Assembly (NCBI GenBank): GCA_029288315.1
Contig: JARIHL010000083.1
Location: 1-50,371, forward strand
Direction of reading: 5' to 3'
Length of the DNA stretch: 50,371 bases
Source of the DNA: Candidatus Saccharimonadota bacterium
GTDB taxonomy: Bacteria > Patescibacteriota > Saccharimonadia > Saccharimonadales > EFPC-124
Shown: positions 1-50,371 of the stretch, one piece after another
How positions within the stretch are numbered: position 1 is the first letter of the stretch
How the letters are laid out: every line of letters starts with the position of its first letter
The notes under the pieces: generated by a model
Database searches by the model: none
Told to the model about the DNA's origin: nothing
Seen by the model: the letters and a program-made list of their open reading frames with translations, nothing else
Position numbers and translations under genes: made by a program

Positions 1-443
1 AGATTGGTATCTTGTAATAATTGCTTCGCAAACAACAATCGCCGGGAGGTAAGATATTGTTTTGGTTCCACGCCCCACGTTTGCTGAAAAACTCGCCGCA
101 ACTGCCGCTCACTCAGCTCAAATTTATTGGCAATCTGGCCAAGTGTTTCGTCTATAAGGAGTGTGTCATCAATATAGGTAGCGAGTTTATGTGCAGGTGA
201 ACTGTGGGTGGTGGTTATAGCGGGTGCAAGTTCGGGGCGGCATCGTAGACAGGGGCGGAAGCCTGCCTTTTCAGCTTCAATCGCTGATGCGACAAAGAGA
301 CAGTTTTCTCTTTTTGGCAGAATTGCGGGGCAAATGGGCCGGCAATATACTTTCGTTGAAATGACACAGGTAAAAAACACTCCGTCAAAGCGGCGGTCAT
401 GGGCTTTCAGTGCTTCGTAACATACTGTAGCTTGTAAGGACAT
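1..443 (-). CDS. ada: Ada-type metal-binding + AraC HTH protein (methylphosphotriester-DNA repair/regulator), partial, runs off the left edge
   Basis: Minus-strand translation from ATG at 443: MSLQATVCYEALKAHDRRFDGVFFTCVISTKVYCRPICPAILPKRENCLFVASAIEAEKAGFRPCLRCRPELAPA...LGQIANKFELSERQLRRVFQQTWGVEPKQYLTSRRLLFAKQLL. Classic Ada zinc-binding motif (RFDG..FFxxV..T..YCRPxCPA..P...GFRPCxRCRPE) followed by an AraC HTH. Open at the edge, so missing from the ORF track. Confidence 0.93.
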   Translation of the reverse strand, partial: MSLQATVCYEALKAHDRRFDGVFFTCVISTKVYCRPICPAILPKRENCLFVASAIEAEKAGFRPCLRCRPELAPAITTTHSSPAHKLATYIDDTLLIDETLGQIANKFELSERQLRRVFQQTWGVEPKQYLTSRRLLFAKQLLQDTN

Positions 444-525
444 AAAACTACAGTAACATGTTCGATGAAGGATGTGCTGCTTTTTCGGACATGTACTATG
501 CGTGGTTGCGGATTTCGAAAAATGT

Positions 526-634
526 TTGCCAACCCCTCTCACTGTCTCTGCCGAACCGTGTCATCTGATCAAACAGATCAGATGACACCGCCGGAAAGGC
601 GGCGTTCGGCAGAGACAGTGAGAGGGGTTGGCAA
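526..634. repeat. Long palindromic element with three-way-junction potential
   Basis: 31-bp perfect inverted repeat 526-556 / 604-634 (TTGCCAACCCCTCTCACTGTCTCTGCCGAAC). It encloses a 13-bp hairpin (558-570 / 576-588, GTGTCATCTGATC) and a short GC hairpin (CGCC-GGAAA-GGCG, 589-601). Confidence 0.9.
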
Positions 635-819
635 TATATAGTTGATTTTATTACCATTTAATGGTAAAATATATTAATTCATTGAGTAATTGTTACTCCG
701 AGTTCATTGACAAACGGTAATAGAAAATGAGTTGGGACTTCTACATATGAGTTATTTATGTATAGAACCCAACTCATGTGTGCATTCAGCGATCTGGTTT
801 TTATTAGAAAGGGATCAAC

Positions 820-1281
820 ATGCTTCAGTGCCCCAATCTCGATGCTCTCGCCATTCCGCCTCGTCATGCAGAGATGGTGGATCATCTGATGCTTCAGGTG
901 CAAGCTGCGCTGCAGCCACGAATTACGTGGCAGTGCGTTCACACTAAATTTCAACATGTCATCACCTTGCAGTGGCAGACACTCACGAGCCAATTGCAAC
1001 TTGTTGCCTACGCGACGAGCACGGGTATGACACTGTGGCTGTACGACTGGCTCGGAGATGCGGATCAGCTCAGGGGCAGGAATGCTCTGGTGAGTTGGAC
1101 AGTGAAGAGTACGACAGACGGTCACGGTTGGCAACAGGCTTGTCGTCGGGAGCGCGTGAATGGGCAGTTCATGATCGCTGAACTCAGTGCCGGTGATCCC
1201 ACTACGTGCGGTCTGCGTATCGACGTCGTTAAGACGACGCAGGAATGGCTATACGCGGCAGGTATCGCCTCACGCATATAA
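820..1281 (+). CDS. Hypothetical protein (153 aa)
   Basis: ATG preceded by AAAGGGATCAAC (SD-like); followed by a GC-rich hairpin at 1308-1365. Preferred over the antisense ORF 679-1134. Confidence 0.5.
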   Translation: MLQCPNLDALAIPPRHAEMVDHLMLQVQAALQPRITWQCVHTKFQHVITLQWQTLTSQLQLVAYATSTGMTLWLYDWLGDADQLRGRNALVSWTVKSTTDGHGWQQACRRERVNGQFMIAELSAGDPTTCGLRIDVVKTTQEWLYAAGIASRI

Positions 1282-1307
1282 TCATTCGAGCAACAAGTTG
1301 AAAAATT

Positions 1308-1365
1308 GAGACGGCGGGCGCGAGAAGTTAGTACCATTGATTTCAAGCGCCCGCCTATACTCGTC
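1308..1365 (+). terminator. Hairpin downstream of 820-1281 ORF (terminator-like, no clear U tract)
   Basis: GGCGGGCGC (1313-1321) / GCGCCCGCC (1347-1355), with outer AGACG/CGTCT pairing. Confidence 0.45.
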
Positions 1366-1544
1366 TGCCTTAAATCTATTATCGTTTGTTCTGCTTCCAT
1401 GAATGTATATTCATGCTGATGAGTCCAAAAGGACGAAAAGCAATCTCTTAACGGAAATGTATTTTTACAATTTGTCTGTCCTCGGTTTGATAGAATGTAT
1501 AGGTGAACATGCCAAAATTTTAATATACGTCGAGGATATAAATA

Positions 1545-2450
1545 ATGCAAAAAATTACCCCCCATTTATGGTTTGACAAAGAGGCAAAAGAAGCTGCAGC
1601 GTTTTATACATCGCTTTTTCCTGACTCAAGAGTGACGAATGTTACGACGCTCCACAACACGCCGTCTGGAGATAGCGATATCGTCTCTTTTCAATTATGG
1701 GGTTATTCGTTTATGGCCATAAGCGCTGGACCGTTTTTTACATTAAACCCATCTGTATCTTTCATGATGAATTTCGATCCGTCCCAAGATAACGATGCTA
1801 AGACGAGGATTGATGAGGTATGGGCTAAACTCTCTGAAGGTGGCAAGGTGCTGATGCCACTTGATAACTATCCATTTAGCGATCGCTATGGATGGGTCCA
1901 GGATAAATACGGACTTTCATGGCAGTTGATACTCACTAATCCTGAAGGTGAAGAGCGCCCATTGATAGTCCCCTCGCTCATGTTTGTTAAAAAAATGTGC
2001 GGTAAAGCCCAAGAAGCTTCTGATTTCTATCTTTCTGTATTTAAAAATTCCAAACGCGGTGCAATTGCTTACTATCCTGAAGGTATGGAGCCAGACCAGG
2101 CGGGAACGGTCATGTTTACTGACTTTACACTTGAAGGTCAATGGTTTGCAGCCATGGACAGTGCTCGTGAGCACGACTTTACGTTTAACGAAGCTGTATC
2201 GTTTATCGTGAACTGTGACAGCCAGGATGAGATTGATTATTACTGGGAAAAACTCTCAGCAGTGCCAGAGGCCGAGCAATGCGGATGGTTGAAAGATAAA
2301 TACGGCGTATCATGGCAAATTGTACCAAAAGTTATGGATGAAATGATGCATAAAGGCACTCCTGAACAAATTGACCGCCTCACACAAGCCTTTCTGCCCA
2401 TGAAGAAATTTGATATTGCTCAACTAAAAAAGGCATTTGAAGGTAAATAA
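1545..2450 (+). CDS. VOC-superfamily / PhnB-like (3-dmu-9_3-mt) protein, two tandem domains
   Basis: [30 protein letters not shown]... and a second copy [31 protein letters not shown]... plus repeated DKYGLSWQL / DKYGVSWQI. Confidence 0.9.
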
Positions 2451-2469
2451 CTTGCAAGCCCTTTTATTT

Positions 2470-3231
2470 TTAAGCGCTTGCTATAAAATCACCTACTTTT
2501 AAGCTAGGTATATGATAATCTAAGGCAGAACCATCTGGGCGAGTTACTTGACCGCCAGCTCCTTCTAAAATTGCGTGGCCAGCTGCGAGATCCCATAAGT
2601 TTAAAGGGCTGTTAATGCGGGGGTAGGCGTCTGCTAGCCCTTCGGCAATGTGCAGTAGTTTAAGCTGTGAGCCAATTTGTGTTATGCGAGCATTTGGATA
2701 ATGTGCTGCAATATACTGTGTTGTTGCTGGATCAGGATGTGAAAGACTGCCTAATACAATTCCTCGTTTTTGTCGGGAAACATGAATGGGTTGTACGCCT
2801 TTACCCTGTTTTTTGTAACTGCCGATTGCTGGCCCACCATAGTACGTTATGCCGAGTGCGGGCACTGAGACTAAACCGAAACTAGGTTTATCCTCCTCAA
2901 TAAGGCCGGCGCAGATCGTAAAATGATTGGTCCTTTTTATGAATTCTTTTGTACCATCAAGCGGATCTACCAGCCAAAACGTATCCGATCGTACGCTATT
3001 TGTATTTGCCTCACTATCTCCTTCTTCGCTAACGATTGGTATGGTGGGGAAAAGCCTTGTTAACCCTTTCGTAACAATGTTATGCGCAGCCATATCTGCT
3101 TGCGTAAGTGGGCTGTTGTCTGCCTTGAGCGTTACTATTGCAGAGTGGGAATTATAGACATTCATAACAGCCTGATCAGCTTCCCGAAAGATAGCGAGCA
3201 ATAGGCCTATATATTCTTGAACATTAATCAT
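2470..3231 (-). CDS. cysQ: 3'(2'),5'-bisphosphate nucleotidase CysQ (inositol monophosphatase family)
   Basis: Motifs KADNSPLTQAD, IVSEEGDS, FWLVDPLDGTKEFIKR, LNLWDLAAGHAILEGAGGQV. Confidence 0.93.
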   Translation of the reverse strand: MINVQEYIGLLLAIFREADQAVMNVYNSHSAIVTLKADNSPLTQADMAAHNIVTKGLTRLFPTIPIVSEEGDSEANTNSVRSDTFWLVDPLDGTKEFIKRTNHFTICAGLIEEDKPSFGLVSVPALGITYYGGPAIGSYKKQGKGVQPIHVSRQKRGIVLGSLSHPDPATTQYIAAHYPNARITQIGSQLKLLHIAEGLADAYPRINSPLNLWDLAAGHAILEGAGGQVTRPDGSALDYHIPSLKVGDFIASA

Positions 3232-3650
3232 GGGTTTTAGTATAACTTATACTTGTCGGTGGTAGGACAGCATCTTAATCCTGGCTCGGTGTGTGGACAA
3301 AAGAACTTTGGTCGGCTCGCCGGTTTATCGAAAAACAGTTCAGAGGAAATCGAACTCACTCACCTGCCCCTACCTTTGAGCCACGGGAAGTTGGCATCAA
3401 AAAATAACGACCCGCACAGCCAGCGGACACGCTGGATCAGGATCGTTAACTGGTTTTTGGCTAAGCACGTCATCGAGGCTGGGTACCACCCCGGCACGGT
3501 GTATGCTTGCGAGCTGTGGACCCGAGCAAGGTATTGTGCTGTGTTTCAACCTAGTTCAGGTACTTATCAACTCCAGGAGCCAGGATGCAGGCACTGAGAG
3601 ATTATCTGCACGAGTTCTTCGGCGTCAGAGTGCGGTACTAGACCGATCCG

Positions 3651-3694
3651 GAAGCTGCTTGGCGAGTGATGTGCATCACTCGCCAAGCAGCTTC
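3651..3694. terminator. Near-perfect 44-nt palindrome (terminator or protein-binding dyad)
   Basis: GAAGCTGCTTGGCGAGTGATG (3651-3671) TG CATCACTCGCCAAGCAGCTTC (3674-3694): 21-bp arms, 2-nt centre. Confidence 0.6.
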
Positions 3695-3720
3695 ACTCTT
3701 CTAAGAGCTACGACTCTTTT

Positions 3721-4113
3721 TTATGTTTGATGACCTGCTAGTCGAGGTAGATAGTGAGTAGCTTTTTCAATCAATTTTTGTAACTCAGGATCGTCAAGTT
3801 GCGCTGTGGTGGTAATCTTAACGTGTTTCAGAAGTTTGCCTTCACCTTTAAGGATATGAGTAGGATCAGGCAATTCTGCTCCATAATAAAATCCAATGTT
3901 CATGTGGTCCTTAGCGACTGTTAGATACACGAAATGCTCAGACATTTTTTTAGGTCCGGCACCGTAACTAATAACATTTTGTTTTGGCCAGGCAAGCATG
4001 AAGGCATGAGGATATTTTGCAAGAATAAGTTGCCGAGCTTTAAGCACGAGTTCTTGAGTGCTGGGAGAAGCAGTAGAAAGAATAACTTGAAAATCTTCTG
4101 TCATTAAGGACAT
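3721..4113 (-). CDS. DUF1801-domain protein
   Basis: QELVLKARQLILAKYPHAFMLAWPKQNVISYGAGPKKMSEHFVYLTVAKDHMNIGFYYGAELPDPTHILKGEGKLLKHVKI resembles DUF1801 proteins. Confidence 0.75.
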   Translation of the reverse strand: MSLMTEDFQVILSTASPSTQELVLKARQLILAKYPHAFMLAWPKQNVISYGAGPKKMSEHFVYLTVAKDHMNIGFYYGAELPDPTHILKGEGKLLKHVKITTTAQLDDPELQKLIEKATHYLPRLAGHQT

Positions 4114-4177
4114 TATACAACATTATGGGATACTGCCCTCAATGCGTAGAGCCTGAATCTCTACCAGCCCACATCAC

Positions 4178-4939
4178 TTACTTATCCCACACTCGCACGC
4201 GCAGTACGTCATTTACTAAAGTAACGCCATCCACATTTTTATTGTCGATGCGTACCCAGGCAATGCGTTGGTCAGAGGTGGCGAAACAATAACTAAGGCC
4301 AGAGGTACTTGTTATGCTGGTACTATGTTGGCTAGCAGTCATAGCATCAGGAGCGAGGCTCATTTTACAGTCGTGATGGGCATTATGAGGACCACCTTGA
4401 AAGCTGTAAAAGCCATCTTGTGCAAGTAGCACATTATCGCTCCGTCGTAAATAAAGATCGTAAGTGCCAACAGCTCCATTTTGACCGTCCGCAACAGGCT
4501 GGTTGGGTCTATCAACATCGACAGCTTGTCCTGGTTCGAGTATAACTTGTTGGTCAACCACTGGTGTAGGGGTTGTAGGAGTGGATGTTGTTGAGTTCAA
4601 TGGGGTATCCGCTGGTGTTTCTGCAATGGCGGTAGTAGCTGACTGATTCGCTGCTTGTTGTGGATTCGGCTGCAATAAGGCTGCAATTGCTCCCACTCCA
4701 CACAGCGAACCTAGGATCAAACAAGCCATACCGATGCGTTTTCTTTGTTGGCGCATCAGCCAAACTCCTACCGATACGCCAACAATTGCTATAAACAGCA
4801 TAAGTAAATAGGGTTTTCCGGCTATAATTGAGCCTATGACGCCTACAATACCAACAATGTTACCTATATTACCGGTCCATCGCCAAAATGTATTATCACC
4901 TGATCGGCGAACTGGCGTCGGTTGATCAGACATCCGCAT
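4178..4939 (-). CDS. Membrane-anchored protein with multi-TM N-terminus and extracytoplasmic C-terminal domain
   Basis: Hydrophobic segments NIVGIVGVIGSIIAGKPYLLMLFIAIVGVSVGVWL and GMACLILGSLCGVGAIAALL, a Thr/Pro linker, then a folded-looking C-terminal domain. Confidence 0.75.
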   Translation of the reverse strand: MRMSDQPTPVRRSGDNTFWRWTGNIGNIVGIVGVIGSIIAGKPYLLMLFIAIVGVSVGVWLMRQQRKRIGMACLILGSLCGVGAIAALLQPNPQQAANQSATTAIAETPADTPLNSTTSTPTTPTPVVDQQVILEPGQAVDVDRPNQPVADGQNGAVGTYDLYLRRSDNVLLAQDGFYSFQGGPHNAHHDCKMSLAPDAMTASQHSTSITSTSGLSYCFATSDQRIAWVRIDNKNVDGVTLVNDVLRVRVWDK

Positions 4940-5121
4940 TCCTCTTTCTCATGCTAGTGAAGATAAGTTAATAATAGCATGTTTATCGCCCGACTTGGAG
5001 CCATACTGCTCACTTATTCAATTATGATGCGCATGCTATTATAGGTAGTAAGGTATGACGAAAATTTATCTTAGACTCGATGAAGTTTAGTGTGTAGCTG
5101 ACGATGTTTGAATATGCTTAT

Positions 5122-5721
5122 TCACCTATATAATTGATGTTCCTGGATATAACGTTGTACGCTTGGTGGAATTAAGGCCGTATTTTTTCCTGAGCGTAGC
5201 TGAGAAGAGTGCACTCTCTCTGAAATAAATATTTGCTTATCAAAGTCATAATTCATCATTGGTACAATCGTCTCGCTCACATAACTGTACCTGATTGTTT
5301 GCTGAATCTGTTTTGGCAGGATGGCAATCGCATCTGTAAGACTCGACTCTTTAATACGAGGAACCGATAGTACTATCATAGGCCAGCGTTGTGCAAAAAT
5401 ATGTCGCTTTGAATCACCTAAATTGTCAATAAGTGAGTCGATACCCGTTATTTTGTAGTCGACCTCTTCTGTTAAGTCGGGTGCCAGAGAGCTTACTACT
5501 GGTATGACACGGTAATCAAATGGCATATCAAAAGATTTAAGTGTTAGCTGTGCCATTTGCAAACGATGCTGCCAGCTACTTGCGGTTGGTTTATGAAATG
5601 GATGTTTGTCCACCAAAATGTAGATCATTGAAAATGGCATAAACTGATGGGCTCGTAGCAATTGTCCAATATGGGCCCCATGCAGCGGATCAAAGGTGCC
5701 GATAAATGCTGCCGTTTTCAT
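5122..5721 (-). CDS. nadD: NadD-like nicotinate-nucleotide adenylyltransferase (HIGH-type nucleotidyltransferase)
   Basis: MKTAAFIGTFDPLHGAHIGQLLRAHQF...YILVDKHPFHKP. Start placed at MKTAAF within ORF 5122-5751. Confidence 0.75.
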   Translation of the reverse strand: MKTAAFIGTFDPLHGAHIGQLLRAHQFMPFSMIYILVDKHPFHKPTASSWQHRLQMAQLTLKSFDMPFDYRVIPVVSSLAPDLTEEVDYKITGIDSLIDNLGDSKRHIFAQRWPMIVLSVPRIKESSLTDAIAILPKQIQQTIRYSYVSETIVPMMNYDFDKQIFISERVHSSQLRSGKNTALIPPSVQRYIQEHQLYR

Positions 5722-5825
5722 GAGACAATAGTATAGCATTTTGCAGCTCAAAAGATCCCCTAGACCTATAATCTTGCTGAGGTTTATGACACGATATATA
5801 GTCGTTCGTATGCTATAGTAACGTT

Positions 5826-6152
5826 ATGCATCCTCTGTTTGATACGAGCCGTAAATATGAGGGTCGGCAAAAATCAAAAAATTATAGGTCACGCTATATT
5901 GTCTTTCTCGACAGGTTAACTTTTGTAGCTGGTATTGTCGGACCGTTTACGATATTGCCGCAGATTTACACGATCTATACAACCAAAGCTGTGTCAGGCG
6001 TTTCAGTAATGACCTGGTTCATGATTTTACTAACGACGTTACCGTGGATTTTATATGGGCTAGCACACAAGAATAGGCTGATTTTTGCCTGTTTTATACT
6101 CTGGACTATCATGGATCTTCTGGTGGTAATTGGTGTATTACTATATAGCTGA
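5826..6152 (+). CDS. SemiSWEET-like sugar transporter (PQ-loop family)
   Basis: FVAGIVGPFTILPQIYTIYTTKAVSGVSVMTWFMILLTTLPWILYGLAHKNRLIFACFILWTIMDLLVVIGVLLY: PQ motif and three TM segments. Confidence 0.88.
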   Translation: MHPLFDTSRKYEGRQKSKNYRSRYIVFLDRLTFVAGIVGPFTILPQIYTIYTTKAVSGVSVMTWFMILLTTLPWILYGLAHKNRLIFACFILWTIMDLLVVIGVLLYS

Positions 6153-6322
6153 GCATTATTGGCATTCTGATGTATTCATAAATTTCTGGCCAGAAATCTT
6201 GCTTGCTCAGTGACCCTGAGGGGCTGGCTGTTTCTGTTGGGTGGCTGTTATTCGTCGCCATTTGAAATCTGAGTCGTAGATGAGGGTTTGGGGTTTATGG
6301 CATAGTGAGAGCCGAAGGCTCG

Positions 6323-6676
6323 TTACATTCGCATAAGCGAGTAAATATAAGCATCAGTGATTTCCTGATTGTCTAATTCGTCAATACGTTGCAGTATTGA
6401 GCCGGCTATTTTATCGCCGAGACTCAGCTCTGGCTCCCAATACTTTTTAAATTCTTCACGTTGCTATGCATTAAAGGCAAGTAACGATGATGCTCCTGAA
6501 GATGTTTTAATCCTAATTGTTTTCGAAGTTATTTCGGTGATTGACCCATAGATACCACGAAGCATTAGTAATGAAGACTGCTGAGTAGTGGTGGCTCCTT
6601 CATCAAACGCAATTGCATTCGGGTTGGTAATTCCAAACCAATTATTACCCTTTGATTGTAACCATAGCTGAAGCAA
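6323..6676 (-). pseudogene. Hypothetical exported/anchored protein interrupted by an in-frame TAG
   Basis: Minus-strand frame reads ...SITEITSKTIRIKTSSGASSLLAFNA-TAG(6464-6466)-QREEFKKYWEPELSLGDKIAGSILQRIDELDNQEITDAYIYSLMRM-TAA(6323-6325). Confidence 0.6.
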
Positions 6677-6692
6677 GGTGACAATGCCTATA

Positions 6693-6734
6693 AAAACAAC
6701 CCGCCTTCCTTTGGGTAGAAATGCGGGTTGTTTT
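6693..6734 (-). terminator. Intrinsic terminator for the 6786-7589 gene (potentially bidirectional)
   Basis: AAAACAACCCGC (6693-6704) / GCGGGTTGTTTT (6723-6734), 12-bp stem with A/T runs on both sides. Confidence 0.8.
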
Positions 6735-6785
6735 GATGTCTTATGCTCTGTATGTGTTTCTTATCACAGAGACAATGACGCAGGT

Positions 6786-7589
6786 TTACAAATCACCACT
6801 AAACAAGTATGGGGAATTGAAGCTGCCGTAGGTGCTCGAAACAATACCGTAAGGGCTTGTGCCAACGTAGAACCAGCGGTATATAGCGGCTCCGCCAGGA
6901 GTTGGGTAATCGTATTGAGTACCGGTGTAGGTGCCACTACCTGGGTAAGGTGCGAGTTCAGTAGATACTTGAGTCGCGTAAGCTGTGCCAGTATTTTGGA
7001 TCTTCAGTTGTACCCAACCACTGTAGTTGTAGGTGCGAGTAACATCAACTTTACAGACATTCTTATTGCTCAAGTATTCATCATACTGGTAGTAGGAGCC
7101 ATTCCAAACGTAGAGATAGGCGTAGTAGTCGCCATCAATGCCGTAGAAGGCTGGATACGCAGTACTGTATGCACCAACACTGGTGTAGATGTCGTGGTAG
7201 GTGCCTTGGTTGTAGACTCTTACTTGAAGATATTTGGTAGTACTGGTTGAGTTATATACTGGTGCATAAACCAAATTCTTCCAGCAGTAGTTATAGGGGG
7301 TTTGAAAGTCAACATTTGCAACTGAGCCCGCCAGTGTAGGTGCTGCTTGTAGTTTGCCGGCAGCATCTGTCTTAACGAGATTAGTTGACCCAAGCCGATC
7401 CGTTTGCTTGGCATCCTTACTGCCTGGTTCGACAGTTGGCTTACTTTGCGGGCCAGAGACGGTATTGGTCTTTGGCGGTGTTGTCCCATCCTGGTTGGGT
7501 GCTGCCAACACACTACCTGCAGAACTTAGCAAGAGTACCGCCCCAAGGGTCAGGCCGCCCACTAAGTTTCGTAATCGTAAGTGCTTCAT
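6786..7589 (-). CDS. Secreted Tyr-rich protein of unknown function
   Basis: Sec signal peptide MKHLRLRNLVGGLTLGAVLLLSSAGSVLAAPNQ, Pro/Thr linker, then a Tyr/Gly/Ser-rich domain. Confidence 0.85.
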   Translation of the reverse strand: MKHLRLRNLVGGLTLGAVLLLSSAGSVLAAPNQDGTTPPKTNTVSGPQSKPTVEPGSKDAKQTDRLGSTNLVKTDAAGKLQAAPTLAGSVANVDFQTPYNYCWKNLVYAPVYNSTSTTKYLQVRVYNQGTYHDIYTSVGAYSTAYPAFYGIDGDYYAYLYVWNGSYYQYDEYLSNKNVCKVDVTRTYNYSGWVQLKIQNTGTAYATQVSTELAPYPGSGTYTGTQYDYPTPGGAAIYRWFYVGTSPYGIVSSTYGSFNSPYLFSGDL

Positions 7590-7722
7590 ATTGCTCCTTT
7601 TATTACTTACGAACTCATTATTGCAACTTACTATTAACTCGTAATTAACTTAGAAGCTTTTGTTAGATACTTAATTGTATTTATTTACTTCATTAAATTA
7701 TATAATAGTAATTCTAAAGAGT

Positions 7723-9495
7723 TTATAATTGATCTTTAGCATTTTGTGCCACCATTTCAGTTAAAGCCAGCACTTTTTGTTGCTTATCCAGAGCATGGCG
7801 TACAGACAAATCAAGCTCATCGAGGAGTGAATAAACGACATTTGTGCGGCGTAATAACTGGCTGTTTGTAAAATGCTTTTTGGCCATTGCAATATGTTTG
7901 ACGATATGCTGACAAATTTTTAAAAGAGCAGTTTGTCTGAAACGGTGGTGCATCTTCGGTATAAGTGTCACAAGGCTATAAGTGCCTGGCTGCACGCGCA
8001 TTGTGCGCAGAATAGTAACCACCACATAAGATGCCTGCCCTCTTTCAATATCTTGCACCCAGTCATGCAGATCATCGAGAAGTTGCCGCGCAATAAGATA
8101 GTGCCGGAAGGCCGATTCAATAGCATGTAACTGCCGCTTGGAACTTTTTATTGAAGAGTGTGTCAACACGGCTAATGGTGCTAAGGCATGAGCAAATGAA
8201 CGTGCTGCCAACGTACGACGGTTGCCATAGTGCGGCAATTGTACAATAGTAATGTGCCTGGCATCAATTGCAAAACGACAGTAAGTAACTTCCCAGGTGT
8301 TGGCTTCATCCATAGCCGAGAAAATGTTGGTTACATACTGCATGAACGTGCTTTGATGCGTTGTTGCTTGCCTGAAATACTCGAGAGAATTGCGCATAGC
8401 GATATTGGCCAAAGGTAACTGACGAGGTGTGCCTTCGTTGTCTAAAAAATCATCATAGATTGTATAGGCCATCCAACCGCATAAGCTAGCCAAGCCGAGG
8501 GTCAGGTAATAATGCTTTGTGAGCGAGGGCGGCATCTTCAACCCTTGTGCAAAAAGCTGTGGTAACAGAGTAATTTCGAAGTTCTTATCCCCTTTACATA
8601 GCTGATCAATCGTGGTTAAGGCAGTAGTGCGCAATGGTTCACCGTGGCTATTAAATAATTCTCTGGCAGCCTCTACGACATCTCGGTGCCTTTGCTGCAA
8701 GATTGAAGGTGACACATTCCTGAACCGACGTTGATATGACAGCAATGTTCTTAGAATTAATGCGGTCGTTAAGAGATATGAGTTATTTTGTCGTACAAAT
8801 GATTCCCCTTTCCAAAAGCCATTAGCCTGCTGTTGACGGCAGATAGTCATAAGTGTTTGCTGGATTTCTGGAGTTATCGAAGTATTTTCTCGGCTCTTCA
8901 GAGCTATGATATGTTGTTGAATGGTTGGTGAAGGATGTTGATGCCAGTGGTCGGCAATAGCGCGTCGCAACTCCTGATTATCACCCACCTTCATAAGTAA
9001 ATAGAGTAAACCAGTGGTAGTAAGGGCTGTGTTTTTAAAACATTTAGCTGTAATACGATCTTCAAGAAAAGCCTCGACATTCGGCAAAGGTTTAGCAACC
9101 ATGCGTATAAATAGAGCGATCTGAGCGTTTGTTGCAAGACAAAGCTTGCCAGCTGAAGCATATGGTCCGCCCACTGCTACCTCGCAGGCAACTAGCCGCT
9201 GGATGGCCCAGGCTAATTGCTCCTTGCTCACGTAGATAGAATTATATTTCCACAGAGCTGTTATTGCAGAAAATACTGGATAGAGTTCACCTTTTTCTAT
9301 CCATGTCGTTGTTAATTGGTGGCGTAGTTGTTGGGCGAGGAGTTCAGATGTGTCTGCGAGTTGTATCACATCTGTTATTAGCTCTAAAATATGAGAGCAT
9401 ACCGCTACTGGCAACTGTTGTAGTTCGCTGGCTGAGATGGTTTGGAATGCGGTTATTGCTTTTGTGATGGCTAAATCTACAGGCTCATTTTTCAT
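7723..9495 (-). CDS. Class I isoprenoid-synthase-like enzyme with alpha-helical N-terminal region
   Basis: GWMAYTIYDDFLDNEGTPRQ (DDFLD) and LIARQLLDDLHDWVQDIERGQASYV (DDLHD) match paired DDxxD motifs of all-alpha trans-prenyl/terpene synthases. N-terminal half has QQQANGFWKGESFVRQNNSYLLTTALILRTL, reminiscent of alpha/alpha-barrel repeats. Confidence 0.65.
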   Translation of the reverse strand: MKNEPVDLAITKAITAFQTISASELQQLPVAVCSHILELITDVIQLADTSELLAQQLRHQLTTTWIEKGELYPVFSAITALWKYNSIYVSKEQLAWAIQRLVACEVAVGGPYASAGKLCLATNAQIALFIRMVAKPLPNVEAFLEDRITAKCFKNTALTTTGLLYLLMKVGDNQELRRAIADHWHQHPSPTIQQHIIALKSRENTSITPEIQQTLMTICRQQQANGFWKGESFVRQNNSYLLTTALILRTLLSYQRRFRNVSPSILQQRHRDVVEAARELFNSHGEPLRTTALTTIDQLCKGDKNFEITLLPQLFAQGLKMPPSLTKHYYLTLGLASLCGWMAYTIYDDFLDNEGTPRQLPLANIAMRNSLEYFRQATTHQSTFMQYVTNIFSAMDEANTWEVTYCRFAIDARHITIVQLPHYGNRRTLAARSFAHALAPLAVLTHSSIKSSKRQLHAIESAFRHYLIARQLLDDLHDWVQDIERGQASYVVVTILRTMRVQPGTYSLVTLIPKMHHRFRQTALLKICQHIVKHIAMAKKHFTNSQLLRRTNVVYSLLDELDLSVRHALDKQQKVLALTEMVAQNAKDQL

Positions 9496-10831
9496 GAGTC
9501 AATGGCAATCTTATAATAAACTCGGTGTGATCGCTCCGCGCATTCAAGATGATAGCGCCGCCAAATTGTGTTTCTATTGTTTGTTTGGCAATAAATAAAC
9601 CAATGCCGAGTCCTGCTCTTTTCGTACCATGGAATGGCCTAAAGAGATATTTGCGCTGGTTTTTAGCAATGCCTTTTCCCCAATCACCAATTTTTATAAT
9701 GATCTGCTTATCATTTCGTTGGAGTGTGATAATAACTTGTCGGGCTTTCCGGGCAGAACGAGGAGCAGTAGGCTCTGGGCCATAAGCATCGATGGCATTA
9801 TTCATAATAATAGCGATCACTTGGCTTAGACTATCAGGGTCCCCTTGATACTTCCATATGGTTGCTGGTGCCTCCCAAATAATGGTCACCTGAGCTTTTG
9901 CAGCCTTGGCCTGAAGAAAGGCAACGACTTCATCAATCTTTCTTGCGAGCGTAAAAGTTTGGGTTTGTGTGCCACCATGGAGTCGTTCGCGCGTACTATG
10001 AACAACACCTTCCAGGTATCTGATAATCTCTTGAGCGCGAGTGACAGCTTTAGAGTGGGCTTTGCTTTTCAGATCTTCAATTTCTAGAGTAAGCGCAGTT
10101 AAGTGGTTGGCCAGATCATGTAATAACGTGACACCAAGTTGGCCGAGCTCTGCGAAACGATACATTTGCTGCATTTCTTTTAATTGAGCTTGGCGTAATT
10201 CTGCAGTGCGCTGCTTGACCTGCAGTTTTAAAGTGGCTTTTTGTTGCAGTAAAGCTTCTTCAGCCTGTTTGGCTTGAGCGAACGATTGTTCAATTTCACG
10301 GTTATACAACCACGATATAAGAGCTAACATACTAAACACGACACAATAAGCGAGCGCATCTCCATAACTCGGTATAGTATTTGTCCAGGAAATATCTGGC
10401 GTATGCCAATGCAATGTACTGACTGTCTGTATGCTTATAAGTATTGACCCCGAAGCTATAGCGGCAAAAAGTGAATGTTTTCCCGTTAGCACTATGCCCG
10501 CCAACACAATGACCAATCCGAAGATAAGCAGTCCGATTGGTGTATTAATCCCCCACACCCACACAATGCCAGTTGCAAGCAATACATAAAATAGAACGAG
10601 CAAATAAGCCATCGCCACATAACGATTAAACTGTGCAAGCAAATGAACGACGGCAATATATAGAAGCGCAATTCCACATACGATAAGTGAGAGTAAAGCT
10701 TGCGCTTGAGGATTTAGGCTAACGTTTATCCAGAGTAATAGGGCGATGACCACTATGGCTGAATAAGTTCCAATGAGTACTACCTTGCATATGAGTTTGC
10801 TGTTACGAAGTTTGGATGGCGGTTGCCTCAT
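9485..10831 (-). CDS. Membrane sensor histidine kinase
   Basis: Six or more TM segments, coiled coil, GQLGVTLLHDLANHLTALTLEIEDL (H-box-like), HATPase motifs NNAIDAYGPE, GDWGKGI, GLGIGLFIAKQTIE. Confidence 0.88.
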   Translation of the reverse strand: MRQPPSKLRNSKLICKVVLIGTYSAIVVIALLLWINVSLNPQAQALLSLIVCGIALLYIAVVHLLAQFNRYVAMAYLLVLFYVLLATGIVWVWGINTPIGLLIFGLVIVLAGIVLTGKHSLFAAIASGSILISIQTVSTLHWHTPDISWTNTIPSYGDALAYCVVFSMLALISWLYNREIEQSFAQAKQAEEALLQQKATLKLQVKQRTAELRQAQLKEMQQMYRFAELGQLGVTLLHDLANHLTALTLEIEDLKSKAHSKAVTRAQEIIRYLEGVVHSTRERLHGGTQTQTFTLARKIDEVVAFLQAKAAKAQVTIIWEAPATIWKYQGDPDSLSQVIAIIMNNAIDAYGPEPTAPRSARKARQVIITLQRNDKQIIIKIGDWGKGIAKNQRKYLFRPFHGTKRAGLGIGLFIAKQTIETQFGGAIILNARSDHTEFIIRLPLTHEK

Positions 10832-11030
10832 ATATAGTAAAGCTCCCTATTATGAAGTGGCGGTATAGTAAAGAACAAAAATGCCTACTGGCCTCATTTG
10901 TAAGATATGAATAACCAGGGCACGCCAAGCATCAGGCCTTTGTTGAGGCTCGATTTGACGATTTTTGGCTGACGTGCTTTCTTGTTGGTAAGAATAGTAA
11001 ATATAACTTGCTCCATATACCTCCTCATCT

Positions 11031-11705
11031 TTATAATGTATCGTCTACCATATAGCCGATACCATAAGCCGTTTTTATTAATGATTTTCCAAAAGGCCGG
11101 TCAATCTTGTCACGCAAATGTTTTATGTGAACATCGACAGTGTTATTCCATCCTTCGGTACCAGCCTCCCATACGTGGTCGAGTATCATCGATCTTGTTA
11201 ATGTTCGGCCATGGTTTGTGAGCAAATATTCGAGAATATCGAATTCTTTACGCCGCAGCGCAATAGTGACGCCTGAGCGCCACACTTTGCGCCGGGTGAT
11301 ATTCATCGTTAGGTCATGCACTTTAATTATTTTTTCTTCGCTTACTTCATGAGAACGACGTAATAAAGCTGCTATGCGTGCTTTCAAGACCTCGCTATTG
11401 AAGGGCTTGGTAACATAATCGTCAGCACCGCAATTAAGCAGTTGTGCGGAGATGGCAGGATCTTTTTGAACCGTCAAAATTAAGATGGGTGCTTTTACAT
11501 TTGAACTGCGCAGTAGACGACAAACTTCAAGGCCATTCATATCAGGTAAGTTAAGGTCAAGCAAAATAAGACTATAGTGAACTGAGCAGGCTTTTTCGAT
11601 GCCCTCGTAGCCGTTGGGTGCTGTATCGACGATATAGGTGTTACTGAGGTGTTTTTTAACGCCCTCCATGAGTAACCGATTATCGTCAATGCATAAAACC
11701 TTCAT
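11031..11705 (-). CDS. OmpR/PhoB-family response regulator
   Basis: MKVLCIDDNRLLMEGV...LILLDLNLPDMNGLEVCR...YVTKPF...LRRKEFDILEYLLTNHGRTLTRSMILDHVWEAGTEGWNNTVDVHIKHLRDKID. Confidence 0.95.
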   Translation of the reverse strand: MKVLCIDDNRLLMEGVKKHLSNTYIVDTAPNGYEGIEKACSVHYSLILLDLNLPDMNGLEVCRLLRSSNVKAPILILTVQKDPAISAQLLNCGADDYVTKPFNSEVLKARIAALLRRSHEVSEEKIIKVHDLTMNITRRKVWRSGVTIALRRKEFDILEYLLTNHGRTLTRSMILDHVWEAGTEGWNNTVDVHIKHLRDKIDRPFGKSLIKTAYGIGYMVDDTL

Positions 11706-11770
11706 AATAATAAAACTACCTTGCTAATAGCAAGCATACAGCGAGATTATTAACAAAACATTAAATAATT

Positions 11771-11880
11771 AAAAGTTGCACCTACGGAAAGTGTACTCTT
11801 CACCTAGGAAGCTCAATCTTCCGGGGAATGCAACGAGCTCTTTGCGAGCGGAGTCAAGATCAAATGCACTTCTGTAGGCC
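11771..11880 (-). repeat. R1 hairpin element, copy d (core on minus strand, imperfect arms)
   Basis: Reverse complement contains GACTCCGCTCGCAAAGAGCTCGTTGCATTCCCCGGAAGATTGAGCTTCC, matching the R1 core. Outer arms CCTACAGAAGTGCA / revcomp CCTACGGAAAGTGTA are imperfectly paired. Confidence 0.7.
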
Positions 11881-12005
11881 TACTATCGCAGGGGTTACTC
11901 ACAAAACTCAACAAAGAGTAATAAGTTCATACAAAGTTAATACCACATCCGTATACTTAGACTCATCAAAGCAAAAGCTCATTTTAAAGCCAAGAAGGGT
12001 GCTCT

Positions 12006-12449
12006 ATGAAAAAAATAGTTGTAGGATTAGTGGTCGGTATGTTAGTTGCAGTTGGTAATGTGGGAAATCATGTCAGCGCATTAGCCGCTCAGACTGATGT
12101 GACAGGTGTGATAACGGAACGTCAAGTCGCCGTGGCGGGAGCTCTGGTGACGGTAGTCTGCGGTGGTGCCACACAAAGAGATATAACTGATGGCAGTGGT
12201 TCATATCTCGTAGCCTTCCAGACGGCACAGTGTCCATTTGGCAGTACGGTTAAGGTAACTGCTCAAAAAGATGGTAAAAGTGGTGTTGCAAGCGACACTG
12301 TGCGAGGTGTCACAACTAAACTGAATCTGGCGATTGTGAATGTTTCGATTCCTGAGTATGGCATGATTGGAACATTGCTCGCTGGTGTTGCAGGGTTTGG
12401 TTTCATTGCTTACCAGCGTCGTCGCCACAAACAAGAATTACAATTCTAA
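12006..12449 (+). CDS. Small secreted protein with Ig-like/CarboxypepD_reg-like domain and PEYG-type C-terminal sorting signal
   Basis: N-terminal signal MKKIVVGLVVGMLVAVGNVGNHVSALAAQ. C-terminus VSIPEYGMIGTLLAGVAGFGFIAYQRRRHKQELQF has a PEYG motif, TM helix and basic cluster, typical of exosortase/archaeosortase substrates. Confidence 0.85.
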   Translation: MKKIVVGLVVGMLVAVGNVGNHVSALAAQTDVTGVITERQVAVAGALVTVVCGGATQRDITDGSGSYLVAFQTAQCPFGSTVKVTAQKDGKSGVASDTVRGVTTKLNLAIVNVSIPEYGMIGTLLAGVAGFGFIAYQRRRHKQELQF

Positions 12450-12468
12450 ATTTGCCGTAAAACACTGC

Positions 12469-13416
12469 ATGAATCCATCTAAAACTATCACTCCCCTCTT
12501 ATGGCGGGTGATAGTTTTTGCTTGCTTGTTTATTATTATTTCGGGCGTTCTTGGGGTGCAAATTATTAGTGGCGGTATTTTATTCCGTGATGGTTTTATG
12601 CTTTATGGGGGCATCGGTAAGGCAGCTATCTTTGCGCTTATAGCCTTTGTATTGCTCACACGACATACGGTATTATCGCTGAAATTGCAAGCGTGGCATC
12701 CAGCTTATTTGAGTTGGATTCTGGCATCACTTGGGGCGTGCATCCTTGCTTGGTTGAGCATTAACTCACTCCTTGCCGGTGAACGAACACTATCGATAAT
12801 GATAACTGCGCATGGCAGCTTAGTGCTCAGCATTATTTTTGCGGCCATTGGCTGTATAGGGTTAAAAAATATTTGGATCGTATGGCAACGATATAGCCGT
12901 GAAATTGTAGGCTCGATTATCCTTGCTTTGTTTTTCTATCTTTTCTTGATAGTCGTCTATGCCTTGTGGCAACCGTTGGCGTCAGTAGTATTGTTTTCGG
13001 TCAGCTGGCTGCTGCATCTAACTGGCCTTATAGCTACTATTGTACCGCCGCACACGTTGCTATTTGATAAGTTTGGCATTACCATTGCCCAATATTGTTC
13101 AGGTATTGAATCAATCGCGCTTTTTACTGGACTATATGCAATCGTTGGTTTGCTTGATTGGAAACGTTTTCATAAACGACGCTATTTTGCATTGTTCCCG
13201 CTGGCGTTAGTGGTACTTTTTGGGTTGAACATTCTGCGAGTTTATAGTCTGATTTTAGCTGGCTATTATATTAATCCCGACATTGCTTTTAGCCTGTTCC
13301 ATACCTATGCTGGCCTGATCTTCTTTGTTCTGTATAGTGCAGTATTTTGGGTAATAATGTATAAACATTTACTTATTAAGAACGAAGGAGCACATAATAA
13401 AACTCATGAAAAATAA
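12469..13416 (+). CDS. Exosortase/archaeosortase-family transpeptidase-like membrane protein
   Basis: QYCSGIESIALFTGLYAIV (Cys), LFGLNILRVYSLIL (Arg), FHTYAGLIFFVLYSAVFWVI (His): conserved Cys/Arg/His motifs in a multi-TM protein. Start placed at ATG 12469, in frame in ORF 12367-13416. Confidence 0.9.
   Translation: MNPSKTITPLLWRVIVFACLFIIISGVLGVQIISGGILFRDGFMLYGGIGKAAIFALIAFVLLTRHTVLSLKLQAWHPAYLSWILASLGACILAWLSINSLLAGERTLSIMITAHGSLVLSIIFAAIGCIGLKNIWIVWQRYSREIVGSIILALFFYLFLIVVYALWQPLASVVLFSVSWLLHLTGLIATIVPPHTLLFDKFGITIAQYCSGIESIALFTGLYAIVGLLDWKRFHKRRYFALFPLALVVLFGLNILRVYSLILAGYYINPDIAFSLFHTYAGLIFFVLYSAVFWVIMYKHLLIKNEGAHNKTHEK
12481..12519 (+). terminator. Terminator-like hairpin inside the 5' end of the exosortase CDS
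   Basis: AAAACTATCAC (12481-12491) / GTGATAGTTTT (12508-12518) plus inner CCC/GGG pairing, ending in a T run. Confidence 0.65.
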
Positions 13417-14683
13417 ACGTCAACCGCCAAAACAGATTATTATTTCGCATGTCTACTCCAGCGACAATAAAGGTGATGCCGCATTAACAAGCGTGTTAAT
13501 CCAAGACTTGGTTCGTACGTTTAAGGGCGCAAAAATAACAATATTAAAGTTTGAGTCGGTAAAAGAAGGTGCTGTATTTGAAGGGGTGCCAGAAAAACCA
13601 AGCTTTATGTATTATGTGGTCAACAAATATCATCACCCATTAACTAAACTGATGTACGCGTTGTATATGATCGGTGTCACGCTTTTGTGGGCGCTTTGCT
13701 TTCGGTATACTGGCAAACGCTTGTATGTGCCTCGGCATTTGCGTGAGATAACGAATGTATACGAACAAGCTGATTTAATTGTTCCTGTTGGTGGCGGTTA
13801 TATCCGGAGCCGGGCAGGTTTAGTTAATCGTTTTAATATTCCACTGCTTCTCCATCCGCTACTGTTTGGTTATTTGCTTCGTAAGCCAACCGTTCTTTAT
13901 GCACAATCGGTTGGCCCTTTTCAAAATAAATTTGAGCAGAGACTTGTTACTTTTGTGTTAAAACGCATGGCCTTGGTTCTGTTGCGTGAAGATACCTCGC
14001 TTGCTTTACTGAAAAGTTTGGGGGTGACTGACAATATTAAACGAGCTATTGACTCTGGTTTTTTGCTCAAAGGCACTCATGCATTAGATATTCGCAAGGC
14101 CTATCAGATCCCGGCTGATACGTTACTCATTGGTGTTACGGTTCGAGCATGGCTCAGTGGTTCTAGGCAGAGAGATTACGAAAAAGCGGTGGCTGAAGCT
14201 TTGGATACGGTCATTAAAACGGTGGCAGCACATGTCATTTTTATCCCCCAAGTCACTGCCACGAAAGGTGACGATGACCGCCTAGTAAGCATACGAGTGC
14301 ATCAGCTCATGCATCACTCGGCTGCGGCAACTGTGGTGCAAGATACGCCCGATCATCACCAGATTAAAGCTATGTATGACCAGCTTGATATACTATTAGG
14401 CACTCGGTTTCATTCGGTTATCTTCTCGCTCACCTCACATGTGCCGGTGGTCGCTATTGAATACGAGCATAAAACCAGCGGAATTATGCGTGATCTACAA
14501 TTGGAAAAATGGGTGATTAAAATTGAAGACGTAACAGCCTCTCATTTGAGCGCCTTGCTTCTCAAGCTCATACGAGAACAAGCATCATATCGTATGGATC
14601 TTCGCCGCCGCGTGCCACCATATGTTCGTCAAGCACATGAAACGGTAAATTTATTAGCCAAGGCCTACCAGAATTTTGATTGA
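13406..14683 (+). CDS. Polysaccharide pyruvyl transferase family protein (CsaB-like)
   Basis: ISHVYSSDNKGDAALTSVLIQDL..., VPVGGGYIRSR, YAQSVGPFQNKFEQRLV, LREDTSLALLKSLGV, LLGTRFHSVIFSLTSHVPVVAIEYEHKTSGIM. Confidence 0.9.
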   Translation: MKNKRQPPKQIIISHVYSSDNKGDAALTSVLIQDLVRTFKGAKITILKFESVKEGAVFEGVPEKPSFMYYVVNKYHHPLTKLMYALYMIGVTLLWALCFRYTGKRLYVPRHLREITNVYEQADLIVPVGGGYIRSRAGLVNRFNIPLLLHPLLFGYLLRKPTVLYAQSVGPFQNKFEQRLVTFVLKRMALVLLREDTSLALLKSLGVTDNIKRAIDSGFLLKGTHALDIRKAYQIPADTLLIGVTVRAWLSGSRQRDYEKAVAEALDTVIKTVAAHVIFIPQVTATKGDDDRLVSIRVHQLMHHSAAATVVQDTPDHHQIKAMYDQLDILLGTRFHSVIFSLTSHVPVVAIEYEHKTSGIMRDLQLEKWVIKIEDVTASHLSALLLKLIREQASYRMDLRRRVPPYVRQAHETVNLLAKAYQNFD

Positions 14684-14716
14684 TACGTCCCATGACACCC
14701 ACTTTTTAGATGTATC

Positions 14717-16741
14717 TTAAGCAATTATTGAATAATCAAAGTTTAGGATCAACCCCCCTCGCAGTGCGCTTCGGGTCGAAACCGTAAAGCTTGTGGTACT
14801 TCGTGCAGACACATACAGATCACCGGAAATAGCTGAGTGGTCGGCTAATGTAATAAACAGCGGCACAGCAGCATATGGCCGTGAGAAAGTTATGGTGGCA
14901 ATCGTGCCAGGTGCGGTTGGTGATGGGCGGACAGCGGCGGTGATATTGCCGGCTATATCGCGCACCTGCACACGGGGGTTAGCATAACTGACTTGCTCGC
15001 CAGCCGTGACTTTGGGCGGTGTGCCCACTGCGAGCGGACGCCCATTAGAATCAATAGCAAGACCCTGAATATTGTACGTTTCATCCTGAAATTCCATCAA
15101 TCGCAGCGTTGAAGTGCCCGTAGGTCTCACAATCGTCAAACCGCGATCCCCTTCAACCGCTGGCCGGATGAGCATAGCGATATTCGCGGTCGGCGTGGCG
15201 TTGATGCCTACGTAGCCTTTGCTGCCATCTATCTGAAACTTATTTGCCGCAAACCGTGCCGAGCCAGTACTGCCAACGATGCGCCATTTTTCAGTTGTAT
15301 AGTTATCTGAAAAACCCACCGTATCCACACCATTGAGCGTGTGCAAGGCGGGCCGTGTGGTATTATTGTCGATTTTTACCAAGTCTTTACTGGTTGTATT
15401 ATTAACAATTCTAAAAGAACCCGTGCTATCAAGTGGAACGCCAATACCACTGCTCGGGCTCGAGAGCATGACGACAGCCGCATCGCCTATAACGGTTTTG
15501 CCACGATTACTGACATTGCAAGACAGAATGACATCAAAGGCTTCGGGCTCAACTACCACAGCGGCTTCTACCGGGTCTTGCGATGGATAGTAGGTGCTAA
15601 GCTTGTAATACATATGCGGCCCACTGCGTACAATATGCGCGAGTGAATTGGCAATATTTACCTCAGTCCCCCATTGCACATAAACATCAGTCATAAAAAT
15701 ATGCGACCCGTGGTCTTCGATGGCATCCAGGGGTTTCACTTGATCGGGCTCGACCGCCATAACGGCGATATAGAGTTGATTGACAAATATCAGAGTGCTA
15801 CCTGGCATGATCTGGAAAGCGGGGCCCGCTGCGTGACGACTCTCCATTTTGCAGGATACAAAAAAGAAGCCGTTCAGGAGATGTGATGACCCATTCGCCC
15901 CGCCGTCAAGCCGTACCGCTCCATTACGCCAGCTCTCCCAGCGACAGCCGAGGAAGTGGATTTGATTAGTATTATCTTCACCATAGCCGAATTCGCCGGC
16001 TGGCATACTATTGCGGAAAAGCGCTGATGGCTGATCATTATTACCACAGTTTTCCCAACTACAGTTGTAAAACCGAGTATCCCAGACTTCTACAAAGTCA
16101 AGCGCCGCGCCGTCACAGTGTACAAAGCTAACATCCCTGTATACGAAATTGTCAGCAAAATAAGACCGTAGCAGGGTGCCAGGTTTGTAGTTGCCGATCA
16201 GCATAATATTGGTGACCGAGCAAAATTTAAGATGGCCATTTAGTGAGGCCGTACCACTAAAGTCAAGCAATGGGTCAGTGCCACTATGACGAACTAGTCG
16301 CGTGCCAAAGCGCGCTTCGCCCGTAATGGTGGTGCCATGTTTTTTAATCTTTAAGCCCCGCACTGGGTAGGTACCACGAGGGATCTCTACGACTCCTCCA
16401 TTTTCGATGCTGTCAATCGCCGCCTGAATCGCCACTGTATCATCAGTTACGCCATCGCCTTTGGCACCAAAATCGGTCACGTTGATACGCAATCGGGTGG
16501 TAGCCCGCGCTACTTCACTGGGATTTTTCCAGACTAAGCGGCTATCTTCGTTGGTGAGTACAAGATTTGTGATATTCTGGGTTGTCGGATTTTTGACATC
16601 TAAATCCCATAGCGTTACCGAATGCGGTGGTATACTCTCCACTCGTTGCGATCCGTCATCGTTGTGTGCCACCAATAAGTACTCATTTAATATACTCGCC
16701 CAGGCGTCGACGTCACCACCAGGCTCAGGCAATCGTGCCAC
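14717..16741 (-). CDS. Pectate-lyase-superfamily (beta-helix) surface/tailspike-like protein, paralog A
   Basis: MARLPEPGGDVDAWASILNEYLLVAHNDDGSQR; INVTDFGAKGDGVTDDTVAIQAAIDSIENGGVVEIPRGTYPVRGLKI; conserved C-terminus TFSRPYAAVPLFI...STRSALRGGLILNFDYSIIA. Confidence 0.9.
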   Translation of the reverse strand: MARLPEPGGDVDAWASILNEYLLVAHNDDGSQRVESIPPHSVTLWDLDVKNPTTQNITNLVLTNEDSRLVWKNPSEVARATTRLRINVTDFGAKGDGVTDDTVAIQAAIDSIENGGVVEIPRGTYPVRGLKIKKHGTTITGEARFGTRLVRHSGTDPLLDFSGTASLNGHLKFCSVTNIMLIGNYKPGTLLRSYFADNFVYRDVSFVHCDGAALDFVEVWDTRFYNCSWENCGNNDQPSALFRNSMPAGEFGYGEDNTNQIHFLGCRWESWRNGAVRLDGGANGSSHLLNGFFFVSCKMESRHAAGPAFQIMPGSTLIFVNQLYIAVMAVEPDQVKPLDAIEDHGSHIFMTDVYVQWGTEVNIANSLAHIVRSGPHMYYKLSTYYPSQDPVEAAVVVEPEAFDVILSCNVSNRGKTVIGDAAVVMLSSPSSGIGVPLDSTGSFRIVNNTTSKDLVKIDNNTTRPALHTLNGVDTVGFSDNYTTEKWRIVGSTGSARFAANKFQIDGSKGYVGINATPTANIAMLIRPAVEGDRGLTIVRPTGTSTLRLMEFQDETYNIQGLAIDSNGRPLAVGTPPKVTAGEQVSYANPRVQVRDIAGNITAAVRPSPTAPGTIATITFSRPYAAVPLFITLADHSAISGDLYVSARSTTSFTVSTRSALRGGLILNFDYSIIA

Positions 16742-16778
16742 TACTATCCCCTTTGTTCATTAGATTTTGTTGAAGTTA

Positions 16779-18800
16779 CTACGCTGTTACGGTGTAGTCA
16801 AAATTAAGTAGAGAGCCGCCGCGCAATGCGCTGCGAGTCGAAATAGTAAAGCCACTAGTGCCCCGCTGCGAGACATACAGATCGCCCACAGGAAGCGAGT
16901 GGTCATGGATAGCAATGGCAATGGGCACACTGGCGTAAGGCCGAGAGAAGGTCACGCTTGCTATAGTGCCTGCTGCAGTAGGGCTAGACCGAACGGCAGC
17001 CGTAATATTACCGGCGATGTCACGTACTTGTATGCCAGGGTTGGCATAGCTAACTTGCTCGCCTGGCGTTATCTCTGGTGGCGTACCGACCGCTACTGGG
17101 CGGCCGTTGGCGTCAAAAGCTTGGCCTTGGATATGATTTTTCTCATCTTGAAATTCTAGTAAGCGCTCGGTGGCGGTCTGCGACGGCCGGACGATTGTTA
17201 GCCCCCGATCGCTTTCGTCTGCCCGGATAAGCAGCGCGACACCAGTGAAAGGATCGGTATTAATCCCGACATATCCTTTCGTGCCCTCTACTTGAAATTT
17301 GCCAGATGCAAACCGCGCAGACCCATTAGCACCAACTACACGCCATTTCTCGGTCACATAATCGTCTGAAAAGCCCACAATATCAACACTGTTGAGTGTG
17401 TGAAGAGCCGGTCGTGTTGCGTTATTATCGATCTTTATTAAGTCTTTGCCAGTGGGGCTGGAGACGACACGAAAAGCACCTGTGTTTTCCAGTGGTATTG
17501 CTGTGCCAAGACGAGGGCTTGAAATCATGACTGATGCTACATCGCCTTTAAGTATTTTGCCGCGATTGCTGACCGTGCATGACACGATAACGTCGTCGGC
17601 TTCTGGCTCAGCTACGATCGCGGCCTCAACCGGATCACTCGTGGGGTAAAAAGTACTGAGTTTGTAATACATATGCGGTCCGCTGCGATAGATATGCGCT
17701 ACTGAATTGGCAATATTCACCTCACTCCCCCACTGCACATAGACATCAGTCATAAAAATATGCGAGCCGCGATCCTCGATAGCATCTAATGGTTTGGCCA
17801 AATCAGGTTCAGCTGCCATTATGGCGATGTAAAGCTGCGTGACGAAGATAATGGTGCTACCTTCCATGATTTGAAAGGCGGGCCCAGCGGCATAGCGAGT
17901 TTCCATTTTGCAGGTGCTAAAGAATATACCATTGAGCAGGCTTTTTGAGCCGTGGGCAGCACCGTCAATTTTGACTGCTCCATTACGCCAACTCTCCCAG
18001 CGGCACGAGATGAAATGAACTTGGTTGGTGTTATCGTCGCTAAAGCCAAATTCACCCTTAGACATACTGTTGCGAAGCAGTACCGCGGGCTTATCGTGCG
18101 TACCACAATTCTCCCATATACACAGGGTAAAACGAGTGTCCCAAACCTCTATAAAATCGGTCGCGACGTCGTTGCAGAAGGAAAAATGAACCTCGCGGTA
18201 ACTACAGGTATCGGCGTAATACGATCGCACCAAGACCCCTGCTTTTTTGCCCCCATCAAGCGTTATGCTGGCAATGGTGCAATAGCGTATATGATCACTC
18301 ATAGTGCCCTTGCCGCTGAGGTCGATAAGCGGCTCAGTACCGCTTAGCCTGACTAAGCGCGTACCCCAGCGGGAATCGCCGGTCAACAAAATACCATTTT
18401 TTCTGATCTTAAGGCCGCGGATCATATAAGTGCCGCGTGGTATTGCTACAACGCCGCCATTCTGGGCAAAATCGATTGCCTTTTGAATGGCCTCAGTATC
18501 GTCAGTCACGCCATCACCTTTGGCGCCGAAGTCAATGACGTTAATTTGCAGCCTAGTCATGGCTCGGAGTAATTCGCGGGGCTTCTTCCAGACGAGTTTA
18601 GAATCTTCGTTCGTTAAGATTAAATTGGTGAGTGACTGATCAGCCGGATTTTTAACGGCGAGGTCATGCAGTTCTACCGAGTGCGGCGGTATGCTTTCTA
18701 CCCGTTGCGACCCGTCATCGTTGTGTGCCACAAGTAAATACTCATTGAGTATCTCGGCCCAGGCGTTGACATCGCCACCAGGTTCAGGCAATCGTGCCAC
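16779..18800 (-). CDS. Pectate-lyase-superfamily paralog B
   Basis: Same architecture as paralog A: MARLPEPGGDVNAWAEILNEYLLVAHND...; DFGAKGDGVTDDTEAIQKAID; shared central block PLDAIEDRGSHIFMTDVYVQWG. Confidence 0.9.
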   Translation of the reverse strand: MARLPEPGGDVNAWAEILNEYLLVAHNDDGSQRVESIPPHSVELHDLAVKNPADQSLTNLILTNEDSKLVWKKPRELLRAMTRLQINVIDFGAKGDGVTDDTEAIQKAIDFAQNGGVVAIPRGTYMIRGLKIRKNGILLTGDSRWGTRLVRLSGTEPLIDLSGKGTMSDHIRYCTIASITLDGGKKAGVLVRSYYADTCSYREVHFSFCNDVATDFIEVWDTRFTLCIWENCGTHDKPAVLLRNSMSKGEFGFSDDNTNQVHFISCRWESWRNGAVKIDGAAHGSKSLLNGIFFSTCKMETRYAAGPAFQIMEGSTIIFVTQLYIAIMAAEPDLAKPLDAIEDRGSHIFMTDVYVQWGSEVNIANSVAHIYRSGPHMYYKLSTFYPTSDPVEAAIVAEPEADDVIVSCTVSNRGKILKGDVASVMISSPRLGTAIPLENTGAFRVVSSPTGKDLIKIDNNATRPALHTLNSVDIVGFSDDYVTEKWRVVGANGSARFASGKFQVEGTKGYVGINTDPFTGVALLIRADESDRGLTIVRPSQTATERLLEFQDEKNHIQGQAFDANGRPVAVGTPPEITPGEQVSYANPGIQVRDIAGNITAAVRSSPTAAGTIASVTFSRPYASVPIAIAIHDHSLPVGDLYVSQRGTSGFTISTRSALRGGSLLNFDYTVTA

Positions 18801-18826
18801 GAAATAGCTCCTTTCTTACTGCGGGG

Positions 18827-20851
18827 TTATGCAGTGACTGTATAGTCAAAATTTAATATAGAGCCGCCACGCAATGCGCTGCGGGTTGAAACGGTAAAGC
18901 TCATTGTACTGCGAGCCGATATATACAGATCACCTGAAATAACTGAATGGTCGTGAATAGCAATAGCAAGGGGCACGTTCGCATAGGCGCGTGAGAAGGT
19001 AATAGTTGCGATAGTGCCTGCGGCCGTGGGGCTTGCCCGCACTGCTGCGGTGATATTGCCGGCTATATCACGTACGCCAGCACGAGGGTTGGCATAGCTG
19101 GCTTGCGTACCAGCCGTGACTTTTGGGGGCGTACCAACCGCTACTGGGCGGCCGTGCGGGTCAATGGAGAGACCTTGGATATGATTTTCTTCGTCTTGAA
19201 ATTCCAATAGACGGCCAACCGCAGTAGATGAAGGCCGCACGATAGCCAGGCCGCGATCAGCGCCAGTTGCTGGGCGTATCAACAGGCCAATACCGGTAAA
19301 TGGCGTGGCGTTAATCCCGACGTAGCCCTTGGTGCTCTCTATTTGGAACTTGCCAGCAGCAAAGCGTGCCGAACCATTAGCTCCCACAATGCGCCATTTT
19401 TCAGTTATGTAGTTATCGGAGAAACCCACGGTGTCTAGGCTATTCAGGGTGTGTAGGGCTGGTCGCGTTGTATTATTATCAACTTTCACTAAATCTTTGT
19501 CAGTAACTGTCGAGACTATTCTAAATGTGCCAGTGGGGCCAATGGGCAGTGCTACCCCTCTGGTGGGGCTGGCAATCACCACCGAGGCGACATCGCCGAT
19601 GGTTTGTTTGCCGCGATTGACAATATTGCATGATACGATGACATCTTCTGCTTCTGGCTCAGCGATAATCGCAGCCTTCGTCGGATCCTCTGCTGGGTAA
19701 AAAGTGCTGAGTTTGTAATACATATGCGGCCCACTGCGCATGATATGAGCAAGTGAATTAGCGATTTTGATTTCTTCACCCCACTGCACATAGACATCAG
19801 TCATAAAAATATGCGAGCCATGGTCTTCGATGGCATCCAACGGTTTCACATTATCAGGATCAGCTGCCATCATAGCAATATAGAGTTGATTGACGAAAAC
19901 GATGGTGCTACCTGGCATGATCTGAAAAGCTGGGCCCGCTGCGTGACGGCTCTCCATCTTGCAAGAAACGAGAAATATGCCATTCAATAGATTCTTTGAC
20001 CCATTTGCCGCGCCATCAAGCCTCAAAGCTCCATTACGCCAGCTCTCCCAGCGGCAACCTAAGAAGTGAATTTGATTGGTATTGTCATTGCCATAGCCAA
20101 ATTGTCCTTCTGGCATGGTGTTTCGAAATAAGGTAGCGGGTTGGGCATTGCTGCCACAATTCTCCCAACTACAGTTATAAAACCTCGTATCCCACACCTC
20201 CACAAAATCAAGGGCTACCCCATCACAATGCACAAAACTGATATCGCGGTAGATAAAATTATCGGCGAATATGGATCGGAGTAACACCCCAGGTTTATAA
20301 TTACCGATCAGGGTAATATTAGTGACGGAGCAGAATTTTAGATGATTGTCTAGCGACCCCGTACCACTCATGTCTATCAGGGGTAGGGTGCCGCTAAGCC
20401 GGGAAAGCCGCGTGCCAAAACGCGCCTCGCCAGTGATGGTAATGCCATGTCGTTTTATTTTCAACCCACGGATCATATAGGTGCCACGCGGGATTAAGAT
20501 AATTCCTCCATTTTCGATACTGTCGATTGCCTTTTGAATGGCCTCAGTGTCGTCAGTCACGCCGTCGCCTTTGGCTCCAAAATCAGTCACGTTAATCTGT
20601 AGGCGCGTGTGTGCTCTGAGTACTTCGCCAGGGTTTTTCCACACTAACCTCTCGTCATCGTTAGTGAGCACCAGGTTGGTGGTTTTCTGGTCGACTGGAT
20701 TTTTCACATCTAGATCGTGAAGCTTCACGGAATGATTTGGAATACTGTCTTCGCGCTGTGTGCCATCGGTATTATGTGATACCAGTAAAAAGTCATTTAA
20801 TATACCTGCCCATTCGTCTACATCACCGCCAGGTTTGGGTAATCGTGCCAT
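18827..20851 (-). CDS. Pectate-lyase-superfamily paralog C
   Basis: MARLPKPGGDVDEWAGILNDFLLVSHNTDGTQR...; DFGAKGDGVTDDTEAIQKAIDSIENGG; PLDAIEDHGSHIFMTDVYVQWG. Confidence 0.9.
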   Translation of the reverse strand: MARLPKPGGDVDEWAGILNDFLLVSHNTDGTQREDSIPNHSVKLHDLDVKNPVDQKTTNLVLTNDDERLVWKNPGEVLRAHTRLQINVTDFGAKGDGVTDDTEAIQKAIDSIENGGIILIPRGTYMIRGLKIKRHGITITGEARFGTRLSRLSGTLPLIDMSGTGSLDNHLKFCSVTNITLIGNYKPGVLLRSIFADNFIYRDISFVHCDGVALDFVEVWDTRFYNCSWENCGSNAQPATLFRNTMPEGQFGYGNDNTNQIHFLGCRWESWRNGALRLDGAANGSKNLLNGIFLVSCKMESRHAAGPAFQIMPGSTIVFVNQLYIAMMAADPDNVKPLDAIEDHGSHIFMTDVYVQWGEEIKIANSLAHIMRSGPHMYYKLSTFYPAEDPTKAAIIAEPEAEDVIVSCNIVNRGKQTIGDVASVVIASPTRGVALPIGPTGTFRIVSTVTDKDLVKVDNNTTRPALHTLNSLDTVGFSDNYITEKWRIVGANGSARFAAGKFQIESTKGYVGINATPFTGIGLLIRPATGADRGLAIVRPSSTAVGRLLEFQDEENHIQGLSIDPHGRPVAVGTPPKVTAGTQASYANPRAGVRDIAGNITAAVRASPTAAGTIATITFSRAYANVPLAIAIHDHSVISGDLYISARSTMSFTVSTRSALRGGSILNFDYTVTA

Positions 20852-20906
20852 ACAGTACCTATTTCATAATTTATTTCTATTGTATTGCGCGATTATTAAA
20901 TGGGGA

Positions 20907-21878
20907 TTAAGCGGTTACCGTGTAATCAAAGTTGAGAATGGATCCGCCGCGAAGTGCCGAGCGTGTCGAGACAGTGAAGCCGGTAGTACTTCGGGAAGAA
21001 ATATATAAATCTCCTAGTACGACTGAATGGTCGTGGATAGCGATAGCGAGAGGTGGAGCTGCGTACGGTCTTGAAAAGGTAACTTTTGCAATAATACCTG
21101 CCGCAGTGGGGCTAGCTTTGACAGCTGCCGTGATATTCCCCGCTATATCGCGCACTTGCACGCGGGGATTGGCGTAGCTCGCTTGATCACCGGCAGTTAC
21201 TTTAGCTGGTGTACCTACAGCAATGGGGCGACCATTATCATCAAAAGCCTGACCCTGAATCTGATTATCCTGATCTTGAAATTCCAATAAGCGAGCATTG
21301 GCAGTTTTTGTGGGGCGGATAATGGCCAACCCCCGGTCTCCATCTGCGGCTGGGCGTACGAGCACGGCGATGTTGGCAAAAGGCATGACATTCACGCCTA
21401 GGTAGCCATTAGCGCCGTCGATTCGGAATTTACCAGCTGCAAAGCGTGCCGCGCCGGTTGCCCCAATGACGCGCCATTTTTCGCTACTATAATTATCAGA
21501 ATAGCCAGCAGTATCTACTCCATGGAGGGTATTTAAAGCAGGACGAGTGGCGTTATTATCTATTTTAACTAAATCTTTACCACCATTTTCTGCCGTGGTT
21601 ACGCGGAACGACCCTTCATGGTTAATCGGTATAACGGCGCCATGGCGTGGACTTGCGGTGAGTAGAATACTGGCATCACCCTGGATCGCCTTGCCCCGGT
21701 TTGTCACGAGGCAAGAAATGACCACATCAAATGTATCAGATTCGGCCCAGACCGTGGCGATTGATGGCTCCTCCTCTGGAAAGTAGGTGCTTAATTTTCG
21801 TTATGCGCTACTAAATAGATATTCGTTCAATAACGATGCCCACTTGCCTGCGTCGCCGCCTGGTTTAGGTAATCTTAC
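20907..21878 (-). pseudogene. Decayed pectate-lyase paralog D (lost start, large internal deletion, in-frame stop at junction)
   Basis: Minus frame: VRLPKPGGDAGKWASLLNEYLFSSA-TAA(21801-21803)-RKLSTYFPEEEPSIATVWAESDTFDVVISCLVTNRGK... joins the paralog N-terminus directly to the C-terminal half. First codon is GTA, overlapping the flippase stop. Confidence 0.85.
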
Positions 21879-21879
21879 C

Positions 21880-23133
21880 CTAAAACCGCCTTTTTCTATT
21901 GCTTTTGATCATATTCAGTGCGCCGATACCGCAGGCTATGGTATTGCCCACTACCCAGCCCCAACCGATGGCGAGGAGCCCCCAGACCGGTATCAGTGCA
22001 TAGCTAAACCCCGTAATGACAATGGCATAGGCGATATTCATCATCACAATGCCACGCAAATTTTTGGTAACTTTAAAGATAGCTCCCATAGCTGAATAGA
22101 TGGCTACCGGCAGCGAGCCGATGGCAAAAAGTTGCAAAAGTGTGGTCGCGTTGGCCTCATACTCTTGGCCAAAAATAGTCAGTAGAAAGCTGCTCAGCAG
22201 AGCAGTTATAAGTGCGGCCGGTATAAGCAAAACGCCGATAAGTTTTGCCGCTTTTGTGACGTGGCTATGCATAGATAGCTCGTCATGTGATCCTTCGGCA
22301 AAGACCGATTGCATTGAAGCGTATGCGATCGTATACAATACACTCGCAATCGTAAAGGCCATGTAGTAATACGCAGCTTCCGCGGCTCCGAGGTAATGCA
22401 AGACCAGCAGTGGTAATAGCGTCGGCGGTATGAGATTTAAGGCGCTCGAGCTATACATTGAGAAAGAGAATTTCTTCACCAACCGCAAAATATCCACATG
22501 TATGCGCGGCGAGAAGTAATAACCAAAGGCTTGCTTCATCCAGATAAGACTCAGTATCAGTCCCAGGAGTTGCGCACTGCCAGCCAACACAAAAATAGTG
22601 GCTGCATTGCCCGCAAACACTACCGCTGGAAGAGCTATCTTAAAAACGCTAAACAGAGTATTAATAATAAAAATATAGCGAGCTTGTTTGTAGCCCAAGA
22701 ACACAGCGTTCGTAACGATATTTAATGAGGTGATGGCTGTAAAACTGACAAACAATATAAAAAACCAAGTCTGATGCAGCACGGACAAGCTAGGTAGTAT
22801 AAATGGTAAGGCCGTTGCACAGGCTATCGCGAGTGCGGTGCTGAGTAAGGTGACGACCATGAGGCCGCTATTTATGTAATCATTCTTGCGTTGTGATCCA
22901 GGCAGAAATCTGGTCAGTGTTGTGTCAAATCCTGCCATGCCAAGCAGCGCTAGCAGATTTGAAACCGAGAGCAGGGTCGTTGCCAGCCCCACTTCCGCAG
23001 CACTATATGTTTTAGTTACCAATACCCAAAATATAAAACCAAAGGCAGCTACTATAAAGTTCGACAGCATCAAATACAAAGCATTCATAAAAAAACTGCT
23101 GCTTTGTAATCTTTGCAAATAGATAAGCAGCAT
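21880..23133 (-). CDS. Polysaccharide flippase (MOP/Wzx-like)
   Basis: Multi-TM 417 aa: FIFWVLVTKTYSAAEVGLATTLLSVSNLLALLGMAGFDTTLTRFLP.... Confidence 0.9.
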   Translation of the reverse strand: MLLIYLQRLQSSSFFMNALYLMLSNFIVAAFGFIFWVLVTKTYSAAEVGLATTLLSVSNLLALLGMAGFDTTLTRFLPGSQRKNDYINSGLMVVTLLSTALAIACATALPFILPSLSVLHQTWFFILFVSFTAITSLNIVTNAVFLGYKQARYIFIINTLFSVFKIALPAVVFAGNAATIFVLAGSAQLLGLILSLIWMKQAFGYYFSPRIHVDILRLVKKFSFSMYSSSALNLIPPTLLPLLVLHYLGAAEAAYYYMAFTIASVLYTIAYASMQSVFAEGSHDELSMHSHVTKAAKLIGVLLIPAALITALLSSFLLTIFGQEYEANATTLLQLFAIGSLPVAIYSAMGAIFKVTKNLRGIVMMNIAYAIVITGFSYALIPVWGLLAIGWGWVVGNTIACGIGALNMIKSNRKRRF

Positions 23134-25436
23134 TACCTATATACTCTTGTTGTTGATGTGCTATAGATTTGATCTTTGGTCAGATCATAATACTGAAGAG
23201 GAAATGTTAAGATCAGGGGGCTACTTTCATGATAGGTGTAAAATTTTTGGGTGAGAACCTGAGCTTGATCGAGATAGACATAACTTTTTGGGCCAATTTG
23301 TGACGGCAAGATACCAGAGTTAGCAAAAGGATACTCTGGGTCGTGCATGCCCGCCTTATTACTATTGGCGGCGCGCACGTCACTGTGCTCTGATAATTGC
23401 TCTTTCAGCCATACGAATGATTGGAGGTCGGCTGCCGGTGTATAATATAAACCATAATATAGTCCGCGATTATTCATGCTGAGGCTCGGGCTCGTGCCTC
23501 CCAAGAGCTGTGCAAATAAACCCGTAAAAAGCAGGAAAAGCACCACCATGCTGGTCGTGGCAAGCGTTGTTCGAAGCCATGGCCAAAGGCGCCAACTGAA
23601 CATAATAAGCAGGAAGGTTATGGGTAAGATCAAAAAGATCAAGGCTTGCTGAAACGCCCGCAAGACTCCATAGTTGACTGACAAAACAGGCAATATGACC
23701 ATGAGTGCCAGAAGTACAATACTGGCCAAACTTAATGCAATAAAATCAATGCCCAAAGATTTAACATAAGGACCGGCTGATTTTCTGCGCAGGAGTGCAT
23801 AAGTCATATATCCAACCCCAGCGATTGCCAGTAGTTGCAAGGCTCTCGCGAAATTTTGGCGGAGAGTGGTGACAATCGAAGGGTCAATGCCGATGGTGCT
23901 GGCTTTTTCGCCAAGTTTAGTCAATGGTAGATCGTCACTGGTGAGCACCGGAGTATAGGAGTTTGCTGCCTCTGTAGCGTCAGTTTGTTGTGATTGTGCC
24001 AAGTAGGTGTTATATAAATCGGCCTGGGTCTTAGCGTGTGCAAAGAACAATGCTATCGACGTGTCAGAAGATTTATTCTCATCAGTAAATAGCTTTGGGA
24101 TACTCACCAGCGACTTGTGGAGTGTAGTGACTAAGCCCGATGAAGTCGCTGTAATTTGCGCATACCACATAAAAGTCATAAAAAACAACAAGCCTGCAAA
24201 CAAGGGTGACAGCACCGTGTATCGCCAACGATCGACAACTACTTCCCCTTGTCGTTTTTGCCACCTTGTGATGCTGAATTTGCAAATGACGGCGATCGCA
24301 AATAAGGCAACAAACATATAGGCTGTTGAGTAATGTGATAATATAGCTCCTAAAGCGCAGAGTAAGAAGAGTATTTTATAACGTTTGCGCTGAGCTTTAT
24401 TAGTAATCACGACTAAAGCGAGGGCAAAAAAAAGATAGGCCACGCCCTGTCTGGTTAGCATAGCCGAGTCGTTAATAAAAGTAGGATAACATATGAAGAG
24501 CGTACTGCCGACGAGGGCGCCCAACTTAGAAACATACTGCCGCAGAAGTATATATAGTACTGCAGGGCAAACTGCAAAAATAATTTGCAACACAACCTTA
24601 AACACCACGAGGCCAGAAATGTCCAGTATGCGCGCCAACATCTCAGGTAAAATAGTGATACTCAAGCACGCATTATATGGGTCGCGATCAAGCCCGATAT
24701 CCCAATGTGCATGGGTATGAGTCAAGGAGTACACGCGAAATTCACGAGCAATATCGTGCCCTACGATATCCCAGCCGCGCAATGAGGTCATGAGAAGGAT
24801 ACTGAGACCAATAACGAAAATGAGCCAAGCTAGCACGCCGTCAGGTAAACGGTTGCGGAGCAAGAAGGCATAAATAATAAGTGCGGCCGCAAAGCATAGA
24901 GCCAAGCCAGCGACGAGCCCGTCGTCGCCATTATTTACTCGGAAAGCGCCCGCCATAGCGACAAAAGGTAGTACTAAACTCAGACCTACCGCCAACCACG
25001 CTGGTTTCGAAAAATGTTGCAAAGTACCAAGCCGCAGTTGCATAGATCGTCCATTGGTTAATACACTTGCCACAATGATAAGGAGCGTTACAAAACTCCA
25101 TGCGCTAAGCGCACCTCCTAGCTCTAGCGGCCGCGTTATGCCAAACGAGTGCAATACCTGGTTGGCAATTAGCCCGCTAAGCATCAGAATCAGCATACTC
25201 AACCCAAAGCTATATACTATTTTTGCTGGAATACTTCCAAGCCTAATTTGAAGCGCACGCAAGAGGGCTATTCCGGGCAAAAACGATATACACAAAAAGA
25301 GTACCAGCTTAAACGGCCACCAGCCACTAACGTGTGTGGCCCAGACTAACAGATTAGTGGTGATCAGCCACCCAATAAGTCCAAAGGCGACACCACGGGC
25401 GCTAATCTCCCAGGACTTCTTCATAGAGTGACTCAT
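23133..25436 (-). CDS. Large polytopic membrane protein (DUF2206/glycosyltransferase-like)
   Basis: Many TM helices; SLRGWDIVGHDIAREFRVYSLTHTHAHWDIGLDRDPYNACLSITILPEML; position inside the glycosyltransferase cluster. Confidence 0.75.
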   Translation of the reverse strand: MSHSMKKSWEISARGVAFGLIGWLITTNLLVWATHVSGWWPFKLVLFLCISFLPGIALLRALQIRLGSIPAKIVYSFGLSMLILMLSGLIANQVLHSFGITRPLELGGALSAWSFVTLLIIVASVLTNGRSMQLRLGTLQHFSKPAWLAVGLSLVLPFVAMAGAFRVNNGDDGLVAGLALCFAAALIIYAFLLRNRLPDGVLAWLIFVIGLSILLMTSLRGWDIVGHDIAREFRVYSLTHTHAHWDIGLDRDPYNACLSITILPEMLARILDISGLVVFKVVLQIIFAVCPAVLYILLRQYVSKLGALVGSTLFICYPTFINDSAMLTRQGVAYLFFALALVVITNKAQRKRYKILFLLCALGAILSHYSTAYMFVALFAIAVICKFSITRWQKRQGEVVVDRWRYTVLSPLFAGLLFFMTFMWYAQITATSSGLVTTLHKSLVSIPKLFTDENKSSDTSIALFFAHAKTQADLYNTYLAQSQQTDATEAANSYTPVLTSDDLPLTKLGEKASTIGIDPSIVTTLRQNFARALQLLAIAGVGYMTYALLRRKSAGPYVKSLGIDFIALSLASIVLLALMVILPVLSVNYGVLRAFQQALIFLILPITFLLIMFSWRLWPWLRTTLATTSMVVLFLLFTGLFAQLLGGTSPSLSMNNRGLYYGLYYTPAADLQSFVWLKEQLSEHSDVRAANSNKAGMHDPEYPFANSGILPSQIGPKSYVYLDQAQVLTQKFYTYHESSPLILTFPLQYYDLTKDQIYSTSTTRVYR

Positions 25437-26514
25437 AATTTTTCAATGTGTGCCGCCATCGAAGCTTTTCGGCGCTCCGGTAGGCCTTTGCAACTCGTTC
25501 TGGTAGTGAGGCGTACTGAGTATAGTATTGTTCAATGCCTTCAACCAGGCCCTCGACTGTCGGTTCTACAATGATGCCACCCTCTTTAATGTGCTCTGCC
25601 ACACCAATAACATTCGTACCGATAATTGGTATACGAGCCGCCAGAGCTTCGAGCAGTACAAGCGGTTGCGCTTCATAGAGAGAAGGCATTATTAAAGCAT
25701 CACAAATTTTATAAAACTCCATAACATCGGCACGTCCAAAGCGGCCACGAAGTACCACATTTTCAAGCTTGTACTGGAGGACTAATTTTTTTATCAGTTC
25801 AAGTTCAGGGCCATCGCCGATGATATCAATACAGACCTTTCTTTTGGTCAGCTTGAGTGCCTTGAGTAGCGTCGGAATATTTTTTTGTTTCGTGAGCCGC
25901 CCCACAAATAGCAGATGAAGGGTGGTTGGTGGTTTTGGCGCAAGCGCTGGCCGTTTAAGCTGAAAATATACTTCGTCGAGTCCATTGTTCATTATCTCTA
26001 CCCTGCCCGTGCAGCCGTATACTTTTCGAACGATGCGCTTTGTTTCTTCATTGAGTGTGATCACGCAAGCCGCCGATTGGAGGACTCGTTTCAATACCAG
26101 CTGTTTATAGAGCGGTAGCAGGATGCCAACTGGCCCAGACGGTTGAAAATCAATATGTAATTGGGCAATATAAGGAACGCGTCGCAACTTGGCGATCAAC
26201 CACACCATTTCAGGCGTAAAGGCTTGGCCGATATGAAGATGTATCACGCTAGTGGTGCGAATCGCACGAAAAAGTGTTGCCGGAAAGGACGGCATAATAG
26301 GGGCATGTCCAAATATTAGGCCAGCCCTTCGTTTAACATGCACACTTCCTTCTACTGCATCCCCTCTCACATTACTTCCTGCGCTCGAAGTAAGTACTTG
26401 TACGTTGTGCCCACCCTCGGCTAGTTGGCTGGCAAGGTCGTAGACGGCATTCTCTTGACCGCCAAGATGAGGCGGATAATAAGCGCTGACTTGAATAATA
26501 TGCTGAGCTTTCAT
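25402..26514 (-). CDS. Glycosyltransferase family 4
   Basis: YYPPHLGGQENAVYDLASQLAEGGHNVQVLTS; LLFVGRLTKQKNIPTLLKAL; ALIMPSLYEAQPLVLLEALAARIPIIGTNVIGV. Confidence 0.92.
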   Translation of the reverse strand: MKAQHIIQVSAYYPPHLGGQENAVYDLASQLAEGGHNVQVLTSSAGSNVRGDAVEGSVHVKRRAGLIFGHAPIMPSFPATLFRAIRTTSVIHLHIGQAFTPEMVWLIAKLRRVPYIAQLHIDFQPSGPVGILLPLYKQLVLKRVLQSAACVITLNEETKRIVRKVYGCTGRVEIMNNGLDEVYFQLKRPALAPKPPTTLHLLFVGRLTKQKNIPTLLKALKLTKRKVCIDIIGDGPELELIKKLVLQYKLENVVLRGRFGRADVMEFYKICDALIMPSLYEAQPLVLLEALAARIPIIGTNVIGVAEHIKEGGIIVEPTVEGLVEGIEQYYTQYASLPERVAKAYRSAEKLRWRHTLKNYESLYEEVLGD

Positions 26515-27620
26515 TGTACACTCCGATAGATCGCCTCGGCATTCTGTGCAATAACTGGCCAGGCATATTTTTTAGCTTCCATATACCCCCGGGCGGCGAT
26601 TGACGCACGGGCTGATTTGTCTGACATGCAGCGCGCCATTGCTTTCATAAGTGATTGTTCATCTTTTGATAAAGTTATATATGCTGCCTCAAAATTGACT
26701 GATGCATCACGTAAAATACCAACCGGTGTAATAATTGTTGGTACACGAAGTGCCCAAGCCTCTAGCAAGGTTAATGGAGTGGTTTCATAAAGTGATGGAA
26801 AAATTGCTGCGTCTGCTTCTGAGAGCAATTGGCGAATTGCTTGAGAATTTTTACCACCCGTCAATGATACAATGGCATCTAGTTGTGAATCATTGATAAG
26901 TTGTTGAAGGACAGTTTTCTGTGAACCTTCACCGACAATAATTACTTGAAATGTTTTGTCTGAGGTTGAAGCCAACAGGCGGGCTGCTTTAATAAGATAG
27001 TCGTAGCCTTTCTGCGGTTCAAGGCGGCCAATAGTTAAAAAGGTAAATAATTTATTTCTTTTCGCATGCCCAACTTTTCGCCAAAAAGCTAGATCAACGC
27101 CGTTCGGTAGTAAGACAGTTTGTTGTAACCCCGCCGCGCGTAGTTTTTCGACATCATAATGATTAGGCGCTGTGATAGCTTGCAGGCGAGCATTTTTTGC
27201 TAACCATAATTCAGTTTTTCGGCGAAGCGCCAGTTGTTCGGAGCCATAAAAGGTCACAATATGAAAGGTATGAACAAGTGGTATATTATAAAGCCGTGCC
27301 GCGAATGAGGCGAAAAAAGCCAAGTCTATCGAATGTGTATGAATAATATCAGGGCGGTGCTTACGCACTATAGCGAACATCTTGAAGGCCAGCATTGGCA
27401 AAGACAGAAGACGTTTTAGAGTAATAGTATCTAGATTACTAGCTGTATCAACAAGACCGAACTTATATACTTCTGAGCTTTCAGCCACTTCATCACAATT
27501 TGATGTAACGGTCAGCACTGTATGATGAGCTGCTCGCTGTTGCTTTTGCAGATTGTCTACAACGACAGCGTCACCGCCTATCGAGGGAGGATATTTCTTG
27601 CATACGTGCACTATTTTCAT
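26511..27620 (-). CDS. Glycosyltransferase family 4
   Basis: MKIVHVCKKYPPSIGGDAVVVDNL; LTIGRLEPQKGYDYLIKAARLL; AAIFPSLYETTPLTLLEAWALRVPTI. Start placed at MKIVHV with ATGA overlap to the upstream gene. Confidence 0.9.
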   Translation of the reverse strand: MKIVHVCKKYPPSIGGDAVVVDNLQKQQRAAHHTVLTVTSNCDEVAESSEVYKFGLVDTASNLDTITLKRLLSLPMLAFKMFAIVRKHRPDIIHTHSIDLAFFASFAARLYNIPLVHTFHIVTFYGSEQLALRRKTELWLAKNARLQAITAPNHYDVEKLRAAGLQQTVLLPNGVDLAFWRKVGHAKRNKLFTFLTIGRLEPQKGYDYLIKAARLLASTSDKTFQVIIVGEGSQKTVLQQLINDSQLDAIVSLTGGKNSQAIRQLLSEADAAIFPSLYETTPLTLLEAWALRVPTIITPVGILRDASVNFEAAYITLSKDEQSLMKAMARCMSDKSARASIAARGYMEAKKYAWPVIAQNAEAIYRSVQ

Positions 27621-29500
27621 AATGTATATACCTCTGCTTGTTTTTCGGCCAGTTGGCGCCAATCCCACTGTGCAACTTGCTTGGCAATGACTGGTTTTTG
27701 AGTGACCGATACCCAATGCGAAAGTGCTTCGGCTAGTGCAATCGGCTTAAGCGGAACAACACTGCCAGTTTGGCTCGGTTGTATTAAATGCCGAGCGGCA
27801 TTGCCTGGGCAATTCGTCGTGACGACTGGTGTGCCACAACCTAATGCTTCTAAAGTGGTAATACCAAAACCTTCACGAATTGACGGTGAGCAAAACACTT
27901 TGGCTGCTTTCATGTATGCATATACCGTCGTTTGCTCGCGAAATGGTGTTAGAAACATGATGTTTTCCTGAAGTCCATGCTGCGCCGTTAATCGTTGCAG
28001 GCTAGGTTTTTCAACTCCCTGCCCCACAATCAAACAGCGTATGCCGGGGTCTGTTTTGGCAATAATGTTTATGGCGAGAATCAGTGTATTAACATGTTTA
28101 TCTTTCACAAGCCGTCCAACATACAGCACATCGCATTGCACGGCAGCCGGTCGCACTTTTTGTAGCAGGGAGGTATCAATGCCCGACGCAACCAGCTCGA
28201 CACGATTATTGCGGCCATGGTTAGCGGCAAGGAGTTGCTGCGTCTGTGCTGACGCCGCCGTAATACAGTAAGGTAGCCGAATACTCAAGCGCTCCACTAG
28301 TGCTGCAATCAGTCCGCTCCGCCCCATATACTTAACCCATTCTTGGTGTGATAGTGTTTCGTGCCATGTGGCATACAACTTTCGGCGGCGCAGTAAGCAA
28401 ACGATCCAGGCGCTAAAAATCGGAAAGAACGGCATATGATCAACATCGAGTACATCAAATGATACGCGCCAAAGTTTAAAACAAGCGAGGCCGAAGGCAA
28501 TCCCTTCGGTGATACTGCGGCGATCGCCATGATATAAGTTATAGTGCTTGCACAGCGCATGTAATTGCACCCCAGACTCTATTTTGATTTTTTGCGGCTC
28601 ATTCCACCAATGCATGGTGTAGATATGCACATCATGTCCCATTGCTGCTAAGTGTTTGCTGATCTCGTGCAAACGCTTCTCTTTCCCGCCAATCATATAA
28701 GGATAAATGGCATCGCTGACAAATACGATTTTACGAGAAATGAGTTTCCTATTCTCTTTGAGTGCCTTGGTTGCCGCACCAGGTTGCCAGATAATGTTTT
28801 TCAGTAGCATCAGCAATATTCGTAAGCCGTCCTTAAATGGTCGTAGATTTGACTCCCCTGCTCGCGGGTGATAGCTAATGGGCACAGCTGCCATTTGAAA
28901 ACCAAGCCGTGCCATCTTTGTAATCATCTCCATTTCGATAGCAAATCCCGAGCTTTTTATATGAGGAGTGAGTACATCCAGCACTGGCTTCTTCCAGGCA
29001 AAATAACCAGTCAGTACGTCGGTAACATTGGCGCCATATAGTAACCTTACACCGGCAGTAAAAACTTGATTGCCAAAACGATTGAGCCTACTCATGGCGG
29101 CAGTTTTAATATGACCACCAAGCCGCGAACCAACAACGACATCGCAGAAATTACTCCGAAGCGGCTCTACAATTCGCAAAATTTCTTCTGGGCTGTAGGT
29201 GTCATCTCCGTCAAGCATGACAACATAATCAATATCTTCTGGTAGGCTGCGAAAACCAGTGCGCAAAGCATTACCCTTACCTTTTTCTCCTTCGTATAGG
29301 ACGACTGCACCAGCCTGCCGGGCAATTTTTGCTGTGCTATCTGTGGAATTATTGTCTACAACATACACTTTCAGTTGTAAAAAATGTTGCTGAAGAGCGT
29401 CATGGGGGAACTTACTAATGACTTCGGCGATGCTTGCTGCCTCATTGTAGCAAGGGATAACAACAGCGATTTTTTTAAACATTACTTCATGTCTGTTCAT
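27617..29500 (-). CDS. Bifunctional GT2-GT4 glycosyltransferase fusion
   Basis: N-terminal GT2: VVIPCYNEAASIAEVI...VDNNSTDSTAKIA...VMLDGDDTYSPEE. C-terminal GT4: IYPYMIGGKEKRLHEISKHLAAMGHDVHIYTMH...LYVGRLVKDKHVNTL...FCSPSIREGFGITTLEALGCGTPVV. Confidence 0.92.
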   Translation of the reverse strand: MNRHEVMFKKIAVVIPCYNEAASIAEVISKFPHDALQQHFLQLKVYVVDNNSTDSTAKIARQAGAVVLYEGEKGKGNALRTGFRSLPEDIDYVVMLDGDDTYSPEEILRIVEPLRSNFCDVVVGSRLGGHIKTAAMSRLNRFGNQVFTAGVRLLYGANVTDVLTGYFAWKKPVLDVLTPHIKSSGFAIEMEMITKMARLGFQMAAVPISYHPRAGESNLRPFKDGLRILLMLLKNIIWQPGAATKALKENRKLISRKIVFVSDAIYPYMIGGKEKRLHEISKHLAAMGHDVHIYTMHWWNEPQKIKIESGVQLHALCKHYNLYHGDRRSITEGIAFGLACFKLWRVSFDVLDVDHMPFFPIFSAWIVCLLRRRKLYATWHETLSHQEWVKYMGRSGLIAALVERLSIRLPYCITAASAQTQQLLAANHGRNNRVELVASGIDTSLLQKVRPAAVQCDVLYVGRLVKDKHVNTLILAINIIAKTDPGIRCLIVGQGVEKPSLQRLTAQHGLQENIMFLTPFREQTTVYAYMKAAKVFCSPSIREGFGITTLEALGCGTPVVTTNCPGNAARHLIQPSQTGSVVPLKPIALAEALSHWVSVTQKPVIAKQVAQWDWRQLAEKQAEVYTL

Positions 29501-30008
29501 GGCTTCCCTCTTGGTTAGCTGGCGAGTCTATAAGTTTTACCCAATGATGGATTGATTGTGTTTGCCAATGAGCCGTTTTGCTTCCAACGGTAATACCTTG
29601 GTATTCTAGTTTGACCTTAATTGCCACTCGATCGCCAAGGGGAGGGATAGCTATAGTGCGTTGGATGATTTGAGATTGATTATGGGTCAATGTCATCGTT
29701 CCATCGCCGAGCTGTTCTTCGACTGAGTTATGGGTCTGAGCGATGAGTGTGTAGCGATAAACAGTTGATTGATGCTCAAGATTGCGTACGGTAAAGGCTA
29801 CGACGTATGGCGTTTGAGGGGCAATGGCATCAGGTAACTGTTGATGATTAGTAAAATAAAGTTCGCTAAAGCGTTGTGGCTGAGGTGTTATTTGCCAAGT
29901 ATCTGTTAGTACGATGTGGCTTGTTGCCAACCAGCCCAGGCCCGCAAGGCCGCAGACCGCAAAAAAACAAAGCCATAGTTTTCGTACCTTGGTAATTGAT
30001 GATCTCCT
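29487..30008 (-). CDS. Membrane-anchored DUF1616-C-terminus-like protein; likely starts upstream of the ORF-track start, possibly at ATT
   Basis: FSELYFTNHQQLPDAIAPQTPYVVAFTVRNLEHQSTVYRYTL. Upstream in-frame extension (I)TKVRKLWLCFFAVCGLAGLGWLATSHIV encodes a TM anchor with AGGAG seven nt before an ATT codon. Confidence 0.55.
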   Translation of the reverse strand, partial: RRSSITKVRKLWLCFFAVCGLAGLGWLATSHIVLTDTWQITPQPQRFSELYFTNHQQLPDAIAPQTPYVVAFTVRNLEHQSTVYRYTLIAQTHNSVEEQLGDGTMTLTHNQSQIIQRTIAIPPLGDRVAIKVKLEYQGITVGSKTAHWQTQSIHHWVKLIDSPANQEGSHEQT

Positions 30009-30138
30009 CGTACAAGCGGGAGCAATCCTTATTGCCGCAACCTTCGTATATAAATGTAGGCTAAAGATATTATGTAAATATTAAATTAAGCCTTAAATTT
30101 AATTTGTGTATTTTGATCTCTGGGGGATAACCCTTAAC

Positions 30139-30206
30139 TTCATAGAAGAACACTCCGCTTGCAAAGAGCTCACTGCGTTCCCACCGGAAGGCCGAGCTTC
30201 TATGAA
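30139..30206. repeat. R1 hairpin element, copy c
   Basis: Arms TTCATAGAAG (30139-30148) / CTTCTATGAA (30197-30206) around core AACACTCCGCTTGCAAAGAGCTCACTGCGTTCCCACCGGAAGGCCGAG. Confidence 0.8.
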
Positions 30207-30256
30207 CTAGAGTTACGCTAAATGTAAAAAGACATAGCATTTGCTATAGTGGAATC

Positions 30257-30481
30257 ATGAAAAGATTATTGCGTGCCCTTAGTTTTACGATATTTGTATT
30301 CGGCTTTGCCGGATGGATCTACATTGCCAATAATGCAGTTCATCATCCGCAAACACTCACTCTCCCGCTTACTCACCTCCTACCATTTCCTCGGGAAGAT
30401 ACTTTTGGCATTATATGCTTTGGGCTTTCTTTTATTGCTCTTTTTATCTACATGTATTTAAGAGACGAGGGCCGAAAGTAG
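30257..30481 (+). CDS. Small two-TM membrane protein
   Basis: MKRLLRALSFTIFVFGFAGWIYIANNA...DTFGIICFGLSFIALFIYMYLRDEGRK. Confidence 0.65.
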   Translation: MKRLLRALSFTIFVFGFAGWIYIANNAVHHPQTLTLPLTHLLPFPREDTFGIICFGLSFIALFIYMYLRDEGRK

Positions 30482-30496
30482 TATACTTCTCTTCAC

Positions 30497-31744
30497 ATGT
30501 ATAGTATTTTCTCGTTCAAACAATTTTTACGCACAAGCATTACGCATATTTGGCCTTTGAGTATCGTCGTTATTATGGGAATTATTTTATTAACCCCAAG
30601 GCATGATTTTGGCGTTATTCACACAAGCCCGTTAGCAGACGCAATTTTTGGTTTGGCCAGTGACCCAGCCTACGGGCTGTGGCGAGAAATGCTTGTAAAT
30701 ACTCTCACTTTTTTTGCCTGGTTACTTATAGTACTGGTAATATTGCGTATTGGCTTAGGGCTTATGGCAAATAACAAACGTTTGTTCAAAGATTTAACGA
30801 GCCGTTTAACAAATCGCAAGCCTGCTGTTGTTTGGGTGGAGTTAAGTGGATTGGATGGGCTGACTTTAACAAACAGGCTCTATCGGCTGCAAAAGCAAGA
30901 AGTGGCTGCAGAAATAATACTCAACTATACAGTTAAGCTTGATGATACAACATTGGTACGAATTAATTATCTAGATAAGATGGCACGCGAAGGGTGGCGA
31001 ATTCGTCTTGGCCAAGCAACGCAAGCAGTAGTACAGATGAAACAGGCTCTACCAATAGTACATATTTTATCTAAGGCAACGACTGCAAGCCAGTCTTCAA
31101 TAATCGAGCGACTGCGCGATCCTAAGCAATATTTGCGTCTTGAAGGTGATTTCTCTGATGTGTTTAGTGTGTATGTCGCTCGTGGTTACGAACTATTTGC
31201 CTTGGATGTGCTCAACCCTTTGGTTATGCAACAATTGAAACAATCATGCCGTGAGGTTGATGTTGAAATGAATGGTCACACATTACAGATTACTACACCA
31301 TCTTTTCGGCTAGCCCCGAACGAGGTGGCGGCTTTTGAAAAAAATATTCAAGCCTGTCTAGCCATACTGGCTCCCTATGTAAAAAAGCAACGTCGCTTAA
31401 CTGAATCTAAACAGCTGTTGCAATATCAATACTTTGAAAATACAATTCGACCCATGAAGCTGCTTGCTGACTCTATATTTATATGGCTAACTGTTTGCTT
31501 TGGGGTAGTGGTATGTTTGATTCTCATCTCGCAATTTCTCCCTATATTCCCCGATCAAATAAAAAAGATTGGTGGTTTTTCAATTATCTACCTCAATCCC
31601 TGGAAGGATACTCTCGAAGCGCTCAGTTATTGTATCATTGCGCTAGCGTCAATCACCTTCAGTTTAGCAGAAATAGAGATAGCGATTCGACGCTTCATTG
31701 TAAACGTTCAATGGCATCGCACAAGAAATACCCGACACGCCTAG
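30497..31744 (+). CDS. Membrane protein with TM pairs flanking a large soluble domain, unknown function
   Basis: TM helices near N-terminus (ITHIWPLSIVVIMGIILL; LTFFAWLLIVLVILRIGLGL) and C-terminus (FIWLTVCFGVVVCLILISQFLPIF). Confidence 0.75.
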   Translation: MYSIFSFKQFLRTSITHIWPLSIVVIMGIILLTPRHDFGVIHTSPLADAIFGLASDPAYGLWREMLVNTLTFFAWLLIVLVILRIGLGLMANNKRLFKDLTSRLTNRKPAVVWVELSGLDGLTLTNRLYRLQKQEVAAEIILNYTVKLDDTTLVRINYLDKMAREGWRIRLGQATQAVVQMKQALPIVHILSKATTASQSSIIERLRDPKQYLRLEGDFSDVFSVYVARGYELFALDVLNPLVMQQLKQSCREVDVEMNGHTLQITTPSFRLAPNEVAAFEKNIQACLAILAPYVKKQRRLTESKQLLQYQYFENTIRPMKLLADSIFIWLTVCFGVVVCLILISQFLPIFPDQIKKIGGFSIIYLNPWKDTLEALSYCIIALASITFSLAEIEIAIRRFIVNVQWHRTRNTRHA

Positions 31745-31802
31745 CGTTAGGGCATCGCTTTGTCGCACTCTAGGTGCTGCTTAGCTATGCTACAATTGGC
31801 GC

Positions 31803-32267
31803 ATGGCTTATTTACATTATGAAATAGATATAAAAGCACCAAAACAAAAAGTCTGGGAGATTATGCTCGGTGATATCACCTACAGAGAATGGACCAGTGT
31901 TTTTCACGCAGGTTCTTACTATGAAGGCAGCTGGGACAAAGGTAGCAAGATAAAATTTCTAGCTTTAGATGAGGGGAAACCCAGTGGTATGTCGAGCCAC
32001 ATAGTTGAGAATCGGCCGTATGAATATATCTCGATTGAACATCTTGGCGAAGTCATAAATGGCACAGAAGACTTGACGAGCGAAAATGCGCGGCAATGGG
32101 CGGGATCTCATGAAAACTACACATTCAATGAAGTTAATGGTATTACTACTCTGACGATCGAGCTAGAAGGTGACGGCGTGAACAGGGAGATAGCTGAAAT
32201 GTTTGACGCAATGTGGCCCAAAGCTTTGCAAAAATTAAAAGAAATTGTTGAACAATCGCCGCTCTAA
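31803..32267 (+). CDS. SRPBCC/AHSA1-like domain protein
   Basis: YEIDIKAPKQKVWEIMLGDITYREWTSVFHAGSYYEGSWDKGSKIKFLALDEGKPSGMSSHIVENRPYEYISIEHLG...MFDAMWPKALQKLKEIVEQ. Confidence 0.85.
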   Translation: MAYLHYEIDIKAPKQKVWEIMLGDITYREWTSVFHAGSYYEGSWDKGSKIKFLALDEGKPSGMSSHIVENRPYEYISIEHLGEVINGTEDLTSENARQWAGSHENYTFNEVNGITTLTIELEGDGVNREIAEMFDAMWPKALQKLKEIVEQSPL

Positions 32268-32358
32268 GTAGTCATTAATTCTTCTATCTAAGCCAAGCTA
32301 AATTAACTATAATAAATAGAGGAGTCATTATCACTTCAAATTATAGGTAAACTGCAAA

Positions 32359-35265
32359 ATGGCGAGAAAGAGCATGCACAATCAGCCCGTCGAGGAGATT
32401 CGTGCTCTTCTGAGTGAGCTTGATCAGCTCGCCGCTCGCCGGCCTGTTGGCAATCCGGTTCTGCCGCCAGTATTATGTATTCAACCCCGATCGGCACATT
32501 CTTCTGTTGCGCAACTTATTCCTCATTATTATTGGGTAAGTGCCAACACGAAAAAACCAAATATCCCACATGTCTTATCCATACTTGATCGTCCTGAATT
32601 AGATGATCTGGCTATCTTTAGTTATATTTATGAAAACCTCATGATTCCTCGCTCTATGGGAAATTTTCATTTCACTAATCTTAAGATGGCCATAGATCTT
32701 CTGAGCCATACACTTGATCCTGGCGCGACAAGTCGTGAGGCAAAGATTAACGACCTCGTCACTCACCTTTACCGCAGGCGCCATCCCAGATTAGGCGGCC
32801 GCTCGGCTACTATTATTTCGACGCGTGATGGGTACGATGGTTTACTTGGGTTTGCTGCAATTACTCTAGAGCTTTTACGGCGGGCTCGGTTTAGAGTCTT
32901 TCGGGCAGAATTGGCGACAACGAATCGGTACCGCTGGTTTACTGACCGGGTTGCTCTAGAGCTTACCCAGCAAGATAAAGCCGACGAAATTTCTCAAGAT
33001 TTCTTAAGTTGCGCCGTTTGGACACTTCAGCAACCTGGTCTTCGTGACTCAAGTTTGGCACGAGAACTCTTTATGTTAGCCTTATTTGAAGATTTGGAGC
33101 ATGCTTTTAAAGCCCACCCTATTAATCTTTCTTTTCGGCGACGACGACGCACAACTCCCTTCATTATTACCTTAAAAGATGTGAGCGCTACTGATAGTGC
33201 TGCCCGTCGTTTTTTGCAAACATTCGGTGAACTGATAGATCAATCTAAAGGAGCTTCTTTGCTTGTGTTGGCCTCTGTTCACGGCTCGGCGCCTCCTGCA
33301 CTCAAAGCCGATGTCGACTCGCCCCATACAGCTGCTGAAAAACTGCAACTTATACGGGAAGGACGTTATGAATCCTCGGCTATTACTGCTTTTAATATTC
33401 AAGCTACTGCTAATACTGCGCGTATTAAAGAAATACGCGAATTTATTACTAATCGTCCATCGCCTAAACCAAAGTCGATGCTCCGTGACTTTATGCTGCT
33501 TGCCATATTGGGTGTCATACTTACACCCTTTATTTTAGCTGGCAGCATATATGTCATTCGTATTATGCCGGTGCTCTATCAATCGACGCAAAATTGTCAG
33601 TATATTCAGACAGTTGCCGGCGAAGTGGTCGGTATTACCGATGGCTCTTGTTCATTTTTAACCCACAATGATGCGAGGGGTATTGGTTACAGTGAGACAG
33701 AAAATTCACTTTTGCGTCAGTTCAAAATTAGGTCAGATAGCGTCCGAGATTTGTATACCTATATCAGCTCATTAGGTAAAACGACGCCTCATTTACCGAG
33801 TGCGCAGCGGCTCATCTATATCCAAGAGTTGAACGACGCTAAACAGACTATTTTGGCACAGAACAGGCAGATTAGGGAAGATGACATGTATCGTACGATT
33901 GTATTGCTTCTTCCTTTTACGGTTCCTGATGAGTCTGGTAATGCGAATCAAAAAACGATTGGTATTATGCGTGGGGTGGCTGTAGCTCAGGAAGAGATCA
34001 ATCGGAATGCTGACCGTGTACCAAAAGGGAGCCTGCAGCATCTCAAGCTGAAAGTGCTGATTGCTAACACCGGCGGAAAACTTGTGCACGGCCAAGCCGT
34101 CGCGCATGATATCCGTGCACTCAACACTCATGGTTTAACTCCTTTAACTCCGAAACATTCTATTATTGCGGTCGCTGGTATCACGCAAAGTCTGGCGGAA
34201 GCGAAGCGTACGGTAGAAGTGCTTACAACGCCGGGTGACACCAGCAATCCAGCTATTGCTGTGGTTGGCTCTACGCTTACTTATGATTATATGAGTGAAG
34301 GCAACCCTCTTTTTTATCAAGCGGCGGCTTCTAATAAGCGGCAGGCGCAAGCTTTAGCTGAATTTATCCGCCATCAGCCACTGGTTGGTGATGTAAGTGG
34401 TACGATACCCCAACTTCTTAAGCCTGCTCGCAATATCGTTATCGTTAATGATAATAATGATTGGTATAGCCAAAACCTCGCCGATGATTTATACCGTGAG
34501 TTTCGAAATACGAATCCCCTTGTCGGATACTGGACCGTTCCGAATGGAGATGATAGAGACACGGACCCACATCTTGAGCATAAAGCTGAAATTGTGCCAC
34601 TGACTGAAATTCGCGATCGGCTCTGCGATCCAGCAAAACTGTCAATATTTGATCAGCAGCAAGATGTTGTTATGTATACTGGCCGATCGCAAAATTTTAG
34701 CGCCTTTTTAAATGCACTAAAACCAGATGTTTGCGCACGCGGCAAAGGTTTTACTATTGTTGCTGGTAGCGACATGGCTCAATGGGGCGAATACGACAAC
34801 TTTAAACACTTCTTTCCGCACCTTTATTTTGCGGCCTATGGTGCCCGCGATAGCGACCACAATGGAGCAATTGCTGATAATTTATTTTCCAATCCTATTG
34901 TAAAAGATATTGTAGATCAAAGTGGTGGCGCCAGAGCGTATGATTCTATCAAGCTCATTTGGGCTATAGTTCAAAATAGCCGTCTAGCGGTCGAGAATGT
35001 TGACACGGCTCATATAGCCAACGAATTTCTAAAAAGCCCTCATATACGGCTCGAAGGTGCTAGTGGTGTTTTAGATATCCCCGCTGGTCAGCAAGTACCA
35101 ATGAACAAACCCGTATTTATTATGCGAGCTGGTAACAGCCAGCCGGTGATGAGTTGCGGGGCATTCTCTATTCAACCTCCAGGAAGTGGCGAACGGCTGA
35201 ATGCCCATGGTCAACCTTTTACAGAAACAAAATGGGGCGATCAGCGCCAGTTTGATTGCCCATAA
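32359..35265 (+). CDS. Single-pass receptor-like protein: cytoplasmic NTPase-like region, TM, extracytoplasmic type I periplasmic-binding (Leu/Ile/Val-BP-like) domain
   Basis: TM MLRDFMLLAILGVILTPFILAGSIYVIRIM. C-terminal half: IVLLLPFTVPDE...TIGIMRGVAVAQEEINRN...IIAVAGITQSLAEAKRTVEVLTTPGDTSNPAIAVVGSTLTYDYMSEGNPLFYQAAASNKRQAQALAEFIRHQ...RAYDSIKLIWAIVQ. Confidence 0.75.
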   Translation: MARKSMHNQPVEEIRALLSELDQLAARRPVGNPVLPPVLCIQPRSAHSSVAQLIPHYYWVSANTKKPNIPHVLSILDRPELDDLAIFSYIYENLMIPRSMGNFHFTNLKMAIDLLSHTLDPGATSREAKINDLVTHLYRRRHPRLGGRSATIISTRDGYDGLLGFAAITLELLRRARFRVFRAELATTNRYRWFTDRVALELTQQDKADEISQDFLSCAVWTLQQPGLRDSSLARELFMLALFEDLEHAFKAHPINLSFRRRRRTTPFIITLKDVSATDSAARRFLQTFGELIDQSKGASLLVLASVHGSAPPALKADVDSPHTAAEKLQLIREGRYESSAITAFNIQATANTARIKEIREFITNRPSPKPKSMLRDFMLLAILGVILTPFILAGSIYVIRIMPVLYQSTQNCQYIQTVAGEVVGITDGSCSFLTHNDARGIGYSETENSLLRQFKIRSDSVRDLYTYISSLGKTTPHLPSAQRLIYIQELNDAKQTILAQNRQIREDDMYRTIVLLLPFTVPDESGNANQKTIGIMRGVAVAQEEINRNADRVPKGSLQHLKLKVLIANTGGKLVHGQAVAHDIRALNTHGLTPLTPKHSIIAVAGITQSLAEAKRTVEVLTTPGDTSNPAIAVVGSTLTYDYMSEGNPLFYQAAASNKRQAQALAEFIRHQPLVGDVSGTIPQLLKPARNIVIVNDNNDWYSQNLADDLYREFRNTNPLVGYWTVPNGDDRDTDPHLEHKAEIVPLTEIRDRLCDPAKLSIFDQQQDVVMYTGRSQNFSAFLNALKPDVCARGKGFTIVAGSDMAQWGEYDNFKHFFPHLYFAAYGARDSDHNGAIADNLFSNPIVKDIVDQSGGARAYDSIKLIWAIVQNSRLAVENVDTAHIANEFLKSPHIRLEGASGVLDIPAGQQVPMNKPVFIMRAGNSQPVMSCGAFSIQPPGSGERLNAHGQPFTETKWGDQRQFDCP

Positions 35266-35271
35266 GCAAGC

Positions 35272-36078
35272 TTAAACCCTGCCACTAGTATCGTACAGAG
35301 AATGTTGCTCAAAGACTGAAGGATAAATTCCTTCGGCTACTGGCTCGATAGTGCAAAAAATTGCTAAGGAAGATTCCGATTCACCCCAAGTTGAACCATC
35401 ATGCAAAGCACGAGCCACGGGCACATTTAAACATGCTTCAATAGCTTGATGCCCCAGTGCAGAAGGGCCATTCAGCCGAATCCAGTATAATCGTAACTCT
35501 TCGGGATTTGTGGCAAGTTTGTGGCGAACATAGGGAAGACGTTTCGGTGCACGAGGGCCTCCGATAATCTCACGTGTCACCGACGGCGCTAAGCAATGAT
35601 ATCGTGCGCCAGGACCAAGGTTACCTATTAAAAGTTGCGTGTCGGCATTAGGCCAGTTATCAATGTGCAGGCCAACCTTTGGTGGCTTGTTTGTAAGTGA
35701 ATTAACCTTGGAGGTGTCAACAGAAACCGACAACTCATCTTGCGCATCGTGCCGAGTATCGAGATAGGTACCATGAATGCCAGGAGCAATAGTTTGATCA
35801 ATAGGCTGACCATATAGGCGCAAAGCAGTCTCGCCTATATAGTGCGGAATTCGGCAAACTTGAATTCGAATATCTGTCTCTGAAGTAGCTATTATAAATT
35901 CTAGCTCTTCGTCTGTTGGGCCGTGTGGCTCTGTGGGTATGATCGTGGCTTCATTGAGATAACTACGCTGTTGCGCTGTAGTAGGTTCTAGAATCTGTAC
36001 TCCGGAAACTAATAAGCGTTCTCTGAGCAATTCTGGCTCATTGCAAACTATTCCAATACTTCGTATTTTCTCGCTCAT
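35272..36078 (-). CDS. Hypothetical protein, possible 2OG-Fe(II)-oxygenase-like (HxD ... H)
   Basis: PPKVGLHIDNWPNADTQLLIGNLGPGARYHCLAP and later VARALHDGSTWGESESS. Family assignment is inference. Confidence 0.6.
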   Translation of the reverse strand: MSEKIRSIGIVCNEPELLRERLLVSGVQILEPTTAQQRSYLNEATIIPTEPHGPTDEELEFIIATSETDIRIQVCRIPHYIGETALRLYGQPIDQTIAPGIHGTYLDTRHDAQDELSVSVDTSKVNSLTNKPPKVGLHIDNWPNADTQLLIGNLGPGARYHCLAPSVTREIIGGPRAPKRLPYVRHKLATNPEELRLYWIRLNGPSALGHQAIEACLNVPVARALHDGSTWGESESSLAIFCTIEPVAEGIYPSVFEQHSLYDTSGRV

Positions 36079-36152
36079 TACCGATAAACCTTTTATTGCT
36101 GCTACATATTTTCATAGAAGTGGGCAGGGCGTCAACGGCGTTGGGCATATGA

Positions 36153-36273
36153 AATTCTGCACCACCCTCATGTTCTCTCCTTCCAGGGAAACAGCCCGCC
36201 CGCAAAAGCTCGTTGCCTTCCTCCCGGGAAGGTCGAGTCCTGGAAGGAGAGAACATGAGGGTGGTGCAGAATT
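36153..36273. repeat. R1 hairpin element, copy a
   Basis: Perfect 35-bp arms 36153-36187 (AATTCTGCACCACCCTCATGTTCTCTCCTTCCAGG) / 36239-36273 around 51-nt core GAAACAGCCCGCCCGCAAAAGCTCGTTGCCTTCCTCCCGGGAAGGTCGAGT. Confidence 0.95.
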
Positions 36274-36330
36274 AAACTTTGTATGATCCGAGACTCAAGC
36301 TAGAAATATTCAGAGTACAAGTATAACCAT

Positions 36331-37110
36331 TTAGTGATAGTAGAAAGCAGAGTCGACATTAAGCTTTACAGTGCAAAATGGTTCTTCAGCAAGGTCGAGC
36401 GCTATTTCGAGCTCTGTTTTATCGTGCAAGTTGCCCAATTCTAGGGTTTGCCAGGTGTCACTTCTTGCTGAAGGGATTGCTTTACCGTTATTGCCGTTAT
36501 GGGTAGGAGTGATAGTCATCAGAGCGGGTGCTACGCAAGAACCAGTTGAAGTTACACTTTCAAGCGTGAACTTAATGCTTAAATGCTGGTGTTGAGTGGC
36601 GGGCAGTAGTGCACGAGCTTTACTGCCATGTTTCATAATCGCATTATCTGATAATTGGATTTGGTAAGTAATATCTTCTCGTTCCCAATGCAAAAATGCC
36701 AACCTGCTTATAGTGGCCGGTATGAAGAAAGTGAGCAAGGCAAATACTACAACAATAATAGAACGCTGCCATGTAAAAACGGGTTGGGTGAAAGATTTTA
36801 TTGCTTTTGGCTGGTAGCTCGTTTGGGCCTGCTGCTCTTTTTTATGTAACCAAATAGGCACTAAAACCGTTGCCAAACTAAGGACTAAGCCAACAATAGT
36901 AACCACTAATCCCCATACATCAGCACGGGCTGCCCCTTCAGCACCCAGAGAATCAAGGTGTTGCCCAAGCCACAGAAGCTGCTGTAGCAATAGTAATCCA
37001 AGTCCGGCACAAATCCCGATAATTATAAAAAAGCGTAATCTTTTAATTTGTTGCCAACCCTGCTTGATATAAGCTGGGATTTTTTGCACTATCGTTAGTC
37101 TGTCCGGCAT
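36331..37110 (-). CDS. Membrane protein of unknown function
   Basis: TM segments LRFFIIIGICAGLGLLLLQQLLWLG, VWGLVVTIVGLVLSLATVLVPIWL, SIIVVVFALLTFFIPATIS; overlaps 37095-37994 by 16 bp. Confidence 0.75.
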   Translation of the reverse strand: MPDRLTIVQKIPAYIKQGWQQIKRLRFFIIIGICAGLGLLLLQQLLWLGQHLDSLGAEGAARADVWGLVVTIVGLVLSLATVLVPIWLHKKEQQAQTSYQPKAIKSFTQPVFTWQRSIIVVVFALLTFFIPATISRLAFLHWEREDITYQIQLSDNAIMKHGSKARALLPATQHQHLSIKFTLESVTSTGSCVAPALMTITPTHNGNNGKAIPSARSDTWQTLELGNLHDKTELEIALDLAEEPFCTVKLNVDSAFYYH

Positions 37111-37994
37111 GATTCAGTGTCAATATTGCTTGGGTCGGGTTTAAGTTCGCGGGCGTTGAGGGCTTGATCTACTTGAAGATTAGCACTAAAAGATGAGTTC
37201 CACTGCTTATTCACAAATTCTTTTAGCAACGTTGCTACTTGATGACATAATTCCATATTGTCTTTTGATAGGCCAATGCCGTACTTCTCATAGGTACCAG
37301 GAATAATAATTTCAGGTATAAATTTAAGGGCTTGATCAGCGTGGGCGTGCCCTTGCAAAACGGCAGCATCACTGGTAACAGCTGCTACATTAGCACTGGG
37401 ATTCTTCAGATCCTCAAGGCATTGCGAGAATGTATCTCGGTCAGTACTGATAAGCGGTATACTTTTTTTCAATTCATTTAATTTGTCTTTTGACGTTGAA
37501 CCATTTGTAACGCAAACAGTTTTGCTGGCTAGGTCATTCGTTGAGAGAATACTATCATCGTCTTTACGAACAAGTATCCCCTGATAGGTACGAATATACG
37601 GCCCGGCAAAAATAATACCACCAGCAATGCGTTTATCTGAAATTGAATAGGTACTCACAACTAGATCAACATATTTTGCGCGTAGGTTTTGGTCTCGAGC
37701 ATCAATTGTCATTGGTACAAAGTTTGGATGACGCCCTAAGCCTTCAGCAATAAAGTTGGCTAGATCGATATCAAAACCGTTGCGCTGGCCATCTCGTAAT
37801 GAGTTGAAGCCCGGGCTGTCATTAATATGCACGCCTATGTTGATTGCACTCGGTACCTGGCTTGTTGAGGGTTGGCTGCTATTTGGCCGGGACTTTAAAA
37901 ACAGGAAAAGGGCGACTATTACTATTGCACAAAAAAGCGAAATAACTATAAGTCTAATAGTTATTTTCTTCTTCGTTTGCTCTAATAGAGGCAA
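37095..37994 (-). CDS. Membrane-anchored solute-binding protein family 3-like (amino-acid-type) domain protein
   Basis: N-terminal TM LIVISLFCAIVIVALFLFL; INIGVHINDSPGFNSLRDGQRNGFDIDLANFIAEGLG...RDQNLRAKYVDLVVSTYSISDKRIAGGIIFAGPYIRTYQGILVRKDD. Confidence 0.85.
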   Translation of the reverse strand: MPLLEQTKKKITIRLIVISLFCAIVIVALFLFLKSRPNSSQPSTSQVPSAINIGVHINDSPGFNSLRDGQRNGFDIDLANFIAEGLGRHPNFVPMTIDARDQNLRAKYVDLVVSTYSISDKRIAGGIIFAGPYIRTYQGILVRKDDDSILSTNDLASKTVCVTNGSTSKDKLNELKKSIPLISTDRDTFSQCLEDLKNPSANVAAVTSDAAVLQGHAHADQALKFIPEIIIPGTYEKYGIGLSKDNMELCHQVATLLKEFVNKQWNSSFSANLQVDQALNARELKPDPSNIDTESCRTD

Positions 37995-38084
37995 TACTTT
38001 TATCCTATTTAACGTTCTAGCCTAATAATAGCGCCCTACGCAGAGCGCTACAATAGGTCTTTGTAAAAAATCCAACAAATAGAT

Positions 38085-39443
38085 TTATTGGCCATCCCAA
38101 CTTTTCAAAATGCGTAATTTCTGCCACGGTATATTGGGCATATTATCATAGTCCCATCGTATGCCCGCATTTTGATAGGCAGGGCTAACGACATCAGGGT
38201 TTTTTGTATCAAGCTCAAAACTAATTGCCATCTTGGCCCCACCGCAATCAATAGCGTAAGCACCATAACGCTGTAAGGCTTTGCCGATCATTTTTTCAAT
38301 AGGGCTGATGTTGGGAATGGTATCAAGATTGATAGTCGGGTCTAGCTGTACTCTCGCACCTTCTTCAATTGTTTCGTTACCATGGCCAGCCTTACCGTCA
38401 GTTTTACTTGCTGGAAAACGATATGTATCCGACCGACAAAGATTTGTTGAAAAAACCAACGCATGGTCAATAGATTTTCGTTCTACATCAGATAGTCTGA
38501 CGAGCCCTGCTAACCGGGAAACGCCTGCGCCCACCGAACTACCACCTACTCCGTTACCATCAATAGGTAACATTGCCCCCCATGAAGTCGTGGGCCGGCC
38601 GCCGTTCCATTTAAATTGCCAAAACTCCGCTGTTTGACGCGAGACCATATCAACAACAACCATTGCTTCATCAGAGCCTCTGTGTGGCTTCATAGCAACT
38701 GAAAGCGGAATGTTTTTACCTTCAAATGGACACGTGCCCCAAGGTTTTGTACAGGTGACTTTCTTTGTACCGGTAGCTATATTGGCATTATAGACCGGTA
38801 TTGCGAATTCATGCACTAGCGCGGCGGCCGGGCTCCCCGCTTTAGTTAGTTCATTGACAATAGAAGCATTATGTTGATCTAATTTTACGTTACTGGGGAT
38901 AGGAGCCTTCCAGGGAGAATCTTGACTAAATGGGCGCTCAAAAGCTTCGTCTACCGGTGGATTCACGATTGCTTTTGGCACGCTCCATTGTTGAGCAGTT
39001 GTGCCATTGCAGTAATAAATTTGGATAGGGTTGCCATTATCTATACGATTAAACTTGTTGTCTAAACAAAGCACTGAGACAGGATTAACAATAGCCCCAT
39101 TATCCTTCAAAGCCCATTGTTGATGAGTGCCACTGTTGCACTTCTCTATCTGTACCGGTGCTTCGGATTGCTTGCTTGCATTCTTCACCGCGAGGCACAT
39201 GCCTTGTGCACGAATAGTGCCGTCGCCAGGCAATTGCCACTGTCTTGAGGCATTATCTTGGCATTCGTCAAGCTGAACCGGATTATTTTTTACTTGCCCT
39301 GGCTTACTTGTTAGGCATTTGCCATTCGCATTTTTAATATAACCTTGGGGAACAGCTGCAGTTGCGATACTTGATAGTATGAGGCTGGTAATCCCGCTGA
39401 GAAAAAATGTACTCACAAACAATAAATAAATTTTGTGTTTCAT
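38085..39443 (-). CDS. Secreted ricin-type beta-trefoil lectin with uncharacterised C-terminal domain
   Basis: Signal peptide; GYIKNANGKCLTSKPGQVKNNPVQLDECQDNASRQWQL / GMCLAVKNASKQSEAPVQIEKCNSGTHQQWAL / VLCLDNKFNRIDNGNPIQIYYCNGTTAQQWSV = three beta-trefoil QxW repeats. Confidence 0.9.
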   Translation of the reverse strand: MKHKIYLLFVSTFFLSGITSLILSSIATAAVPQGYIKNANGKCLTSKPGQVKNNPVQLDECQDNASRQWQLPGDGTIRAQGMCLAVKNASKQSEAPVQIEKCNSGTHQQWALKDNGAIVNPVSVLCLDNKFNRIDNGNPIQIYYCNGTTAQQWSVPKAIVNPPVDEAFERPFSQDSPWKAPIPSNVKLDQHNASIVNELTKAGSPAAALVHEFAIPVYNANIATGTKKVTCTKPWGTCPFEGKNIPLSVAMKPHRGSDEAMVVVDMVSRQTAEFWQFKWNGGRPTTSWGAMLPIDGNGVGGSSVGAGVSRLAGLVRLSDVERKSIDHALVFSTNLCRSDTYRFPASKTDGKAGHGNETIEEGARVQLDPTINLDTIPNISPIEKMIGKALQRYGAYAIDCGGAKMAISFELDTKNPDVVSPAYQNAGIRWDYDNMPNIPWQKLRILKSWDGQ

Positions 39444-39544
39444 TTATTATCTCGATAATTATGGTTACAGCCTACTACGAAGGCTTATGTGTGGCAATAC
39501 AGAATGACTATGATTTTCTCATTATTTATGAGAAGCAACTCGTA

Positions 39545-40810
39545 TTAACGTTGCAAAAGAAGCCGCATAAGTGGCGGCGCTAAAAGAGATGTAACAACGG
39601 CAATCAGTACAATGATGGTATACATTTCAGTATTAAGTATGCCCAGCCGCACGCCAACGCTTGCGATTAGGATTTCAATAACCCCACGGGCATTCATAGC
39701 AGCGCCGATAGCTAGGGATTCACGCGTATTTAATCTGCTTAATCGTCCACCAAAAAAAGCTCCGGCAAATTTACCGACTATCGCTATACAAAGTACGATC
39801 AATGCACCGATAAGTACTACAGGCTCAGTTAAGGTAGTTAAGTCAATACGCAGGCCAGCGGTGGCAAAAAAGAGCGGCGCTAGCACTGATAATACGGTTG
39901 GTAAACGTATATGTTTAAAGTTGGGGTCTGACCCGATAAGTAAGCCGCACACAAAGGCACCAAAGACTGCCTCTAATCCCATGGCATGCGTAACGGCGGC
40001 AGATAAAAGAATCAAACTCGCTATTGCGGTGACCATAGGGCCATCGTCGCTACTACTACGGCGTACAAAGTCAAGCGTTTTGCGTATGAGCAGACGCCCA
40101 ATTGTCAGTGCAAAACCTATAACCAGCGCTACAAAGAATAATGAATGAATAATTGAGCCCATATGCACTCCACCAGTTGCCGCCATCGACGCCACCATGG
40201 CAAGCAATATCCAGCCAATGATGTCGTCAATAACACTGGCTGAGAGGGCGAGCCCTCCGACACGATGGTTCATGAGATTCATATCCATCAGCATTTTGGC
40301 GATGACTGGTAGAGCACTGACGCACATTGCTACACCGATAAACAGTGCAAACACAAAACGGTCAATATGTTCCGGAACCAGTGTGTCTGGTAATAAGTAG
40401 CCCGTTGCTATGCCCAGACAGAGGGGTATCAATAAGCCGCCGAGGCTGATTCGAAGTGCGGCTGGGCCATGCTTTTTAAGGAGCATTACATTCAACGCCA
40501 TGCCACTTAAGCCTACAAGCATAATGACTCCAATTTGTCCTACGGCATCGAGCAGATGAAATTGCTCTGCATTCGGCGGGAATAGCCAATAGAAAGCATC
40601 AGGAAAAAAATGTCCAAAAAGTGATGGCCCCAATAATACCCCTGCCCCCAGCTCACCCACAATGGAAGGCATATTAAAACGGCGAGCCAGTGCACCTAAC
40701 AGCAGAGCCAGCAGCAATAACATAGCTACTTGTGTCAAAAAAAGCAGGAGCACATAACTCTCAAGTGTCGGCACCGGGCCAACAGTAGTCGATCCAAATA
40801 ATAAAATCAT
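39545..40810 (-). CDS. Cation:proton antiporter (CPA2/Kef-like)
   Basis: ALARRFNMPSIVGELGAGVLLGPSLFGHFFPD...LSASVIDDIIGWILLA...AMNARGVIEILIASVGVRLGIL. Confidence 0.92.
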   Translation of the reverse strand: MILLFGSTTVGPVPTLESYVLLLFLTQVAMLLLLALLLGALARRFNMPSIVGELGAGVLLGPSLFGHFFPDAFYWLFPPNAEQFHLLDAVGQIGVIMLVGLSGMALNVMLLKKHGPAALRISLGGLLIPLCLGIATGYLLPDTLVPEHIDRFVFALFIGVAMCVSALPVIAKMLMDMNLMNHRVGGLALSASVIDDIIGWILLAMVASMAATGGVHMGSIIHSLFFVALVIGFALTIGRLLIRKTLDFVRRSSSDDGPMVTAIASLILLSAAVTHAMGLEAVFGAFVCGLLIGSDPNFKHIRLPTVLSVLAPLFFATAGLRIDLTTLTEPVVLIGALIVLCIAIVGKFAGAFFGGRLSRLNTRESLAIGAAMNARGVIEILIASVGVRLGILNTEMYTIIVLIAVVTSLLAPPLMRLLLQR

Positions 40811-41031
40811 TGTTAGCCTTATCGATGCTAGAATTCATAGTTAGTATACATGAGGATGCAGCTATACCGAACGAGGATACAAGTGACATATAATCAAGAA
40901 ACAAGCATAGTTCAACCCTCTGGATCCACTCAACACTGAGGTGTATGTTGACATAAAAAATTTATATGTTATTATTATATTCTGCCCATGCAGTACCTTG
41001 ACGTCTTATAACTGATTGGATGTGATGAACA

Positions 41032-42027
41032 GTGCTAACCAGCACACCTTTCTCGGTTGGCAATGAGGCCAGCCTGAGACGGCTTTTTCAGCACCTTGGT
41101 GTTGAATGGTCGGAAGATCCCGCAGTTAATGCTGAGACCGCTCAGCAACTGTGGCTCGGTGGCGAACACGGACAGAACGTAATCGAGTATCCACCAGCGT
41201 TGCTTGAAGGGGTCATCCCCTTCGGTGCTGCGATGGGAATGATCGATGCCACGCTTCCAGAGTTCGGTACCATCTTTGACGAAACATGTATCATTGGGGG
41301 AACACTCAATGCAAATGTACGGCGGTACGAGCTCATCAATTACCTGAGAAGGTGCCGTGCTTGTCAGTTCGGACCAATCGTGGGGTGGTATGGCCAGCGC
41401 CTCCGCCAGAAGCGTGAAGGGACGGTTGACCAACTTGTAGCGCGCCTACAAGCGCGTGATCCAGCGCTGCTCGACCACTCTTGGGTGGTGACGCAGCTGG
41501 AACTGGATGACGCTGACCCAAACCCGTGGCAGCGCCCGTTCGCTACCGAGTTTGAACTCGGCATTGCGGCCGCATTGCTCGAGTTTGGTCCTTTGCTACA
41601 CCTAACCTTCACACACCGCATCGAGGAGCCGGCACGTGTGCCCGGTGTCCCGGGGCGAACAATTCTGTGGCAGGGTTGGACAGGGCCGAATGACTCCAGT
41701 CTCCTGATGCTTAACTCCGCTGCTGTGCCGCGGAAAATGCAGGATCGGCCCTCAGATCCGCGCCACACCACGGCATCCAGTGCCAAAGAATGGTTGGAGA
41801 TTCTCACGCCCTTCACAGGCAGGCACATCGGAGTCGTTTCGGGAAATCCCCATACCGAACGCACCATCAGATCTGTTCTCCGTCAGTTCAAGCAGCTGGG
41901 GTATGATGACTTGATCATCACCCCCATGGGGACCAACGCAACCGATGCTGACAAGGTGGTGTTAGGCCGAACGATTCTCGGCGAGGTCGCCCGCTTGCTC
42001 GGCAGCGAGCAACGGGAAGTTGGCTGA
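41032..42027 (+). CDS. Hypothetical protein, C-terminus reminiscent of YdcF/DUF218-like fold; GC-rich gene
   Basis: 331-aa ORF (GTG start), followed by strong hairpin 42048-42083. C-terminal GRHIGVVSGNPHTERTIRSVLRQFKQLGYDDLIITPMG. Promoter-like TTGACA upstream (GTATGTTGACATAAAAAATTTATATG). Confidence 0.55.
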   Translation: MLTSTPFSVGNEASLRRLFQHLGVEWSEDPAVNAETAQQLWLGGEHGQNVIEYPPALLEGVIPFGAAMGMIDATLPEFGTIFDETCIIGGTLNANVRRYELINYLRRCRACQFGPIVGWYGQRLRQKREGTVDQLVARLQARDPALLDHSWVVTQLELDDADPNPWQRPFATEFELGIAAALLEFGPLLHLTFTHRIEEPARVPGVPGRTILWQGWTGPNDSSLLMLNSAAVPRKMQDRPSDPRHTTASSAKEWLEILTPFTGRHIGVVSGNPHTERTIRSVLRQFKQLGYDDLIITPMGTNATDADKVVLGRTILGEVARLLGSEQREVG

Positions 42028-42047
42028 GCAAGTTCAGCAACGTCAAG

Positions 42048-42083
42048 GTGGGGCCTGCGCGCAAAACAGCGCGCAGGCCCCAC
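42048..42083 (+). terminator. Strong GC hairpin downstream of the 41032 gene
   Basis: GTGGGGCCTGCGCGC (42048-42062) AAAACA GCGCGCAGGCCCCAC (42069-42083). Confidence 0.75.
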
Positions 42084-42175
42084 ATCTGTTTCAAATCAGG
42101 AGTTACCTGATTTTTTTTATTTCACTAATATTTATTTCAAATAAGCTCTAGAACTTCTCATGCTACAATACGCAT

Positions 42176-42691
42176 ATGGCTGCGCAACAGCGAAATTGGG
42201 GTTTGGTGGGTATGGTTATATTGTCTCTGCTGGTGGTGGGAACTTTTGGTGCTGGCGCTGGATATCTATGGTGGCAGGAACGCACACAACGTCTGCGGGC
42301 TGAACAAACAGTACAAGATATTCAGGGCAAGTATGATCGGCTTCAACAAGAATGCGATGTCATGAAGCTCGGCTCAGCAGAAGGTACACCGTTAAATCAA
42401 TCTGGCCAACCGCCAGCAGTGGCGGCTGTTGAAGCTCAAGCAGATGCCCCACGTTGTGAACGGCCGAGCTTACAGCCATTTAAAGAAACTTTGCGCAAAC
42501 AAGACGCAAGATTTTTTGAAAAAATCAAAGATGGTGATGTACTAATCATCTACCCACAGAGCAAAAGATTGTATGTCTATCGGCAAAGCACCGGCGAGAT
42601 TATTACCCAAGCCGTTCTAACTGATTCAGAGGTAAAAACAAATCTGCCAACAGCCAACTTTTCACTGCAGGGAATAGTACAAACTCCCTAA
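42176..42691 (+). CDS. N-terminally membrane-anchored hypothetical protein
   Basis: MAAQQRNWGLVGMVILSLLVVGTFGAGAGYLWWQERTQRLRAEQTVQDIQGKYDRLQQECDVMK: TM then coiled coil then small domain. Confidence 0.7.
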   Translation: MAAQQRNWGLVGMVILSLLVVGTFGAGAGYLWWQERTQRLRAEQTVQDIQGKYDRLQQECDVMKLGSAEGTPLNQSGQPPAVAAVEAQADAPRCERPSLQPFKETLRKQDARFFEKIKDGDVLIIYPQSKRLYVYRQSTGEIITQAVLTDSEVKTNLPTANFSLQGIVQTP

Positions 42692-43222
42692 GTTACAAAA
42701 CATCCTAATATTGAAGATTGGCTAGTAACTTCGGTGTAGCCATAGGTAGCCGTGGTAGTTGCCTTCTGCCAAGGAAGACAATCTTCCGGTGTACGGTTTC
42801 TTTTGTTCGGAGATGCCACCCGACATTGGCAGGGGCAGCAAATATCACACCCGGTCAACAATCAAACAGTGGTCGCCGTTGGTGCTATGGGTCGTTCGAA
42901 TCATGAGACGCAAGATGTGGCGAGAGCATCAGGCGTATATTTTTTGACCTCGCATCAGCGAAAAGAAACAGATTCTAGCCAAGTGGCTAACAGTCCTCAG
43001 GGCCAGGTTGCGCATTGAATGCATCTTCGACCACCTTAAAAATAGCTACTCCTGGTCATTTCGTTTCCTATGATAGTGAATATGGTTACGCCACTCACTA
43101 TGTGCGGGTTTCTTACCAGCTTATGTGAAGTTTTGAGGGTGAGGCTGATCAGTAGCTTGACAAAATGCTTATGTGTGCTATTGTTGTTAATACCATCATC
43201 ACGATCAGAAGGGGACCAGCAA

Positions 43223-43411
43223 ATGAGTCGAGAGGTTGTGGGAGCTCACATCAGCTCAGACGGTACTGTCACTCAGGGCAATGACAACACAGCCAGTATC
43301 GAAACCGGCCCCGGCCACGTGGCTGTAACTCAGTCACGGCAAGTAGTTGGGAGCGATGAGACGGTGATAGGGGCTGGCCTTGGCGGCCGGCCTCGTCGCA
43401 AAAACATCTAG
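43223..43411 (+). CDS. Small hydrophilic protein (62 aa), Gly/Thr/Val-rich
   Basis: ATG with upstream AAGGGGACC; MSREVVGAHISSDGTVTQGNDNTASIETGPGHVAVTQSRQVVGSDETVIGAGLGGRPRRKNI. Sigma70-like TTGACA-16-TATTGT upstream and a clear intrinsic terminator downstream. Confidence 0.6.
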   Translation: MSREVVGAHISSDGTVTQGNDNTASIETGPGHVAVTQSRQVVGSDETVIGAGLGGRPRRKNI

Positions 43412-43428
43412 ATCGGAACGTGATGCTT

Positions 43429-43460
43429 TAGGCCCTGCCTCGCAGGGCCTATCATTTTTT
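43429..43460 (+). terminator. Intrinsic terminator
   Basis: TAGGCCCTGC (43429-43438) CTC GCAGGGCCTA (43442-43451) TCATTTTTT. Confidence 0.92.
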
Positions 43461-43468
43461 AGAAGTTT

Positions 43469-44848
43469 CTAACTAAGTTGCTTGGCTAGTTCGGTAGCAA
43501 TATTCTGATATCCAGATACTGACATACATAACACAACGTCGCCAGCTTTAGCATCATGAGTTATGAGCTGAATCAATTTGCTCCGGTCTGGTTCAAAGAT
43601 CGCTTTATTATCGAGTCCAGCTACAACATCGCTGCCTGATACGGTCTTTTCATGAGCAGCTTCGCGAGCACCTTCAACATCAGTAATGTAGACGACATCA
43701 GCTTCATTAAAAGCGGCTTGGAATTCAGTTAACAATGCTTTTGTGCGTGAATAGGTGTGCGGGCGAAACATCACAACGAGCCGTCTATCAGGAAAGTGTA
43801 GTTTTGCTGCTTCAATAGTCGTTTTTACTTCTGTGGGATGGTGCGCATAATCGTCGATGACGGTAATGGCGTTATCTGGTTTCGTAAGAATATTAAACCG
43901 CCGGTAGGTGCCTTTAAAACGCGCAGCGGCTTCTTTGATTTGCTCAAAACTCAAACCTTCTCCGAAGGTCACGGCTATAGCCGCTAATACATTTAACACA
44001 TTATGCCGCCCATAAAGTGGTACGGTTATACGGCCGATCGTAGTTTGGCGGGTCTTCACATCGAACTCGATACCATTTGGCGTAAAAGCGATATTCTCGG
44101 CTATATAATCACCTTCATCAAGGCCGTACGTTACAACTTTGCAAGTGGCTGCAGCGGCTACTTGTGCTACGGTACTACTGCCTGACCACGCCACAAGCTG
44201 GCCATTTTGTGGTAGCGCTTTCACCACTTCTGTAAAACGCTTTATAACTGATGCTAAATCTGGATAGACATCTGGGTGATCGTGCTCTACAGAAGTAAGT
44301 ACTAATACATCAGGGTGATAGTATTGTAATTTGGCTCTATCTTCTAGATCAGAGGCCTTGTATTCATCCCCTTCTAATACGACGACTTTTGAGCCTTCTA
44401 TGCGCACGCTTGAGTCGAAATTAAATGGCTGAATCCCGATCAAAAAATCCGGCTGGCGTCCCGCACATTCCAATAACCAGGTAATAAAGGAAGTAGTAGT
44501 TGTCTTGCCATGGGTGCCTGCCACCACAATAGATCGTTCATCAGCGGTCAACTCCCCGACTAATTGCGCCCATGATTTAATAGCAATGCCGCGTCGCTTG
44601 GCCTCTATGATAGCTGGATATTGAGGGGTAGCGTAGGCACCAGTAATAATGACATCGGTTACGCCGTCAAGTTGGCTGGTTTCGAATGTCTTACTCCACG
44701 GAATGTTGTGTTCATCTAGCCAGTCGCTGCCAGGAGGCACCGCCCCTTCATCGAGGCCACTGACGATATAACCGTGCTCACGTGCCATGAGCGCCAATCC
44801 ACGAATTGCATGGCCAGCGATGCCAATAAAATAGAAATGACTCTTCAT
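43469..44848 (-). CDS. murC: Mur ligase family protein (MurC/Mpl-like)
   Basis: YFIGIAGHAIRGLALMAREHGYIVSGLDEG; VVAGTHGKTTTTSFITWLLECAG; VLEGDEYKASDLEDRAKLQYYHPDVLVLTSVEHDHPDVYPDL; YAHHPTEVKTTIEAAKLHFPDRRLVVMFRPHTYSRTKALL. Confidence 0.85.
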   Translation of the reverse strand: MKSHFYFIGIAGHAIRGLALMAREHGYIVSGLDEGAVPPGSDWLDEHNIPWSKTFETSQLDGVTDVIITGAYATPQYPAIIEAKRRGIAIKSWAQLVGELTADERSIVVAGTHGKTTTTSFITWLLECAGRQPDFLIGIQPFNFDSSVRIEGSKVVVLEGDEYKASDLEDRAKLQYYHPDVLVLTSVEHDHPDVYPDLASVIKRFTEVVKALPQNGQLVAWSGSSTVAQVAAAATCKVVTYGLDEGDYIAENIAFTPNGIEFDVKTRQTTIGRITVPLYGRHNVLNVLAAIAVTFGEGLSFEQIKEAAARFKGTYRRFNILTKPDNAITVIDDYAHHPTEVKTTIEAAKLHFPDRRLVVMFRPHTYSRTKALLTEFQAAFNEADVVYITDVEGAREAAHEKTVSGSDVVAGLDNKAIFEPDRSKLIQLITHDAKAGDVVLCMSVSGYQNIATELAKQLS

Positions 44849-44903
44849 TCAGTAGATCTCCTTAATAATCTAAACTCTAACATAAGATAGTTTATCTTGA
44901 CAT

Positions 44904-45025
44904 GGCCTACGCTACCCATTTCTACTGCCGTTTCCAGGGAAACAGTCCGCTCGCAAAAGCTCGCTGCCTTCCTCCCGGGAAGGTCGAGTCCCTGGAAACG
45001 GCAGTAGAAATGGGTAGCGTAGGCC
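44904..45025. repeat. R1 hairpin element, copy b
   Basis: Perfect 36-bp arms 44904-44939 (GGCCTACGCTACCCATTTCTACTGCCGTTTCCAGGG) / 44990-45025 around core AAACAGTCCGCTCGCAAAAGCTCGCTGCCTTCCTCCCGGGAAGGTCGAGT, almost identical to copy a. Confidence 0.95.
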
Positions 45026-45049
45026 GTATATTGATAACTGTAGTATCTT

Positions 45050-45087
45050 AAAATAAGAAAGCCAGCCTATTGTTTCACCGGGCTGGC
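45050..45087 (-). terminator. Intrinsic terminator of the antiporter gene
   Basis: Minus strand GCCAGCCCGGTGAAACAATAGGCTGGCTTTCTTATTTT. Confidence 0.75.
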
Positions 45088-45123
45088 AGACGGTTAGTGC
45101 GGGTTCGCCGCACGCGAGGTATG

Positions 45124-46212
45124 TTACGTGGCTGATGCTGGGGCAAAACACCGGTCCAGAACAACTGTAGAGATCAATCGGAGCATCTGCGTCATGATAA
45201 TCGCTGGCACAATGAAGGCGATGGTACCAGTGCTCACGCCCAGTAAAAGCGCAGTGATGCCATTCTGGTGCCCAAAAGCCAGGTAAAAACGATCTTGGCG
45301 GCTCAGCCCGCGGTTACGCGTTAGTGGCACCGTGACGATTATCTGTGACAAAAAGGCAGCTGCGCCGAGCGCAAAGCCCCAAGCGATGTCGCGGCTAAAC
45401 TCTTCCTGTGCCAGGAACAGGTGGATGACCATGACTCCCAAAACGGCCAAGGCCACCATTGAAAGCACATTGAGCACCTTCTGGGCAACGTCGTAGATTT
45501 TGGCTTCTTTTGGCCGCATGCACAAGCCAATAAGCGCCAATCCAAACATCCAAAACCAGACCGACGCAATGATGACTGATCCGGCGATGAAGAGCACCGT
45601 GAAGGCGATCTTCATCCAGAAGGGGCCGCGGTAAGCATATTGCCAGCACCATGTCACGGTGCCGACAAAGGCTATGTTATAGAGCATGTATTGGCCAAAA
45701 CTCGCCGGCCCGTCAACTGTCACATTGACGAAAGTCAAGCCCAGGTAAATGCCAAACGCTCCCTGCAAGGTAAAGAGCAGGATCGCGCCAACTACCGTAA
45801 CGGGGTCATCAAGGGTTGACCAAGCTCTGAGGATACCGTCACCCATTTTGGAAAGCCGCGACTTGGCTGACAGCGCGGCCACAGCGAGTGGATCAATCTG
45901 GGCAACTAACAGGCCCATAACGAAATACTTGGTATCAGAGCTTATGCCCCATAGTAAACCGCCAATGATCAGCGCTTTGGTAAACACGCCGACCGTCACA
46001 GCCCATAGCACCAACCTCCATCCCTGTTTTGTTATTGCCTCTTTGGTGATGCCGAATGTACTTGCTAAGATGCCGACGCCCAGCAAGAGGGCGTAGTGCC
46101 ATGGTGTACCACGCAGGTCATAGCCACCCAGCCAGGTCAGAATACTGAACAGGATTGTTCCGATGGCTAGCGCGGTGGGGGCATTAACCCATTTACGCAT
46201 CACCCTTTTCAT
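45124..46212 (-). CDS. Na+/H+ antiporter-like membrane protein
   Basis: Multi-TM; GLLVAQIDPLAVAALSAKSRLSKMGDGILRAWSTLDDPVTVVGAILLFTLQG. Start placed at MKRVMRKW after GGAAGG-ATGACGCTC spacing. Confidence 0.8.
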   Translation of the reverse strand: MKRVMRKWVNAPTALAIGTILFSILTWLGGYDLRGTPWHYALLLGVGILASTFGITKEAITKQGWRLVLWAVTVGVFTKALIIGGLLWGISSDTKYFVMGLLVAQIDPLAVAALSAKSRLSKMGDGILRAWSTLDDPVTVVGAILLFTLQGAFGIYLGLTFVNVTVDGPASFGQYMLYNIAFVGTVTWCWQYAYRGPFWMKIAFTVLFIAGSVIIASVWFWMFGLALIGLCMRPKEAKIYDVAQKVLNVLSMVALAVLGVMVIHLFLAQEEFSRDIAWGFALGAAAFLSQIIVTVPLTRNRGLSRQDRFYLAFGHQNGITALLLGVSTGTIAFIVPAIIMTQMLRLISTVVLDRCFAPASAT

Positions 46213-46336
46213 GAGCGTCATCCTTCCTGAGGTTGTCTGCGGCAACTGCACGAAAGGTTTTCGTGCATGCTACCACAGACAATCTGCAAGATGGATTTAT
46301 TAAATCATGGCTCAATATGATTTACAATTTTCTATA

Positions 46337-46475
46337 ATGGCATAGCAAATTCAAATGGAAGGGGTCCTGTCACGCCATCCGCCCCTAAAATTTTTTTATG
46401 AGTACATAAAAAACATTTTTGGGGCAGCCCCGTGGCGTGCCACCCCAGTGTTTAATTTGAATTTTGCTATGCCAT
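46337..46475. repeat. R2 hairpin element, copy 1
   Basis: Outer arms ATGGCATAGCAAATTCAAAT (46337-46356) / ATTTGAATTTTGCTATGCCAT (46455-46475) around core GGAAGGGGTCCTGTCACGCCATCCGCCCCTAAAATTTTTTTATGAGTACATAAAAAACATTTTTGGGGCAGCCCCGTGGCGTGCCACCCC. Confidence 0.85.
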
Positions 46476-46515
46476 TTATATAAAATAGCTGCTTCCTCAG
46501 ATGAAATAGATCACT

Positions 46516-48507
46516 ATGCTACTATTGAGTGTAAACATGAGAGAGAAAAATTCGAGTTCAAAGTTGCTCACTGTGCAGCAAGTAGCTACATTGCTCAGCG
46601 TAAACCCAAGCACTGTTCGTCGATGGGCGCAGAATCATACATTGATCGGCCATAAAGTTGGCCTGCGTGGTGATTGGCTGTTTGAAGAAGCTTTGGTTGC
46701 GCAAATAGCTCAAAATACTAAAACTAACCATCCTAAACACACTTCGGTAATAGCCGGGCGTGGCCACCTTGTGCAATTTTATGAAAATGAGTCGTTCCTT
46801 CTATCTTTTCTTCGAGAGTTTTTACAGGCGGGTTTGCGCGCAGATGAAATCTGTATTGTTGTAGCCACCAAAAACCACATCGAGACTGTCGAAAAGAGCT
46901 TGCCAACTGATAAGCAAAAGCTTGAATTAGCACGACAGCAGGGTCATTACATAACGCTGGATGCTGAGGCTGCACTTGCTCGTTTTATGGAAGATGGTAA
47001 ACCAAATAACGCCCGTTTTATGGCCACAGTCGGTAATCTCATTGCGCAAAGCACAAACCGTGGAGTGCCGGTTCGCGTTTTCGGTGAGATGGTTGCTTTA
47101 CTTTGGCGTGAGGGTAATCCAAAAGGCGCAACTGCTCTAGAAGTACTTTGGAATAATCTAGGAAATGCCTATGACTTTTCACTGTACTGTGCATATCCGA
47201 TGCGGCTTTTTGATAGAGAGTCACATGAGGTGCCTTTAGAAGAAATCGCCAAACTGCATAGTGAAGTCATACCGACAGAAGATTATACCTTGCTCAAAGG
47301 CCAAACCGATCGTTCCTTTGCTATAACCCTGCTCCAGCAAAAAGCTGAAGCACTTCGGGGAGAGATAGCTGAACATCGAGATACCGAAGATGCATTGCGG
47401 CTTTCTGAACTGCGTTATAAACGTCTTTTTGAAGCTGCAACTGATGGCATCATGATTGTTGACGCCAGGACGCTGGAAGTTCTTGATGCCAATCCGCCAG
47501 TTGAAAACCTGCTTGAAATCGCCACAGAAGATATTATTGGCAAAAAACTTATTGATATTACTCCTTTTGCTTATTGTGATAGAAGCAAGGCGAAGCTCTT
47601 AAAATTGCCCGCAGAGAAGGTTATGCGTCATGACTTAGCATTAAAAACTGAAACCGGAGAACCACGCGATCTTGAGATAGTGGCGAGCTTATATGATGAA
47701 GGTCCTAACGCCATCATCCAATTAAATTTACGAGATGTCACTGAACGCAAGAAAGCCGAACAGCTTGAAGCTAGAAACACCAACCTTGTTGCTGAACGGC
47801 AACAACTTGTGGAGCTCAATGCCGCCAAAGATGAATTTATTTCGCTTGCCTCACACCAACTTCGCACGCCGGCAACAAGCGTGAAACAATACATTGGTAT
47901 GATATTGGAAGGATATGTCGGTGATATACCTGAAGAGCAACAACATCTTTTGCAGCAGGCATATGAAAGCAACGAACGACAACTGAGCACCATTAATGAT
48001 TTGCTCAGAATTGCTAAATTAGACGCTAATAAGCTTACGCTCAATAAAGTAAAATGCGATGTTCTATCGTTGATAAAATCAGTTATTAAAGAGCAACAGA
48101 GCAATTTAACTCGCCGCAAACAACGCATTCAATTGCCTAAAAACACTGAAGTACAAGAAGTACTGGCCGATGAACGCCACTTGCGCATGGTGATCGACAA
48201 TCTGCTTGATAATGCTAGTAAATATTCTCCTGAAGGTTCAGTTATTTCTGTTATACTTCGCCAGCAGCCGGATTGGTTCGCTATTGAGATTCTTGATCAA
48301 GGAATTGGTATTGCTAAGGAAGATATGGCTAAATTATTTCAAAAATTTTCACGTATTGATAATTCACTTTCGATTTCAGTTGGTGGTAATGGGCTTGGTC
48401 TTTATATAGCAAAGAGGATTATTGACGCTCACGACGGCGAAATAGGCGTTACTTCCACCTTGCAGAAAGGTTCGGTGTTCACTATTCGGTTGCCGAATGA
48501 TATATAA
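46516..48507 (+). CDS. HTH (excisionase/MerR-like) - MEDS sensory domain - PAS - histidine kinase
   Basis: LLTVQQVATLLSVNPSTVRRWAQNHTLIGHKVGLRGDWLF (HTH); GHLVQFYENESFLLSFLREFLQAGLRADEICIVVATKNHIE (MEDS/DcmR-like); PAS YKRLFEAATDGIMIVDARTLEVLDANPPVENLL; HisKA FISLASHQLRTPATSVKQYIGMIL; HATPase DNASKYSPEGS...DQGIGIAKEDM...GGNGLGLYIAKRII. Confidence 0.9.
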   Translation: MLLLSVNMREKNSSSKLLTVQQVATLLSVNPSTVRRWAQNHTLIGHKVGLRGDWLFEEALVAQIAQNTKTNHPKHTSVIAGRGHLVQFYENESFLLSFLREFLQAGLRADEICIVVATKNHIETVEKSLPTDKQKLELARQQGHYITLDAEAALARFMEDGKPNNARFMATVGNLIAQSTNRGVPVRVFGEMVALLWREGNPKGATALEVLWNNLGNAYDFSLYCAYPMRLFDRESHEVPLEEIAKLHSEVIPTEDYTLLKGQTDRSFAITLLQQKAEALRGEIAEHRDTEDALRLSELRYKRLFEAATDGIMIVDARTLEVLDANPPVENLLEIATEDIIGKKLIDITPFAYCDRSKAKLLKLPAEKVMRHDLALKTETGEPRDLEIVASLYDEGPNAIIQLNLRDVTERKKAEQLEARNTNLVAERQQLVELNAAKDEFISLASHQLRTPATSVKQYIGMILEGYVGDIPEEQQHLLQQAYESNERQLSTINDLLRIAKLDANKLTLNKVKCDVLSLIKSVIKEQQSNLTRRKQRIQLPKNTEVQEVLADERHLRMVIDNLLDNASKYSPEGSVISVILRQQPDWFAIEILDQGIGIAKEDMAKLFQKFSRIDNSLSISVGGNGLGLYIAKRIIDAHDGEIGVTSTLQKGSVFTIRLPNDI

Positions 48508-48572
48508 GAATTCTTACTGTTAAAACAAAGCATATAATTATATAATAAAAATGAAATTGAAATATATAGTAT

Positions 48573-48959
48573 ATGGCAGATAAACCACAAACAATTCTGA
48601 TTGTTGAGGATGAGCACTCACTCAACCAAGTATATCGGCTTATTTTGCGTAGTGAGGGCTACAATGTTGTGAGTGCATTTAACGGGGAAGAGGCACTGAA
48701 ACTCGCAAGCGAGCATGAGCCAGATCTAATTTTACTTGACTTACGCATGCCTCATATGGATGGCAATAGTTTTTTACGCAAATATGATCTTAAAAGACAC
48801 GCCGGTGTCAGAGTTGTTGTATTTAGTAATTATGATATGCAGCATGAAATCGACGAAGCTTATCGCCAAGGCGTCGACCGCTATATTCTCAAAGCACTCG
48901 CCTCGCCCAAAGAACTTGTTAAGATTGTGAATAATACGCTTCAAAAAGTTAAAGGGTAA
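48573..48959 (+). CDS. Stand-alone receiver-domain response regulator
   Basis: TILIVEDEHSLNQVYRLILRSEGYNVVSAFNGEEALKLASEHEPDLILLDLRMPHMDGNSFLRKY...YILKALASPKELVKIV. Confidence 0.93.
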   Translation: MADKPQTILIVEDEHSLNQVYRLILRSEGYNVVSAFNGEEALKLASEHEPDLILLDLRMPHMDGNSFLRKYDLKRHAGVRVVVFSNYDMQHEIDEAYRQGVDRYILKALASPKELVKIVNNTLQKVKG

Positions 48960-49608
48960 AGTCTTTAAAGCTGTCTTCGCCAAGTATATGTTCTAGCTTT
49001 TGTTTATCAATAACATATGTTTGTCCGCGATATTGCAGTACTTTTTGCTTTTTTAGTTTAATAATTTCACTACTGGTTGTTTCGCGCGTCAAACCAATAA
49101 GGCTGGCTATAACCTTGTGGGTGAGCGGAAAATTAATAATATACAAACCTGGCTTTGTCTGCTGACCATAACGAAACAGTAAATAATAAAGCGTAAACAT
49201 TATCTTTTCGCGTGCACGGGATTGTTCGAGCGCAGTAATACGCATTAATAGACCAGTGTGGCTACTTACAAAATAATCGAGTGTTTGCGTTAAAAATTCG
49301 GGGCGGTGAATAATGTCACGCAGCGTTTCTCGTGGTAATGTCATCATTTCGCAATTTGCAATTGTTTCGTAATAATACAAAGAAGAAGGGGTTTTATTAA
49401 AAATCCATGGTGCTGGAAAGAAATCATTTGGGCCATAAAAAGCAACTACTTGTTCCTCGCCAGCGTTATTAATGCTATACATCTTAACTAATCCGCTCTG
49501 GATCACGTAAGCCATACGCGGTGCTTCACCTTGATACAATAAAACGGAGCGTTTCTTAAACACTCGTTTTGTAGCATATGAAGTAATAGCTTTGACTAAG
49601 TTTTGCAC
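48949..49608 (-). CDS. Crp/Fnr-family transcriptional regulator
   Basis: cNMP-binding-like LLYQGEAPRMAYVIQSGLVKMYSINNAGEEQVVAFYGPNDFFP, then HTH PLTHKVIASLIGLTRETTSSEIIKLKKQKVLQYRG. Confidence 0.92.
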   Translation of the reverse strand: MQNLVKAITSYATKRVFKKRSVLLYQGEAPRMAYVIQSGLVKMYSINNAGEEQVVAFYGPNDFFPAPWIFNKTPSSLYYYETIANCEMMTLPRETLRDIIHRPEFLTQTLDYFVSSHTGLLMRITALEQSRAREKIMFTLYYLLFRYGQQTKPGLYIINFPLTHKVIASLIGLTRETTSSEIIKLKKQKVLQYRGQTYVIDKQKLEHILGEDSFKDFTL

Positions 49609-49728
49609 AATTCTCCCTAAGGTATTGTAGCATTAGATTACAAAAAATGTGTATGCACAGCTGTTTACAATGTTATGTTTGCCAAATGGCTTCTCCTTTT
49701 CTCTCGTTCTTTCTATACTAAATCGATA

Positions 49729-50211
49729 ATGATTATCGTATTCAATGAGCTTGCGGCACTCCGTAAAAAACATAAGAATAAAACCATTGTACTCGGAAGT
49801 GGAGTCTTTGATTTACTTCATCGCGGGCATGTGGCTTATTTGCAGAGTCTCCACCACTATGGAGATGTTGTTGTCGTTATGGTTAAAAGTGATGCCAGAG
49901 TGCGCCTGGGCAAAGGGCCCGCTCGCCCAATTTTACCCGAGACAGATCGAGTCGCAATGGTCGATGCTGTAAAAGGTGTGGACTTTGCATTTATTGGCCC
50001 GCACTATGATTTTACCAAGACGGCTATTGATCCGATGTATAGTGCTGTGTTAACTTCGCTCCAGCCTGACGTCTTTTATTCTACCAATCATGTATGGCAA
50101 AAACTGGAACAGCTTGGCCAAACGCGAGTTGTTATTGGCGAGCGTTCTAACAATGGAGCGCTTTGGTCAACGACGTCTATAATCGAACATATAAAAAATG
50201 ATCTTTCTTAA
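49729..50211 (+). CDS. Adenylyl/cytidylyltransferase (HIGH-family, RfaE-C/TagD-like)
   Basis: TIVLGSGVFDLLHRGHVAYLQSLHHYGDVVVVMVKSDARVRLGKGPARPILPETDRVAMVDAVKGVDFAFIG. Start placed at MIIVFNEL within ORF 49675-50211. Confidence 0.88.
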   Translation: MIIVFNELAALRKKHKNKTIVLGSGVFDLLHRGHVAYLQSLHHYGDVVVVMVKSDARVRLGKGPARPILPETDRVAMVDAVKGVDFAFIGPHYDFTKTAIDPMYSAVLTSLQPDVFYSTNHVWQKLEQLGQTRVVIGERSNNGALWSTTSIIEHIKNDLS

Positions 50212-50233
50212 AAATCTGACTCAAAACCCAATA

Positions 50234-50300
50234 GAAGGAGTCCTCTCACGCCATCCGCCCCTAAAATGTTTTTTCTTGTATTCAAGAAAAAACATTTTAG
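50234..50300. repeat. R2 hairpin element, copy 2 (outer boundary not determined; near window end)
   Basis: GAAGGAGTCCTCTCACGCCATCCGCCCCTAAAAT matches R2 copy 1, followed by a perfect 18-bp hairpin CTAAAATGTTTTTTCTTG (50261-50278) / CAAGAAAAAACATTTTAG (50283-50300). Confidence 0.85.
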
Positions 50301-50371
50301 AGACGTACACTACTGCTCGCTCGTTGTTCACCCCCTAAAGGGGGTTCACCTCGCTCGGCTAAACAAAGACT

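Follow-up and report, generated by a model that had tools for sequence, protein, structure and literature searches.

Mobile hairpin-core elements with perfect, copy-specific arms in a Saccharimonadota genome: a probable role for fold-back copying of flanking DNA

Introduction

Prokaryotic MITEs have been reviewed (PMC10969869), and those of IS4 type are short, non-coding and multicopy, with 9-bp target duplications and the terminal repeats of a resident insertion sequence (IS), all of which is also true of R2, one of three element families described here. The terminal repeats of MITEs are, however, expected to be common to the copies, whereas the arms of the other two families, R1 and R3, are copy-specific and have no detectable target duplications. 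Hairpins made by template switching were described for RNA stems (PMC8794818); there, as in quasipalindrome-associated mutation (PMC7202029), a single event of reverse-complement copying creates or mends a perfect stem, and the elements considered here would be alike in this respect. They differ in scale (25-44 bp) and in recurring around dispersed mobile cores throughout one genome. Abundant perfect inverted repeats are present in the mitochondria of Nematomorpha, and their authors suggest template switching or repeat conversion (PMC6649704); these coding palindromes lie within animal mitochondrial genes, and the sections of that paper used here note no mobile conserved core. Dispersed hairpins that spread in intergenic DNA are also found in sponge mitochondria (PMC2800124), but in these the stems are conserved and the loops vary, whereas the present elements have a conserved core and variable arms.

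The window is a stretch of 50,371 nucleotides from a Candidatus Saccharimonadota bacterium, the genome of which comprises 1.2 Mb in 89 contigs. The following elements lie in it:

526-634, plus strand: R2 element, 31-bp perfect arms, 47-nt T-shaped core with two internal hairpins
11771-11880, minus strand: R1 copy 4, diverged core 11812-11855, degenerate arms
30139-30206, plus strand: R1 copy 3, 10-bp arms 30139-30148 and 30197-30206, diverged core 30149-30196
36153-36187, plus strand: R1 copy 1, 5' arm, 35 bp, perfect inverted repeat
36188-36238, plus strand: R1 copy 1, core with internal hairpin, AACAG...TCGAG at 36190-36237
36239-36273, plus strand: R1 copy 1, 3' arm, 35 bp, perfect inverted repeat
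44904-44940, plus strand: R1 copy 2, 5' arm, 37 bp, perfect inverted repeat
44941-44988, plus strand: R1 copy 2, core, the same sequence as cores elsewhere that bear unrelated arms
44989-45025, plus strand: R1 copy 2, 3' arm, 37 bp, perfect inverted repeat
46336-46476, minus strand: R3 element, arms of about 21-22 bp (one indel), core of about 98 nt at 46357-46454
50230-50300, plus strand: partial R3 element near the contig end

R1 in the window and in the genome

An earlier, sequence-only reading of the window had described R1 as a core of about 50 nt, nearly the same at 36153-36273 and 44904-45025 and able to fold on itself. The near identity of the two cores (51 and 48 nt, respectively) is borne out, and fold computation agrees with the self-folding; as ssDNA the two elements fold far better than shuffled sequence (z of -12.8 and -14.3). 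Both pairs of arms are perfect, of 35 bp as reported for the first element and of 37 bp, not 36, for the second. The two sets of arms, read as unrelated, are not wholly so, as both copies belong to a pyrimidine-rich subfamily whose arms have a weak consensus. The two further copies proposed for the window are real, with arms of 10 bp (30139) or degenerate (11771), diverged cores and a position between divergent genes. The claim that a gene start always lies 5' of the core fails genome-wide, where this side holds about equal numbers of gene stops and starts. In both main window copies neither arm is directly followed by the T run of an intrinsic terminator.

The genome-wide search for more copies that had been proposed was run, and 40 BLAST matches to the core, together with the two weak window copies, give at least 42 dispersed copies. 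Nearly every copy is flanked by its own perfect, copy-specific arms; those of 22 bp or more have a mean length of 34.7 bp (range 23-44), the arms having been analysed mostly on about 420 kb of stretches around elements and on the loci of core matches. The arm consensus of the pyrimidine-rich subfamily, which includes both main window copies, resembles IS ends, and no target duplication was seen in it. Neither this resemblance nor a target duplication is seen in the other R1 arms or in any R3 arm: at the arm boundaries of R1 and R3, direct repeats are not in excess over simulation. Beyond about 8-13 nt from the core, R3 arms and most R1 arms are unrelated, that is, terminal repeats are not common to the copies.

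Among 98 relatives and 380 genomes of the phylum, R1 was found in the window's own genome only. An exact-pattern search of about 85,000 genomes returned 41 stretches, none with the element, and viral contigs searched with R1, R2 and R3 patterns gave no match. The Y1_Tnp domain (PF01797), looked for as the mark of REP/REPIN elements with a Y1 (RAYT) transposase, and RVT_1 (PF00078), looked for as that of retroelements, are absent from the genome, with positive controls in both cases.

The R2 and R3 families

The sequence-only reading covered R1; at least two other core families have a like anatomy, and both came to light when about 420 kb were scanned for perfect inverted repeats. R1, R2 and R3 are three unrelated core families with one anatomy, amounting to roughly a hundred elements in the genome. 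The R2 core is unrelated in sequence to that of R1. R2 matches were found in 35 places (a few of them weak or self matches); the family has at least 34 non-coding copies of about 105 nt each. Eight copies have 9-bp target duplications with at least 7 of 9 positions matching (9/9 in one) at the terminal-repeat boundary. The terminal motif CTGCACCACCCTCA is common to R2 and to a 1211-bp IS with the ends CTGCCCCACCCTCACTTC (G000:C47:1-1211, the same as L203:1-1211), the 365-aa frame of which matches the DDE_Tnp_1 transposase. Because of the target duplications and the terminal motif shared with the resident IS, we call R2 a MITE of this IS4-type insertion sequence. That the arms are a pre-existing genomic motif was considered and rejected, since CTGCACCACCCTCA occurs mostly within elements or IS ends. 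Of the 26 R2 copies lacking a target duplication, 9 stay palindromic for 3-10 bp beyond the terminal repeat, where 1 in 64 would be expected (binomial p 1e-10), compared with none of the eight that have one; when the groups are set directly against each other, the difference is weak (Fisher p 0.08).

The core of R3 is about 100 nt long and occurs in about 25 distinct places. Most R3 cores are only 1-3 differences apart in about 88 nt, yet their arms are unrelated. R3-like elements are present in 14 other genomes of the order, one of which, G144 (assembled in two contigs), has 28 matches; in the copies read, arms of about 19 bp are conserved and shared. Copy-specific R3 arms are therefore a trait seen in the window's genome and not one of the R3 core.

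In two relatives an R3-like element lies in frame within a glutamyl-tRNA synthetase-like (gltX-like) gene (L280 and L282, about 1500-1580), and in this in-frame position it resembles the palindromic elements of Rickettsia. The latter belong to an unrelated lineage and, to our knowledge, their description does not include copy-specific arms.

Perfect arms are not the product of RNA pairing selection

One of the two explanations offered in the sequence-only reading was a structured RNA class under pairing selection. It could be supported by the strong folding and by RNAalifold, which finds double changes in 11 of 17 consensus pairs. These double changes are, however, almost wholly in the arms, and arms are unrelated even between identical cores: in six R1 copies the same 48-nt core is flanked by perfect arms that are unrelated from copy to copy. 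R1 arms contain 1085 Watson-Crick, 14 A-C, 6 G-T and 2 other pairs (a few copies of variant core length being badly anchored and under-counted), and in R2 arms the mismatches number 2 and 2 against 562 Watson-Crick pairs. In neither family do the mismatches show the G-U excess that RNA pairing selection should favour. The position of the elements relative to genes is also inconsistent. A match to a known Rfam family, which the earlier reading had allowed for, was looked for and is absent: no family reaches gathering score in the window, and none was found for R3 among the R3 loci at E up to 1. The perfect arms are not due to RNA pairing selection, because identical cores bear unrelated arms and the mismatches lack a G-U excess, and a structured RNA family with stems kept paired by compensatory change is a highly improbable account of the elements as a whole.

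Source of the arms

The arms are mosaics. An inner stretch is common to another copy and is followed by an abrupt loss of similarity (against the nearest relative copy, 23 shared positions and then 2 of 18, or 20 shared and then 4 of 18), while the palindrome is perfect across the join. Inner R1 arms are common within subfamilies. The copies C16 and C81 share entire arms at different sites, and arms can therefore also travel with the core.

Whether an arm is native to its site was judged from the ends of flanking genes, compared with orthologues on the main contig of the relative G002. At L149 the genes for a polyprenyl synthase (GGPPS) and UppS terminate at the same length as the G002 orthologues, with stops within the arms, and UppS ends in RRLGK* (RRYGK* in G002). 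At L139 an ABC exporter ends in GGVITD* (GGFIEE* in G002), the last 14 nt of the gene being part of the right arm, and at L129 Fur ends in CQAE* (CQRH* in G002), with 7 nt in the right arm. If both arms are assumed to be foreign, the same genes read through or end differently; therefore one of the two arms would, in its outer part if not throughout, be the site's own DNA. Judged by these gene ends, the native arm appears to be sometimes the left one and sometimes the right one. From the perfect complementarity of the arms we infer that the native arm was copied, in inverted orientation, into the opposite one. A model in which the left arm is always native was rejected, given that the right arm bears the native gene end at L139 and probably at L129 and L150. 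Palindromic target duplications were rejected as the arm source too, with no excess over simulation. When arms were searched against the part of the genome of about 420 kb, there were no donor sites among the matches listed.

The second explanation of the sequence-only reading, an insertion that duplicates flanking DNA in inverted orientation, thus survives in part: native gene ends in one arm and the mosaic arms speak for flank copying, which may take place at insertion or soon afterwards.

Palindromes outside the families and the lack of detectable SbcD

Perfect palindromes with a score of 16 or more number 224 per Mb in this genome, 6.6 in G002 and 13.7 in G001; over the closest relative with a good assembly the excess is about 30-fold. 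With the element families set aside, the densities are 43, 5.5 and 13.7 per Mb, respectively (43 vs 5.5, p 6e-6); 18 such core-less palindromes, with loops up to 20, lie in 420 kb. SbcD was undetected in 25 genomes of the order (the window's genome and 24 relatives), whereas 13 of 14 control genomes scored. Long palindromes may be tolerated where it is lacking; its absence is not sufficient, because SbcD is also undetected in relatives with few palindromes, and the difference in density from G002 is not explained by it.

Several individual palindromes can be listed here. A core-less perfect palindrome of 21 bp with a 2-nt loop lies in the window at 3651-3694. The 48-bp zero-loop palindrome GAATATATACCCAGGTAAATTTTT has four copies (L106:11588-11635, L113:18065-18112, L117:2231-2278 and L122:50-97), and L111:15429-15528 may be a related fourth family. 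At L105:3767-3809 a perfect palindrome begins at the ACCA end of an apparent tRNA gene.

How the arms might be made

The explanation that we consider probable is that R1, R2 and R3 are miniature non-coding mobile elements, the mobile part of which would be the small hairpin-forming core, and that fold-back template switching on the flanking DNA makes or lengthens their arms. The long perfect arms would be DNA-level palindromes rather than selected RNA stems. One arm of each element, or its outer part at any rate, would be the target's own flank; the nascent strand would fold back on the hairpin, copy about 25-44 nt by template switching and return to its template, and the reverse-complement copy of the flank so produced would be the other arm. 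Dispersed copies, arms that differ from site to site, native gene ends in arms, the palindromic extension of R2, the excess of palindromes and the failure to detect SbcD are in favour of this proposal; fold-back synthesis itself, as well as the survival of palindromes through the lack of SbcCD, is what we infer from them. Fold-back as a slow process after insertion is opposed by the long arms of nearly all complete R1 and R3 copies. Flank copying is difficult at L149, where the gene ends on both sides look native and about 4 nt shared at the join are needed, and at L142 an inserted core and arm would account for the reading frame better than an overwritten flank.

A different proposal, rather unlikely in our estimate, is a new mode of insertion in which mobilisation obligatorily adds the core and an inverted duplicate of about 25-44 nt of target flank, so that the arms are a matter of transposition chemistry. 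In a form specific to R1 and R3, which we regard as doubtful, the core would prime fold-back synthesis on the target strand and each insertion would make a perfect inverted 25-44 nt duplicate of the flank; elements could then pick up new terminal repeats, such as those of an IS next to them, and become mobile by another route. Copying at insertion is a serious rival because long arms are near-universal in complete R1 and R3 copies and because the mismatches in R3 arms (0.015 per pair, near twice the private core substitution rate of 0.010 per site) are in the ratio expected if arms form once and then decay. The frame and start-codon context at L142 fit insertion of core plus arm between the Shine-Dalgarno sequence and codon 2. 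However, the same anatomy occurs with unrelated cores, in some R2 copies the arms stop at the terminal repeat and the 9-bp target duplication is of the ordinary kind, the R3-like arms of G144 are conserved and shared, and palindromes that belong to no element are in excess as well. Insertion of cores into the centres of pre-existing perfect palindromes is improbable. Core-less perfect palindromes do exist at the density given above, and gene stops are often near both outer arm ends, but of the 61 palindromes in 420 kb that score 24 or more, none is core-less, short-looped and outside the families, and unrelated targets would not give the sharing of inner R1 arms within subfamilies. That the elements are artefacts of sequencing or assembly (chimeric inverted repeats, for example) seems extremely improbable: the contig of L021 (G000:C31) ends in the Nextera mosaic-end CTGTCTCTTATACACATCT within an R1 arm and some copies are at contig ends, but dozens lie inside contigs, always centred on one of a few cores, and hairpin arms are present in the copies read of the two-contig G144 assembly.

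Perfectly covarying stems are usually taken as a sign of RNA selection, and here the paired change is apparently made at the level of DNA. If a DNA process has acted in dozens of independent events in one genome, this genome offers a natural setting in which to study how palindromes arise and persist through template switching in replication. Arms apparently copied from the flank suggest that small pieces of mobile DNA can have long perfect palindromes built around them by replication. This is relevant to the ways in which such elements could acquire new ends and to what becomes possible when the SbcCD hairpin nuclease is lacking.

Other observations

A match resembling a cobalamin riboswitch was seen at L129:2216-2384, below gathering score (44.2 vs 50 bits). 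In the window, positions 14717-20851 hold three tandem paralogous genes of about 674 codons.
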